Source: an uncultured bacterium
GTDB taxonomy: Bacteria > Cyanobacteriota > Vampirovibrionia > Gastranaerophilales > Gastranaerophilaceae
DNA: 49,060 bases
Assembly (NCBI GenBank): GCA_902798645.1
Contig: CADBXV010000005.1
Span: 1-49,060 of the forward strand
Reading direction: 5' to 3'
The notes beneath the pieces are model-generated. The model searched no databases. It worked only from the letters and a program-made list of their open reading frames with translations, and had not been told where the DNA came from. The position numbers were made by a program, and so were the translations under genes. This document shows positions 1 through 49,060 of this stretch, one piece after another (position 1 is the first letter of the stretch; each line of letters begins with the position of its first letter).

Positions 1-28
1 TTGCCGGGTTAAAACTCAATTTATCAGC

Positions 29-128
29 TAACCCTCACCAATAATTTCTAATTTTCAAACCTTGCGGTTTTCAAATTGAAATTATATCCTCTCCCAATGT
101 AGAGGGATATTTATATTCTGCTGACCTG
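29..128 (+). repeat. Dispersed CCCTCACC/CCTCTCCC repeat, copy A
   Basis: This gene-free stretch begins TAACCCTCACCA, passes through an AT-rich core (AATTTCTAATTTTC) and ends in a CCTCTCCC...AGAGGGA half-palindrome followed by CTGCTGACCTG. The reverse complement of 8982-9067 has the same order of blocks, and CTGCTGACCTG recurs at 40139-40149 after another CCTCTCCC palindrome. It is therefore a member of a dispersed repeat family. No ORF with gene-like features is present in 1-246. Confidence 0.6.
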
Positions 129-157
129 CAAGAATCAACCCATTAGCGCTCTTAAGT

Positions 158-190
158 CCCCTCGCCCTGCGGGAGAGGGTTAGGGTGAGG
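158..190. repeat. Palindromic CCCTCGCCC/GGGAGAGGG hairpin
   Basis: CCCTC-G-CCC (159-167) and GGG-A-GAGGG (171-179) form a nearly perfect hairpin with a TGC loop. It is followed by TTAGGGTGAGGGG, the inverse of the CCCTCACCCTAA sequence seen at 1094-1104. It is a shorter relative of the copy A repeat. There is no T-run, so it is unlikely to be an intrinsic terminator by itself. Confidence 0.5.
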
Positions 191-246
191 GGTAATTTAT
201 ATTATGCCGGCGTGTTACTGTTAAGTTTTATAAAAGAATGTTTTAC

Positions 247-275
247 TTGCCTTTTAAATACCTTTTTTGTATCAT
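247..275 (+). promoter_or_regulatory. Sigma-70-type promoter for the yebC cluster
   Basis: TTGCCT (247-252), a 17-nt spacer and TATCAT (270-275) lie 36 nt before the chosen yebC start. The -35 box matches the consensus at 4 of 6 positions and the -10 at 5 of 6. Confidence 0.5.
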
Positions 276-311
276 TGGAAAGCAGGGTACATAAAGAAAA
301 GGGGATATTTT

Positions 312-1070
312 ATGAGCGGACACTCAAAATGGTCAACAATAAAACATAAAAAAGCAAAAACAGACTCGCTTCGTGCAGCTGAATTCCAAAAATATTCAAG
401 GGAACTTATCGTTGCATCAAAACTTGGCGGTCCTGATCCTGCAGGTAATTTTCGTTTGAGAACAGCAATAGAAAAAGCAAAAGCAGCAGGACTTCCGAAC
501 GACAATATTAAGCGTGCGATTGAAAAAGGTTCAGGAGCAGGTAATAACGAAAACTATGATGAAATGACATACGAAGGATATGCAGCCGGAGGTGTTGCCG
601 TTGTAATAGAGGCCATGACTGATAACAGAAATAGGACAGCCGGCGATATAAGAAGTTACTTTACAAAGTTTAACGGAAACCTCGGTGAAACAGGCTGTGT
701 CGGATATATGTTTGATAAAAAAGGGTGCATTACATTTAATAAAGATGATGTTGATTTTGATGCACTTTTTGAAGCTGCAATAAATCTTGATGCTGAAGAT
801 ATAGTTGAAGAAGAAGACGAATATAAAGTTTATACTTCAATTCCAAACCTTCAACCTATAGCTGAAGGCTTAGAAAAAGAAGGTTTTAAATCAGTTACGG
901 CAGAATTCACAAGAATTCCGCAAAACACAATCGAAGTTACAGACGAAAAAACTGCAATAAATATTATGAGATTACTCGGCAGACTTGAAGAACACGATGA
1001 TGTACAAAATGTTTATGCAAATTTTGATATCGATGATGATTTAATGTCAAAAATAGAAGAACAATTGTAA
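312..1070 (+). CDS. yebC: YebC/PmpR family protein
   Basis: This 252-residue protein belongs to the YebC/PmpR family. Family members act either as DNA-binding regulators or, as shown more recently for some, as factors that rescue ribosomes stalled at proline-rich stretches. The N-terminus MSGHSKWSTIKHKKAKTD is the family signature, the GNFRLRTAIEKAK block follows at about residues 45-57, and the length is normal. I chose the ATG at 312 because the family signature begins there and AAAAGGGG lies just upstream. An in-frame TTG at 267 would overlap the predicted promoter. The gene heads a same-strand cluster with ybaB and recR. Cytoplasmic. Confidence 0.96.
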   Translation: MSGHSKWSTIKHKKAKTDSLRAAEFQKYSRELIVASKLGGPDPAGNFRLRTAIEKAKAAGLPNDNIKRAIEKGSGAGNNENYDEMTYEGYAAGGVAVVIEAMTDNRNRTAGDIRSYFTKFNGNLGETGCVGYMFDKKGCITFNKDDVDFDALFEAAINLDAEDIVEEEDEYKVYTSIPNLQPIAEGLEKEGFKSVTAEFTRIPQNTIEVTDEKTAINIMRLLGRLEEHDDVQNVYANFDIDDDLMSKIEEQL

Positions 1071-1093
1071 TTATACTAACAAGGGGGTGGACA

Positions 1094-1124
1094 CCTCACC
1101 CTAACCATCTCATCAAGGAGATGG
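1094..1124. repeat. Short CTCACCCTAACC-associated hairpin
   Basis: CTCACCCTAA is followed by CCATCTC (1105-1111) and GAGATGG (1118-1124), a 7-bp inverted repeat with a 6-nt loop. It sits in the 83-bp gap between yebC and ybaB, just upstream of the ybaB ribosome binding site. The arrangement copies the repeat family at 29-190 with a diverged stem. It may be an inserted repeat that now lies in the leader between the two genes. Confidence 0.4.
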
Positions 1125-1153
1125 AAATAATATAAAGAGGAGGATTTCCAATT

Positions 1154-1489
1154 ATGATGAATATGATGAATATGATGAAACAAGCACAAAATATTCAAAA
1201 AAGACTTAAAGAAACACAAGAAGAATTAAATAAAATGGAGATTTCAGGCGAAGCCGGAAGCGGATCAGTAAAGGTTATTTGTGACGGAAAAGGGATTTTT
1301 AAATCAATAAAGCTTTCTGCTGATGCAATTAATCCCGAGAATCCTTCTTCTGTTTCCGAAGATACAATAGAAATGCTTGAAGACTTAATTACAGCAGCCA
1401 TAAATCAAACCTCGGAAAAAGCTCAAAAAGTTATGGAAGAAAAAATGAAAGCGGTAACCGGAGGAATTTCAATTCCGGGACTGTTTTAG
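1154..1489 (+). CDS. ybaB: YbaB/EbfC nucleoid-associated protein
   Basis: This is a 111-residue YbaB/EbfC family protein, a small dimeric DNA-binding protein of the nucleoid. It shows the Met-rich start with MMKQAQNIQKRLKETQEEL, the G-x-V-K-V-x-x-D-G-K block (about residues 36-47) and the C-terminal EDLITAAINQ helix, ending in the usual GGISIPGLF tail. A GAGGAGG ribosome binding site precedes the ATG; the start could also be one codon later (1157). It sits directly ahead of recR, the usual position of ybaB in bacteria, although no dnaX is seen here. Confidence 0.95.
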   Translation: MMNMMNMMKQAQNIQKRLKETQEELNKMEISGEAGSGSVKVICDGKGIFKSIKLSADAINPENPSSVSEDTIEMLEDLITAAINQTSEKAQKVMEEKMKAVTGGISIPGLF

Positions 1490-1500
1490 AGGGATTTAAA

Positions 1501-2097
1501 GTGATTTATCCAAAAGCGATAGCATCTTTAATAGAGCAATTCCAAAAATTTCCATCCGTTGGTCCTAAATCGGCTCAACGGATGGCTTTTCAGGTTTTAA
1601 AAATGCCGATAGGAGAAGTTGAGAAGTTTGCGAATGCGATAATTATGGCAAAAAGGAGCGCAAAGACTTGTGAGATATGCTATAATATCTCAACTCAAAG
1701 TCCCTGCGAGATTTGTTCATCAAATAACCGTAACAAATCCGTAATATGTGTAGTGGCAGAAACAAAGGACTTAATTGCTATAGAAAAAACCAACGAATAC
1801 AAAGGCTTATACCACGTTTTACAAGGACTTATATCTCCGATAGACGGAATCGGAGCGGAAGATATCAGGATAAAAGAACTTTTAACAAGACTTACGGATG
1901 AAACGGTGCAAGAGGTCATTTTAGCATTATCACCGTCTGTCGAAGGTGAAGCAACGAGTCTTTATCTTACAAAACTTATAAAGCCTTTTGGTATAAAAAT
2001 ATCAAGGATTGCATTCGGTCTGCCGGTGGGTGCCGATTTAGAGTATGCTGATGAAGTGACTCTTGCTCGCGCAATTGAAGGAAGAAGAGAACTGTAG
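1501..2097 (+). CDS. recR: Recombination mediator protein RecR
   Basis: This 198-residue protein is RecR, which works with RecO (and RecF) to load RecA on gapped DNA. The helix-hairpin-helix region (FQKFPSVGPKSAQRMAF, about 15-31) is followed by a four-cysteine zinc finger at C57, C60, C69 and C72. A Toprim domain then starts at VICVVAETKD (about 81-90). The GTG start at 1501 lies 11 nt after the ybaB stop, with GAGGGA before it. The full family length is present, so it should be functional. Confidence 0.96.
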   Translation: MIYPKAIASLIEQFQKFPSVGPKSAQRMAFQVLKMPIGEVEKFANAIIMAKRSAKTCEICYNISTQSPCEICSSNNRNKSVICVVAETKDLIAIEKTNEYKGLYHVLQGLISPIDGIGAEDIRIKELLTRLTDETVQEVILALSPSVEGEATSLYLTKLIKPFGIKISRIAFGLPVGADLEYADEVTLARAIEGRREL

Positions 2098-2107
2098 TTA
2101 TATTATC

Positions 2108-2135
2108 TTGCCTTTTGATTCAAAATCACTATAAT
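2108..2135 (+). promoter_or_regulatory. Promoter predicting a leaderless transcript
   Basis: TTGCCT (2108-2113), a 16-nt spacer and a perfect TATAAT (2130-2135). The TATAAT ends 6 nt before the ATG at 2142, so the predicted transcription start is the A of the start codon. No Shine-Dalgarno sequence precedes that ATG. Confidence 0.6.
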
Positions 2136-2141
2136 ATTATT

Positions 2142-2786
2142 ATGAAAAAACTTGTTTCATTATTAATAATTTTAAGTTTTGCCCTGCCATCTCAGGCATT
2201 CTTTTGGAACAAAAAAAATAAAACACTTGAAAAAGAACTTCAAGGTAAGGGATACGCAGGAACTTTACCGAAAATAGAAGATGCTAATGAGAAGTCCAAA
2301 ACAAAAGTTGCCGAACCGATTTTTGAGCCGCAGCAGTTTGATAATCCGTCGGAGCTAAAACCTGTTCCCAAAGACAATCCTGCGTTTATTGATATTATTC
2401 AAAAAAAAGACAAAACATCTCAATACCTTAATGATGCCAATAATATAATTCCAATGCTGGAAAAGGTTTATGACTGTATAGATGATAACGAAAGCTTGCA
2501 GTTGTTTGTATCTAAAGCTAATGTACTAACAGTAAATATTGATTATTTGTTACAAAAATACGAAGGAAAACCCGAAAGCTATTATGAATCATTCCGAAAG
2601 CTAATCGAGGTTAATACGTATTTAAAAACCGTTATGACACTCAGAAAAGAAGCTGCTCAATACCAAAGATATCTTGCCTATACGGAGAGCGGCTCAATAT
2701 ACAGCCCTGCAAATATTGAACAACAGCTGGATTACTTAAAAGAAGAAATTAACTCGGCAATTCTTTTACTTAAAGAAGAAAGCTAA
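2142..2786 (+). CDS. Secreted protein of unknown function
   Basis: I do not recognise this 214-residue protein. It begins with a clear Sec signal peptide: MKK, then a hydrophobic core, with likely SPase I cleavage after LPSQA near residue 20. The mature part is lysine- and glutamate-rich with predicted helices (IEVNTYLKTVMTLRKEA, LDYLKEEINSAILLLKEES) and no membrane segment, so it is probably periplasmic or exported. A TTG at 2115 could extend it by nine residues, but the ATG at 2142 begins the signal peptide and fits a -10 box 6 nt upstream. Transcription appears independent of recR. Confidence 0.75.
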   Translation: MKKLVSLLIILSFALPSQAFFWNKKNKTLEKELQGKGYAGTLPKIEDANEKSKTKVAEPIFEPQQFDNPSELKPVPKDNPAFIDIIQKKDKTSQYLNDANNIIPMLEKVYDCIDDNESLQLFVSKANVLTVNIDYLLQKYEGKPESYYESFRKLIEVNTYLKTVMTLRKEAAQYQRYLAYTESGSIYSPANIEQQLDYLKEEINSAILLLKEES

Positions 2787-2940
2787 AAAAAAGGCGGATC
2801 GGAGTAAATGTATTAACCCCCATCCCCCTTGGAATTAAGAATAGCTGGAAGTATGAAAAAGATTTAATAATTATATTTAACCCAAAATCAGATATTTTTT
2901 GTATTAGTAGAATGGCTAATTTAAACAAAAAATTTTACTG

Positions 2941-3180
2941 ACCATGCCGAGTTTGCGGAAAAATTAAAATTTTCCCTGCAAACTCTGGGGAACGGTTTCG
3001 AGTCAGGCTACGTGCTATCCCGCACATAGCCTGACTCTCACACACCTTGGGTCGGATTTGAAAAGCGGATTGCCGGCAGAGAGTGAAGCTGTTTTGCGAT
3101 AGCAAAACACGTAACTCGTTTCGCGCCGGCAACTAAGCAAGTTCGAAAGCAAGTTCGAAAAATTGTCATTTTTCGACTTT
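2941..3180. other. Gene-free cluster of four strong hairpins (structured RNA or palindromic mobile repeat)
   Basis: This part of the 606-bp gap before fliD is visibly richer in G+C than its surroundings. It holds four successive inverted repeats: GAGTTTGC(GGAAAA)...(TTTTCC)..GCAAACTC at 2949-2985; GAGTCAGGCTA-c-GTGC / GCAC-a-TAGCCTGACTC at 3000-3037 with a 6-nt loop; TGCCGGC...GCCGGCA at 3071-3131 enclosing GAGT/ACTC and GTTTTGC-gata-GCAAAAC; and TCGAAAAAT-tgtc-ATTTTTCGA at 3155-3176. A 65-residue minus-strand reading frame spans it but has no ribosome binding site and looks fortuitous. The rest of the gap (2787-2940) shows nothing recognisable. Confidence 0.6.
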
Positions 3181-3194
3181 TTCCGCATCCTCCT

Positions 3195-3212
3195 ATCGTA
3201 AAGTTTTGTAAC
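3195..3212 (-). promoter_or_regulatory. HLR1-like direct repeat upstream of fliD
   Basis: ATCGTAAA-GT-TTTGTAAC is two 8-bp half-sites with a 10-bp period. On the other strand it matches the cyanobacterial RpaB site (KTTACAWW-NN-KTTACAWW) at 15 of 16 defined positions. It lies 27 bp before the sigma-28 promoter. The binding protein is inferred; no rpaB gene is in the window. Confidence 0.4.
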
Positions 3213-3239
3213 AATTTTAATATTTTATGCCTAAATTGC

Positions 3240-3266
3240 TAAAGTTTTACAAAAAAATGCCGATAT
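3240..3266 (+). promoter_or_regulatory. Sigma-28 (FliA) promoter of fliD
   Basis: TAAA (3240-3243), exactly 15 nt, then GCCGATAT (3259-3266). This matches the flagellar sigma-28 consensus TAAA-N15-GCCGATAA at all but the last base. It implies a leader of about 120 nt before fliD and a FliA-type sigma factor elsewhere in the genome. Confidence 0.8.
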
Positions 3267-3392
3267 ACATGTAAAGGTTATACAAATTTCATCTATTTAA
3301 AGGGTTGAAATGCTAAATAACATGGTATATAATTATATATATAATATATATCGTAGTATATACCAATCGTAAAACAAAAAGGATTTTGAATT

Positions 3393-5129
3393 ATGGCAAT
3401 CTCATTTAGCGGTCTGGTTTCGGGCTTAGATACATCATCATGGGTAGATGCATTTGTTTCTGTAAGGCAGCAAGATATTACCAAATTGCAAACTCAGTTG
3501 ACAGAATCTCAGACTACAAAAACAGCGTTAAATAATACACGCAGCAGTGTTTCATCACTGAGAACAGCCATTGAAAAATTAACAGATGCCAAGTTTGGCG
3601 GTGTATTTGATTTATTTGGAAAAAGCAGTGCAGTGTCTTCTAATGAAGAAATATTTACTGCGACAGTAGGAACAAATGCCAGAAGGCAAAATTACGATAT
3701 ATATGTTCAGCAAACAGCTACATATACAAAAGCAACATCTCTAAATCCTGCAAGTTCAGTTGCTGACGATTCAACAACATTAAAAAGTCTTGGTGTAACA
3801 GCCGGTACTTTTACTACATATTTAAACGGTAAGAAAAATGCAATCAGTATAGGTGCTGACGATACAATCGGTGATTTAAAAGCCGTTCTTCAAGATGTAG
3901 GAATTACATTAAATGTTGAAGAAGACGGAGAAATGACATTCAGAGCAACTAATGAAAACGATACGATTCATGTAGGTGCAACAACTGACAGTTCCAATTT
4001 CTTTTCATTAGTTGGGTTAGAAAGACAAGAAGACGGTAGTTATCTTTCTACAAATTCAGTTTATAAAGCTACTTTATCTACAAAATTAACAGCTGAGGAT
4101 TCAGGTTTTAATCAACAAATTAAGGCAGGTACTTTTGTAATAGGTGATGCAGAGTTTACAATAGGTGATAATACAACTTTGTCATCATTGATTGCCGAAA
4201 TTAATAATAACAGCAGTGCGCAAGCGTATGCATACTGGGATGATGCAACGGGAAGACTTTCAATTACTTCAACAAAAGAGGGTGCATCATATATAAATAT
4301 AGAAGCAGGAACAAGTAACTTTACGGATGTTATGGGATTTACATCTTCCGAATGGGATGAAGACGGTAATGTAGTAAATTCTCAAATGTTTACTGATGCA
4401 CAAGAGTTAGGTAAAAATGCAATATTTGCAATAAACGGCACAACCATGACATCAACATCTAATACCATTACTGAAGATATTTCTAAAATGGAAGGTGTTA
4501 CACTTACTTTAAAAAGAGCAAATACAGAAGAAGATGAAACGGCAACATTAAAGGTAAGTCAGGACGCAAGCGGATTAAAAGAAGCAATAAACGGTTTTGT
4601 ATCCGCATATAATGGCATGCTTGATCAAATTAATACAGTAACAGCATCAGGAGCTAAACTTCATGGGGAATCTTCTTTAACAAGTCTTAAAAACACATTA
4701 AGAAGTTATGTAAACGGTTCAAATGATATTAACGGCGGTGTATATAAGTTATTATCAGAAATAGGTATTTCGACAACAAAGGCGGATTCAAATAATCTTT
4801 CATCAGATACAAATTCTTTATATTTTGATGAAGAAAAATTTATGGCAGCATTAGAAGAAAATCCTGAGTCTGTAAAAGCATTATTAGCAGGTGATAACAG
4901 TATTTTGTCAATGATGGAAGATTCTGTAGAACAAAGTTTAAAAGCTGTAAACGGTTTCTTTGATATTAAGACTTCGACATTAGATTCTAATATTAATAAA
5001 ATTAATGAAAAAATAACAAAGAAAAATTCAAGTATTACTACATATAAAGCTCAATTAGAAAAGAAATTCCAAGCAATGGAAAACATGATTGCTTCAATGC
5101 AGCAAAATTATCAGTCTTTTCTGAGTTAG
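3393..5129 (+). CDS. fliD: Flagellar filament capping protein FliD (HAP2)
   Basis: This 578-residue protein is FliD, which forms the cap at the filament tip and helps flagellin monomers fold into place outside the cell. The N-terminal ISFSGLVSGLDTSSWVDAF is the hallmark of the FliD N-terminal domain. The variable middle (about 90-390) carries repeated Thr/Ser-rich beta segments, and the C-terminal coiled coil (about 520-575, NINKINEKITKKNSSITTYK) fits the FliD C-terminal domain. No signal peptide is expected because it is exported by the flagellar type III system. AAAGGA precedes the ATG at 3393. Expression is predicted from the sigma-28 promoter at 3240-3266. No other flagellar structural gene lies nearby. 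Confidence 0.95.
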   Translation: MAISFSGLVSGLDTSSWVDAFVSVRQQDITKLQTQLTESQTTKTALNNTRSSVSSLRTAIEKLTDAKFGGVFDLFGKSSAVSSNEEIFTATVGTNARRQNYDIYVQQTATYTKATSLNPASSVADDSTTLKSLGVTAGTFTTYLNGKKNAISIGADDTIGDLKAVLQDVGITLNVEEDGEMTFRATNENDTIHVGATTDSSNFFSLVGLERQEDGSYLSTNSVYKATLSTKLTAEDSGFNQQIKAGTFVIGDAEFTIGDNTTLSSLIAEINNNSSAQAYAYWDDATGRLSITSTKEGASYINIEAGTSNFTDVMGFTSSEWDEDGNVVNSQMFTDAQELGKNAIFAINGTTMTSTSNTITEDISKMEGVTLTLKRANTEEDETATLKVSQDASGLKEAINGFVSAYNGMLDQINTVTASGAKLHGESSLTSLKNTLRSYVNGSNDINGGVYKLLSEIGISTTKADSNNLSSDTNSLYFDEEKFMAALEENPESVKALLAGDNSILSMMEDSVEQSLKAVNGFFDIKTSTLDSNINKINEKITKKNSSITTYKAQLEKKFQAMENMIASMQQNYQSFLS

Positions 5130-5218
5130 TAGTTAGAAAGTAGGTTGAAATTTGTGAGTAGAGAGTCATATTCTGCTTTCTGCTTTGCATTTTCTTTTTC
5201 AACATACAAATATCCCTC

Positions 5219-5247
5219 TTTAAAAACATGGGAAAATATAGTACAAT
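5219..5247 (+). promoter_or_regulatory. Sigma-70-type promoter of the hibernation factor gene
   Basis: TTTAAA (5219-5224), a 17-nt spacer and TACAAT (5242-5247) lie 26 nt before the start codon. This gives the gene its own promoter, separate from fliD. Confidence 0.55.
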
Positions 5248-5273
5248 GAATAGGTAGTTATTAGGAGGTGTAC

Positions 5274-5624
5274 ATGCATATACACGTAAATGGTAAAAAC
5301 ATTGAGATTACTGATGCTATTAAGGCTTACGTAAAAGAAAAATTAGGCAAGGTAGTAAATCACTACGATCAAATTACAGCGATAGACGTAATTCTTTCAG
5401 TCATCAAAAATCCGGCTGCTACAGGCAAACATGTTGCAGAAGTTTCTTGTAAAATGAATACAGGTGTTGTTCATTGTGAAGAATCGGCTGAGTCTATGTA
5501 TGCAAGTATTGATTTATTAGCAGACAAGCTTGACAGACAAGTTAAGAAATTCAAGGACAAGTCTTTATCTTCAGATAAATCTACTATCAGAAATAGTGAA
5601 ACCCCTGAGGTTGTAGAAAGCTAG
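5274..5624 (+). CDS. hpf: Ribosome hibernation promoting factor, short form
   Basis: This 116-residue protein belongs to the HPF/YfiA (S30AE) family, which binds the decoding centre of the 30S subunit and inactivates or dimerises ribosomes in slow growth. The N-terminal MHIHVNGKNIEITDAIKAYV and the lysine-rich helix LADKLDRQVKKFKDK are typical. It lacks the long C-terminal dimerisation domain of cyanobacterial LrtA and firmicute long HPF, so it is a short-form protein with an acidic tail. The ATG at 5274 has a strong AGGAGGTG site; an upstream GTG (5268) overlaps that site and is unlikely. A strong terminator follows at 5659-5692, so the gene is monocistronic. Confidence 0.92.
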   Translation: MHIHVNGKNIEITDAIKAYVKEKLGKVVNHYDQITAIDVILSVIKNPAATGKHVAEVSCKMNTGVVHCEESAESMYASIDLLADKLDRQVKKFKDKSLSSDKSTIRNSETPEVVES

Positions 5625-5658
5625 TTTTGATAATAAAGTTTTAAATATGAGATTTTTT

Positions 5659-5692
5659 AAATTGTCGACAAATTATGTCGGCAATTTTTTTT
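5659..5692 (+). terminator. Rho-independent terminator after hpf
   Basis: AATTGTCGACA and TGTCGGCAATT form an 11-bp stem with one G-U pair and an AATTA loop, followed at once by eight T residues. It lies 35 nt after the hpf stop. Confidence 0.88.
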
Positions 5693-5754
5693 ATGGTAGC
5701 AAAAAAAATTTTTATGTGTTTATATATACAATATACAAATAGTAGGAGAAAAAT

Positions 5755-6675
5755 ATGAATTTAAGAATTGATCAAGTTAACGCATATTCAACAATAAACA
5801 GATACTCTAAACCCAAAAGATCAAATCAAAATATACAATTTAAGGGGAATGTGGTAAAAACAACAAGAAACATTGGTCTTGGAATGGCAATGCTTGGTCT
5901 TTTAGCTTTTTCATCTTGTTTACAAAAAAAAGAAAATGCTAATGTTGATGAAGAAGAAATGACAATGGATAACAAAAATACAAATAATATTGAATCAGGT
6001 AGTGAAAAAATCTCGGGTAATAATGAAAAATCGATAAAGAGTTATTACTATGTTCCTTTTGACGGTGAGCTAAATGCAGATAACTATTCATGGTCGGAAA
6101 CTGTTTATAAAGATGGGAGAATCGAAAGAGATAGTTTAGGATACAAGATTTATATTTCTCCAAAAGGCGAAAGAACAGAAGTTAAGACAGAGCAAGATAA
6201 ATTTGGTGTAATTACAACAACGACAAAATTACCTGACGGTACAAAGATTGTTCGAACCAATTATGTACCAACAAAAGAAAGCGAAATAATATATACAGAA
6301 AAAACATACAGACCGGACAGCACATTAAGTAAGATTTTTTATTATAATAAATACCCTACTGATTCGACAAAATTGCATTCTGATGTAAAAACAGATACTG
6401 CAGATTATTACTACAATGAAAAAGAAATTTTAATAAAATGGCATACAAATATGGTTGATCCGGAGAGAAATGACTCTTTAAACAAATATGATAAAAAAAA
6501 TCGTTTAATTTACAATGACATAACTAATGAGACGTATAAATATAAAAAAGATAGCATGAATCCATATGAATCTGTTGCAGTACTTGATGGATGTAAGCGC
6601 ATAACATTATATAACGAGGATGGCTCTGTTCAAAAAGTATACTTTAAAGCAGAAGATAATACTATTACAGAATAA
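5755..6675 (+). CDS. F-K-G-tagged lipoprotein-like protein of unknown function
   Basis: I do not recognise this 306-residue protein. Its N-terminus is unusual: a polar Asn/Tyr-rich leader (residues 1-28), the motif I-Q-F29-K-G-N, then a hydrophobic segment LGMAMLGLLAF (about 42-52) ending in S-S-C55. The segment resembles a lipoprotein signal, although Phe at -3 is atypical. The rest is hydrophilic, rich in Lys, Asp, Ser and Tyr, with beta-like repeats (YKDGRIERDS, KLPDGTKIV, KYDKKNRLIYND) reminiscent of YD/MORN-type repeats. AGGAG precedes the ATG. The F-K-G motif is shared with eight other orphan proteins in this window. Confidence 0.7.
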   Translation: MNLRIDQVNAYSTINRYSKPKRSNQNIQFKGNVVKTTRNIGLGMAMLGLLAFSSCLQKKENANVDEEEMTMDNKNTNNIESGSEKISGNNEKSIKSYYYVPFDGELNADNYSWSETVYKDGRIERDSLGYKIYISPKGERTEVKTEQDKFGVITTTTKLPDGTKIVRTNYVPTKESEIIYTEKTYRPDSTLSKIFYYNKYPTDSTKLHSDVKTDTADYYYNEKEILIKWHTNMVDPERNDSLNKYDKKNRLIYNDITNETYKYKKDSMNPYESVAVLDGCKRITLYNEDGSVQKVYFKAEDNTITE

Positions 6676-6682
6676 TATTTGT

Positions 6683-6698
6683 TTAACATGTCTTAACA
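6683..6698 (+). promoter_or_regulatory. TTAACA-N4-TTAACA direct repeat
   Basis: TTAACA at 6683-6688 and again at 6693-6698 (10-bp period), 77 bp before the GTG of the next gene. The form is that expected of OmpR/PhoB-family response-regulator sites. It resembles the repeats upstream of other tagged genes, but it matches the strict HLR1 consensus poorly. Confidence 0.3.
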
Positions 6699-6774
6699 AA
6701 ATTAAAAAATTTGGCAATTTATCTGAACGGATTTACTTTATATATACAGAAGGTTTAATATAGCAGGTAATATT

Positions 6775-8169
6775 GTGTCAGGCGTAAATTATAATACATA
6801 CAATTTAAGCTCATATTCTCGTGTATCATTCAGGGCAAATGAACAGGGAGGGCTGGATATTGTTAAAAAACCAATTGATAAGGTTGAAAACATTGTTAAC
6901 AATACCGTAGACACTTTTGTTCCGGAAACGCAGGATGAAGAAAAGAAAAAAACACATAAAACTGCAATAAGAGTAGGTAGTACAGTACTTGTATTGAGTG
7001 CTATAGTTGCTCTGTTAAACCCTAAATTTTCATCATCTTTAGTAAATAAATTAAAAACAAAATCTACAAAAGCCGGAAACAAAGCAAAAGTTGATGATTC
7101 AATATGGGGCAAATGGAATAAAGTTAAAGAAAAATTCTTAAATGGTGTAACAAACATAATTCAGATTTTAAACAACGGTAATTCGGTTAAGGATGAATTA
7201 TTTCAAAAATTGTGCAGTAAAACAGCATTTACAAAGAAAATACACCAAAGTATAACAAAAGGTTTTGATAAAATAAGCAAACAAACTGTTTACGGCAAGT
7301 ATAAGAGTGTTTCAAATCAGATGAATACGCTGGATGACATAATGATGCACTATAAAGATAGGCTTTCACCTAAAGATAAAGCTGTTTTTGAGAAAAAACT
7401 TGCAGAAATAGATAAATTGCAAGAATATTTTTCATCATCTCAGATAAAAAGCAGATTAGAGAATCAAGAAGCATTAATGCAAAATCTTGAAAAAGATGTA
7501 GTTAAAAAAATGACAGAATACAAAAACGGTTTTAAGTCGGAAGGCGGAAATAATATAGAACATTCAAAAGATGCATTTAGTTTTTGGGCAGAAGATATTT
7601 TGATGCCTAAAAGAAATAAATTAGAAGAAGAAGGTACAAAAGTAATTAATTCTTTGGTTGGTGACGGTAAAACGCAAAAAGGAGCTTATAATGAGATGGT
7701 AGAGTTGTTAGCTCCGCACTTAAAACAGGAAGAAAAGAGTGCATTTGAAGAAAGTGTTAAACAAGCAGAAAAACTTTTGAGAAAAGCTAATAAAACGGAG
7801 TGTGTGGAATATTTTGATAAAAAGCGTGATTTGATGTTGGGAAGTGCGCCGACGGATGTCGTAACTGCATTGGGAAGTTTGGTAGCAAGCGGTATAGCAA
7901 TAGGTGTAGCAGACAGTAAAGAAGACAGAATGTCAAGAGTTATATCCGGCGCCTTACCTGTATTTGCCGGTCTTGGTGTTTCAACTGCTCTGACAGCTAT
8001 GTTATTCTCAGGCGGTAAGGGTATGGCGCTGGGTACCGGTTCAGGTATGGTATTAAGTGCTTTGGGAAGTGCCGCAAGTCATAAACTATTCCCAAAAAAT
8101 AATAGCGAACTGAATTATGCGGAAAATAAATCCGGCAATTTGAAAGATGTGGAGGTGAAAAATGCTTAA
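6775..8169 (+). CDS. F-R-A-N-tagged membrane-associated protein of unknown function
   Basis: This 464-residue protein has no recognised family. An Asn/Ser/Tyr-rich leader ends in R-V-S-F19-R-A-N. A hydrophobic helix follows (about residues 66-82, IRVGSTVLVLSAIVALL), then a long lysine-rich helical region with coiled-coil character (about 90-350). A glycine-rich hydrophobic C-terminal third (about 365-445) contains three possible membrane segments (ALGSLVASGIAIGVAD, ALPVFAGLGVSTALTAMLF, ALGTGSGMVLSALGSAASH). It starts with GTG at 6775 behind a weak AGGT site. Its last four bases overlap the convergent gene. The length and helical middle suggest a structural or effector-like role, but no function can be assigned. 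Confidence 0.7.
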   Translation: MSGVNYNTYNLSSYSRVSFRANEQGGLDIVKKPIDKVENIVNNTVDTFVPETQDEEKKKTHKTAIRVGSTVLVLSAIVALLNPKFSSSLVNKLKTKSTKAGNKAKVDDSIWGKWNKVKEKFLNGVTNIIQILNNGNSVKDELFQKLCSKTAFTKKIHQSITKGFDKISKQTVYGKYKSVSNQMNTLDDIMMHYKDRLSPKDKAVFEKKLAEIDKLQEYFSSSQIKSRLENQEALMQNLEKDVVKKMTEYKNGFKSEGGNNIEHSKDAFSFWAEDILMPKRNKLEEEGTKVINSLVGDGKTQKGAYNEMVELLAPHLKQEEKSAFEESVKQAEKLLRKANKTECVEYFDKKRDLMLGSAPTDVVTALGSLVASGIAIGVADSKEDRMSRVISGALPVFAGLGVSTALTAMLFSGGKGMALGTGSGMVLSALGSAASHKLFPKNNSELNYAENKSGNLKDVEVKNA

Positions 8170-8681
8170 CGTAATTTTTGAACTATTTTTAAAACATTTC
8201 TCCGTAATGTTTCATAATCCTTGTTATTGTCGATTATATAATCCCAATCCTGAATATTATCAAGATCAACTTCGGTAACATCATCTTCTCCGACGAGTTT
8301 TCCGCCTCTTAATTCTCTCAGCTCTCTGTCAGCTTCAATTCTTATTGATATTGCGCCTGCTGTTTTAAAAACCTCATACTCGTGTTTCATTCTTACGTCT
8401 GTGACAACAATATTGCCTTCTTGTTCAACAATTCTTTTTAACCAATAATCAGGATCTTGTTCTCTGCCCCAATTCCCTAAATCAATCAGTCCTTGGCGGT
8501 ATTTTGGTTTGTTAGCTTCTATTTCTTCGTACGTTACATTATATTTTTTCCCGTATTCAAGTTTGATAACATCTCCCATTGCACAGCGGTTAAAGGAAGG
8601 TAATTCTTCCATAAGAATTTTTGCGGCAGTGTCTTTTCCCGAATACTGTTTTCCTGAAAAAATAATTATTCTATCTGCCAT
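8166..8681 (-). CDS. P-loop kinase related to phosphomevalonate kinase/dNMP kinase
   Basis: This 171-residue protein has a Walker A loop at residues 8-17 (FSGKQYSGKD). Its later blocks resemble the animal-type phosphomevalonate kinase family (PF04275): IDLGNWGREQDPDYW, NIVVTDVRMKHEYEVF, LRGGKLVGEDD, LDNIQDWDYIIDNN. Bacterial members of this fold are often nucleoside- or deoxynucleoside-monophosphate kinases. No mevalonate-pathway gene is nearby, so a nucleotide kinase role is at least as likely. A GGGGG site precedes the ATG. The start lies 1 nt after the yidD stop, so the two genes are probably cotranscribed. Confidence 0.72.
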   Translation of the reverse strand: MADRIIIFSGKQYSGKDTAAKILMEELPSFNRCAMGDVIKLEYGKKYNVTYEEIEANKPKYRQGLIDLGNWGREQDPDYWLKRIVEQEGNIVVTDVRMKHEYEVFKTAGAISIRIEADRELRELRGGKLVGEDDVTEVDLDNIQDWDYIIDNNKDYETLRRNVLKIVQKLR

Positions 8682-8682
8682 A

Positions 8683-8913
8683 CTACCCCCTTTTAGTTTC
8701 TATGTCAGGAACAGGGTCATACCCGCCTTCGTTAAGCGGGTGACACCTGCAAATGCGTTTTATTCCAAGCCAAACACCTTTTAAAACCCCAAATCGCACA
8801 ATTGCTTCTTTCATATATTCCGAGCAACTCGGATAAAACCTGCATCTGTGCGGAAGAAAAGATGTCAAATTTTGATATATTTTTATTAAAGATATAAAAA
8901 TTGTTTTTAGCAT
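8683..8913 (-). CDS. yidD: Membrane protein insertion efficiency factor YidD
   Basis: This 76-residue protein is YidD, a small membrane-peripheral protein that assists YidC-dependent insertion. The full signature is present: [15 protein letters not shown], then [20 protein letters not shown] and YDPVP. The amphipathic N-terminus ([16 protein letters not shown]) is normal for the family. I prefer the ATG at 8913. An in-frame ATG at 8943 would add ten unconserved residues encoded by a GTGCGTT palindromic repeat. It usually lies between rnpA and yidC; here it instead precedes a P-loop kinase gene with 1 nt between them. Confidence 0.93.
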
Positions 8914-8931
8914 ATGATGTTGTATTTTGTT

Positions 8932-8949
8932 GGTGCGTTTCAACGCACC
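8932..8949. repeat. GGTGCGTT-TC-AACGCACC palindrome
   Basis: A perfect 8-bp inverted repeat with a 2-bp centre, just upstream of yidD. The same GTGCGTT/AACGCAC palindrome occurs at 45130-45147, and a diverged form occurs near 24093-24110. Confidence 0.6.
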
Positions 8950-8981
8950 TTGCTCACTTTATTTTTTTCGTTTATGCCATT

Positions 8982-9067
8982 CCCTCTCAAATGGGAGAGG
9001 GTAGAAATTCAAGTTGAGGAATGTTAGCTATTCCAATTCCGAAACTTAGAATTTCTGGTGAGGGTTA
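8982..9067 (-). repeat. Dispersed CCCTCACC/CCTCTCCC repeat, copy B (inverted)
   Basis: Read on the minus strand this begins TTAACCCTCACCAGAAATTCTAAG and ends in CCCTCTCCC with the palindromic partner GAGAGGG. This is the same block order as copy A at 29-107. It fills most of the 228-bp gap between yidD and deoC. No gene is seen in the gap. Confidence 0.6.
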
Positions 9068-9141
9068 ATTGTTTAACTTTTTGTCCTTGGTGCGGTACGC
9101 CGGACTCTACTCTTTATCCATTTCAACAAAAAATAACTTTC

Positions 9142-9801
9142 TTAACTTTCCATTATCTTACACCCTGAACTTGTACCAAGTCTTGAAGCTCCTGCGTCTA
9201 TCATTTTCAGTGCAGTTTCTTTATCTCTTATTCCGCCTGATGCTTTAACTTTAAGTCCTGCATTTGTTACCGTTTCATACATAAGTTTTACATCTTCGAC
9301 TTTTGCTCCGACACCGTTTTTAACAAAACCGGTAGAAGTCTTTACAAAATCAGCACCGCCTTGAATACACAACTCGCAGGCTTTTTTTATTTCTTCTTGT
9401 GTTAATAAATCTGTTTCTAATATTACTTTTAAATTATGACCTTGGCATGCAAACTTAATTTTAGAGATTTCATCTGTAATATAATCGTAAAAACCGTCTT
9501 TAAGCTTTCCGCCGTTTATTACCATATCAATTTCATCAGCACCGTTTTTTACTGCATCTATGGTTTCTAAAATTTTAATTTCCGTAGTTGTTTGACCAAG
9601 AGGAAATCCTATAACGGTAACGATTTTTATGTCATTTCTCTTTTTATTATTCAGATACTGTTTTGCAAAAACTACATTGCATGGATTGACGCATATTCCT
9701 AAGAAATTGTATTCACAAGCTTCGTCTAATAACTTTTTAATTTCTTCTTTAGAAGCGTTTTGTTTTAATAAAGTATGTTCAATGTATTTATTTAATTCCA
9801 T
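9142..9801 (-). CDS. deoC: Deoxyribose-phosphate aldolase
   Basis: This 219-residue protein is DeoC, a class I aldolase that splits 2-deoxyribose 5-phosphate into glyceraldehyde 3-phosphate and acetaldehyde in deoxynucleoside catabolism. Key residues are visible: Asp92 in EIDMVIN, the Schiff-base Lys154 in VKTSTGF, and Lys186 in VKASGGIR. The length is typical of the short bacterial form. AAGGGA precedes the ATG. It follows uppP by 21 nt on the same strand and is probably the last gene of the unit that starts with the GGDEF gene. No other deoxynucleoside catabolic gene is adjacent. Confidence 0.96.
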   Translation of the reverse strand: MELNKYIEHTLLKQNASKEEIKKLLDEACEYNFLGICVNPCNVVFAKQYLNNKKRNDIKIVTVIGFPLGQTTTEIKILETIDAVKNGADEIDMVINGGKLKDGFYDYITDEISKIKFACQGHNLKVILETDLLTQEEIKKACELCIQGGADFVKTSTGFVKNGVGAKVEDVKLMYETVTNAGLKVKASGGIRDKETALKMIDAGASRLGTSSGCKIMES

Positions 9802-9822
9802 AATTATTTCCCTTATATTAGT

Positions 9823-10665
9823 TTAGCTGTATATTGAAAAGAATATTGCTGTTAGAAGTCCCATAATTAAACAATAGTATCCGAAAATTCCAAGAGAAAA
9901 TTTTCCTACAAATTTTAGAAAATACTTTATACATAAATAACCGACAATTCCTGAAACTATTGTTCCAACGATTATTGCAGACCAATTATATGTAACAACT
10001 TCTGCTAAATCCAATTTAACCAATGGGTATACCATTGATGCTCCAAGAATAATGGGAATACTTAACAAAAAAGAATATCTTGCAGATGTTGTTCTGTCAT
10101 GACCGCTTAATAAACCGGTTGCAATAGTCAGACCTGATCTTGAAAACCCGGGAAGTGCCGCCAATCCTTGTGCAATGGCGATTAAAACGGAGCTTTTTAG
10201 CGTAATCTCTTTTTTATCCTTAATTTTTTTCCCAAACCATTCCGAAAAAAGTAATAAACAACCAGTAAAAACAAGTAGAATGCCGACAATAGCAGGTTTA
10301 AATACTAAAAATTCCGCAACTTCATTTAAAGGATAAGCAATAAGAACTGTTACTATAGTGCCAAGTATTATATAAATACCTGTCTTGAAGTCTTTTGATG
10401 AATAATCCTTGTTTTTTAATCCGTAAAATAAAGCTTTTATTATCTCAAAAATCTCTTTTCGGAAAAATATCAATACAGCAATTAAAGTTCCTAAATGGAG
10501 CATTATATCAAGAAAAACCTCTTGATTTGATTCCTGTACAATTTCTATCCCTTTAAAAACTTTATAGAAATTAGATGTAAATACTAAATGAGCAGAGCTT
10601 GATATAGGCAAAAATTCGCTTAAGCCTTGTACAATCCCCATTAAAATTGATTGAATTAAATCCAT
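9823..10665 (-). CDS. uppP: Undecaprenyl-diphosphatase UppP (BacA)
   Basis: This 280-residue polytopic membrane protein is UppP, which dephosphorylates undecaprenyl diphosphate to recycle the lipid carrier for peptidoglycan and other envelope polymers. The two signature loops are present: EFLPISSSAHLVF near the N-terminus and the LPGFSRSGLTIATGL loop near residue 170. About eight hydrophobic segments can be seen. I start it at the ATG at 10665, which has GGGAGG before it. That ATG overlaps the queD stop codon by one base (TAATG), so the two are translationally coupled. Confidence 0.96.
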   Translation of the reverse strand: MDLIQSILMGIVQGLSEFLPISSSAHLVFTSNFYKVFKGIEIVQESNQEVFLDIMLHLGTLIAVLIFFRKEIFEIIKALFYGLKNKDYSSKDFKTGIYIILGTIVTVLIAYPLNEVAEFLVFKPAIVGILLVFTGCLLLFSEWFGKKIKDKKEITLKSSVLIAIAQGLAALPGFSRSGLTIATGLLSGHDRTTSARYSFLLSIPIILGASMVYPLVKLDLAEVVTYNWSAIIVGTIVSGIVGYLCIKYFLKFVGKFSLGIFGYYCLIMGLLTAIFFSIYS

Positions 10666-11024
10666 TATTCCTCCCAATACGAAGCACAAGAAGTAGAAGT
10701 TTCCCAAATAGATATTTTACTTGTTTGAGGAATTCTTTCTTTCATTTTTGTGTAAATGTATTTAGATAAAACTTCACTGCTTGGGCTTATTCCTTTAAAC
10801 TCAGGAAGTTCATTAATATCTTTGTGATCAAGATAATCCAAAACCTCTTTTAAATTCTTTTTTATAACTTTGTAATCGACAAGGATATTGCTTTCATCTA
10901 ACTTTGTCCCTCGAACATAAGCTTCTGCTAACCAGTTATGCCCATGCATGTTTTCACAGGCTCCATCATAATTAAGCAAATGATGTGCTGCCGAAAAATA
11001 CATTTGCGCTTTTAATTCAAACAT
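10665..11024 (-). CDS. queD: 6-carboxytetrahydropterin synthase QueD-like
   Basis: This 119-residue protein belongs to the QueD/PTPS family, which converts dihydroneopterin triphosphate to 6-carboxytetrahydropterin in queuosine synthesis (some members act in other pterin pathways). Zinc ligands are seen in SAAHHL (N-terminal His) and HGHNW, with the catalytic Cys in CENMHGH. The C-terminal ETSTSCASYW block fits the family. I use the ATG at 11024 with GGAG upstream rather than the GTG at 11036. The stop overlaps the uppP start. Other queuosine genes are not seen here, so QueD is favoured but not proven over other PTPS-type enzymes. Confidence 0.88.
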   Translation of the reverse strand: MFELKAQMYFSAAHHLLNYDGACENMHGHNWLAEAYVRGTKLDESNILVDYKVIKKNLKEVLDYLDHKDINELPEFKGISPSSEVLSKYIYTKMKERIPQTSKISIWETSTSCASYWEE

Positions 11025-11046
11025 TTTTGACTCCACTTAGGCTAAT

Positions 11047-11919
11047 TTACATTTCCAAATTCATTTGAGAGAATTGAATAATTTTATTTTTTCCTCTGTG
11101 CTTAGCATTATATAAAGCGTGTTCAGCATATCTGATTACTGTGTTTGCATCTTCATCAACATCTTTCATGCAAGGATATGTTGATATGCCTCCGGAAATA
11201 GTTACTCTGTGAGCTTCTTCTTCCCCTGCCGGAATAAATTCCATTTTTTCGACTTCTCTGCGGAATCTTTCTCCAAACAAGAATGCGTTTTCTTCCGAAG
11301 TATTTGGAAGTACAAGCAAGAATTCTTCATCGCCGTAACGGGTTAGAATATCTTCTTTACGAATCATTGCATTAAGTTTGTTCGCAATATTTCTTAGCAA
11401 AATATCGCCCCATTCGTATCCGTACATGTCGTTAACAACCTTAAAGAAGTCGATATCAAACAATATGCAAGAAAGTTTTGTTCCGTAACGTCTTGAACGA
11501 GAAATCTCTTCTTCCAAACGCTCTTGAAGGTATTTTCTGTTGTGTAATCCTGTTAAATCATCAGTTGTAGAAACCATATTAACTTTGTCTTTAAGCTCTT
11601 TGATTTTTAAAAGAGCCTTTGCACGAACAATAAGCTCATTTTTTTCATTGAAATCTTTAATAAAATCATAACCTTCAGCTCTTACCGTAACATCAGTTCT
11701 TGTAGGCCCAAAGAAAAGAATCGGACATGGAAATTTGTTTGTCATCAAGGCATCTTTTGCTATATCAATATTTTCTACAATCATCAAAGATGGATTTAAA
11801 ATTGCATAATCCTTCATTTGATCTATAGAAACGGTTTTAACTTCCGCATCATCAATATCATATAATATGGCCTGTAGGTCAGGCATTGGTTTTGTTGAAT
11901 AGATAACAATATTGTTCAT
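11047..11919 (-). CDS. GGDEF protein with degenerate receiver-like N-terminus and variant GDEEF motif
   Basis: This 290-residue protein joins an N-terminal receiver-like domain (about 1-110) to a C-terminal diguanylate cyclase domain (about 117-290). The domain begins with DDLTGLHNRKYL, and the metal and substrate motif FDIDFFKVVND (154-164) is intact. The signature, however, is G196-D-E-E-F in place of GG[DE]EF, and YGYEWGD lacks the usual His. A product-inhibition I-site, RKED (187-190), lies five residues ahead. The receiver-like part has MIVEN where a phosphoacceptor Asp is expected, so phosphorylation is doubtful. It may make c-di-GMP or act as a c-di-GMP-binding effector. It has its own promoter and heads the unit with queD, uppP and deoC. 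Confidence 0.88.
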   Translation of the reverse strand: MNNIVIYSTKPMPDLQAILYDIDDAEVKTVSIDQMKDYAILNPSLMIVENIDIAKDALMTNKFPCPILFFGPTRTDVTVRAEGYDFIKDFNEKNELIVRAKALLKIKELKDKVNMVSTTDDLTGLHNRKYLQERLEEEISRSRRYGTKLSCILFDIDFFKVVNDMYGYEWGDILLRNIANKLNAMIRKEDILTRYGDEEFLLVLPNTSEENAFLFGERFRREVEKMEFIPAGEEEAHRVTISGGISTYPCMKDVDEDANTVIRYAEHALYNAKHRGKNKIIQFSQMNLEM

Positions 11920-11958
11920 AAAACTTCCTTTTCTTATTAGGTTTCTCTTTATGGTTAA

Positions 11959-11987
11959 ATTATACCAAAATTCAAACCAAAACTCAA
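11959..11987 (-). promoter_or_regulatory. Strong sigma-70-type promoter of the GGDEF unit
   Basis: On the minus strand: TTGAGT (11987-11982), a 17-nt spacer and TATAAT (11964-11959) preceded by the extended -10 element TGG. The leader is about 33 nt, with AAGGAAG before the ATG. Confidence 0.75.
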
Positions 11988-12006
11988 TAATAAATGAGAA
12001 TTTTTT

Positions 12007-12023
12007 GTCAGGTGGAACCTGAC
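12007..12023. repeat. GTCAGGT-N3-ACCTGAC palindrome
   Basis: A perfect 7-bp inverted repeat around a 3-nt centre. It belongs to the family at 12083-12099 and 40009-40025. It lies in the 351-bp gap between the GGDEF gene and the aminotransferase gene, which holds no gene. Confidence 0.6.
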
Positions 12024-12078
12024 CTACTTTGTAAAAGTATTATGTGTTCAAAATCGAACATATTATACATTTACCCCT

Positions 12079-12111
12079 GTAGGTCAGGTTTTACCTGACA
12101 TAAACTGTTTA
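12079..12111. repeat. Near-identical 33-bp dispersed repeat with GTCAGGT/ACCTGAC core
   Basis: TGTAGGTCAGGT-TTT-ACCTGACA followed by TAAACTGTTT. The same 33 bp recur almost unchanged at 40004-40037. Further on (12147-12196) is a more diverged AGGTCGGCTTTACC block and two GCTAAC/AACAATG repeats, so 12000-12200 is a mosaic of repeats. Confidence 0.65.
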
Positions 12112-12213
12112 TTATATATTAAAAAACACTAAACACAAATAAAATAGGTCGGCTTTACCAAGCTAACAACAATGTTTTGTTAATATAACAATGCTAACCT
12201 ACTTGTATATATT

Positions 12214-12244
12214 AATGCGGTGGTGAATTTTTCACCGCCGCATT
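12214..12244 (-). terminator. Strong hairpin after the aminotransferase gene
   Basis: AATGCGGTGGTGAA and TTCACCGCCGCATT form a 14-bp stem with one wobble pair and a TTT loop, 26 nt beyond the aminotransferase stop. A clear T-run is missing on either strand, so it may terminate or simply protect the 3' end. Confidence 0.5.
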
Positions 12245-12270
12245 ATTGTTTAAACTATTTTCAACTTTTA

Positions 12271-13389
12271 CTATGCCAAAGTTTTTGATTTCTCTACGCA
12301 GTCAATAAGAGTAGAAGCAATCATTTTTTGCTCTTCGATAGTTAATTCAGGGAACATAGGAAGTGAAACAACACATTCTGTGTTCTTTTCAGTAATCGGT
12401 AAATCACCCATTTTGTAACCTAAGTGAGCATGAACTTTTTGCATATGCAAAGGAATTGGGTAATAAAGCATAGCACCGATTCCTGCTTCATGAAGTTTGT
12501 CAAAAATTTCATCTCTGTTAGGAATTTTAACTGTATATTGATGGTAAACACAGTATGTATTATCAAGTTCTTTAGGTGTTTGGATATCAGCACATTCAGA
12601 GAACAATTTGTTGTATGTTGCTGCGTGTTCACGTCTTGCTTTATTCCATTCGTCAATGTAATTTAATTTAACTCTCAATATTGCTGCTTGGATTTCGTCT
12701 AAACGAGAGTTAACACCGATTTCGTCATGGTGGTAACGAATTGCACCGCCGTGGTTACGAAGTGCGACAATTCTGTTTTTAAGGTTTTCGCTGTTAACTG
12801 TAATAAGTCCGCCATCGCCCATTGTACCAAGGTTTTTAGTTGGATAAAAACTGTAACAGCCGATATCACCGAACGTACCGACTCTTTTGCCTTTGTATTC
12901 TGCTCCGATTGCTTGGCAGCAGTCTTCAATTACGTATAAGTTATGACGTTTAGCGATATCCATAATCTTATCCATATCGCAAGGCTGACCGTAAAGGTGA
13001 ACAGGCATAATAGCTTTTGTTTTTGGTGTAATTAAAGCTTCTATCTTGGTTGCATCGATATTGAATGTATCAGGATTAATGTCGCAGAATACAGGGGTAG
13101 CGCCAACGATTTCAATTGATTCTGTTGTTGCAACAAAAGTGAATGCTGTTGTAATAACTTCATCTCCTTTACCTATATCCAAAGCTCTTAAAGCTAAGTG
13201 CAATGCATCTGTTCCTGAGTTAAGAGCAACTGTGTAGTTGCATCCTATATATTTAGCGAGTTCGCTTTCTAAAGCTTTTACGTTTGGTCCTAAAATATAA
13301 GTGCCGGAACGCAGAACTTCAACAACGGCTTTTTCTATCTCAGAGCCGATTTTTTCGTATTGTCTTTTTGAATCAAAAATTGGAATCAT
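12271..13389 (-). CDS. DegT/DnrJ/EryC1/StrS family sugar aminotransferase
   Basis: This 372-residue protein is a PLP-dependent aminotransferase that adds an amino group to a nucleotide-linked keto sugar. The PLP Schiff-base Lys185 sits in FYPTKNLGTMGDGG, with the upstream NSGTDALHLAL and EDCCQAIGAEYKGKRVG blocks typical of the family. The length is normal. Substrates differ widely (UDP-4-keto-6-deoxy sugars, pseudaminic acid or legionaminic acid precursors), and no other sugar-modifying gene is adjacent, so the exact sugar is unknown. A role in surface or flagellin glycan synthesis would fit the Maf genes in this window. GGGAGG precedes the ATG. Confidence 0.93.
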   Translation of the reverse strand: MIPIFDSKRQYEKIGSEIEKAVVEVLRSGTYILGPNVKALESELAKYIGCNYTVALNSGTDALHLALRALDIGKGDEVITTAFTFVATTESIEIVGATPVFCDINPDTFNIDATKIEALITPKTKAIMPVHLYGQPCDMDKIMDIAKRHNLYVIEDCCQAIGAEYKGKRVGTFGDIGCYSFYPTKNLGTMGDGGLITVNSENLKNRIVALRNHGGAIRYHHDEIGVNSRLDEIQAAILRVKLNYIDEWNKARREHAATYNKLFSECADIQTPKELDNTYCVYHQYTVKIPNRDEIFDKLHEAGIGAMLYYPIPLHMQKVHAHLGYKMGDLPITEKNTECVVSLPMFPELTIEEQKMIASTLIDCVEKSKTLA

Positions 13390-13426
13390 ATTTCCCTCCT
13401 ATTATTATTAATACTCTCACTATTCC

Positions 13427-13435
13427 AGTGTACCA
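13427..13435 (-). promoter_or_regulatory. Possible extended -10 promoter of the aminotransferase gene
   Basis: On the minus strand TGG-TACACT (13435-13427) lies 37 nt before the ATG. No good -35 box is seen. Confidence 0.35.
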
Positions 13436-13491
13436 CACTTTTTTACTTCCTTTACATAATCTTAACTTTAAAGTTACTTTATTTGGCTAAA

Positions 13492-14457
13492 TTAATGTAT
13501 TTTGTTTAAAAGTTTTTTGACTTCGCTAATTTTTTCTGAAAGTATAGGCGCAAGTTCTTTATTAATTATTTCTTCTTTTTTTATGTTTTTTAATTCTTTT
13601 ACAGCTTGAGATATTTGTGTTTTAAGTTCAAGAATATTGCTAATTTCTTCTGTAACATTTTTGCTCCGGAATTTTGTATCACCATTTCTTTTCATAACTA
13701 AATCTGTAAAATCAAATAGTTCTACATCCATACATGGAATATTATTTGGTCTGAATTCTTCCAGACCGGCATTAATTACTTTGTCAAAAAGCTTTTTGCT
13801 TGTATCTTCTTTTGTACCGTAACAGGTTAAAACGGAATACATTTCGCAGAGCGGTTTTATTTGACGTGGATTATCGCCAATGTTGTAAAAATCTATTGCA
13901 GTAAATTTTTGTTTTTCTAAATTCACTATTAAATTCCCACCGGAGAAATCAAATACCAATTCATTATCGATGGCGCCTGCTATTTGGTGTAAAAAATCCG
14001 TATACGATTTTATCGGGAATTTAGCAATTTTTTCCTGAAATATGTTCCTGTAATAATTATTGTTTTGATATTCTTTTGGTGTAACACCGTCAAAATAGTC
14101 CATTATTGTTGCACCGAATCCGAGTTTGATTTTGACGTGATTTACCTTATCAATCGGAGATAAGTCTTTTGAATAAGTATAACCGTACATATTATTTGCT
14201 ATATGCGGTATTCTTACGCAATAGTTTGAATCATTGATTTTATATACTTCGGCATCTGTTCCTTGTCCGATAAAATTTTCCGGCTTAACGGATTCTCTCA
14301 CTTTTTTGATTACATCTGTTTCCGGTAAATCGAGTAAATCCCTGCCTCTAAAACATAAAGTATCGCATTTTAATATATCTCGGATTTTGGGACTATAATT
14401 ATGCGGATTTGATTTATGTAAATTCAGGTTATAGTAATTTCCGGTTAATATTTTCAT
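13492..14457 (-). CDS. F-R-G-tagged protein-kinase-like protein
   Basis: This 321-residue protein is an orphan with a recognisable kinase-like core. An Asn/Tyr-rich leader ends in L-C-F36-R-G-R. Then come a glycine loop G64-Q-G-x-x-A-x-V-Y (63-72), a strand CVRIP (80-84) where the VAIK Lys is replaced by Arg, a catalytic-loop-like D170-x4-N175 (VFDFSGGNLIV) and a metal-binding D189-F (TAIDFYN). The spacing matches eukaryotic-like/aminoglycoside kinase folds. Whether it is active is uncertain given the Arg. A lysine-rich coiled coil forms the C-terminus. The ATG at 14457 is preferred to a TTG at 14463. The ribosome binding site is weak. Confidence 0.68.
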   Translation of the reverse strand: MKILTGNYYNLNLHKSNPHNYSPKIRDILKCDTLCFRGRDLLDLPETDVIKKVRESVKPENFIGQGTDAEVYKINDSNYCVRIPHIANNMYGYTYSKDLSPIDKVNHVKIKLGFGATIMDYFDGVTPKEYQNNNYYRNIFQEKIAKFPIKSYTDFLHQIAGAIDNELVFDFSGGNLIVNLEKQKFTAIDFYNIGDNPRQIKPLCEMYSVLTCYGTKEDTSKKLFDKVINAGLEEFRPNNIPCMDVELFDFTDLVMKRNGDTKFRSKNVTEEISNILELKTQISQAVKELKNIKKEEIINKELAPILSEKISEVKKLLNKIH

Positions 14458-14500
14458 ATCCAAACAAAAACCTGAAAATAATAAAATTTGCTATCTAAAT

Positions 14501-15484
14501 TTACAAATTAGCTAATGACAAGCCCAGTGCAATAAACAAAGAAAAATAAATCATCAAATTTCTTGACTGATACATCCTTATCATAAAGCTTTCTGCTTGT
14601 AATTTCTCTATCTGTGCCATGTTTTCCATTGGGTGATGAAACCATTTGTGTGCTGGAACAGAATTGTTATCAATAGAATATTCCTTCATAGATTGGTATA
14701 AGTCAACACTTAGCGGAATTGTTAATAAAGCAAGTAAAATTTGCCAATCCGAGATATCGAAAATACAAATTCCAAAAAGAGATGCGTAAGCAAGAATTAT
14801 AAATATTTTTAGAACAGTTAAAGAATCAAGTTGAGAATCGAAAGCATTTGCGACAGTATAATGACCTTCTTTTATGTCATACTCAAAATCCATAACAGTA
14901 TGAATATACAAAAGAATTACAGTCATAATCATGGTAGGAATTGATAAAATAAATACTTCCCAGGATATTGTTTTTGTCATCACAAAATTAACACCGCCGA
15001 ATAAAATAGGTCCATAAGCTAATGCTACAGCAATTTCTGACAATCTTATTTTAGACAAAATTGAATACAGAACGGCAATTATTCCTCCTGCTATCATAAA
15101 CTTAAGAACAGGTGTTCCGCATTTTATACAGAAAAATAATCCGATTAGTCCTGCGATAAAAAAGTAAACACCGGCAAGCTCCAATATTTGCGTTTCGTTT
15201 AGTAAGCCTGCAATTAAGTATCTGCATTTTGTTTTTTGAGTGTTTTTCAAATACTCTTTTTTGTCAAAATCTACCTGTCTGATTAAAGATTTGTAATCAA
15301 AATAATCATCAAGAACATTTGTTCCAAGGTGAACCAGGCAAATTCCCAAAAGGCATAAAATTCCATACCAAATATTTCCGGAATGGATTGCGGAATAAGT
15401 AAATACAACCAGCCAAGACAATATTGTCATTGGCAGAGAAAAAACTCTTGAACATTCTAAAAATGTTGAAAGTTTGTTAATCAT
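14501..15484 (-). CDS. menA: UbiA-family prenyltransferase, MenA-like
   Basis: This 327-residue integral membrane protein belongs to the UbiA superfamily. The first prenyl-diphosphate/Mg motif is N-V-L-D-D-Y-F-D-Y (about 57-65) and the second is D-F-E-Y-D (about 198-202). About eight to nine hydrophobic helices can be seen. The NxxxDYxD pattern and the gene's isolation suggest 1,4-dihydroxy-2-naphthoate prenyltransferase (menaquinone synthesis), but other UbiA substrates are possible and no other men gene is in the window. The symbol is provisional. The -10 element TGC-TAATAT ends 6 nt before the ATG and no ribosome binding site is seen, so the transcript may be leaderless. Confidence 0.78.
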   Translation of the reverse strand: MINKLSTFLECSRVFSLPMTILSWLVVFTYSAIHSGNIWYGILCLLGICLVHLGTNVLDDYFDYKSLIRQVDFDKKEYLKNTQKTKCRYLIAGLLNETQILELAGVYFFIAGLIGLFFCIKCGTPVLKFMIAGGIIAVLYSILSKIRLSEIAVALAYGPILFGGVNFVMTKTISWEVFILSIPTMIMTVILLYIHTVMDFEYDIKEGHYTVANAFDSQLDSLTVLKIFIILAYASLFGICIFDISDWQILLALLTIPLSVDLYQSMKEYSIDNNSVPAHKWFHHPMENMAQIEKLQAESFMIRMYQSRNLMIYFSLFIALGLSLANL

Positions 15485-15490
15485 AAAATT

Positions 15491-15499
15491 ATATTAGCA
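15491..15499 (-). promoter_or_regulatory. Extended -10 element predicting a leaderless menA-like transcript
   Basis: On the minus strand TGC-TAATAT (15499-15491) ends 6 nt before the ATG at 15484. No convincing -35 box is seen. Confidence 0.4.
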
Positions 15500-15582
15500 T
15501 AAATTAAAATTTTAACACTCTCCATATGTAACAGTTTGTTTACAAAATAACAAAAATTTTTATTATGGGTTATCTTATAAAT

Positions 15583-16962
15583 ATGAAAATCCTATCGATA
15601 GGACTTGGGAATCCTTATACAAACAAAGTTCAAAGAACCAACAATATTAATAAAAACAGCGGACTTAAGACCGTTATAGCGCCTTATGCATTGGATTCTG
15701 TATCTTTTGGTCGTGTAGCGGAAAATGCGGAAAAGATGAGAAGCTTATTTAAGTACGGTGTGATTGACATTCATACAGGGCAATATATTATTGATCCGGA
15801 ATGGTTTAAAGAAGTTCTGCAAAACGGATTGTTTAACAGGTCAATACAATCAATAGTAAAAACTCTAAAACCTATGGAAGACAGGCTGCATAAAGTTGAA
15901 GCACAAGTTTTTGCCAAGATAGAAGAAATCTCAAAAACTCATCCTCTGTACAGATTGGACGATGCAATACAAATACTCGCTCCAAAAGCACAAGTTGATT
16001 TATTAAATCTTCAACGTCCGATTTTTGAAAAGTTAAAAAATAAAAGTTACAAACTTCCTCCCGAACAAAAAGCTGCGTTTGATGAATTGATGAATACTAC
16101 GGAACAACAGTTGGAAAATAAACCAATCAATTATAAATTCAGTAAAAAGGAATTCAGATATCAGCTGGAAAGAATAGCGCAAGGAATATCAAAACGGGGA
16201 CTTCCTGATGAAATAAAAGCTATGGATAAGTTGATAAATATGTCTAATAAAATGCCTTATATTCCGTCAGGCAGAAACTTTTCCAGAAGGAAACCAAAGT
16301 TTGATGCGAATAAATCTATTGCTCAAGCGAATACCATAAGGCAAATGGATAATTATTTTGAACGCTCATCTTTAAAAGGTGATAAAGAACTACTTGATTT
16401 GTTTTCTAATGCAAAAAAACAAGTGTTTAATATTCCGACTGTAGTACCGTTCAAAGTTAAAACTTTTACTCACGAATTGCAGTCAATAACAGACTCGTTA
16501 AAAGATGAAAAGCTTGCAAGAGAGATTATGAAAACGGCATCGGAACTTCCTACTGCCCAAGAGGAAATGTCAGCATTTATTATGAAATCTTCAAGAAATT
16601 CATCTGCCAAAATAGGGTATGATTTGCTTAACGGATCTGTAGGTGCAATAGATCATCTTGAACCATGGTCCCATGGAGGTGCTGATTCTTTGGAAAATTA
16701 TGCATTTACAACAAATGCAATGAATTCAAAACGAGGAAATAAAATTATATCAAAATGGTTAAAAGAGAATCCTGAAACTTATGAAGGTTCTCAAAAATGT
16801 GCTGACAGATTGATAGAACTTTATCGTGACGGAATTCTTGCAAAAGAAGGATTTACACCTTGGTATGTTGTAATTTTTGCTAAAAGAATGAAAAAACTAT
16901 CATCAGATACAAAACCGGTAATATTGGATTTGGGAACTTTGCCTCAAGAACTTAAGAGATAA
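15583..16962 (+). CDS. F-G-R-tagged protein with C-terminal HNH nuclease domain
   Basis: This 459-residue protein has an Asn-rich leader ending in S-V-S-F42-G-R, a long helical middle (about 60-330) and a C-terminal HNH-type nuclease motif: D357-H358 in GAIDHLEPWSHGGADS, then ENYAFTTNAMNSKRGNK with the conserved Asn residues and basic end. HNH domains cut nucleic acids, and the late position after a long helical region is a layout also seen in toxin and effector nucleases. No immunity-like gene is evident next door, so a toxin role is only a possibility. I start it at the ATG at 15583; an in-frame ATG at 15565 would add six residues. No clear ribosome binding site is seen. The 3' end overlaps the convergent gene by 11 bp. 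Confidence 0.72.
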   Translation: MKILSIGLGNPYTNKVQRTNNINKNSGLKTVIAPYALDSVSFGRVAENAEKMRSLFKYGVIDIHTGQYIIDPEWFKEVLQNGLFNRSIQSIVKTLKPMEDRLHKVEAQVFAKIEEISKTHPLYRLDDAIQILAPKAQVDLLNLQRPIFEKLKNKSYKLPPEQKAAFDELMNTTEQQLENKPINYKFSKKEFRYQLERIAQGISKRGLPDEIKAMDKLINMSNKMPYIPSGRNFSRRKPKFDANKSIAQANTIRQMDNYFERSSLKGDKELLDLFSNAKKQVFNIPTVVPFKVKTFTHELQSITDSLKDEKLAREIMKTASELPTAQEEMSAFIMKSSRNSSAKIGYDLLNGSVGAIDHLEPWSHGGADSLENYAFTTNAMNSKRGNKIISKWLKENPETYEGSQKCADRLIELYRDGILAKEGFTPWYVVIFAKRMKKLSSDTKPVILDLGTLPQELKR

Positions 16963-17461
16963 TTTTATCCATTTTAATATCGTGTTTTTCCGGATAAATT
17001 GTATCAAGAATTAATGCTTCCGGTATACAAACTATTTTTAATCCGTTAAAATCATTAAGAAATCTGTCATAAAAGCCACCTCCGTAGCCAAGCCTATAGT
17101 TATTTTTATCTACAGCAAGAGCCGGAACAATAACAATGTCTAAAATGGTTTTGGAACAAGCTTGGCAAGTCGGCTCAGACGTATGAAAACATGATTCACA
17201 TAGTTCGTCACCAATCATATAAGGACAACATTCCAATTCTTTACCTTTAATTCGGGGCAGGTAAAATTGTTTTTCGCTATCTTTCAAGAGTGATAAAAGA
17301 TTTACTTCTTCCGGCATGGGATAAAATATCATTATATTTTTCGAGCTTTTGTATTCTTCCGTAAGTGTTAGCTTTTCTGCCAAATTTCCGCTAATACTTG
17401 TTATATCAAGTTTTTTCCTTATATCTTTAGCTAATTTGCGCAGTGCAGATTTGTTATGCAT
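16952..17461 (-). CDS. 5-formyltetrahydrofolate cyclo-ligase
   Basis: This 169-residue protein is a 5-formyl-THF cyclo-ligase (MTHFS), which converts 5-formyl-THF to 5,10-methenyl-THF with ATP. The signature LGYGGGFYDRFL is at about residues 130-141, and FYPMPEEVN (about 46-54) lies in the substrate-binding part. A Cys-rich stretch (CCPYMIGDELCESCF, then CQAC) is unusual for the family and could bind a metal. The ATG at 17461 lies 1 nt beyond the ilvD stop, so the two are translationally coupled. Confidence 0.92.
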   Translation of the reverse strand: MHNKSALRKLAKDIRKKLDITSISGNLAEKLTLTEEYKSSKNIMIFYPMPEEVNLLSLLKDSEKQFYLPRIKGKELECCPYMIGDELCESCFHTSEPTCQACSKTILDIVIVPALAVDKNNYRLGYGGGFYDRFLNDFNGLKIVCIPEALILDTIYPEKHDIKMDKIIS

Positions 17462-17462
17462 A

Positions 17463-19154
17463 CTAAACAATAGCTCCATGTGATGCATCGCTTACTGTAC
17501 GTGCATACTTACCTAAAAATCCGCCGGTTTGAATCTCAAACGGTTTTAAATTTTTTCGTCTTTCTTCCAATATTTTTTCGTCAACAAGCAAATCAAGAGT
17601 TCTTTTGTTTATATCTATTCTGATTTTATCTCCGTCTTCAATCAAAGCTATTACACCGCCATTTGCGGCCTCAGGACAAATATGTCCGACACAAATTCCC
17701 CTTGTTCCGCCTGAAAAACGACCATCAGTAATCAAAGCAGCTTTTGTTCCAAGTCCTTTACCTACAAGTAACGAAGTCGGAGCAAGCATTTCTCTCATCC
17801 CAGGCCCGCCTTTTGGACCTTCGTACCTGATTACAACAACATCCCCTGCTTGAATCTTATCGCTTTCCAAAGCCTGCATTGCTTCTTCTTCAGAGTTAAA
17901 AGTTTTTGCAATGCCTTCAAATTCATAGCAGCTTTCATCAACTGCAGAAATTTTAATAACAGAACCATCCGGTGAGATATTTCCGTATAAAATACCCAAA
18001 CCTGCTTTTGTTGTAAAAGGCTCATTGTAATCGTGAATTACCGTTTTATCCGCATAAGCATTTTTTACAATTTCGCTTGTTTTAGAAAGAGTAACCCCTT
18101 CCAAATCTTTAAATTCCGGTACACTTTTTAGTAATTCTTTTAATACTGCGCAAACACCGCCTGCATTATGAAAAGCTGACATTGTAATATTATTTGACGG
18201 CTCCAGTTTTACAAATTGATGAATTTTATTTGAAAGTTCCTCAAAATCATTGAGCGAAACACCCTCTCCTTGAGGGATTGTCGAAATCTTTGATTTTGGG
18301 GAGGGGTTTATTGCATTACTTATTGCCAAAATATGCAAGAATGAGTTTGTAGAACCTCCCATTCCTAAGTCTGCAATTATAGCATTTCTTAGAGAATCTC
18401 TGTTAATTATATCCAACGGTTTTTTGTTTTGCCTTACAAGTTCAACAATCTGTATTCCGCTTTCAAAAGCTATCCTGCGCTTTTCTGAAGATACTGCAGG
18501 TGCAGTTGCGCAGTGCGGAAGACTCATCCCGAGGACTTCTGTTAAACAAGCCATTGTGTTTGCGGTGTATAAACCTTGACAAGCTCCGGCTGACGGACAA
18601 GATGCTTCTTCAAGTTCTTTTAATCTGTCTTCTGTTATTTCACCGTTCCTGTATTTCCCGATTGCTTCAAATGCTCCTTTAATCATTGTTAATTTTTCGC
18701 ATTTGCTTTCTCCGTCAAGCATTGGACCTGCTGTTACAATAATACATGGGATATTTATTCTTGCTGCCGCAATCAACATTCCGGGGGTTATTTTATCGCA
18801 GTTTGAAAGAAGTACAAGACCGTCAAGTTGATGAGCATTAGCAACAGTTTCTACACAGTCTGCAATTAAATCTCTTGACGGAAGTGAATATCTCATTCCG
18901 TCGTGTCCCATTGCAATGCCGTCACATACTGCAGGAACACCAAATATAAATGCCTGTCCTCCGCCGGTGTGGATACCTTTTTCAATTTGGCGCTCTAAAT
19001 CTCTCATTCCGATATGACCGGGAATTAAATCCGAAAAAGAACTTGCGATGCCTATAAACGGAGAATTAATATTTTTTTTGGAAACACCTGTTGCCATTAA
19101 AAGGCTTCTGTGCGGTGTTTTTGCTATCCCTTTTTTTATATTGTCGCTTCTCAT
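17463..19154 (-). CDS. ilvD: Dihydroxy-acid dehydratase
   Basis: This 563-residue protein is IlvD, the Fe-S enzyme that dehydrates dihydroxy acids in valine, isoleucine and (through pantoate) CoA synthesis. Signatures are [44 protein letters not shown] and [11 protein letters not shown]. Two Fe-S Cys positions (SNCDK and GACQG) are present; the first position is Gly (IPGHIG), as in the E. coli PGHVH region. Length is normal. AAGGGG precedes the ATG. It is followed directly by the MTHFS gene. No T-box or attenuator is seen upstream. Confidence 0.97.
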
Positions 19155-19251
19155 AAAATACCCCTTTAATATGATTTAATTTTATCATGAAAAGTTTTAG
19201 AAAAATAAATATCCTCTCCTCTATTCTATCTTTGGTTTAAGTTTTTTATCT

Positions 19252-19290
19252 AAAAAAAGAATCCCTTTCGCTCCTCAAAATACGAAAGGG
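19252..19290 (-). terminator. Terminator after the glycine-zipper gene
   Basis: On the minus strand CCCTTTCG and CGAAAGGG (19290-19283 and 19270-19263) form an 8-bp stem with a 12-nt loop, followed by ATTC and seven T residues. It separates the 19325-20719 gene from ilvD. Confidence 0.75.
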
Positions 19291-19324
19291 TTAGGTTAAT
19301 TAATAAGGTATTTTATAATTTTTT

Positions 19325-20719
19325 TTAAGCATTTGCACTATAGTAGTTTGCGACATTTTGTATTGCTTGGAATGTGCGATTGCTTATGTTTTTATCATCT
19401 TGTGCTTGTTGAGCCGTAAGTTGTAACAGTTGTTGCTGACCTTGTGCTGTTTTCTTCATCTTTTCGACTTCTGCTTTTGTTCCTACATCATCACCAATAA
19501 CTTTGTGAACAAGTTTTCCGGCTGCCCAAGAACCAACCATACCTCCAACAAGACCGGCTACTGCACCGATTGCAGTTCCGACACCCGGAGCAACTGCTGT
19601 TCCTATAGCAGCACCGATTTTTGCTCCTGCCCATGCTCCTACACCTTCACCAACAGCCCAACCTGCCGCACTGCCGACACCTTTTATTGTTGTTTGTGCT
19701 ACTTGCGTCCAACCGGTTGCTTTGTCTTTATCAAATGCTTTTTGGATTTTTTGTTCAAATACCAAGTCGTTTAAGAATTCAAAAGCAGCAAAGAATAAAC
19801 CGTTACCTATTCCGCTGGAATGTGCAAGTGAGCTCTTTAGGCTCATCTTTGCTCCGCTTTCTGCCAAGTTCTTTTTTACAACTTTTGATGCTGTTTCATA
19901 TTGAGAAGGATTAATTTTCTTTCTTAACCAAGTTAATTGGTCTTGTAATCCCATTTTTCTCAATGCTTCAGGAATACGACCTGTATAAGCATTTGTTACA
20001 CGTTTAATTTCTTCTGTTGCTTCTGCTATCTTCTTAGGATTACCGGTTTTTAAGGCTTTTTCCATCATTAATTTGAGTTTGTCATATACATATTTCCCGT
20101 CAGCACCTTTGACATCCTTTATAGATTTTCTGAATAAACCGAGTTTAGAATTATTCAAACTCTCTAATTTATGCATTCTTGAATAAGCTTCTGATAATAT
20201 TTCATAACCGCCTTTTTGGTCATTATAAAGAAGATTTAGTTTTGATTTATCAACCTTAATCCCTGCAAACATTTTATTAACATCGCCTGCAAAAGTTGTT
20301 TTTAATGAATTTATCGGGTGTGCAATCATTCTCGGATTATTCATTAATCCGAAAGTAAGACCGCTTGTTACGGCTCCCATGAATGATTCTGAAGGAGCTG
20401 AATTTTTGACATAATAATCTCCCAGCTCGTTTATGTCATCTCCAAGCCCCCTAAATTGCGGATTATTCCAATCAACCTTAGAGCTTCCTTGAGCCGCTGT
20501 TTGGTACGGATTATCCACTCTTGTTGCATCATTGTACTGAGTGAATATATCTTTATTATAGTTGCCGTATCCTCTGAACATCGGGTTATAATAATTCATC
20601 AAGTTAGTATTTCCCAAGTATCCGTTGTAAATACTCGGGCAATTCATGTATCTGCCGGAATTGTATCCGTACAGCATCCTTTCCATATTTGCAAGATTAT
20701 TTATTGCAAAATTGTCCAT
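19325..20719 (-). CDS. Protein with doubled F-R-G tag and glycine-zipper C-terminus
   Basis: I do not recognise this 464-residue protein. The N-terminal 95 residues are Asn/Tyr/Gly-rich and carry the tag twice: N-P-M-F48-R-G and N-P-Q-F89-R-G. The middle (about 120-330) is lysine-rich and helical. Residues about 355-415 are a glycine-zipper hydrophobic region (VGEGVGAWAGAKIGAAIG, then VAGLVGGMVGSWAAGKL), of the type seen in membrane-inserting or pore-forming proteins. A short polar Gln-rich tail ends the protein. AAAAGGTTAGG lies upstream of the ATG, and a terminator follows. A membrane-active effector is a possible role, by inference only. Confidence 0.7.
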   Translation of the reverse strand: MDNFAINNLANMERMLYGYNSGRYMNCPSIYNGYLGNTNLMNYYNPMFRGYGNYNKDIFTQYNDATRVDNPYQTAAQGSSKVDWNNPQFRGLGDDINELGDYYVKNSAPSESFMGAVTSGLTFGLMNNPRMIAHPINSLKTTFAGDVNKMFAGIKVDKSKLNLLYNDQKGGYEILSEAYSRMHKLESLNNSKLGLFRKSIKDVKGADGKYVYDKLKLMMEKALKTGNPKKIAEATEEIKRVTNAYTGRIPEALRKMGLQDQLTWLRKKINPSQYETASKVVKKNLAESGAKMSLKSSLAHSSGIGNGLFFAAFEFLNDLVFEQKIQKAFDKDKATGWTQVAQTTIKGVGSAAGWAVGEGVGAWAGAKIGAAIGTAVAPGVGTAIGAVAGLVGGMVGSWAAGKLVHKVIGDDVGTKAEVEKMKKTAQGQQQLLQLTAQQAQDDKNISNRTFQAIQNVANYYSANA

Positions 20720-20796
20720 GAATAATACCTAACCTTTTTAAATAAAACTAACCTTATATATATAAAGTCATGCTGTGAGCGGAAATTGACATGTTT

Positions 20797-20814
20797 GTTA
20801 CGAAATGTTACGAA
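20797..20814 (+). promoter_or_regulatory. HLR1-like direct repeat between divergent genes
   Basis: GTTACGAA-AT-GTTACGAA, two identical half-sites with a 10-bp period, matches KTTACAWW-NN-KTTACAWW at 14 of 16 defined positions. It lies between the glycine-zipper gene and the TrmB-like gene and overlaps the expected -35 region of the latter. It could therefore be an operator for either gene, including autoregulation. Confidence 0.45.
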
Positions 20815-20827
20815 AATTTTGCAAGTG

Positions 20828-20836
20828 TGATACAAT
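20828..20836 (+). promoter_or_regulatory. Extended -10 promoter of the TrmB-like gene, leaderless
   Basis: TGA-TACAAT (20828-20836) ends 6 nt before the ATG at 20843, with no Shine-Dalgarno sequence between them. Confidence 0.55.
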
Positions 20837-20842
20837 ATTTTT

Positions 20843-21667
20843 ATGGCAGACTTGATTGAAAAACTAAAAGAAATCGGACTTAATACATACGAGGCTAAGG
20901 TTTATGTTGCGCTTTTAAAAAAATATCCTGCAACAGGGTATGAGGTTTCAAAATTGGCAAATGTTCCTCAATCGAGAACTTATGACACATTAAAAGTATT
21001 GGAAGAAAAAAATATTGTTGTATCAACTAACACAAAACCGATTTCTTATACACCGATAAAACCTAAACAATTAACTCAGAGGATTCAAAAGAAGATGAAT
21101 TCTACCATAAGTTATTTGGAAAAGCATTTACCGAAAGTAAAAGAAGACTATAACGAGCCGATTATAACAATAACAGGAATACAAAATATTCAGGAAAAAA
21201 TTATTGAAGTAATACAAAATGCCAAACGTGAAATATATATGGAGGTTTGGTCACAAGATTACAAAGTTTTTGAAAAAGAACTCTTAAATGCGTATAACAG
21301 AAATGTGGAAATAAGAATTGTAGGTTATGATAATTTTAATTCAAGATTTGGACTTGTATTTGAACACGCTTTTGCACGAGATATCGAATTATCACTTGGC
21401 GGAAGAATGATAATTATAGCAGCAGATGACAATGAGGGTGTTATTGGAAAGATATCATCATTAAAGAACGATATTTCTGATACAAATATTATTTGGACTA
21501 AAAATCAAGGCATAGTATTTATTATCAAAGAATTTATAGTTCACGATATGTATCTTATTGATGTAGAAGAAAATCTTGTTGAGCAGATGAAATACATATA
21601 CGGAAAAGGACTAAAACGCTTGAAAGATAAGGTTTTAGGGAATAATGCAACGTATATGATACACTAA
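20843..21667 (+). CDS. TrmB-family transcriptional regulator
   Basis: This 274-residue protein fits the TrmB family. An N-terminal winged helix-turn-helix (about 1-75: GLNTYEAKVYVALLKKYPAT, then VPQSRTYDTLKVLEEK) is followed by a coiled-coil linker and a phospholipase-D-like/TrmB effector domain (about 105-255). TrmB proteins are most common in archaea and respond to sugars; a few occur in bacteria. The ligand here is unknown. The tandem GTTACGAA repeat upstream suggests control of itself and of the divergent glycine-zipper gene. It converges on the next gene with a 10-bp gap. Confidence 0.85.
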   Translation: MADLIEKLKEIGLNTYEAKVYVALLKKYPATGYEVSKLANVPQSRTYDTLKVLEEKNIVVSTNTKPISYTPIKPKQLTQRIQKKMNSTISYLEKHLPKVKEDYNEPIITITGIQNIQEKIIEVIQNAKREIYMEVWSQDYKVFEKELLNAYNRNVEIRIVGYDNFNSRFGLVFEHAFARDIELSLGGRMIIIAADDNEGVIGKISSLKNDISDTNIIWTKNQGIVFIIKEFIVHDMYLIDVEENLVEQMKYIYGKGLKRLKDKVLGNNATYMIH

Positions 21668-21677
21668 AAGCTTAATT

Positions 21678-22310
21678 TTATTCAGAAACTTCTTGTTCTG
21701 TATCTATATAATAATTGCTTTGGGAAGGCTTAAATATAATATAGAATTTTTCTCCGGGATTTAAATCTAATTCTTGTCCTTTTTCAACGTATGATAGTGG
21801 AGAATCTTTGTAAACTTTTTTTACACCGGATTCAATAATGTTTCCTTCTTCGTTTTTTATCATTCCTTCTGCCATTGAGACAGCGGGAGCAAGTCCTTTA
21901 ACAAAGTAACCGCCAACCGTTACAGCAGTTTTTTTCCCTACTTGCACCGGATCCAGATTTTTTAATTCTTCTTTAGAAATAATTTTTGAAGCATACTTTC
22001 CATAATAATTTTTTTCAATTTTTGTTGTGCTGCCATCTGAGGTATATGATATCGGATGGACTGAAAAAGTTGCAGTTCTTTTGCCTCTTTTAGGATCAGT
22101 AACTTTAACTACACTACAATGAATAATATCTCCGGCTTTTAAGTTGTATTCCCCCAGAGTCCCGTCTTCAATAACTTTTACATCGATATACTCAGAAGGA
22201 TTTTCTGTATTAAATTCACTTACTGTAGTGACGTGTATTTTATCTGAAGATGCATTTGCAGCAGTAAGAGTTAAAAATAATGCAAAAATTGATAATAGTA
22301 TTTTTTTCAT
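21678..22310 (-). CDS. Secreted protein of unknown function
   Basis: This 210-residue protein has a textbook Sec signal peptide (MKKILLSIFALFLTLTAANA) with cleavage after ANA near residue 20. The mature part looks beta-rich (DVKVIEDGTLGEYNLKAGDI, HCSVVKVTDPKRGKRTATF, LDLNPGEKFYIIF), with one glycine/alanine-rich stretch (VGGYFVKGLAPAVSMAEG). No family is recognised. The AAGGA site lies in the 13-bp gap after the Maf gene, so the two are probably cotranscribed and the protein may serve the cell surface. Confidence 0.75.
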   Translation of the reverse strand: MKKILLSIFALFLTLTAANASSDKIHVTTVSEFNTENPSEYIDVKVIEDGTLGEYNLKAGDIIHCSVVKVTDPKRGKRTATFSVHPISYTSDGSTTKIEKNYYGKYASKIISKEELKNLDPVQVGKKTAVTVGGYFVKGLAPAVSMAEGMIKNEEGNIIESGVKKVYKDSPLSYVEKGQELDLNPGEKFYIIFKPSQSNYYIDTEQEVSE

Positions 22311-22323
22311 TCAAACATTCCTT

Positions 22324-24000
22324 CTAAATTAAATTATTTTGTTGTAAAGCTTCCACAATATATTTTATGCCTTCTTTAGCTTTTGCAATAAAGCCTTCCG
22401 CAAGACCGTCAGCCATTTTTGACTGCAAAACTTCCAGAATATCAGCTTGCATATATTGATACATCAAAGGAGATTTTGCTATAGAAGCAACCAGTGCAGG
22501 TGAGAATTCACCTCTTGAAAGCAGAGCAATCACTTCATTTATTAAAGCCAATTCTCCTTGTGTCCAGTCTTGAGTTTCAAGTTTAAACGGCTTTGCTTCA
22601 CCAAGAATAATCGCTGTTGTATTAGATATTCCAAACAACGGTATTTTATCAATAGGTGTATTTTTCATGCCCGGTATATTTGCACCAAACGAAGAAGTAT
22701 TATAGGTTGAAACAAAATTTAACTCTTTGATTAAAACTTCAAAATGATGAACAAATGCTGCATAATCTTCACTGGTAATTACTTCTGTTCCGTTAACGGA
22801 AGGAACTGTAGTAATATTTTTTGTAATTGAATTAATTTTCATTTCATCAGCTGATATTTTTTCAAAAGTTTCACCTGTTGCATAGACCTGTTCTCCCTTG
22901 AATGCAAGATCTACACCGGTCATAACTACTTTGGAAAATCCCATTTTAACTGCTGAAACAAATGCCATTGTTGTAGCGGAACCTCCGCTTTCTTGTTGTT
23001 TGATAAAATTGTTAAATTGTGAAAGTCTGTTTATTACCATATCATTAGTAGGGAATGATATAAAAAATCTTTTAAAGTTTTGTTGCAGAATTGTGCTGTC
23101 AGAATTTATATTCATTATACAGTTTATATTAGCAAGTTTCTCACCAAATTCATCTATTGTCTTGCTAACGTGTTTTGCATCAGCACATACTGCAAAATCA
23201 GGTGTAATTCCGTTTTCCAGTAATGGTTTTAAGGCTTTGTTAACTGCTAAAATAACAAATTTTTCTCTGTTATTTTTTATAAAATCTATATTTTCATTCA
23301 AAGAAGGTCCTGCTGCAACGACAAGAGCTGCTTGCCCTGCAAATTTTCCTTCAAGGTCAGAAAGCTTGTAAGCTGTGTTTTTGTTAATTGTACCTATATT
23401 TTTTAAAGTGTTTTCAAGCCAAGCTTTTGAGTATCTTGCAATTGTATTAACGTCAACAGCCTTACTTTTACAAGTTTCGTAAACTTTTTGAGTTAATTCA
23501 AGAAGTTCCTGACTTTTTACAATTGCGTAATTTTTTAGGTAAACAACTTCGACTTTATCTTTAGTAATATATATTTCTGCAAGTTTGTTTATCAGATTGT
23601 CCAAATTATCAAATATAAAAACTCGTCCGCTTTGCAAATGTTCTGAAATATCAACATTATTGAGTACAAAATGCAATAATTTTGTATCCGGTTCATATAC
23701 AAAAATTCTGGAAGGATAAGTGTTAAATACTTCATCAAGCTGATAACATAAACCAATACCGAATGTAATGATAATATCATTTTTTTCCATCGGTCTTTTT
23801 ATTGTTTCAGAAAGCATTTTTTGAACAGCTTTTCTTGGATCATCCAAATCATCAATCGGAACTTCATTTTTCATCAAAAGATAGTCATTTGATTTGGTCA
23901 TACAATAAGACATATTTGCTTTTGTTTCATCTATTGCGTATCCTTGAAGTCTTGCTTTTAAATCGTTGTCGTTTATGTACTCTAAATTCTTATTAAACAT
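22324..24000 (-). CDS. Maf/DUF115 family motility accessory factor, paralog 1
   Basis: This 558-residue protein belongs to the DUF115 (MptE-like)/Maf family. In Campylobacter, Helicobacter, Magnetospirillum and others these proteins attach nonulosonic acids to flagellin. The Rossmann-like FGIGLCYQLDEVF (about 80-92) and FVYEPD (100-105) are followed by the diagnostic VVAAGPSLNENI (227-238) and GVDLAF. The length is normal. GAGG precedes the ATG. A second member at 42708-44609 shares the same blocks. With fliD and a TPR-glycosyltransferase in the window, flagellin glycosylation is the likely role, although the flagellin gene is not here. Confidence 0.88.
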   Translation of the reverse strand: MFNKNLEYINDNDLKARLQGYAIDETKANMSYCMTKSNDYLLMKNEVPIDDLDDPRKAVQKMLSETIKRPMEKNDIIITFGIGLCYQLDEVFNTYPSRIFVYEPDTKLLHFVLNNVDISEHLQSGRVFIFDNLDNLINKLAEIYITKDKVEVVYLKNYAIVKSQELLELTQKVYETCKSKAVDVNTIARYSKAWLENTLKNIGTINKNTAYKLSDLEGKFAGQAALVVAAGPSLNENIDFIKNNREKFVILAVNKALKPLLENGITPDFAVCADAKHVSKTIDEFGEKLANINCIMNINSDSTILQQNFKRFFISFPTNDMVINRLSQFNNFIKQQESGGSATTMAFVSAVKMGFSKVVMTGVDLAFKGEQVYATGETFEKISADEMKINSITKNITTVPSVNGTEVITSEDYAAFVHHFEVLIKELNFVSTYNTSSFGANIPGMKNTPIDKIPLFGISNTTAIILGEAKPFKLETQDWTQGELALINEVIALLSRGEFSPALVASIAKSPLMYQYMQADILEVLQSKMADGLAEGFIAKAKEGIKYIVEALQQNNLI

Positions 24001-24092
24001 ATATACCTCAGCTTTTTATATACATTAAAATTAGCATAATTTTTAAGAAATGTAAATATTTAAAGCATTGGTTATACTTTTATAGAAAATCA

Positions 24093-24153
24093 GCGTTCAT
24101 TTTAACGCACTAACAAATAACATTTTAATATGCCGAGCATTATAATGCACGCT
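24093..24153. repeat. Diverged GTGCGTT/AACGCAC family repeat
   Basis: GCGTT...AACGCAC (24093-24110) is followed by the perfect palindrome GCATTATAATGC (24137-24148) and ACGCT. The two ends resemble those of the element at 45086-45151. It occupies the 224-bp gap upstream of the Maf gene, in which no gene is seen. Confidence 0.45.
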
Positions 24154-24224
24154 ATAGACTTGATTTTTATTGTATCATCTTTTATATATTGCCTTTTTAA
24201 AAATTTTTTTTAATTCATTACAAA

Positions 24225-24632
24225 TTATTTTTTAGAAATAGGAGAATCGGCTAATCTTTTTATAAATTGTAAATATTCTTCAACGTTATCTTCGAAAGAA
24301 TAACAATATCTGCTTGAACCATTGCTTCTCGGTCTATCATATTCAAAAGTTAAATCGGTATTAGTTATTTTTATACCATTAACTTTTGATGTAGCTGTCA
24401 TAGTTTGTTTAGTGAGCCATTCTTTTCCTGTATTATTTCTACCGAGTTTGATAGTTATAGTATCTCTCGGTGTTCCAATACCCCATGCTTTTCTTGCCCA
24501 TTCTTCTTCTTTTTCTTTTAGCCATTGTCCTTCAAACCAATCCATAGCCGGTTTATATGCTTTTGTTCTTTGTATTTTAAATTTTGCATTAAATGTTTGA
24601 GAATTGATATTGTTTGATGGTGTAATATTCAT
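24225..24632 (-). CDS. Small orphan protein with N-terminal A-K-F-K motif
   Basis: This 135-residue protein has no recognised family. Its first 20 residues are Asn/Ser/Thr-rich and end in F-N-A-K-F18-K-I, a weaker form of the tag found in its two upstream neighbours. The rest is charged, with Trp-rich helices (MDWFEGQWLKEKEEEWARKAW) and beta strands (TITIKLGR, ITNTDLTFEYDRP). No signal peptide or membrane segment is seen. AGGAG precedes the ATG, 20 nt after the stop of the previous gene, so it ends a three-gene unit. Confidence 0.65.
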   Translation of the reverse strand: MNITPSNNINSQTFNAKFKIQRTKAYKPAMDWFEGQWLKEKEEEWARKAWGIGTPRDTITIKLGRNNTGKEWLTKQTMTATSKVNGIKITNTDLTFEYDRPRSNGSSRYCYSFEDNVEEYLQFIKRLADSPISKK

Positions 24633-24652
24633 TTTTGCTCCTTTTTATATTT

Positions 24653-25246
24653 TTAATTAACTTTTTTTAGTTTAACAAAATCAGGAACTTGGTTTTTAGC
24701 ATTCATCATTTTTAAATACTGTTCTTTTAAAGCCTCTTTTTCCTCCGGTGTTGAGTCTTTTGCCTTTTCTGCCAATTGAGTATAAAGTTCTCTTTCAGCA
24801 TCATTAGATTTTGTATAAACGTCCATTTCCTGTGATTTGGTAAATGCATTAACTTTGCTTTCATAAGCAATTTTTGGTGCTTTAAATGCTGTATAAAGCA
24901 GAGCAAATCCTGTGAATGCCGCTGCCATCAGAGAAACAAAAGCACCGAATTTAAATAACATTTTTTTATTTTCGCTTGCTTCTTTTTTATTTTTATCAAC
25001 AAGTTCTCCTGCTTTTTTTGCAATTCTTTCAAATTCAAAATCACCATCCCAAGCTAATTCCCAAAAACATCTTGCGGCAAGGGCAAGTCCTCCCAAGAAA
25101 GTAGCTTTTACCAAATTTGCAGCCTCGCCTTTTCGTGATATCGGGTTAGTATCTGCCGGATTAACTTGGGAATCTTCTGTTTTTTTTGCTCTAAACTTCG
25201 GACTGTATTGATAATTATTGATTGTATTTATAGTGAGAGAACTCAT
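24653..25246 (-). CDS. F-R-A-tagged membrane protein, paralog of the upstream gene
   Basis: This 197-residue protein begins with an Asn/Tyr-rich leader ending in S-P-K-F18-R-A-K. Two hydrophobic segments follow (about 45-58, LVKATFLGGLALAARCF, and about 100-120, FGAFVSLMAAAFTGFALLYTAF). Then comes the block SKVNAFTKSQEMDVYTKS, which aligns with AKVNAYARDKEMDVFSRQ in the neighbouring protein, so the two arose by tandem duplication. A long charged helix ends the protein. Its ATG directly abuts the upstream stop (TAG-ATG), giving tight translational coupling. Function is unknown; the pairing suggests the two work together at a membrane. Confidence 0.7.
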   Translation of the reverse strand: MSSLTINTINNYQYSPKFRAKKTEDSQVNPADTNPISRKGEAANLVKATFLGGLALAARCFWELAWDGDFEFERIAKKAGELVDKNKKEASENKKMLFKFGAFVSLMAAAFTGFALLYTAFKAPKIAYESKVNAFTKSQEMDVYTKSNDAERELYTQLAEKAKDSTPEEKEALKEQYLKMMNAKNQVPDFVKLKKVN

Positions 25247-25705
25247 CTATACGTCCTTTACCATTACTCCACTACCATTGTCAGCCATTTTTACCGTAGC
25301 ATAATGGTTAATCTTTTTGTCTAACGATACATCTTCATCTTTTATTTCATCATTTATATCTTCATAGATATTATTTTGTGCTGTTTTTTGTCTTGAGAAA
25401 ACATCCATTTCTTTATCTCTTGCATAAGCATTAACTTTTGCATTATAAAGTTTAGGCGGCAGAGTTAAACCTAATGTTGCAAGTGCTGCTGCAATACCAA
25501 TACCGATAGGCCATTTGTATCCTTTTGCTCCAAACACTGATGCTGCTCCGCCTGCTACAGCTCCTGCAAAAGCGCTTATTCCTGCGGAACTCAATACTGC
25601 CAAATTTCTTTCTGTAGACCTGTTAATAGGATTTTCATATTGTTGAGCTGAGTTTGCTCTAAAATTAACTCTTGGACTACACATACTTACACCGTTTAAA
25701 GACAT
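25247..25705 (-). CDS. F-R-A-N-tagged membrane protein, first gene of the tagged trio
   Basis: This 152-residue protein begins with a short leader ending in R-V-N-F15-R-A-N. It has two glycine/alanine-rich hydrophobic segments (about 37-60, GISAFAGAVAGGAASVFGA, and 68-84, GIGIAAALATLGLTLPP). The K-V-N-A-Y-x5-E-M-D-V-F block and charged tail are shared with the next gene. No family is recognised. GGAGG precedes the ATG. A TATAAT box lies about 30 bp upstream, behind an array of GTTA-type repeats. Confidence 0.7.
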   Translation of the reverse strand: MSLNGVSMCSPRVNFRANSAQQYENPINRSTERNLAVLSSAGISAFAGAVAGGAASVFGAKGYKWPIGIGIAAALATLGLTLPPKLYNAKVNAYARDKEMDVFSRQKTAQNNIYEDINDEIKDEDVSLDKKINHYATVKMADNGSGVMVKDV

Positions 25706-25734
25706 AGAACCTCCATAAATTTTTCTACACTTAT

Positions 25735-25793
25735 ATTATATAAAAAACTTATAAAGGTTATAAATTGTTATAGTGTTAAGAAATTGTTACAAA
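25735..25793 (-). promoter_or_regulatory. Promoter and GTTA-repeat array of the tagged trio
   Basis: On the minus strand TATAAT (25740-25735) has a weak TTATAA 17 nt upstream. On the plus strand, GTTATAAA (25757), GTTATAGT (25767), GTTAAGAA (25775) and GTTACAAA (25786) lie over and upstream of the -35 position. The first pair has the 10-bp HLR1 period and the last half-site is a full match, but the array as a whole is imperfect. Confidence 0.4.
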
Positions 25794-25809
25794 TCAGAGG
25801 CGCTAAAAA

Positions 25810-26709
25810 TTATCGTTTTACTCTGTTATCAACAACTTCTTCAAATTGTCTGAAAATATCGTTTCCTACAATTTGTTCCAGCTGTGAGCGTTTTTCAAAG
25901 AAGTTGCCTCTTGCTTTAACTTGTTCGTCAATAGCTTCTCTATAATAAGTGTCAGCGATTAGTATTACTTCTTTTTTTTGTGATTGAGCTTTTCTGTAAT
26001 TTATTTCTCTGTCTTTAACCATTTTTGATGTCATATCGTACATTAAACGTGCAGTCATGTAGTCATAATACGCATTTACAACTTTTTGCTGAAGCTCATC
26101 TACTTTTCTTACTAATATAATCATATCGGCATCTGTTACTTGTGTGTATTTGTAATTAAGTGCTTTATTATCTTGCGACATTATCCCCAATGTATTTCCG
26201 CCAATAAGTGCTGCACTTGCCAATATAGGATTACCATTCCCTGCGCCTAAAAAAGTTGACATACCGGCAATTGTTGAGAGAACTTTTTTAATTGCGCTGT
26301 CATCAGGTTTGTCCTTATCCGGGTTTGAAAGTTTATATATAGCAAATTTTATTGTATCACTTTTCATTGCTGCTCCTTGCCAAAGAAGTGACAAGTCTTC
26401 CAGCATGTCATTATAGTCCATATCTATGGATTTAGAGATTTCCATAGCCATACTTTTGATACTCAAATCTGCATAAGTTAAAGATTCCTGCTTTCTTTCC
26501 TGAACAGTAATCGGTTTGATATTATAATCAGGTGTTGATAAATCAATTTTGTCGCTCTGTTCATATTTTGTTTCCGGCGTATCAGATGTTCCGAATCTGT
26601 AGAATAAATCTTTTGGTGAAGTGATGTCCTTCAAACTTATTGCTTGAGCAGGAATACTGCATATAAATATTAACGATAAGATGGCGGAAAAAATTTTATT
26701 TTTTATCAT
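25810..26709 (-). CDS. Secreted helical protein, second of a tandem paralog pair
   Basis: This 299-residue protein has a Sec signal peptide (MIKNKIFSAILSLIFICSIPAQA). Two blocks align with the upstream gene product: LLWQGAAMKSDTIKFAIYKL with LLWKGTVENNQVIEFALKKL, and VDELQQKVVNAYYDYMTARL with VEDLQDSLISSYYNYKNTLT. The second half is predicted to be long antiparallel helices, superficially like TolC-type outer-membrane proteins, but no such family can be assigned. The ATG at 26709 (AGGAGGG upstream) lies inside the Lys-rich end of the upstream gene, overlapping it by 14 bp. Confidence 0.72.
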   Translation of the reverse strand: MIKNKIFSAILSLIFICSIPAQAISLKDITSPKDLFYRFGTSDTPETKYEQSDKIDLSTPDYNIKPITVQERKQESLTYADLSIKSMAMEISKSIDMDYNDMLEDLSLLWQGAAMKSDTIKFAIYKLSNPDKDKPDDSAIKKVLSTIAGMSTFLGAGNGNPILASAALIGGNTLGIMSQDNKALNYKYTQVTDADMIILVRKVDELQQKVVNAYYDYMTARLMYDMTSKMVKDREINYRKAQSQKKEVILIADTYYREAIDEQVKARGNFFEKRSQLEQIVGNDIFRQFEEVVDNRVKR

Positions 26710-27586
26710 TTTTCCCTCCTTTTTGCTTATCTTTTTTTTCATCTTTTACTGTATCGGTGTTTTCTCCTTTGTACAGCATATTGTCAAAATCGTATTGATA
26801 TAGTTCTAAAGAATCAACAGCATTTTTTCCTGCAAGTCTTTGTAATTGGATATGATATTTTTTAGCGGATTGTTCTAATGAAAATTCTCTTAACTTCATT
26901 GAATCATATCTGGTTGAAGAAATGGAGATTTCTAAAATATCATTACTGTCAAGAGCATTAGAGTAATTTTTGCTGTATAAAAGCATTTTTGCACGAGCAT
27001 CTTTTAACAGAGTTAAAGTATTTTTATAATTGTAATATGAGCTAATTAATGAATCCTGCAAATCTTCAACCATACCTGCAAGCTCTATTAATTCCGTATC
27101 AGTTAATGGTGTTTCTGTAGGCGTAGTTTTTTTGTTTAGAAGTCCGAGGGCAAGTCTTCCGGCAGAAAAAGCGGCAGTTTGTACACCATAGTTTGAGCCG
27201 ACAAGTCCCGGAACAAAAGAAGCTCCTGATATAATTGCCGACAGCGTTTTTGCCATTAATGAGGAATGAATTCTTCTTTGTGACTCAGGTGTAGCAAGCT
27301 TTTTGAGAGCAAATTCTATTACCTGATTATTCTCAACCGTTCCTTTCCATAAAAGCTCCAAGTCTTTTAAATCGTGTTCTTTTTGTTCATCAATAAGCTT
27401 TGAAAGTTCTTCTGAATTATTTATTAAAAGTGAGTTATTAAGCTTTGTTGTGTTGTCTTGCAGTTCTATTTCCGGTTTTTCTATGTCATTTTTATCAAGT
27501 CGTACAATAGTACCGCCCATTGCTCCGTAACAATGAGGTATTATAAGTACAGATAATATTAAACATAATCCTGCTAACTTTTTCAT
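26696..27586 (-). CDS. Secreted helical protein, first of a tandem paralog pair
   Basis: This 296-residue protein has an N-terminal signal peptide (MKKLAGLCLILSVLIIPHCYG). It shares with its downstream neighbour the LLWKG...FALKKL block and the VEDLQDSLISSYYNYK helix. Between them is a glycine/alanine-rich hydrophobic stretch (about 110-150, ISGASFVPGLVGS), also present in the paralog. The C-terminus is Lys/Asp-rich and encodes the ribosome binding site of the next gene. Family unknown. A very good promoter ends 6 nt before the ATG and no Shine-Dalgarno sequence is present, so the transcript should be leaderless. Confidence 0.72.
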   Translation of the reverse strand: MKKLAGLCLILSVLIIPHCYGAMGGTIVRLDKNDIEKPEIELQDNTTKLNNSLLINNSEELSKLIDEQKEHDLKDLELLWKGTVENNQVIEFALKKLATPESQRRIHSSLMAKTLSAIISGASFVPGLVGSNYGVQTAAFSAGRLALGLLNKKTTPTETPLTDTELIELAGMVEDLQDSLISSYYNYKNTLTLLKDARAKMLLYSKNYSNALDSNDILEISISSTRYDSMKLREFSLEQSAKKYHIQLQRLAGKNAVDSLELYQYDFDNMLYKGENTDTVKDEKKDKQKGGKNDKK

Positions 27587-27592
27587 AATATA

Positions 27593-27621
27593 TTTATACC
27601 CTAAATGGGTAAATCTATCAA
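27593..27621 (-). promoter_or_regulatory. Strong promoter giving a leaderless transcript
   Basis: On the minus strand TTGATA (27621-27616), a 17-nt spacer and TATAAA (27598-27593), ending 6 nt before the ATG at 27586. Both boxes match the consensus at 5 of 6 positions. Confidence 0.7.
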
Positions 27622-27623
27622 AT

Positions 27624-28559
27624 TTATTTTAAGTACTTAGTTAATATTAATTTTTTCAAAGCTTTTGCATTGACAGCCATTGGTTCGATTTCTAATATTT
27701 TATCCAAGTTTTTTATTGCATCTTCATATTGACCGAGTTTTTTTTGAATTGCGGCTATTGCATAATACGCATCAATAAAATTTGGATCTAAGGCCGCTGC
27801 CGTAACAAAATCATCCAGTGCTTGTTTTGGATTGTCGTTCATAATTAATTTTGCACGATTAAAATATGCATCCGTCATTTTTTTATTTAAGTCTATCGAT
27901 TTTGTATAATTCTCATAAGCTAAGTTCGTGTTGTTTAAGCTTTGATAAGCAGCTGCTTTATAAAAATATGCTATTTCAGATTTGTCGTTATGTTTTAAAG
28001 ACTCATCAATATTTTTTATTCCTTCAAGAAAGTTGCCTTTATTAATCTCTTGTATTCCAAGACTCAGATAATATTTAGCGACAAATTCTTCATCATCTTT
28101 TATGCAGACTTCTGTTAATAATTTTGCTTTATTATCTATTGCAATATTGAGTTTAGGATTTAGCAGAATAGCTTTGTTATAATCAGCAAGTGCGCCTTCA
28201 TAATCCCCTTTTTTATATTTTGAATACCCTCGATTGTTATAAGCCAGTGAACATTTTGAATCAAGTTCTATGGCTTTGTTATAGTCACTTATAGAGCCTT
28301 CATAATCCCCAAGTTCATTTTTGACAAGTCCTCTGTTTATGTAAGCATCAGAAAAATCCGGATTAGCTTTTATAGCTTTATCATAGTAATCCAGTTTTTC
28401 TTTATGATTATCAGAAACAAGTCCAAGGTAAAAATAATATTCATACTTAGGTAAATGACATTTAACGTCTGTTTCAATAATTTTTTTAGCAGAAATCATA
28501 TCATTTGCATTAAGAGCATTTGATAATCTTCGCATAGCTTTTGACTTGTCGTTTTCCAT
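27624..28559 (-). CDS. Tetratricopeptide repeat protein
   Basis: This 311-residue protein consists almost entirely of TPR units, for example INRGLVKNELGDYEGSISDY and NNRGYSKYKKGDYEGALADY (about 70-135). Later units occur at about 160-300. No signal peptide or catalytic domain is seen, so it is probably a cytoplasmic scaffold. The extended -10 TGA-TATAAT ends 6 nt before the ATG, and no ribosome binding site is present. It lies 62 bp after accC on the same strand but appears to be transcribed separately. Confidence 0.88.
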   Translation of the reverse strand: MENDKSKAMRRLSNALNANDMISAKKIIETDVKCHLPKYEYYFYLGLVSDNHKEKLDYYDKAIKANPDFSDAYINRGLVKNELGDYEGSISDYNKAIELDSKCSLAYNNRGYSKYKKGDYEGALADYNKAILLNPKLNIAIDNKAKLLTEVCIKDDEEFVAKYYLSLGIQEINKGNFLEGIKNIDESLKHNDKSEIAYFYKAAAYQSLNNTNLAYENYTKSIDLNKKMTDAYFNRAKLIMNDNPKQALDDFVTAAALDPNFIDAYYAIAAIQKKLGQYEDAIKNLDKILEIEPMAVNAKALKKLILTKYLK

Positions 28560-28565
28560 AAAAAT

Positions 28566-28574
28566 ATTATATCA
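28566..28574 (-). promoter_or_regulatory. Extended -10 promoter of the TPR gene, leaderless
   Basis: On the minus strand TGA-TATAAT (28574-28566), a perfect extended -10, ends 6 nt before the ATG at 28559. The -35 region is poor. Confidence 0.6.
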
Positions 28575-28621
28575 CGAAGTGCATAAGTTAACATTACCAA
28601 ACATATTAACGGAAAATTTAA

Positions 28622-29977
28622 CTATTTTTCTTGTTCTTTTCTCTTATAAAAATCTTCAATAAATCCTGTATTAAATTTTCCGCTCTTAAATACTTCGTCT
28701 TCTATTAATTCTTGGTGGAACGGAATTGTAGTTTTAACTCCTGTTACAACGTATTCTTTAAGCGCTTGATACATTCTTCTTCTGGCTTGTTTTCTGTTTT
28801 CGCCCCAGCAAATAAGCTTACCAATCATTGAATCATAATAAGGCGGAATAGAATATCCGGGATATACATGAGAATCAACTCTTATGCCAAATCCTCCCGG
28901 CGCAAAATATCCGTCAATTTTACCCGGACAAGGCATAAAGTCGTGTTCAGGATCTTCAGCATTGATACGACATTCTATAGCGTGTCCTCTAAGTTTAACA
29001 TCATCTTGTGTGTAGCCCAGTTTTTCACCTGATGCAACAAGGATTTGTTCACGAACAATATCAATTTGAGAAATCATTTCTGTAACACAATGCTCAACTT
29101 GTACACGTGTGTTCATTTCCATAAAGTACCATTTACCGTCGTGGTCAAGAAGGAATTCACAAGTTCCTGCGCCTTCATAATTAATTGCTTTAGCGGCACG
29201 AACAGCTGCCGCACCCATTTCTTTACGGGTTTCTTCGTCAATTGCAGGCGAAGGAGCTTCTTCCAAAAGTTTTTGGTGACGTCTTTGAATTGAGCAATCT
29301 CTTTCACCTAAGTGAATAACATTGCCGAATGAATCGCCAAGAATTTGTACTTCAATATGTCTTGGGTTTTCAAGGAATTTTTCCGCATAAACATCAGGAT
29401 TGCCAAAGAAATTTTCTGCCTCTTGTCTGCATAGGTTAAAGTTCGTTTCCATCTCGTCATCGGATCTTACAACTCTCATTCCTTTTCCGCCGCCTCCGGC
29501 AGTTGCTTTAAGAATGATAGGATATCCTACTTTGTGAGCAAATTCAATAACTTCTTTTGGCGTTTTAACAATTCCTGTACCGGGTGTAACAGGTACATTA
29601 TTTTCAATCATTGTTTTACGAGCAGTTGCTTTATCACCCATCTTACGCATAGCTTGCGCAGTCGGTCCGATAAATTTAATATTATACATATCGCAAATTT
29701 CAGCAAATTCGGCTCTTTCTGAAAGAAATCCGTATCCGGGGTGTATTGCATCACAACCTGTCATAAGAGCGGTTGATATAATTGTCGGAATGTTCAAGTA
29801 ACTTTGATTACTTGGTGCAGGTCCGATACAAAATGCATCGGTTGCCAATCTTACGTGCAAAGATTCCGCATCAGCTTGTGAATATATTGCAACAGTCGGA
29901 ATCCCAAGCTCTCGGCATGCTCTTATTACCCTTACTGCTATTTCTCCTCGGTTTGCTATTAATACTCGTTTAAACAT
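28622..29977 (-). CDS. accC: Acetyl-CoA carboxylase biotin carboxylase subunit
   Basis: This 451-residue protein is AccC, which carboxylates the biotin on AccB with ATP and bicarbonate, the first half-reaction of malonyl-CoA synthesis. Signatures are FKRVLIANRGEIAVRVIRAC at the N-terminus, DAIHPGYGFLSE, the glycine loop ATAGGGGKGMR, and MEMNTRVQVEH. I start it at the ATG at 29977, where homology begins. No strong ribosome binding site is seen. It lies downstream of accB with a 77-bp gap containing an 8-bp tandem repeat. Confidence 0.97.
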   Translation of the reverse strand: MFKRVLIANRGEIAVRVIRACRELGIPTVAIYSQADAESLHVRLATDAFCIGPAPSNQSYLNIPTIISTALMTGCDAIHPGYGFLSERAEFAEICDMYNIKFIGPTAQAMRKMGDKATARKTMIENNVPVTPGTGIVKTPKEVIEFAHKVGYPIILKATAGGGGKGMRVVRSDDEMETNFNLCRQEAENFFGNPDVYAEKFLENPRHIEVQILGDSFGNVIHLGERDCSIQRRHQKLLEEAPSPAIDEETRKEMGAAAVRAAKAINYEGAGTCEFLLDHDGKWYFMEMNTRVQVEHCVTEMISQIDIVREQILVASGEKLGYTQDDVKLRGHAIECRINAEDPEHDFMPCPGKIDGYFAPGGFGIRVDSHVYPGYSIPPYYDSMIGKLICWGENRKQARRRMYQALKEYVVTGVKTTIPFHQELIEDEVFKSGKFNTGFIEDFYKRKEQEK

Positions 29978-30020
29978 AAAATACCATACACATGGCATTA
30001 TGACACAGCACTTCTATCCT

Positions 30021-30052
30021 AGTGCTTTAGTGCCCTAGTGCCTCAATGCCCT
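30021..30052. repeat. Four tandem 8-bp AGTGCCYT units between accB and accC
   Basis: Units AGTGCTTT, AGTGCCCT, AGTGCCTC and AATGCCCT are directly joined. A second array of the same 8-mer lies on the other side of accB at 30567-30598. Confidence 0.65.
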
Positions 30053-30054
30053 TT

Positions 30055-30510
30055 CTATTCCACATACATTAGAACTTGTCCGAATTCAACAGGATCTCCG
30101 TTCTTAACGCATATTTTAATAACTTTTCCTGCTTGTTCAGACTTAATTTCGTTCATTAATTTCATTGCTTCAATAATACAAACAACGTCACCTACAGCGA
30201 CTTCTGATCCGACTTCCACAAAAGAAGCTGCATCAGGAGATGGTGCAGAGTAGAAAGTTCCTACCATCGGTGATGTTATGGCTTTACCCTGAACTTCCGG
30301 TTCGGCAGTTTTTTCAACAGCTTTAGACGGAGCAGAAGCAACAGGAGCTTGTGCCGGAGCGGCTACAGGAGCGGAAGCTCCTACAACTACTTCAGGTAAA
30401 TCCTTTCTGATTGTAATAGCTTGTTCACTGTCTTCCATTGATATTTCAGTTAAGCCGTTGTCTGATATAATCTTGGCTAATTTTTCAATATATTCGGGTT
30501 TAAAATCCAT
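30055..30510 (-). CDS. accB: Biotin carboxyl carrier protein of acetyl-CoA carboxylase
   Basis: This 151-residue protein is AccB. The C-terminal biotinyl domain carries the modified Lys117 in CIIEAMKLMNEI. Before it comes a Pro/Ala-rich linker (about 44-62), and the N-terminal helix region (LAKIISDNGLTEISMED) is typical. The start at 30510 has GGAGAA 5 nt upstream; that site can pair with TTCTCC just before it. It follows efp and precedes accC, as in cyanobacteria and several Firmicutes. Confidence 0.96.
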   Translation of the reverse strand: MDFKPEYIEKLAKIISDNGLTEISMEDSEQAITIRKDLPEVVVGASAPVAAPAQAPVASAPSKAVEKTAEPEVQGKAITSPMVGTFYSAPSPDAASFVEVGSEVAVGDVVCIIEAMKLMNEIKSEQAGKVIKICVKNGDPVEFGQVLMYVE

Positions 30511-30515
30511 TTTTG

Positions 30516-30532
30516 TTCTCCTTTTCGGAGAA
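30516..30532 (-). promoter_or_regulatory. Hairpin masking the accB ribosome binding site
   Basis: On the minus strand TTCTCC-GAAAA-GGAGAA forms a 6-bp stem whose 3' arm is the accB Shine-Dalgarno sequence. It could lower or regulate accB translation; the stem is short, so this is only a suggestion. Confidence 0.35.
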
Positions 30533-30566
30533 GTGAATCTGTGACTTTTCAAGTTTTAAAACTCTT

Positions 30567-30598
30567 AATGCCTTAGTGCCTTAGCGCCCTAGTGCCTT
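30567..30598. repeat. Four tandem 8-bp AGTGCCYT units between efp and accB
   Basis: Units AATGCCTT, AGTGCCTT, AGCGCCCT and AGTGCCTT are directly joined. It is the partner of the array at 30021-30052, in the same orientation. Confidence 0.65.
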
Positions 30599-30622
30599 TT
30601 AATTCACCAATCACTTACTTCC

Positions 30623-31180
30623 TTAACATCTGTCTAAGTATTCATTTGTTCTGGTATCAACTCTGATTATATCTCCGTTTGATACAAAGAACGGTACGTT
30701 TACAACTGCGCCTGTTTCAAGAGTAGCAGGTTTTGTTCCGCCTTGAGCGGTATTACCCTTTTCTGCAGGTGGTGTATCAACAACTTCAAGTTCAACGTGT
30801 GCAGGAATATCAACACCGATAATTCTTGCATCGTGCTTAAGAATTTGAACTATCATATTTTCTTTAAGATATTTTTTACCGTCGCCGATTTGATCTTCCG
30901 TTACTTGGATTTGTTCGTAAGTTTCATTATCCATCATAACGTAGTCTGCGCCTTCTTTATATAAATATTGCATTTCTCTGCGGTCTAACATGGCTTTTGC
31001 AACTTTTTCACCGGCTCTGAAAGTTCTTTCTACAACATTACCTGATTCTGCATTTTTAAGTTTTGTTCTTACAAAAGCTGCACCTTTACCGGGTTTTACG
31101 TGTAGAAATTCAACAACTGTCCAAAGACCGTTATCAAGTTCTAGTGTTAAGCCGTTTTTTAAATCGTTTACTGAAATCAT
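30623..31180 (-). CDS. efp: Translation elongation factor P
   Basis: This 185-residue protein is EF-P, which relieves ribosome stalling at polyproline sequences. The first residues (MISVNDLKNGLTLELDNGLW) and the loop VKPGKGAAFVRTKLKN, with Lys32 at the position modified in other bacteria, are clear. The C-terminal domains end in FFVSNGDIIRVDTRTNEYL. The ATG at 31180 has AAGGAG upstream; the longer reading frame to 31240 lacks conserved sequence. It heads the unit with accB and accC. No EF-P-modifying enzyme is in the window. Confidence 0.97.
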   Translation of the reverse strand: MISVNDLKNGLTLELDNGLWTVVEFLHVKPGKGAAFVRTKLKNAESGNVVERTFRAGEKVAKAMLDRREMQYLYKEGADYVMMDNETYEQIQVTEDQIGDGKKYLKENMIVQILKHDARIIGVDIPAHVELEVVDTPPAEKGNTAQGGTKPATLETGAVVNVPFFVSNGDIIRVDTRTNEYLDRC

Positions 31181-31321
31181 TAGTAACTCCTTGATTAAAT
31201 ATAATACTTCTACTATTTTACACGATACTAACATAAACAAACGCTGAACGCAATATTTATCATTTATTTTAGACTATTTAATCCCGACTCAATCCCTTAT
31301 ATGGTAAGGAATTATTTTAAG

Positions 31322-31339
31322 TTTGTAAAGTTTTGTAAA
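31322..31339 (-). promoter_or_regulatory. Perfect HLR1-like direct repeat upstream of a tagged gene
   Basis: TTTGTAAA-GT-TTTGTAAA is, on the opposite strand, an exact match to the cyanobacterial RpaB site KTTACAWW-NN-KTTACAWW. It also fits the CpxR pattern GTAAA-N5-GTAAA. It lies 89 bp before the ATG at 31429, in a 248-bp gap where nothing else is recognisable. Confidence 0.5.
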
Positions 31340-31428
31340 GTAATAAAGAAGAAAAAGTCAATTTCTCAGAAGAAAAATACTTCATGTATATAAGGGAAAT
31401 TAATAAGGTTTTGAAAGGCAGGTATACA

Positions 31429-32598
31429 ATGAGTACACCGAATGATAGTTTAAGTATTGGCGGAACAAGTTATATTGATTCATTAAACAATGAATATTTA
31501 AAAGCGGCTTTGATGTCAAGAAATGCAAACTTTAGAGGCTCCGGAACATATTCCGTAAGTGATTCGGATAGCGTACAAACAAGAGAAATACCTGTTAATT
31601 ATGCAACAGCATCTCCTGATACTTCAAATACAGGATTATGGGTTACAGGAGCGGTTGGTGCTGCTGCGCTCATAACTTTTATGGCAAAAGGTAAAGGCGG
31701 TAATCCTATTGACGGAGCTAAAAAGATTTGGAACAGTTTATTCAACTCAACAAAAAAATCTGCTGAAAGCGTAAGTTCAAAACTTGAAACACTCAGAATA
31801 ATTAAAAAAGGTGACAAAAAAGAATGTTTTATTCCCGGAGAAAGAGCAACATATAAAGGAACTGCGGCTAAGGATTATATGAATTCTTACGGTATAGATC
31901 CCCGTTCTCTTACAAGCTTCAAAAACGGTACTTCAAAATTAACAAGCGGTACTTTCAAAACAGAAAGCGGTTATACTGTTACTTTTGAAGGAGATAAGAT
32001 TATAAAATTGGTTAACAAAAGAGGTGCAGATGTTACAAAGACTGCAACAAAGGATGTACGTGAAAAAATAAAAGAAGAAATAGAAACAGTAAAAGAAATG
32101 CAAAAAGGCTGGATGAAGGGATTTACAGAAGCAAAAGTCAGACGTGAAGTCGGTGATAACATTGTTCAAGTAATATATAAACCAAAACAATCACCGGTAA
32201 TTACAGAACTAAATGCTTTAAAACCGTTAAAACTTGAAGATGATGCAGTAAAGGCTTGGTACTATGCTCATCCGGAAGAAAAACTTGCCAAAGATGCTCT
32301 CAAAAAATTTAAAGCTCCGGAAGGAATGAAAGTCGGCGAAGCAAAGATTCCGGTAAAAGGGGTTATTTACCACTTTGAAAACGGTGAAATTAAAGGTATA
32401 ACAAAAGACGGCAAATTTATTCCTAAAGGTAAAAAAGAGTGTGATGCTTTGTTAGCTGATAAAGAAGAAGAAATGAAAAAAGTATACGATATGATATTTA
32501 ACAGTGACTCTCTATCAGATGCAATCCGCAGAAAACTCGGCAAATATCTAAAAGGTATAGATACAAAATTTGTAGAAGCAACTTATGTAAAAGCATAA
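31429..32598 (+). CDS. F-R-G-tagged orphan protein with one membrane segment
   Basis: This 389-residue protein has no recognised family. A polar leader ends in N-A-N-F35-R-G-S. A single hydrophobic segment follows (about 63-81, GLWVTGAVGAAALITFMAK). The remainder is lysine/glutamate-rich, with repeated short beta units containing Gly-Lys (KFIPKGKKE, FIPGERATYKG). The ATG at 31429 has AGGCAGG upstream; an ATG at 31384 would add 15 residues without a ribosome binding site. A strong terminator follows. Function unknown; architecture is leader, tag, membrane anchor, then a large charged domain. Confidence 0.68.
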   Translation: MSTPNDSLSIGGTSYIDSLNNEYLKAALMSRNANFRGSGTYSVSDSDSVQTREIPVNYATASPDTSNTGLWVTGAVGAAALITFMAKGKGGNPIDGAKKIWNSLFNSTKKSAESVSSKLETLRIIKKGDKKECFIPGERATYKGTAAKDYMNSYGIDPRSLTSFKNGTSKLTSGTFKTESGYTVTFEGDKIIKLVNKRGADVTKTATKDVREKIKEEIETVKEMQKGWMKGFTEAKVRREVGDNIVQVIYKPKQSPVITELNALKPLKLEDDAVKAWYYAHPEEKLAKDALKKFKAPEGMKVGEAKIPVKGVIYHFENGEIKGITKDGKFIPKGKKECDALLADKEEEMKKVYDMIFNSDSLSDAIRRKLGKYLKGIDTKFVEATYVKA

Positions 32599-32640
32599 AA
32601 TATAAATTCCCTTAAAACTCTCTCTTACTTAAAATTTTAG

Positions 32641-32663
32641 ACCTCGGAAAACCGAGGTTTTTT
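32641..32663 (+). terminator. Rho-independent terminator
   Basis: ACCTCGG-AAAA-CCGAGGT, a perfect 7-bp stem, is followed by TTTTT. It ends the tagged gene 43 nt after its stop and lies just before the comFC promoter. Confidence 0.9.
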
Positions 32664-32666
32664 ATT

Positions 32667-32675
32667 TGGTATAAT
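32667..32675 (+). promoter_or_regulatory. Extended -10 promoter of comFC, leaderless
   Basis: TGG-TATAAT (32667-32675), a perfect extended -10, ends 6 nt before the ATG at 32682. No ribosome binding site fits between the terminator, this box and the start codon. Confidence 0.65.
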
Positions 32676-32681
32676 AAAATT

Positions 32682-33320
32682 ATGAAAAAGATTTTAAGTT
32701 CACTTTTAGACCTGATTTACAGGAAAAAGTGCTATTTTTGCGGAAAATCAAAATATTCGGTAAAGATGTGTCCGAAATGTTATGATGAGTTAAATTTTGC
32801 AGATTTTCATGCAAACAGAATTATTGACGGTGTAAATATTTATACTTGCGGATTGTATGAAAAGAATCTTCAGAAGCTTATCAGAGGGTTAAAATACCAT
32901 AAGCAAAGTGAACTTGCTTTTTATCTTGCAAAATTTATGTATGAATATTTTGAAAAACTAGGTATAGAAAAACAATTTCAGGTAGTTCCCGTTCCTTTGC
33001 ACAAAAATAGGGTAAAAAAGCGAAAATATAACCATATGGAGCTTGTTGCAGAAGAATTTTGCAGGCTTTCAGGATTTACTCATAATTTTGAACTTATAAA
33101 AAGAATTAAAGATACAAAACCTCAATACAAATTATCACGAAAAGAAAGAATGAAAAATTTAGCAGATGCGTTTGTCGTTGATAAAGAAAAGGACTTACGT
33201 TTACCGATTTTGTTAATTGATGATATTTGTACAACGGGATCGACTTTTGAAGAAATGATTACCGCATTAAAAAAAGAAGGAATAACGGATATTATTTGTC
33301 TGGCATCATCAAATCCTTAG
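32682..33320 (+). CDS. comFC: ComF-family phosphoribosyltransferase-like protein
   Basis: This 212-residue protein belongs to the ComF/GntX family. An N-terminal four-Cys zinc-binding region (C-x2-C in KKCYFCGK, then CPKC, residues about 16-35) is followed by a PRTase-type domain with the PRPP motif LLIDDICTTGST (about 178-189). Family members act in DNA uptake and natural competence and may aid single-strand DNA handling. No other competence gene is near. The initiation region predicts a leaderless mRNA. Confidence 0.9.
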   Translation: MKKILSSLLDLIYRKKCYFCGKSKYSVKMCPKCYDELNFADFHANRIIDGVNIYTCGLYEKNLQKLIRGLKYHKQSELAFYLAKFMYEYFEKLGIEKQFQVVPVPLHKNRVKKRKYNHMELVAEEFCRLSGFTHNFELIKRIKDTKPQYKLSRKERMKNLADAFVVDKEKDLRLPILLIDDICTTGSTFEEMITALKKEGITDIICLASSNP

Positions 33321-33450
33321 CTATGCTTTACAAAAAAAATTTAGTACGATAGGATAGCTTTAGTAAGGTATTTTATTTTTATGCTCCTTGTGAGCGGTTA
33401 TCATCGGTATTAAACAAAAGGCTTTAATATCCCTTACAGAAGGAAGATTT

Positions 33451-35028
33451 GTGGAAAACGGAATAGCGGAAGAAAGGCAGATGCCTTCTGTTAACCCGTG
33501 GTTAATTACTATACCTCTTGTAACTGCAGCATTTTTGTTTGCACTGAATGAAACAATTGCAAATGTTGCGCTTCCTTATATTGCAGGAACAATTTCAATC
33601 AGTCGAAATGAGTCTACGTGGATTGTTACGAGTTATCTTGTTGCCAGTTCAATAATTATTCCTGCAATCGGGTTTTTCTGTAAAGCTTTTGGAAGAAAAA
33701 ATTATTTCATATTTTCAATAGCATTGTTTACTTTCGCATCTTTGATGTGCGGACTTTCACATTCTATGCCGATGGTAATTTTATCAAGGTTTTTACAAGG
33801 TGTTGGAGGCGGTGCAATTTTACCGCTTGTTCAGGCAATTATGATGGAGATTTTTCCCCAAAGAGAATGGGGAAAAGCAATGTCTTTGTATGGCTTTGCG
33901 TTTGTTATTGCACCTATTATGGGGCCTGTAATAGGCGGTTGGTTGACGGAAAATTGGTCTTGGCCTTGGATATTTTTTATAAATGTACCGGTTGGAATTG
34001 CTTGTGCAATATCTGTTAACAAACTGGTAAGCGATCCTCCTTATGCTCAAAAACAATCAGGGGCAAAAATGGACTTTTTCGGATTCGGAATGCTCGTTGT
34101 TTGGATTTTGTTATTGCAGATTGTGTTGGATAAGGGGAATGATGCCGGCTGGTTTGGTGCATCTTGGATTTGCTGGTTGACAGGAATTTCAACAAGCGCA
34201 GGGATTCTGTTTTTCTATTCTCAATTTAAGAATAAAAAAGATCCCTTGCTCAATTTGAGTCTTCTTAAAGATTTAAACTTTCTATTTGGTACATTGATAC
34301 AAATGGTTTTATTGTTTGTGCTGATTGCGTCTGCAATGCTGCTTCCGTCAATGCTTCAAAATCTTATGGGGTATACAGCTTTTTTAGGCGGTGTTTCAAT
34401 GCTGCCAAGAGGACTCGGGAGTTTGCTGGGGCTTGTAATTTTAGTTGCGGTCAGCGGCAGAGTTCCGGAAAAAATATCTTGTTTAATAGGTTTGGTTTTG
34501 ATAGGTTTGGGCGGATATTTGTTTGGACTTTTGAATATGCAAATTTCTTTGACAAATGTTTTTATACCGAATTTTTTATATGGTGTCGGTATGGTAATGT
34601 CTATGACACCTGTTATTAATCTTTCTTGTGCGACTCTTAAAAAGGAAGATTTAACAATGGGGAGCTCAATGCAGAATTTGATGAAAAATTTGGGGGCTTC
34701 TTTTGGGACATCTATTGCAACGACATGTATTTCAAGATTTTCTCAAATGCATCAAAATATGATGGTAGGTTATTTAAATAATTTAAATCCTGTGTTTGCT
34801 GAGCGAGTACGAGGTTCTGCAGAAAATTTAATCAGATATGTTGTTGATTCGTCAACTGCGGAATATATGGCGCTAAAACAAATGCACTTTGCACTTATGG
34901 AACAATCAACATTGTGGGCATTTATTGATACATTCAGAATTTTTGCATTGGCAAGTTTTGTAATCATACCTCTGTTGTTATTAATGAAAGAAAATTTTTC
35001 AAAAACAAATCAACCTCAGGATAAATAA
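33451..35028 (+). CDS. EmrB/QacA-type MFS exporter (DHA2 family)
   Basis: This 525-residue membrane protein fits the 14-helix DHA2 drug:proton antiporters. It shows NETIANVALPYIAGTISI, the EmrB-like ESTWIVTSYLVASSIIIPAI, a motif-A variant GFFCKAFGRKNYFIF, and motif C in IAPIMGPVIGGWL. Such proteins export drugs, bile salts or fatty acids. No membrane-fusion (EmrA-like) partner lies next to it, so it may act alone or with a distant partner. It starts with GTG after AAGGAAG. The substrate cannot be told from the sequence. Confidence 0.92.
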   Translation: MENGIAEERQMPSVNPWLITIPLVTAAFLFALNETIANVALPYIAGTISISRNESTWIVTSYLVASSIIIPAIGFFCKAFGRKNYFIFSIALFTFASLMCGLSHSMPMVILSRFLQGVGGGAILPLVQAIMMEIFPQREWGKAMSLYGFAFVIAPIMGPVIGGWLTENWSWPWIFFINVPVGIACAISVNKLVSDPPYAQKQSGAKMDFFGFGMLVVWILLLQIVLDKGNDAGWFGASWICWLTGISTSAGILFFYSQFKNKKDPLLNLSLLKDLNFLFGTLIQMVLLFVLIASAMLLPSMLQNLMGYTAFLGGVSMLPRGLGSLLGLVILVAVSGRVPEKISCLIGLVLIGLGGYLFGLLNMQISLTNVFIPNFLYGVGMVMSMTPVINLSCATLKKEDLTMGSSMQNLMKNLGASFGTSIATTCISRFSQMHQNMMVGYLNNLNPVFAERVRGSAENLIRYVVDSSTAEYMALKQMHFALMEQSTLWAFIDTFRIFALASFVIIPLLLLMKENFSKTNQPQDK

Positions 35029-35042
35029 AATATTTTCATATA

Positions 35043-35070
35043 TTACACTCTTGCGTTTGCAATGTATAAT
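35043..35070 (+). promoter_or_regulatory. Promoter of the TPR-glycosyltransferase gene
   Basis: TTACAC (35043-35048), a 16-nt spacer and a perfect TATAAT (35065-35070). The leader is about 26 nt, with AGGAG before the ATG at 35103. Confidence 0.55.
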
Positions 35071-35102
35071 AGAGTAAAATGTATTCAAAAGGAGAGTTTT
35101 TA

Positions 35103-36578
35103 ATGCAAGGTTTGAGCAAAGAAAATGTAAATGCTCTTGTAAAAGCAGGTTTTGAACGTCATCAGAAAGAAGAACTTGATGATGCGGAAAATCTGTATAG
35201 AGAAGCTTTAAAACTTGATATTAATAATGCGGAAGTGTACAACTTAATGGGGGTTTTGAAGCTTCAAAAAGGTGAGCCGGAGCTGGCGGTAGATTATATT
35301 TTAAAAGCAATCAGCATTAATCCTCAGGAATATTTTTATGAAACTCTTTTTCAATCTTACATAAGATGCGGTGATTATAAAGGTATTATTGCAAATGAGC
35401 AAACAGTAAAGACTTTGTACTCTGATAATTTCTCTTTATTATTTGATCTTGCACTTGCATTTAAAACAGAAAAAAGAAATAGAGAAGCTTTAATATATTA
35501 TGAAAAAGCTTTGCACATTAATCCTATGTCTTATGACGGCTGGTCGAATGTTGCCAATATATACAGCATGGAAGGCAGAGCATCAGATGCGGTTTCAGCG
35601 ATGGAAATTTGTTATAATTTGAAGCCGAAAGATGATGATACAGCATTTTTTTTAGCAAAAGATTATTTTAAGGCAAAGCAGTACAAAAAAGGGTTTCCTT
35701 TATTTGAAAAACGTAATTCCAAGAAAATAGCGTTTATTTCTCAGAGTAAAACACTGGCTGATAAAGTTCGTGAAGATAACTTTTGGAAGGGTGAAAATAT
35801 AAAGAACAAGAGTATTTATGTGTACTACGAAGCCGGATACGGTGATACTATAATGTATTCAAGGTATTTACCCATGCTTGCGCAAAAATGCAGAAAGCTT
35901 ACCTTTATGTGTCATAAAGAGCTTGCTCCGTTGTTTAAGATTAATAAGCATTTGGGTATAGATGAAATTGTTGACAGCTTTATTCATAATCACGAATTGG
36001 ATATAGACGTTCATGCATCACTGTTGAGCTTGCCTTATTTGTTAGGATTAAAGGGAGATGATGTTTTCGCAAATAGAGAAGGGTATATCGTTCCTGATAT
36101 GGATTTAACAGAGGAATATCATCAAAAATATTTTAATACTGAAAAAATAAAAGTTGGTATTAAATGGAGAGGAAATACAACTTTTGATAAAGATAGAGTC
36201 ATTCCGACAGAATTGTTCAATCAATTGATAAGGACACCTAATACGCAGTTTTATTCTTTCCAGACTTTTGAAGGAGCAGATGAGGTTACAAAACTTCAAA
36301 ATGTAATAGATATAGGAAAAGATTTATATGATTTTTCACAAACAGCCGCTGCTTTAAGAAATTTGGATTTGGTTATATGTAACGATACATCGCTCGCACA
36401 TTTGGCAGGAGCAATGAAAATTCCTTGCTGGGTAATGCTTCCTTATAATGTTGATTGGAGATGGCATACTGATTTAAGCAAGTGTGATTGGTATGAGAGT
36501 GTAAAACTTTTCCGTCAGACAGCTATAGGAGATTGGCAGAGTGTATTTAATCAAATCGGGCGGGAGATGAAGCCTTAA
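35103..36578 (+). CDS. TPR protein with C-terminal GT9-like glycosyltransferase domain
   Basis: This 491-residue protein has about five N-terminal TPR units (residues 5-190, e.g. YREALKLDINNAEVYNLMGV, YEKALHINPMSYDGWSNVAN). A C-terminal domain resembling the heptosyltransferase/glycosyltransferase-9 fold follows: YYEAGYGDTIMYSRYLPML (about 238-256), VGIKWRGN and LVICNDTSLAHLAGAMKIP near residue 440. Proteins of this build modify flagellin or other surface polymers in several phyla. The ATG at 35103 has AGGAG upstream; an earlier ATG at 35079 has none. The prephenate dehydratase-like gene follows by 23 bp. Confidence 0.85.
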   Translation: MQGLSKENVNALVKAGFERHQKEELDDAENLYREALKLDINNAEVYNLMGVLKLQKGEPELAVDYILKAISINPQEYFYETLFQSYIRCGDYKGIIANEQTVKTLYSDNFSLLFDLALAFKTEKRNREALIYYEKALHINPMSYDGWSNVANIYSMEGRASDAVSAMEICYNLKPKDDDTAFFLAKDYFKAKQYKKGFPLFEKRNSKKIAFISQSKTLADKVREDNFWKGENIKNKSIYVYYEAGYGDTIMYSRYLPMLAQKCRKLTFMCHKELAPLFKINKHLGIDEIVDSFIHNHELDIDVHASLLSLPYLLGLKGDDVFANREGYIVPDMDLTEEYHQKYFNTEKIKVGIKWRGNTTFDKDRVIPTELFNQLIRTPNTQFYSFQTFEGADEVTKLQNVIDIGKDLYDFSQTAAALRNLDLVICNDTSLAHLAGAMKIPCWVMLPYNVDWRWHTDLSKCDWYESVKLFRQTAIGDWQSVFNQIGREMKP

Positions 36579-36601
36579 ATATTGTGTGTAGAGGAAAAAC
36601 T

Positions 36602-37447
36602 ATGTTTGAAGATTTTAATGAAGTTATATGTTTGGGTAAGGGTGGTTCTTATTCTGAAATTGCAAAAGACAGGTTGTTTAAAACCTATGATTTGTTTATG
36701 TACCAGCGTTCCTTGAACAGTATAAAAGAGTGTATAGATTATGTAGATGAGAATTCTAACGCTATTACTGTGCTGCCTGTTGAAACGACATATAAAGGAA
36801 TTATCAGGGAAACTATAGATAACTTGATTATTACAAAAAATCAGAATATTCAAATACTGGCAGAAACTATAGTTCCTGTAAATGATTGTATTCTTTCAAA
36901 AACAACTGAATTTTACAGCATAACCGGATTAATATCTAATCCTAATGCACTTGCAAAATGTAAAACTTTCGTGCGAGATGAGATGCCAAGACAGTTAAAT
37001 GTTGTTATAGCCGAGAATATGGAAGATTCTGCAAGAATGCTTAACAATTACAATCTTACGTATGCAATAATAGGAACACCTAAAACGGCAGAGTTGTACA
37101 ATCTAAATATATTAAAAGAGCATATTGAAGATTTTAAGATTAATAACAGAAGATTTATAGTGGTAGGTGACGGAGAAACAAAACCTACAGGTCATGATAA
37201 AACAAGCATCGTTTTATTTCTTGATGACCATCAGGGAGCTTTGTTGGATATTGTTCAAGTGTTTGTAAAATATCATATTAATATTACCCAAATTAATTCT
37301 AAGATGGTTAGTACAAATGCATCAGAACAAGCTGTATTTATCGATTTTGACGGTCACAAAGAAGATGATATAATCAAAAAACTTATAACAGACCTGACAC
37401 CGCAATCTAAAGGAATGAGGATTATAGGGTCTTATTCGGCATTTTAG
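36602..37447 (+). CDS. pheA: Divergent prephenate dehydratase-like protein with ACT domain
   Basis: This 281-residue protein has the length and order of prephenate dehydratase (PDT domain about 1-190, ACT domain about 200-281), the enzyme that makes phenylpyruvate for phenylalanine synthesis. Several hallmark residues differ. The catalytic TRF motif reads N-N-R183-R-F, so the essential Thr is Arg. The usual PIENS is P-V-E-T-T (59-63). The ACT ESRP motif is N-S-K-M (232-235). It may therefore be inactive or use another ligand, and the symbol is provisional. I use the ATG at 36602 with GAGG upstream. It overlaps the convergent gene by 4 bp. Confidence 0.75.
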   Translation: MFEDFNEVICLGKGGSYSEIAKDRLFKTYDLFMYQRSLNSIKECIDYVDENSNAITVLPVETTYKGIIRETIDNLIITKNQNIQILAETIVPVNDCILSKTTEFYSITGLISNPNALAKCKTFVRDEMPRQLNVVIAENMEDSARMLNNYNLTYAIIGTPKTAELYNLNILKEHIEDFKINNRRFIVVGDGETKPTGHDKTSIVLFLDDHQGALLDIVQVFVKYHINITQINSKMVSTNASEQAVFIDFDGHKEDDIIKKLITDLTPQSKGMRIIGSYSAF

Positions 37448-39543
37448 TTTTTGCTTATTAATAATTCTTTTTTGAATTTGTCAAGAAAATCTTTTTTGTA
37501 TAAAAAACCGAGGTGAGAACCGCAGTTTATACAAATCAGGTTTTTACCGGTAATTGTTTTAAGTTTACTTATTTGTTCTTTATTTAAAAGATAATCGTCG
37601 ATAGCTTCATAAATGCAGTAGTTATTATTTTTTGCTAAGTAATCTGAAAGAGCAAAAAGTGAGGCATATAAGCATTCATCATCTAATGAAAATCCGAGAT
37701 ACTTTTCAGCATAGTCTTGATAACTCATATTGTTTATCATTTTATATATATCAGATTGTTTATTTTTATTGGTGTTTTCAATCGTAAATATAATGTCTGA
37801 TAATTTTTGTCGCATAACAAATGTTGTAATAAGTTTAGCTTCATCATCAGTAAAAGGCAGTTTGTCTATTGTGAAATTCTTTTCATTTTTTATTCCGTAA
37901 AGCTGAAGCACTTTTGCGGCAGTTAGAGCAGTTTTGTTCTTTATCTTTCCTGAATCATAGTTATCGCTGTTTTTATCAAGTTGTAAAAGAGCGTATTTGA
38001 GTTCAATAGGAGGTGAAATAGCAACATATTTATTTACATTAAGCAAATTGTTTTTACTTTCTTTTTCCGCTACAAAAAGTGATCCGACTGCACCGAATGA
38101 AGTTCCTACTATTATTTTTTTCTCAGGTTGATAATTATATTTTTCACTCAGGAATTCCAATATTTTTAAGCTGACTTGCCTTATATATTCGGAATCATTC
38201 TGCGGTAATCCCGGTGCAAATCCGTCGGGCATACTTTTTACAAATTCCCAGTGGAAGTGGCTTCCCTGCATAACAACCGAATACCCGGCATCATAAAACA
38301 TTTTTGCAAATACCAGCGAATGATGATTTCCTGCGCCTTCTCCTATGGAAGGGTAAAATATCATTAACGGTGCGTTGCTATCTTTTTGCAGTATGTATTT
38401 GAATTTATACGGCTCTTTGCCCTCTGTAACAGTAATAGCGCCTGTTTTTACTCGTTTGGAAAAACATCTGTTCCAAATAGAAAGCTCGTTCCAAATAGAT
38501 TTATTTACCGTTTTATCCTCAAAAAAAGCTGTTTTCATTGAGTCAATTACCGGTGTTTGAATTTTAAAATCTTCTAAAATTATATCCGGTTTTAGTGCGC
38601 TTGTAAGCGGTAAAATATCGGTTAAAGTCGAAGCTCCTCCGGTAATTTGTCCTGTTGTCATAGTATTATTTTCTCCTTTCTTTTCTCCAAGTTCGGCAAT
38701 AAGTTCTTCCGCTTTTTCAGGATAGCCTTCTTCTACAAGTTGTTTTTCTTCCAATAAAAGTTCTTGTCTGTCATAGTTGGAATTTCTGATATAGTTTTCT
38801 ATCCCGAAAAGTTTTTTATGAATGTCGTAAGGGTCGGCATAATTTGTTTCAATCATTTTCGCAATAGGCTGCATGAAAGATGTTCTGTTAACCATCAGTC
38901 CGAATTTAATTATGGATGTAATGGGTGATGCTAAATAAACGGATGGATCAAGAGCCGCTTCCAATGCTCTTCCGCATAAAGAACGTGGTGTGCAGGAATT
39001 TAGACAGGGCATTACCAAATATGAACCTGAACCCATTTTGCATTTGCAAAGAGCTTGTTCCATATTTTCATTTGTCGGTTTTACTTTAAAAATTTTATCG
39101 GCAGGATCGAAAAGACCTCCGATTCCTATAGTCGAATTGGTTAAAAATCGTACGGTTTCACGTTTAATTCCTTCTACGTCCTTTTGAAGAATACAGCTTG
39201 CAAGTCTTTTGGGATAATCTATATTATTATATGCATCTCTTATTCTGTTAATACAGCATTGAGGAAGAATTGATGACCATAGTATGTGTACAGGTTTTGC
39301 TATGAATTTATTCAGTTTTGAATTGAGGTTAAACATTTTGCGGTTAAATTTTTCATGCTTATCCTCTCCGACATACATTTTTGCGTAATCAGGATATTTG
39401 CTCAAGTGGTCAGTTTCTACCGCTTGAATATCTGCTGAATTTGTGTTGATTATTTCTTCTGCGTAAGCAAAGTTATTTAAATTAAGTATAGGAGTAAGTA
39501 CAAGTGTGAATACGAGTACTAATGCTATAAATTTATTTTTCAA
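37444..39543 (-). CDS. Fusion of an MlaA (VacJ)-like domain to an alpha/beta-hydrolase
   Basis: This 699-residue exported protein has a Sec signal peptide ending in FAYA-EE (about 1-28), with no lipobox. Residues about 60-205 match MlaA/VacJ, the outer-membrane protein that removes phospholipids from the outer leaflet: EKFNRKMFNLNSKLNKFIA, NNIDYP, RFLTNSTIGIGGLFDPA and LEAALDPSVYL. Residues about 370-690 form an alpha/beta-hydrolase with nucleophile elbow G480-T-S482-F-G484 and a probable catalytic His677 in NCGSHLGF. A linker of about 100 residues joins them. The fusion suggests lipid binding coupled to ester or acyl hydrolysis. It starts with TTG (GGAG nine bases upstream). Confidence 0.82.
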   Translation of the reverse strand: MKNKFIALVLVFTLVLTPILNLNNFAYAEEIINTNSADIQAVETDHLSKYPDYAKMYVGEDKHEKFNRKMFNLNSKLNKFIAKPVHILWSSILPQCCINRIRDAYNNIDYPKRLASCILQKDVEGIKRETVRFLTNSTIGIGGLFDPADKIFKVKPTNENMEQALCKCKMGSGSYLVMPCLNSCTPRSLCGRALEAALDPSVYLASPITSIIKFGLMVNRTSFMQPIAKMIETNYADPYDIHKKLFGIENYIRNSNYDRQELLLEEKQLVEEGYPEKAEELIAELGEKKGENNTMTTGQITGGASTLTDILPLTSALKPDIILEDFKIQTPVIDSMKTAFFEDKTVNKSIWNELSIWNRCFSKRVKTGAITVTEGKEPYKFKYILQKDSNAPLMIFYPSIGEGAGNHHSLVFAKMFYDAGYSVVMQGSHFHWEFVKSMPDGFAPGLPQNDSEYIRQVSLKILEFLSEKYNYQPEKKIIVGTSFGAVGSLFVAEKESKNNLLNVNKYVAISPPIELKYALLQLDKNSDNYDSGKIKNKTALTAAKVLQLYGIKNEKNFTIDKLPFTDDEAKLITTFVMRQKLSDIIFTIENTNKNKQSDIYKMINNMSYQDYAEKYLGFSLDDECLYASLFALSDYLAKNNNYCIYEAIDDYLLNKEQISKLKTITGKNLICINCGSHLGFLYKKDFLDKFKKELLISKN

Positions 39544-39615
39544 AACAATTTTCTCCTTTTAAATATAATGTAGTTGTTAAGAAGAAAAATTATTATTATA
39601 CAGTTGGTTATAAAG

Positions 39616-39645
39616 TTGTTTAATTTTGGATAAAAATGGTATAAT
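39616..39645 (+). promoter_or_regulatory. Promoter of the small membrane protein gene, leaderless
   Basis: TTGTTT (39616-39621), an 18-nt spacer and TATAAT (39640-39645) preceded by the extended element TGG. The box ends 6 nt before the ATG at 39652. Confidence 0.65.
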
Positions 39646-39651
39646 GTGTAT

Positions 39652-39903
39652 ATGTTGGAAACAAAAATTATAATAAGTTATGTGGTAGTATGTGTAACGT
39701 ATTCTCTTTGCAGGCTTCACTACCTTCTTACGCAAAAAACAGACGAAGAATTTAATTCAATGCTTCAAGAACTTATTGATATGTCAGGAAATGAAAATGT
39801 TGTTAAACTTCTTGTAATATTGCAGGTGGTTTTTTCTCCAATAACTGCTCCGTTTAGTATGTTAAAACAAATTTACAAACTTATAAAAAGATGTTTTACG
39901 TAA
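39652..39903 (+). CDS. Small membrane protein of unknown function
   Basis: This 83-residue protein has a hydrophobic N-terminus (about 4-18, KIIISYVVVCVTYSL), an acidic middle (QKTDEEFNSMLQELID) and a second hydrophobic stretch (about 51-69, VVKLLVILQVVFSPITAPFSM) before a basic tail. No family is recognised. A GTG two codons upstream (39646) lies just after the -10 box, so the ATG at 39652 is preferred. A perfect extended -10 six bases upstream supports real expression as a leaderless mRNA. Confidence 0.6.
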   Translation: MLETKIIISYVVVCVTYSLCRLHYLLTQKTDEEFNSMLQELIDMSGNENVVKLLVILQVVFSPITAPFSMLKQIYKLIKRCFT

Positions 39904-39917
39904 CATGTCAGCAAAAA

Positions 39918-40149
39918 TACCCTCTCCAACTCGGACACTATTTCTCCCGGTGAGAGAGGATGTTCCAATAATAACGAAAGCCATCCCTCCGAACCGCTGA
40001 AATTGTAGGTCAGGTTTTACCTGACAATAACTGTTTCTTTTTCCTACGGGATAAACCCTCTCCCACCATTGTAACTTTTGAGTACAACTATCAAGAACAA
40101 TGGTGACCTCTCCCATCGGAGAGGTATATGTGTGCATCCTGCTGACCTG
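39918..40149. repeat. Mosaic of three dispersed repeat families
   Basis: The 344-bp gap before the glutaredoxin gene contains no gene but many repeats. These are ACCCTCTCC...GAGAGAGGAT near 39920-39961; the 33-bp GTCAGGT/ACCTGAC element at 40004-40037, nearly identical to 12079-12111; CACCATTGT/ACAATGGTG (40064-40072 and 40097-40105); ACCTCTCC-catc-GGAGAGGT (40106-40125); and CTGCTGACCTG (40139-40149), also at 118-128. A 91-residue minus-strand frame across it looks fortuitous. Confidence 0.65.
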
Positions 40150-40247
40150 TACTGTTTTATAAAAGGGTAATATGTCTAAAACAGACGGCTAATGAAAAAA
40201 ATGATATGATGAGTTTAGATTTATAATGCAGTAACAAAGGAGGTTTT

Positions 40248-40478
40248 ATGTTTGACTTGTATATTATGGAAAGTTGTCCTTATTGTAAGAAAGTTCGTGC
40301 TTTCCTGGACGAAAAAGGCATTGAATATAACAAAATAGACATTGCTGATAAAAAAAACGAAGAATCTTTGATTACCTTGGGCGGAAAACGTCAAGTACCT
40401 TTTTTTGTTGATAAAGAACGTAATATTCAAATGTATGAATCAAATGATATTATAGAGTACTTGAAAACAGTTATTTAG
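40248..40478 (+). CDS. Glutaredoxin-like protein
   Basis: This 76-residue protein is a glutaredoxin-fold thiol oxidoreductase. The redox motif C-P-Y-C (residues 10-13, ESCPYCKKVRAF), the cis-Pro motif RQVPFFV and the C-terminal ESNDIIEYL helix are all present. The CPYC site indicates a classical dithiol glutaredoxin; the electron donor (glutathione, thioredoxin reductase or other) cannot be told. AAAGGAGG precedes the ATG, and a TATAAT box lies at 40222-40227. It converges on tlyA with a 4-bp overlap. Confidence 0.92.
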   Translation: MFDLYIMESCPYCKKVRAFLDEKGIEYNKIDIADKKNEESLITLGGKRQVPFFVDKERNIQMYESNDIIEYLKTVI

Positions 40479-41284
40479 TTTAAGTTTTGGTGAGCGGAAT
40501 TAACGACATCTTCAATGTCTATTGTAATTCCCTCACCTTCGGTAGAAAACCATACCAAATATTCAATATTTCCGGCGGGGCCTTTTATGGATGAGTAAGT
40601 TAGTCCTTTTATTACATAATTCAGACTGTTTATGCAATTTAAAACATTTTCGATAACTGATTTATGGGTATTTTTATCTTTCACAACTCCGCCTTTTTCG
40701 ACAAACTCTTTTCCTGCTTCAAATTGAGGTTTAATAAGGCATATCATTTCGTGAAAATCCGGAGATAAAAGTGTTTTTAAATTTGGCAAAACTTTTGTGA
40801 GCGATATAAATGAAAGGTCTGAAACAAGCAAATCCGCAACCGGTTCATCTCCGGAATAAATATCATTAAATGAACAAATTTTGAGATTAGTTTTTTCAAT
40901 TGTCTTAACCTGATTAGAACTTCTTATTTTCCAATCCAGTTGCCCATAACCGACATCAACCGCATAAATAAAATTTGCTCCGTGTTGAAGTAAGCAGTCG
41001 GTAAATCCGCCTGTTGAAGCTCCCGCATCAAAGCAAATCCTTCCATTCGGCGAAAAATTAAACGCATCAAGCGCTTTTTTTAATTTGAAACCTCCACGAG
41101 AAACGTACGGCATTGTTTTAACTTTAAAATCATATTCTTTAGAAGGATCAATTTGAAATCCTGCTTTAGTAATAACTTCCGTTCCAATCATTACATTTCC
41201 GGCAAGAATTGCAGAGGAAGCTTTACTTTTGTTTTCAAAAAAACCAAGGTCAACTAAAACTTTGTCTAATCTTTCTTTTTTCAA
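40475..41284 (-). CDS. tlyA: TlyA-family rRNA 2'-O-methyltransferase (hemolysin A-like)
   Basis: This 269-residue protein joins an N-terminal S4 RNA-binding domain (about 1-60, RLDKVLVDLGFFENKSKASS) to an FtsJ/RrmJ-type SAM methyltransferase domain (FDAGASTGGFTDCLLQHGA at about 84-102; LLVSDLSFISL near 155). TlyA methylates ribosomal RNA riboses (C1409 and C1920 in mycobacteria); the old hemolysin name is misleading. It begins with TTG at 41284, overlapping the tatD stop (TTGA), so translation is coupled to tatD. Confidence 0.92.
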   Translation of the reverse strand: MKKERLDKVLVDLGFFENKSKASSAILAGNVMIGTEVITKAGFQIDPSKEYDFKVKTMPYVSRGGFKLKKALDAFNFSPNGRICFDAGASTGGFTDCLLQHGANFIYAVDVGYGQLDWKIRSSNQVKTIEKTNLKICSFNDIYSGDEPVADLLVSDLSFISLTKVLPNLKTLLSPDFHEMICLIKPQFEAGKEFVEKGGVVKDKNTHKSVIENVLNCINSLNYVIKGLTYSSIKGPAGNIEYLVWFSTEGEGITIDIEDVVNSAHQNLN

Positions 41285-42054
41285 ATTCCAAAAAACCTTT
41301 CAGCGTTTGTTGTTGTAATATCTATTAATTCATTTAACGGCATTTCTCTGATTTTAGCAATTTCTTCTGCCACATATCTTACGTAGGCAGGTTTATTGGG
41401 TTTTCCTCTGAAAGGAACAGGCGTAAGGTAAGGTGAATCTGTTTCAAGTACAAGCTTATCAAGCGGAACTTCCCGAGCAACATCTTTTATCTTTACTGCG
41501 TTTTTAAAAGTTACGACACCGCCGAGTGCTATGTACCAGCCTTCTTTTATACATTCTTTCATAAATTCGACACTACCGGAAAAACAGTGAAATAAAACAC
41601 GCTCAGCTTTTTGTTCCTTTAATAGATCAAAGCAGTCTTTATGCGCTTCTCTGTCATGGACTGCTATCGGCAAATCAAGACGCTGAGCCATTTTTATTTG
41701 TTTTATAAAAACTTCTTTTTGTAAATCAACAAATGATTTATCCCAATAGTAATCTAAGCCAATTTCACCTACTGCAGCGATTTTTTTGTTATTTTTTGCA
41801 ATAGCTTCCATTTTTTCTTCAAATTCGGGGGTATAAGTTTTAGCTTCACTCGGAAAAAGTCCGACCATTCCGTAGATGTTTTCATCAGAATTTGCAAGCT
41901 CGATAACCTTATCTTGAGTTGAGATTTCCACTGCTGGAATAACAGCTTTTTTAACACCAAACTTGTTCATTTCTTTGATGATGTCATCCAAGGAATTTTC
42001 TTCATTTATTTCCATATCAATGTGGGCGTGTGTATCTATCAAATAATCTTTCAT
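41281..42054 (-). CDS. tatD: TatD-family metal-dependent deoxyribonuclease
   Basis: This 257-residue protein is a TatD/YcfH-family TIM-barrel hydrolase, known as a 3'-5' DNA exonuclease and, in some bacteria, a D-aminoacyl-tRNA deacylase. Metal ligands appear in D-T-H-A-H-I-D (7-13), VGEIGLDYYW (about 93-102), AVHDREAH, LFHCFSGS and LETDSPYL. Its own extended -10 (TGA-TATAAT) ends 7 nt before the ATG with no ribosome binding site, so a leaderless start is likely. tlyA overlaps its stop. Confidence 0.94.
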   Translation of the reverse strand: MKDYLIDTHAHIDMEINEENSLDDIIKEMNKFGVKKAVIPAVEISTQDKVIELANSDENIYGMVGLFPSEAKTYTPEFEEKMEAIAKNNKKIAAVGEIGLDYYWDKSFVDLQKEVFIKQIKMAQRLDLPIAVHDREAHKDCFDLLKEQKAERVLFHCFSGSVEFMKECIKEGWYIALGGVVTFKNAVKIKDVAREVPLDKLVLETDSPYLTPVPFRGKPNKPAYVRYVAEEIAKIREMPLNELIDITTTNAERFFGI

Positions 42055-42061
42055 AAATTTT

Positions 42062-42070
42062 ATTATATCA
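42062..42070 (-). promoter_or_regulatory. Extended -10 promoter of tatD-tlyA, leaderless
   Basis: On the minus strand TGA-TATAAT (42070-42062) ends 7 nt before the ATG at 42054. A perfect TTGACA occurs further up, but with a 14-nt spacer, which is too short to be convincing. Confidence 0.5.
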
Positions 42071-42072
42071 TA

Positions 42073-42552
42073 TCAATTTGATGTCAAAAATTTGTACAAT
42101 TTTTCTAAAACTGCTTGAACAAACATTTCTTTCATTTCAATTCTTGATATTTCCGGATGAAATCGAGTTTCAAAAGTTATAGCTTTGTTTTTTGTGCAAA
42201 TAGTTGAATACATTAATCCGACGGGTTTTTCCGGACTTCCCCCTGTAGGACCTGCTATTCCGGTTGTTGATACACAAATATCAGCACCGGTAAGTTTCAT
42301 TAAACCGCTTGCCATTTCGTATGCACATTCTTCCGATACGGCACCGAAGTTATCAAGAGTTTCTTTTCTTACACCGAGCATTTTATTCTTAGCTTCATTA
42401 GCGTATGTTACAAGATTTAGGTGAATGAAAGCCGAGCTTCCGCTAATATCAGTTAACTTTGAACTCAAAAGACCTCCTGTGCAAGATTCCGTTGTTGCAA
42501 TTTTTAGTTTGCGATCTATTAATATTTTTGCAATTTCTTCATTAAGTAACAT
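42073..42552 (-). CDS. pncC: Nicotinamide-nucleotide amidase (stand-alone CinA C-terminal domain)
   Basis: This 159-residue protein is the PncC/CinA-C domain alone, which deamidates nicotinamide mononucleotide to nicotinate mononucleotide for NAD salvage. The nucleophile motif ATTESCTGGLLSSKLTDISG (about 18-37) and VSTTGIAGPTGGSPEKPVGL are clear. The N-terminal molybdopterin-binding-like half of full CinA is absent. It lies 18 bp upstream of tatD on the same strand. The GGGGTTACGG sequence before the ATG is a modest ribosome binding site. Confidence 0.92.
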   Translation of the reverse strand: MLLNEEIAKILIDRKLKIATTESCTGGLLSSKLTDISGSSAFIHLNLVTYANEAKNKMLGVRKETLDNFGAVSEECAYEMASGLMKLTGADICVSTTGIAGPTGGSPEKPVGLMYSTICTKNKAITFETRFHPEISRIEMKEMFVQAVLEKLYKFLTSN

Positions 42553-42707
42553 TACCGTAACCCCGAATTTCTCACTACATTTGTTAATCTAATAATACAT
42601 GTAACAATATAAAATTTCTATATAAATTTTTTATTTTAGATTATAAATTGCACAAAAATTGGGCATTTGTTACAATGTAGATAAAAAAATAAACACTTGG
42701 GGATAGT

Positions 42708-44609
42708 ATGATGAATAATAACATTTTTGAAAAAAATATAAACGCATTAAAGGAAAAGAATTCAAATCTTGTTAATAAACTTTTGAAATATGTTTTAACT
42801 GATGTTCCGCAGCTTGTAAAAGAGAACAATTTTTATAATTTTTTATATAAAGGCAAGTTTTTGCATAATCCTTTAAATCCTATTGGTGAAGCGTCTGAAA
42901 TTTTTGATATGGCAGAAAACTCTCCTGTTGCAATTCACCTTATATACGGTATAGGTTTAGGATATTTGTTTCAGGTAACATCGGCAAAATCTCAGGGAAC
43001 TGTAATTTTGTATGAGCCGGACTTGAATATTCTAAGGACAGCATTTACTCTGGTTGATTTTTCGAGTGATATATTAAAAAATAATGTTTTTATTACCGAT
43101 AACTATAATGAAGCGTGCGAATATATTTATCAAAAATCAAATATGAAAAATACACCGCTTCTTCTTTCAACAACTGCATATCGGGAACTTAATGAAGATA
43201 AATTTAATGATTTGGTAACGTATCTCCAACAAGAAGTCGGGAGATACAGTTTAGATTTAAAATATACACAGGAAAGGTTTTATGAATTAATTTTGAAAAC
43301 ATTGGGCAACATTCCCAAAATGATAAAAGAGATTCCGGTTGCTGAATTTAAAGATTTCTATAAAGGGAAAACCGCTGTTGTTGTATCAGCAGGCCCGACA
43401 TTAGACAGAAATATTAAAACTATAAAACAATACAGAGAAAATATTGTATTGGTAGCAGTCGGTACTGCAATGAAAGCATTAAGCGCAAACAATATAAAGC
43501 CTGACTTTTTATGTATTATAGAGGCAAATGATTGTTCGAAACAAATTCAGGGATTGGATTTAAAGGATGTTAATTTCATAACGGAACCATATGCAAATCC
43601 AAATCTCAGAAAATTTGAATATCAAAATACATATTTGCATATTTCCAAAAATCTACCTACTAACGAGATTTGGCAAGATATTTCAGGAACAAGTACGGCT
43701 GAGTATGCATCAAAGGGAACGGTTTCATATACGGCATTAAATGTTGCAAGGATTTTAGGCTGTTCAAAAATTATCCTTGTCGGACAGGATTTGGCATACA
43801 TAGAAGGACAGTGTTACAGCAAGGATTCGGCATATAAAGATTTGGTCTGTAAGTATAATGAAAACTTAAAAAAATGGGAAATAACGGCTGATAATTTTGA
43901 GAACTTCTGTATGTCACTTGGTAATTACGAAGACGAAGAAGTAAGAAAAAGGGTTGCACTCGAGCGGATAAATGCTCTCAATAATTCTTTATACTATGTC
44001 AAAGGGATTAACGGTGATATGATTCCTACAGAATCTGTTTATGCTGCATTTATTCAACCGTTAAGTGAATTTACCGAAATTTATCCTGACAGAGAATATA
44101 TAAATACATCTCTTGTTGGTGCGCAAATTGACGGGTTTAAAAATGTCAGTCTTGAAGAAGCGTTAATAAATTCCGAAAAAATTGAAAATAGAGAGCTTGT
44201 TTCTGATTTTAAATATGATGTTGATAGTATAAAAGAAAATTTGTTTAAAATTAAAGAGAGTATCCAGCCTGCATTATATATTCTGGAAGAACTCAAAAAA
44301 ATCTCTAAGAATATGAATAACGATATCATCAGATACAAGAATGTTACTCAGGATTTACTAAAATCTCTTAAAAAATTGGCAACCGGATATACCGCTTTAA
44401 GTTATGACTTTTCATCAAAAAATAAACTTTTTGATTTTATAACAACAGCAGAGAGGATTGACTTGGATTATGAATTAAAAATGACAAGAGAATTTACAAC
44501 GGAGACTATTACAAATCTTGTTCAAAAAATTTCTGAATATGCAAAAAAAACGGAAGAAAAAATTAAAACGGTGTCAAATGAAATAGAAGGAATTATAGGT
44601 GAAATATAA
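42708..44609 (+). CDS. Maf/DUF115 family motility accessory factor, paralog 2
   Basis: This 633-residue protein shares the DUF115/Maf architecture of the gene at 22324-24000: YGIGLGYLFQV (about 80-90), VILYEPDL (99-106), then VVVSAGPTLDRNI (about 225-240) and VGQDLAY. It carries an extra C-terminal helical, coiled-coil region (about 500-633) rich in Lys and Glu. Maf proteins transfer nonulosonic acids to flagellin. Two diverged copies may act on different glycans or proteins. GGGGATAG precedes the ATG; the start could be one codon later. The next gene overlaps its stop (TAATG). Confidence 0.87.
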   Translation: MMNNNIFEKNINALKEKNSNLVNKLLKYVLTDVPQLVKENNFYNFLYKGKFLHNPLNPIGEASEIFDMAENSPVAIHLIYGIGLGYLFQVTSAKSQGTVILYEPDLNILRTAFTLVDFSSDILKNNVFITDNYNEACEYIYQKSNMKNTPLLLSTTAYRELNEDKFNDLVTYLQQEVGRYSLDLKYTQERFYELILKTLGNIPKMIKEIPVAEFKDFYKGKTAVVVSAGPTLDRNIKTIKQYRENIVLVAVGTAMKALSANNIKPDFLCIIEANDCSKQIQGLDLKDVNFITEPYANPNLRKFEYQNTYLHISKNLPTNEIWQDISGTSTAEYASKGTVSYTALNVARILGCSKIILVGQDLAYIEGQCYSKDSAYKDLVCKYNENLKKWEITADNFENFCMSLGNYEDEEVRKRVALERINALNNSLYYVKGINGDMIPTESVYAAFIQPLSEFTEIYPDREYINTSLVGAQIDGFKNVSLEEALINSEKIENRELVSDFKYDVDSIKENLFKIKESIQPALYILEELKKISKNMNNDIIRYKNVTQDLLKSLKKLATGYTALSYDFSSKNKLFDFITTAERIDLDYELKMTREFTTETITNLVQKISEYAKKTEEKIKTVSNEIEGIIGEI

Positions 44610-45046
44610 TGAAAGTTTTAATACAAAGAGTCAAGAACTCAGGGGTAAATATAAACGGAGAAACGGTTTCTTCTATAGATAAAGGCATACTTGCTTTTGT
44701 AGGAATAGAAAAGGGAGATACAAAAGAACAAGTTGAAAAACTGGCTAAGAAGGTTGTTAATCTTAGAATTTTTCCTGATGAAAATGACAAAATGAATCTT
44801 TCTCTTTTGGACATCCGAGGGGAAATGCTTGTAGTTTCACAGTTTACACTTTGCGGTGACTGTAAGAAGGGAACTCGTCCAAGCTTTGATAAATCCGCTC
44901 CTCCTCAAATTGCAAACGAATTGTACGAATATTTCGTAGAATTAATAAAATTGAACGGAATAAAAACCGGAACAGGAAAATTTGGTGCAATGATGGAGGT
45001 GTCCTTAATAAACGACGGACCGGTTACATTTATGTTAGAGGCGTAA
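44609..45046 (+). CDS. dtd: D-aminoacyl-tRNA deacylase
   Basis: This 145-residue protein is Dtd, which hydrolyses D-aminoacyl-tRNAs (and glycyl-tRNA(Ala)) to guard translation. The catalytic-site motifs LVVSQFTLCGD (about 74-84) and LINDGPVTFMLEA at the C-terminus (with the Gly-Pro pair of the active site) are intact. It starts on the last base of the Maf stop codon (TAATG), so it is translationally coupled to it, although the two functions are unrelated. Confidence 0.96.
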   Translation: MKVLIQRVKNSGVNINGETVSSIDKGILAFVGIEKGDTKEQVEKLAKKVVNLRIFPDENDKMNLSLLDIRGEMLVVSQFTLCGDCKKGTRPSFDKSAPPQIANELYEYFVELIKLNGIKTGTGKFGAMMEVSLINDGPVTFMLEA

Positions 45047-45085
45047 TGGGGTAAATATAATTTACGTTTTTCCGTAAAAAAGTTT

Positions 45086-45151
45086 GTAGCGCACATTTAA
45101 ATGCATAAAATATTAAAATATCATACGCTCGTGCGTTAAAACGCACGCTAC
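45086..45151. repeat. 66-bp palindrome-ended repeat element (MITE-like)
   Basis: GTAGCG (45086-45091) and CGCTAC (45146-45151) form terminal inverted repeats. Inside the right end is the perfect palindrome CGTGCGTT-AA-AACGCACG (45130-45147), shared with 8932-8949. CATTTAAATG is a second palindrome. No ORF is present. It lies in the 259-bp gap before the phosphohexomutase gene. Confidence 0.55.
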
Positions 45152-45261
45152 TGCTTGAAGGAATTATTAATTTGTTGGCTGATGGATATAGAAAATTAAC
45201 TAAAAATAAGCTTACACAGAATTTAAATAAGATATAATAATTCTCACACATAGCCATTTTA

Positions 45262-45270
45262 TGCTATAAT
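45262..45270 (+). promoter_or_regulatory. Extended -10 promoter of the phosphohexomutase gene
   Basis: TGC-TATAAT (45262-45270), a perfect extended -10, leaves a leader of about 29 nt with AGGAG before the ATG at 45306. Confidence 0.6.
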
Positions 45271-45305
45271 TAAATCAAAATACATATTTATAGGAGAGAG
45301 TTTAT

Positions 45306-47564
45306 ATGAAAAGAGAGCCGAGTTGTGAACTTGAAAAAGAGTTATTTTACAGCGTGTTTGAAAAAACGCCTGATTATATAAAAGATTTGGATTTAATGAA
45401 TTTTAGCAAAGAAGAAGGTTTTACGTTTACTCTAAAGCGTGAACACCTTTATCCTCATTCCGAAGAAAACACAGAAGGCTTGAACCTAAAGGAATGGTTT
45501 GCAAATTATTCTAAAGAGGCAAAAGTTTCTACTGCAGGAATTCGTGGTCCTCAAAATATTATTTATCCTCAGGATACAAGATTTCCTATTAATTTGGTAG
45601 GCATTGTTCTTGCGACTTTGGCAAAAGCTCTTGTTGCGAGAGAAAAATATCAGGGAAAAGAAATCAGAAAGCTTGTCGGAAGTGAAGTCAGATATAATTC
45701 AGAACTTTATCTTGATGCAATTGCAAGAATTCAGGCTGAACAAGGAATAAGAACGCTTGTTCCAAACGGCAGAAAAACAATTCCTATATGGCTTGCATCT
45801 TTTCTTGCCTTTAAACTTGATTTAGTAGGCGGTGAATACATAACTTCAAGCCACGGTATCTCTGTTAAAACCGCAACTAAAGATTTGAACTCGCAGGGCA
45901 GCCAATATTTGCCGGAAGAATCATTGGAATTTGTTAACAAAATCCAAGAGATTTTTGATATTGTTGAAAAATACGGAACTTATGATATAAAAATAGCTCC
46001 GAAAAATCATCCGCTTATTGATGAAAGTATTATGACAAGACTTAATGACGGTGTCGATTTATATGTTGAATACCTAAAATCCGGTGTCGCTCAAAATCTT
46101 AATGGCGTAAAAAAGATGGAGGGTAAGCTGTTCATTGAATCCGTAGGCGGATGTGCTTATAGAACATTGAGCAGAGTTCTTGAAAAATTAGGTATTCAAG
46201 ATAAATATGTTTGGAATAATACGGAAGAAGATCCGTTTTTTCATTCAATCGGTAAATATGATACCGATCCAAAAGGTAACAAAACTTTCTATGATTATTC
46301 CGTAGATGCAACTGTTCTTGCAAAACATCCAGACGGTAGTAAATATTTTCCTGTGATAGAAAGTATGCATTATGAAAAAGTTTTAAAAGATTTACCGCTT
46401 GGAACGATAGTTCTTATAACAGATCCCGATCATGACAGATTGACTGTCTGCCAAATTGAAGCAAGCGGAAATGAGCCTATGCTTGACGAATTCGGCATTT
46501 CTTATATTGAACTTGATGAAAACAGAATACTTACAGTTTATACAGCTAATCAGGCATTTTTAATGCTTATGAATTATCGTGTAAAACAACTTAAGCACGA
46601 GGGCAAATATAACAATCATCCAAGATTTATGATTAAGACGACAGCATCGGCTCTTTCTTGGGATGAATGGGCTGAGGCAAACGGCATTAAAGTTGTAAAT
46701 GTACCTGTCGGATTTAAAGAAATTGCTAATATTATGAAAAAGGTCGAACTTCAAATCAAGAACAACCCTGATAAAGAAGTTGTTGTGGATGATGTATTCG
46801 GAAACTCTGTTAATTTAGGCGTTCAACCAAGAATGATATTTGGCGGAGAAGAATCCGGCGGTATGATTATGGGCTCTGAAGACATGATAGAATCTCTATC
46901 CGGCAGAAAAGCTATCGCAATGAGAGAAAAGAGTGCAACAGAAGCTATTATTGTTGCATCTTGTCTTGCATCTAAGCTTGAAGAAGAAAACAAAACTCTT
47001 TCAGAATATTTGGCTGAAATTTTTGAGGAAAATAATATTATCGCAAAATTTGATGTCAGAGAGGATATCGCTTATTATAATGAGTCCGAACCGGATATTG
47101 AAAAACTTAAAATTGCTAAAACGGAAGGCGAAAAACAAAGAACAAAGAATGACTTGTTTTATCTTTCATTAGCAATAGGAATAAGAGAAGGTTTATTCGG
47201 TGTTGATAAGGTAAGAGATGTTCTTAATGATGCATTCTCAGAATTAAATTTCGATAACTTAAAAGATGTAAAATTTGTAGGTGACGGAACGTATTTGAAA
47301 TTTACCGATAAATATGTCGAGATAAGACCTTCCGGAACAGATGCAAAAACAAAAGCTTATTCAGGCGGAGAAAACCTTGAAAATATTGAAAAATTCTATC
47401 GTATTTTAGGTAATTATTCTGGAGAAAGAACAGAATTACATAAAAATTTAATTTCTGATGAATTTTATAAGAATTCTAAGGAAACAGCGCTTAATTATTA
47501 TCTGCAATTTGTTGAGAAAGATGCAAATAATGAAAAATTTGTAATTCCGGAATATAAATATTAA
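45306..47564 (+). CDS. Large alpha-D-phosphohexomutase (phosphoglucomutase/phosphomannomutase family)
   Basis: This 752-residue protein is a long member of the phosphohexomutase superfamily, which interconverts hexose 1- and 6-phosphates. The active-site loop is I-T-S-S-H-G (about 178-183) where most enzymes have TASHNP. The Mg loop is T-D-P-D-H-D-R (about 371-377) instead of DGDGDR. The sugar loop G-G-E-E-S-G-G (about 511-517) and the phosphate loop RPSGTDAKTK (about 673-682) are conserved. The family's usual length is 450-600, so it is enlarged, mainly at the N-terminus and between loops. It probably supplies glycogen or cell-surface sugar precursors; the sugar specificity is unknown. Confidence 0.88.
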   Translation: MKREPSCELEKELFYSVFEKTPDYIKDLDLMNFSKEEGFTFTLKREHLYPHSEENTEGLNLKEWFANYSKEAKVSTAGIRGPQNIIYPQDTRFPINLVGIVLATLAKALVAREKYQGKEIRKLVGSEVRYNSELYLDAIARIQAEQGIRTLVPNGRKTIPIWLASFLAFKLDLVGGEYITSSHGISVKTATKDLNSQGSQYLPEESLEFVNKIQEIFDIVEKYGTYDIKIAPKNHPLIDESIMTRLNDGVDLYVEYLKSGVAQNLNGVKKMEGKLFIESVGGCAYRTLSRVLEKLGIQDKYVWNNTEEDPFFHSIGKYDTDPKGNKTFYDYSVDATVLAKHPDGSKYFPVIESMHYEKVLKDLPLGTIVLITDPDHDRLTVCQIEASGNEPMLDEFGISYIELDENRILTVYTANQAFLMLMNYRVKQLKHEGKYNNHPRFMIKTTASALSWDEWAEANGIKVVNVPVGFKEIANIMKKVELQIKNNPDKEVVVDDVFGNSVNLGVQPRMIFGGEESGGMIMGSEDMIESLSGRKAIAMREKSATEAIIVASCLASKLEEENKTLSEYLAEIFEENNIIAKFDVREDIAYYNESEPDIEKLKIAKTEGEKQRTKNDLFYLSLAIGIREGLFGVDKVRDVLNDAFSELNFDNLKDVKFVGDGTYLKFTDKYVEIRPSGTDAKTKAYSGGENLENIEKFYRILGNYSGERTELHKNLISDEFYKNSKETALNYYLQFVEKDANNEKFVIPEYKY

Positions 47565-47683
47565 TAAAAAAAACAGAAAAATTATTATTATTTTAACTAA
47601 CTGTTTAACCGTCGGATTAACCTGCCGAGATTCAGTAATAACAATGAATAACAGCAGTAATTGTTAAGCTGAAAGCACGAAGG

Positions 47684-47752
47684 CTAACTTACGACTAACT
47701 TACGACTAACTTACGACTAACCTACGACTAACCTACGACTAACTACAACTAA
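47684..47752. repeat. Tandem 11-bp repeat array (CTAACYTACGA)
   Basis: Five complete 11-bp units, CTAACTTACGA three times and CTAACCTACGA twice (47684-47738), are followed by a degenerate sixth (CTAACTACAA) and CTAA. It lies 76-140 bp before the gtrA start in a gene-free gap. The period is close to one helical turn. Confidence 0.85.
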
Positions 47753-47811
47753 TAAAAGGAATAAAGGAAAAAAGGAATAATATTATTTCGTAAAATATTT
47801 TTTTTCTATAG

Positions 47812-47817
47812 TATTAT
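47812..47817 (+). promoter_or_regulatory. -10 box of gtrA, leaderless
   Basis: TATTAT (47812-47817) ends 6 nt before the ATG at 47824. No ribosome binding site and no convincing -35 box are seen. Confidence 0.4.
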
Positions 47818-47823
47818 ATCTAT

Positions 47824-48231
47824 ATGGAAAAAGTGAAACGATTTTGGTTTTCTTTAGATGATAAAATAAGATATTTAATTGTCGGAAGTTTTAATGCCGG
47901 TGTTTGTTATCTTATCTATTCGTTAATATGTCTTATAATGGGTAATGAAACATACCAAATAGCTCTTGCTTTTGCATGGTTTCTATCTTCGGCGATATCT
48001 TTTACTATGCAGCGAACACTTGTTTTTGAGGGTAAAGGTGTATGGTATAAAGAATATTTAAAATGTTGTATAACTTGGTTTTTCAGTTATCTTATAAATG
48101 CCGGACTATTGGAATTTACCGTAAAATACTTGCATATGAATGTTTATATTGCACAACTGATTTCCAATTTTACAGCTGCGGTTTTCACTTATATATTGTT
48201 TAAAACATTCGCATTCAGGAAAAAGCTCTAA
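47824..48231 (+). CDS. gtrA: GtrA-family membrane protein
   Basis: This 135-residue protein has four hydrophobic helices and fits the GtrA family, thought to help move lipid-linked sugars (undecaprenyl-phosphate glucose and similar) across the cytoplasmic membrane. The first helix begins IRYLIVGSFNAGVCYLIYSL, the second region has AFAWFLSSAISFTMQRTLVF (a family-like block), and the last helix ends in KTFAFRKKL. The gene could serve surface glycosylation along with the Maf and glycosyltransferase genes. It converges on the next gene with a 4-bp overlap. Confidence 0.9.
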   Translation: MEKVKRFWFSLDDKIRYLIVGSFNAGVCYLIYSLICLIMGNETYQIALAFAWFLSSAISFTMQRTLVFEGKGVWYKEYLKCCITWFFSYLINAGLLEFTVKYLHMNVYIAQLISNFTAAVFTYILFKTFAFRKKL

Positions 48232-48932
48232 AGATTTGCATAAGCTTTATCAAGGAGCAGCTCGATTCTTCTTGTAAGAGTTCCGTCACCATATTTTCTC
48301 ATAAGATTTTGTGCTGCTTCAAGTTCGGTTATGGCTAGTATAGGATTTGAATTCATTGTGATTTTTGCTATTTCCATTCTTATACCGCACAACATAAACT
48401 CATAATGGTCTTTGCTTAATGGTTTTCTTGTTATTGTTTTATATTTTTGAACGGCTTTTTTATAATTTTTAACAATATCCAATAATGCAAGTTTTTCTTC
48501 ATAGAGTGCTTTTAAATGCTTAGGACTTCCGTATTCTGTTGCTCTGTAAAGCTGGTTTAAATCGTCCGCTCTTGCCATTATGTGAATAGGGTCTTTAGAT
48601 TTTTTTGCAACTGCAAGTCCTCTTTGTGCAAAATGTTCTATCAAAACCGGATTATTTGGATTGCTTTTTATCAATATTCCATACAGTATTGATGCTAAAT
48701 CAAATCTGTTTTGATTTACTAATGATTCCGCAAAATTACCGCCCTTAGAATTCATTAGATATTTTTGTCCTTGGTATTCAAAACTGTCGCCAATAAACCT
48801 TACTGTAGATGCAAAAGACCTTGTATCTACCTCTTGTCCTCTTTTTATTGATTTATGAGTATTATTATACAGTTGTTTGAATATTTTCAAAGCATCATCT
48901 GTTATTTTTAAAGTATTTTCTATGTATGCCAT
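48228..48932 (-). CDS. Helical orphan protein, possibly TPR-like
   Basis: This 234-residue protein is not recognised. It is almost wholly alpha-helical and hydrophilic, with units such as FDLASILYGILIKSNPNNPV and ITELEAAQNLMRKYGDG, which resemble degenerate TPR-like helical hairpins. No signal peptide, membrane segment or catalytic motif is seen. I start it at the ATG at 48932 (AAGGTAAG upstream), since 25 further codons up to 49007 look unlike protein. A TAGACCA palindrome lies about 70 bp upstream. Confidence 0.6.
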   Translation of the reverse strand: MAYIENTLKITDDALKIFKQLYNNTHKSIKRGQEVDTRSFASTVRFIGDSFEYQGQKYLMNSKGGNFAESLVNQNRFDLASILYGILIKSNPNNPVLIEHFAQRGLAVAKKSKDPIHIMARADDLNQLYRATEYGSPKHLKALYEEKLALLDIVKNYKKAVQKYKTITRKPLSKDHYEFMLCGIRMEIAKITMNSNPILAITELEAAQNLMRKYGDGTLTRRIELLLDKAYANL

Positions 48933-48999
48933 CTTAAATCTTACCTTACTTATATAAAGTATTTTTGCGTTTAGAAATTGCCTTTTTTTAAACGGATTA

Positions 49000-49020
49000 T
49001 AGACCATGTGGTCTATTTTT
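49000..49020. terminator. TAGACCA palindrome with T-run (terminator or operator)
   Basis: TAGACC-atgt-GGTCTA is followed on the plus strand by TTTTTATTTTT. It could be a plus-strand terminator, but no plus-strand gene ends just before it. It could equally be an operator upstream of the minus-strand gene. Nothing else is recognisable to the end of the window. Confidence 0.3.
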
Positions 49021-49060
49021 TATTTTTAATTAAGTAAAATTATAATCCTTTGATTGATGA

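Follow-up and report, generated by a model that had tools for sequence, protein, structure and literature searches.

A predicted secreted fusion of an MlaA domain and an MlaY-like alpha/beta-hydrolase in the Gastranaerophilales

The window analysed here is a 49,060-nucleotide stretch of DNA from a member of the Gastranaerophilaceae, a gut bacterium belonging to the cyanobacterial line that does not photosynthesise. Its minus strand carries at 37444-39543 an open reading frame of 699 amino acids, which starts with TTG and is preceded by an AAAGGAG-like, purine-rich ribosome-binding site. The features of this gene are as follows.

37444..39543, minus strand: whole gene, a secreted MlaZ(MlaA)-MlaY fusion of 699 amino acids with a TTG start (open reading frame, profile match and ortholog alignment).
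39451..39543, minus strand: signal peptide, residues 1-31 (cleavage at ...NNFAYA/EE), of the signal-peptidase-I type and without a lipobox (read from the sequence; ortholog N-termini are similar).
38806..39366, minus strand: MlaA (PF04333) domain, residues 60-246 (Pfam, NCBIfam and phmmer).
38569..38805, minus strand: variable linker, residues 247-325, of unequal length among orthologs (alignment; pLDDT below 50 over residues 286-315).
37462..38568, minus strand: MlaY-like alpha/beta-hydrolase domain, residues 326-694 (profile homology and predicted fold).
38098..38100, minus strand: codon of the nucleophile Ser482 (GTSFG), equivalent to MlaY Ser187 (alignment; PMC11977310).
37594..37596, minus strand: codon of the acid Asp650, equivalent to MlaY Asp388 (alignment; PMC11977310).
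37513..37515, minus strand: codon of His677 (GSHLG), equivalent to MlaY His415 (alignment; PMC11977310).

An earlier sequence-only reading of this stretch had called the N-terminal domain MlaA-like, and a profile search bears this out: Pfam PF04333 matches with an E-value of 1.2e-38 and 133 bits (cut-off 25 bits) over profile positions 2-188 of 195. The solved MlaA structures 5nuo, 8i8r and 5nuq are matched by sequence as well (phmmer, E 1e-10 to 7e-10), and the NCBIfam MlaA model gives E 6e-18, a match under that model's own cut-off. This domain is the sole MlaA in the 2.07-Mb genome. A tree of MlaA domains places those of the fusion proteins in a clade of their own with full support, which stands apart from MlaZ on a long branch (2.39 changes per column); the tree neither establishes nor excludes a joint clade with MlaZ (p-AU 0.225). 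The AF2 model of the MlaA half is of low confidence: for much of the stretch from residue 93 to 223 its pLDDT is about 30-55. The signal peptide ends without a lipobox, as had been noted, and among about 60 ortholog N-termini most have an AxA-type signal peptidase I site, the single ambiguous case being L043 (VSSC). The absence of a lipobox is thus real, but it is not special to this protein, since MlaA proteins of the SPaseI type are known (PMC11131202).

The second half of the protein is less easily placed by family searches. Residues ~326-695 match no Pfam or NCBIfam family above cut-off, neither the hydrolase profile nor MlaY as query found a relative among PDB sequences, and the PldA/OMPLA beta-barrel family (PF02253) has no match in the fusion protein. 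The AF2 model of this half has an alpha/beta-hydrolase fold, in which pLDDT is mostly 80-94 for residues 361-520 and 55-91 for those that follow, and it matches known folds in Foldseek (E 3e-6, probability 1.00) and in VIA-align (Z as high as 18.9; 241 residues, 3.4 Å). The predicted fold and the homology to MlaY described below both uphold the earlier assignment of an alpha/beta-hydrolase joined to the MlaA domain. Ser482 in its GTSFG motif and His677, the two catalytic residues that had been named, are conserved in orthologs; with the acid Asp650, which had gone unnamed, they make up a triad that shows no substitution in 24 orthologs with identities as low as 48%, and the Ser and His motifs are kept throughout the order. 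Because the triad is invariant and these motifs persist, the hydrolase must be under selection. Other residues invariant in the ortholog alignment lie within PSIGEG (398-403), GSHF (427-430) and PG (444-445). The nucleophile motif occurs in the variants GTS[FLMY]G (L052, L033, L045, L048, L050 and L051). Genus g17, which includes L052, has the most diverged hydrolase half, with profile E-values of about 1e-140 where those elsewhere are about 1e-190; this divergence might perhaps reflect a shifted substrate.

Among plasmid records, a protein search located the counterparts of both halves as neighbouring genes in Pseudomonas aeruginosa and at one place in Fusobacterium vincentii. The P. aeruginosa pair adjoins genes for pirin, patatin, lauroyl acyltransferase and minCDE, and from its position beside pirin, patatin and minCDE we take it to be PA3238-PA3239. 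According to PMC11977310, which cites Guest 2023, MlaY (PA3238) is a periplasmic phospholipase of P. aeruginosa with the triad S187/D388/H415. These published numbers fit the sequence exactly, which confirms the identification. PMC11131202 and PMC12569750 (with Guest et al. 2023 as the primary source) describe MlaZ (PA3239) as a member of the MlaA family that is proposed to remove misplaced phospholipid from the outer leaflet and deliver it to MlaY for degradation, and PMC11977310 states that MlaY and MlaZ together rescue an E. coli pldA mutant.

Several comparisons indicate distant homology between the fused hydrolase half and MlaY. BLASTP aligns it with P. aeruginosa MlaY at 22% identity over 339 columns (E 7e-19) and with Fusobacterium MlaY at 23% (E 3e-17), and a profile-profile comparison gives a probability of 99.8 and E 2.1e-27 over 318 columns. 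When every reading frame of the retrieved loci was searched with the fused-hydrolase profile, five MlaY proteins were matched (E 1e-15 to 1e-27 at an effective size of 5000) and, apart from the fusions themselves, nothing further of note; as a negative control, the other annotated alpha/beta-hydrolases of the same loci (among them Legionella pip and an Azospirillum hydrolase) were missed. The triad columns coincide, S482 with S187, D650 with D388 (Glu in Fusobacterium) and H677 with H415. On an Azospirillum plasmid (L079, 1402-3325) an MlaA-family gene is followed about 380 nt downstream by a gene for a non-MlaY alpha/beta-hydrolase, which the profile misses. With no more than 19-22% identity to MlaY, the fused hydrolase could differ from it in substrate and in the bond that it cuts.

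The earlier suggestion that the protein extracts phospholipid and hydrolyses it gains support from this relationship and looks very likely; it is strongly favored because the hydrolase half is homologous to MlaZ's partner phospholipase. That suggestion had been paired with an acyl-modifying enzyme. The MlaA domain would then supply a phospholipid as acyl donor and the triad would move the chain to lipid A, a protein or a glycan, in the manner of PagP. Triad chemistry and substrate delivery would be identical in the two cases; sequence alone cannot separate hydrolase from transferase, and the invariant residues in PSIGEG, GSHF and PG may form an unusual pocket. The characterized homolog MlaY nevertheless behaves genetically as a phospholipase (PMC11977310, PMC12569750), and we regard an acyltransferase or other lipid-modifying enzyme as distinctly unlikely.

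The separate genes are tightly linked. mlaY precedes mlaZ with a 3-nt gap in P. aeruginosa and an 8-nt gap in Skermanella, and the two overlap by 11 nt in Fusobacterium; because they are adjacent in all three, the functional link between MlaA domain and hydrolase does not rest on the fusion alone. It might instead be supposed that the MlaA domain is a mere outer-membrane anchor, lipid extraction being irrelevant, and that the hydrolase has some other ester of the periplasm or membrane as its substrate. LolA is undetected in the lineage, where fusion to an MlaA domain would be one means of retaining a hydrolase at the outer membrane, and the MlaA domain is diverged, with a long branch. The pair is, however, kept as separate genes in three other lineages, and many positions of the MlaA domain are invariant across the order, and we therefore think an anchoring role of this kind unlikely.

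By sequence, the lipid anchor seems to shift between the partners of the two-gene systems. MlaY of P. aeruginosa has a near-match lipobox, ALGC, near its N-terminus and MlaZ has none; in Fusobacterium it is MlaZ that has a lipobox-like LISC and MlaY that has none; and in Skermanella both proteins appear lipidated, each with a lipobox-like cysteine. On the Skermanella plasmids (L073, 2339-7266; L074, 2330-7212) the mlaY-mlaZ pair has an RND permease gene on one flank and a tamB-like gene on the other, in an apparent outer-membrane lipid cluster. The overlapping Fusobacterium vincentii pair is unannotated (NZ_CP084075.1, L070, 4785-6825), in a chromosome-sized record of 2.1 Mb that is filed as a plasmid, and MlaC was not found in that record.

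Close relatives of the fusion come from rumen and gut Gastranaerophilales. MlaA was found in 72 of 292 genomes sampled from the phylum, all of one family and in open reading frames of 650-827 aa save one of 380 aa; the reverse search, with the hydrolase profile, found 93 of 386 genomes, again with long fused frames. Both searches share one exception, G254, where the MlaA and hydrolase halves lie on separate contigs. The fusion also occurs in two genomes of the sister family, and order-wide 139 of 286 genomes match, with G248 and G377 marginal and several partial copies ending at contig edges. Neither half was found standing alone in the phylum beyond such contig breaks, and in the Gastranaerophilales every complete copy is a fusion. 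The arrangement first read from one sequence is thus present in more than 100 genomes of the phylum. Its identity in all of these rules out a fusion made by a frameshift or in assembly. About half of the order's genomes are without the gene, which is therefore dispensable. Beyond the phylum, the plasmid collection and viral contigs were covered by protein search, with one contig scan by short exact peptide patterns; the hydrolase profile had no matches among the viral contigs.

Only the closest relatives share the neighboring genes, which are tlyA-like, tatD and cinA to one side of the fusion and prephenate dehydratase to its other side; as the neighborhood differs outside these relatives, the gene appears to have no operon partner. 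The intergenic stretch upstream of it (39930-40180) contains a short repeat with a core at about 40001-40062, for which 48 genome matches were reported, and a further copy lies at 12078-12113.

MlaC (PF05494) was detected in none of 117 family genomes, this one included, while E. coli and Caulobacter controls were positive; LolA is absent here and in 58 of 60 family members tested; and PldA (PF02253) was not detected in this genome. LpxC is present, so LPS is probably made. As for mlaBCDEF, on which the sequence-only reading bore, two MlaE and two MlaD genes lie elsewhere in the genome but MlaC is missing throughout the family genomes. The MlaD and MlaE genes would suit a canonical component of retrograde Mla transport that carries a degenerate hydrolase. 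Against this stand the 0 of 117 count for MlaC and the invariance of the triad in the orthologs with persistence of the Ser and His motifs across the order, which make such a component extremely unlikely. A transport route may still coexist with the fusion, given the MlaE and MlaD genes. According to a survey of 1083 genomes, diderm Terrabacteria have no MlaA, MlaB or MlaC at all; its authors linked this to their having no Lol and proposed that certain bacteria may depend on degradation, for example by MlaY, rather than on transport (PMC10665443). The Gastranaerophilales fusion is an exception to the reported absence of MlaA, and it is a candidate example of the degradation-reliant lineage that those authors had in mind.

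From these findings we consider it most likely that the MlaA domain collects outer-leaflet phospholipid, which is then broken down on the periplasmic side by the hydrolase tethered to it. The fusion would be exported by its cleaved signal peptide, and its MlaA domain would sit in the inner leaflet of the outer membrane, where mislocalised outer-leaflet phospholipids could descend through the pore. In the periplasm the tethered alpha/beta-hydrolase would receive them, and its Ser482-Asp650-His677 triad would cut the acyl ester bonds. Location, substrate, reaction and a direct hand-off from pore to active site are what we infer from the two domains, the secretion signal and the relationship to MlaY. 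Fusing both activities may replace the lipid anchor and may keep detergent-like products off the outer leaflet. We give an even chance to a broader idea for this whole order of host-associated diderm bacteria, which has no MlaC and almost no LolA: a single protein would maintain the lipid asymmetry of the outer membrane by removing misplaced phospholipid and degrading it on the spot, the lipid passing straight from channel to active site. If this is true, the fusion would represent a degradative version of the Mla principle that dispenses with MlaC and has been fixed by an order-swapped gene fusion.

The lipid hand-off from MlaZ to MlaY is only proposed in Pseudomonas, and a natural single chain suggests that both act as one unit; it also provides a protein for structural study of the hand-off. 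The published distribution, in which MlaA is "totally absent in diderm Terrabacteria" (PMC10665443), is corrected by the fusion. No literature on the fusion in Melainabacteria or Gastranaerophilales was found, and in the literature searched, which excluded the primary MlaYZ paper (Guest et al. 2023), the fused, order-swapped form and its occurrence in Gastranaerophilales appear to be undescribed. The earlier remark that the reader knew of no described enzyme of this build thus seems apt for the single-chain form but not for the two-protein MlaYZ. What would be new is that a single chain unites both predicted activities, in the opposite order, within a lineage for which MlaA and MlaC had been reported missing.

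Among known systems the closest is MlaYZ, which likewise pairs an MlaA-family protein with an alpha/beta-hydrolase of the same family that has its triad at the same columns. The fusion differs in being one polypeptide where MlaYZ is two proteins, in having no recognisable lipid anchor, in its Gastranaerophilales host and in the absence of MlaC from the genome. Its MlaA domain also comes first, whereas the operons run from mlaY to mlaZ; because the order is reversed, loss of a stop codon in an mlaY-mlaZ operon cannot have made it. With canonical MlaA/VacJ (PF04333) it shares the same domain over nearly the full profile length, but those proteins normally stand alone and are paired with MlaC, whereas this one is joined to a hydrolase, non-lipidated (as some known MlaA proteins also are) and found where MlaC is absent. 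The minimal MlaEFD of Veillonella, among the diderm Terrabacteria (PMC10665443), resembles the present case in lacking MlaC and retaining MlaE and MlaD; such lineages are reported to be without MlaA, whereas Gastranaerophilales have it, solely inside the fusion. Finally, the role proposed here, destruction of phospholipid mislocalised to the outer leaflet, is that of PldA/OMPLA, a beta-barrel (PF02253) from which the fusion's hydrolase differs in fold.
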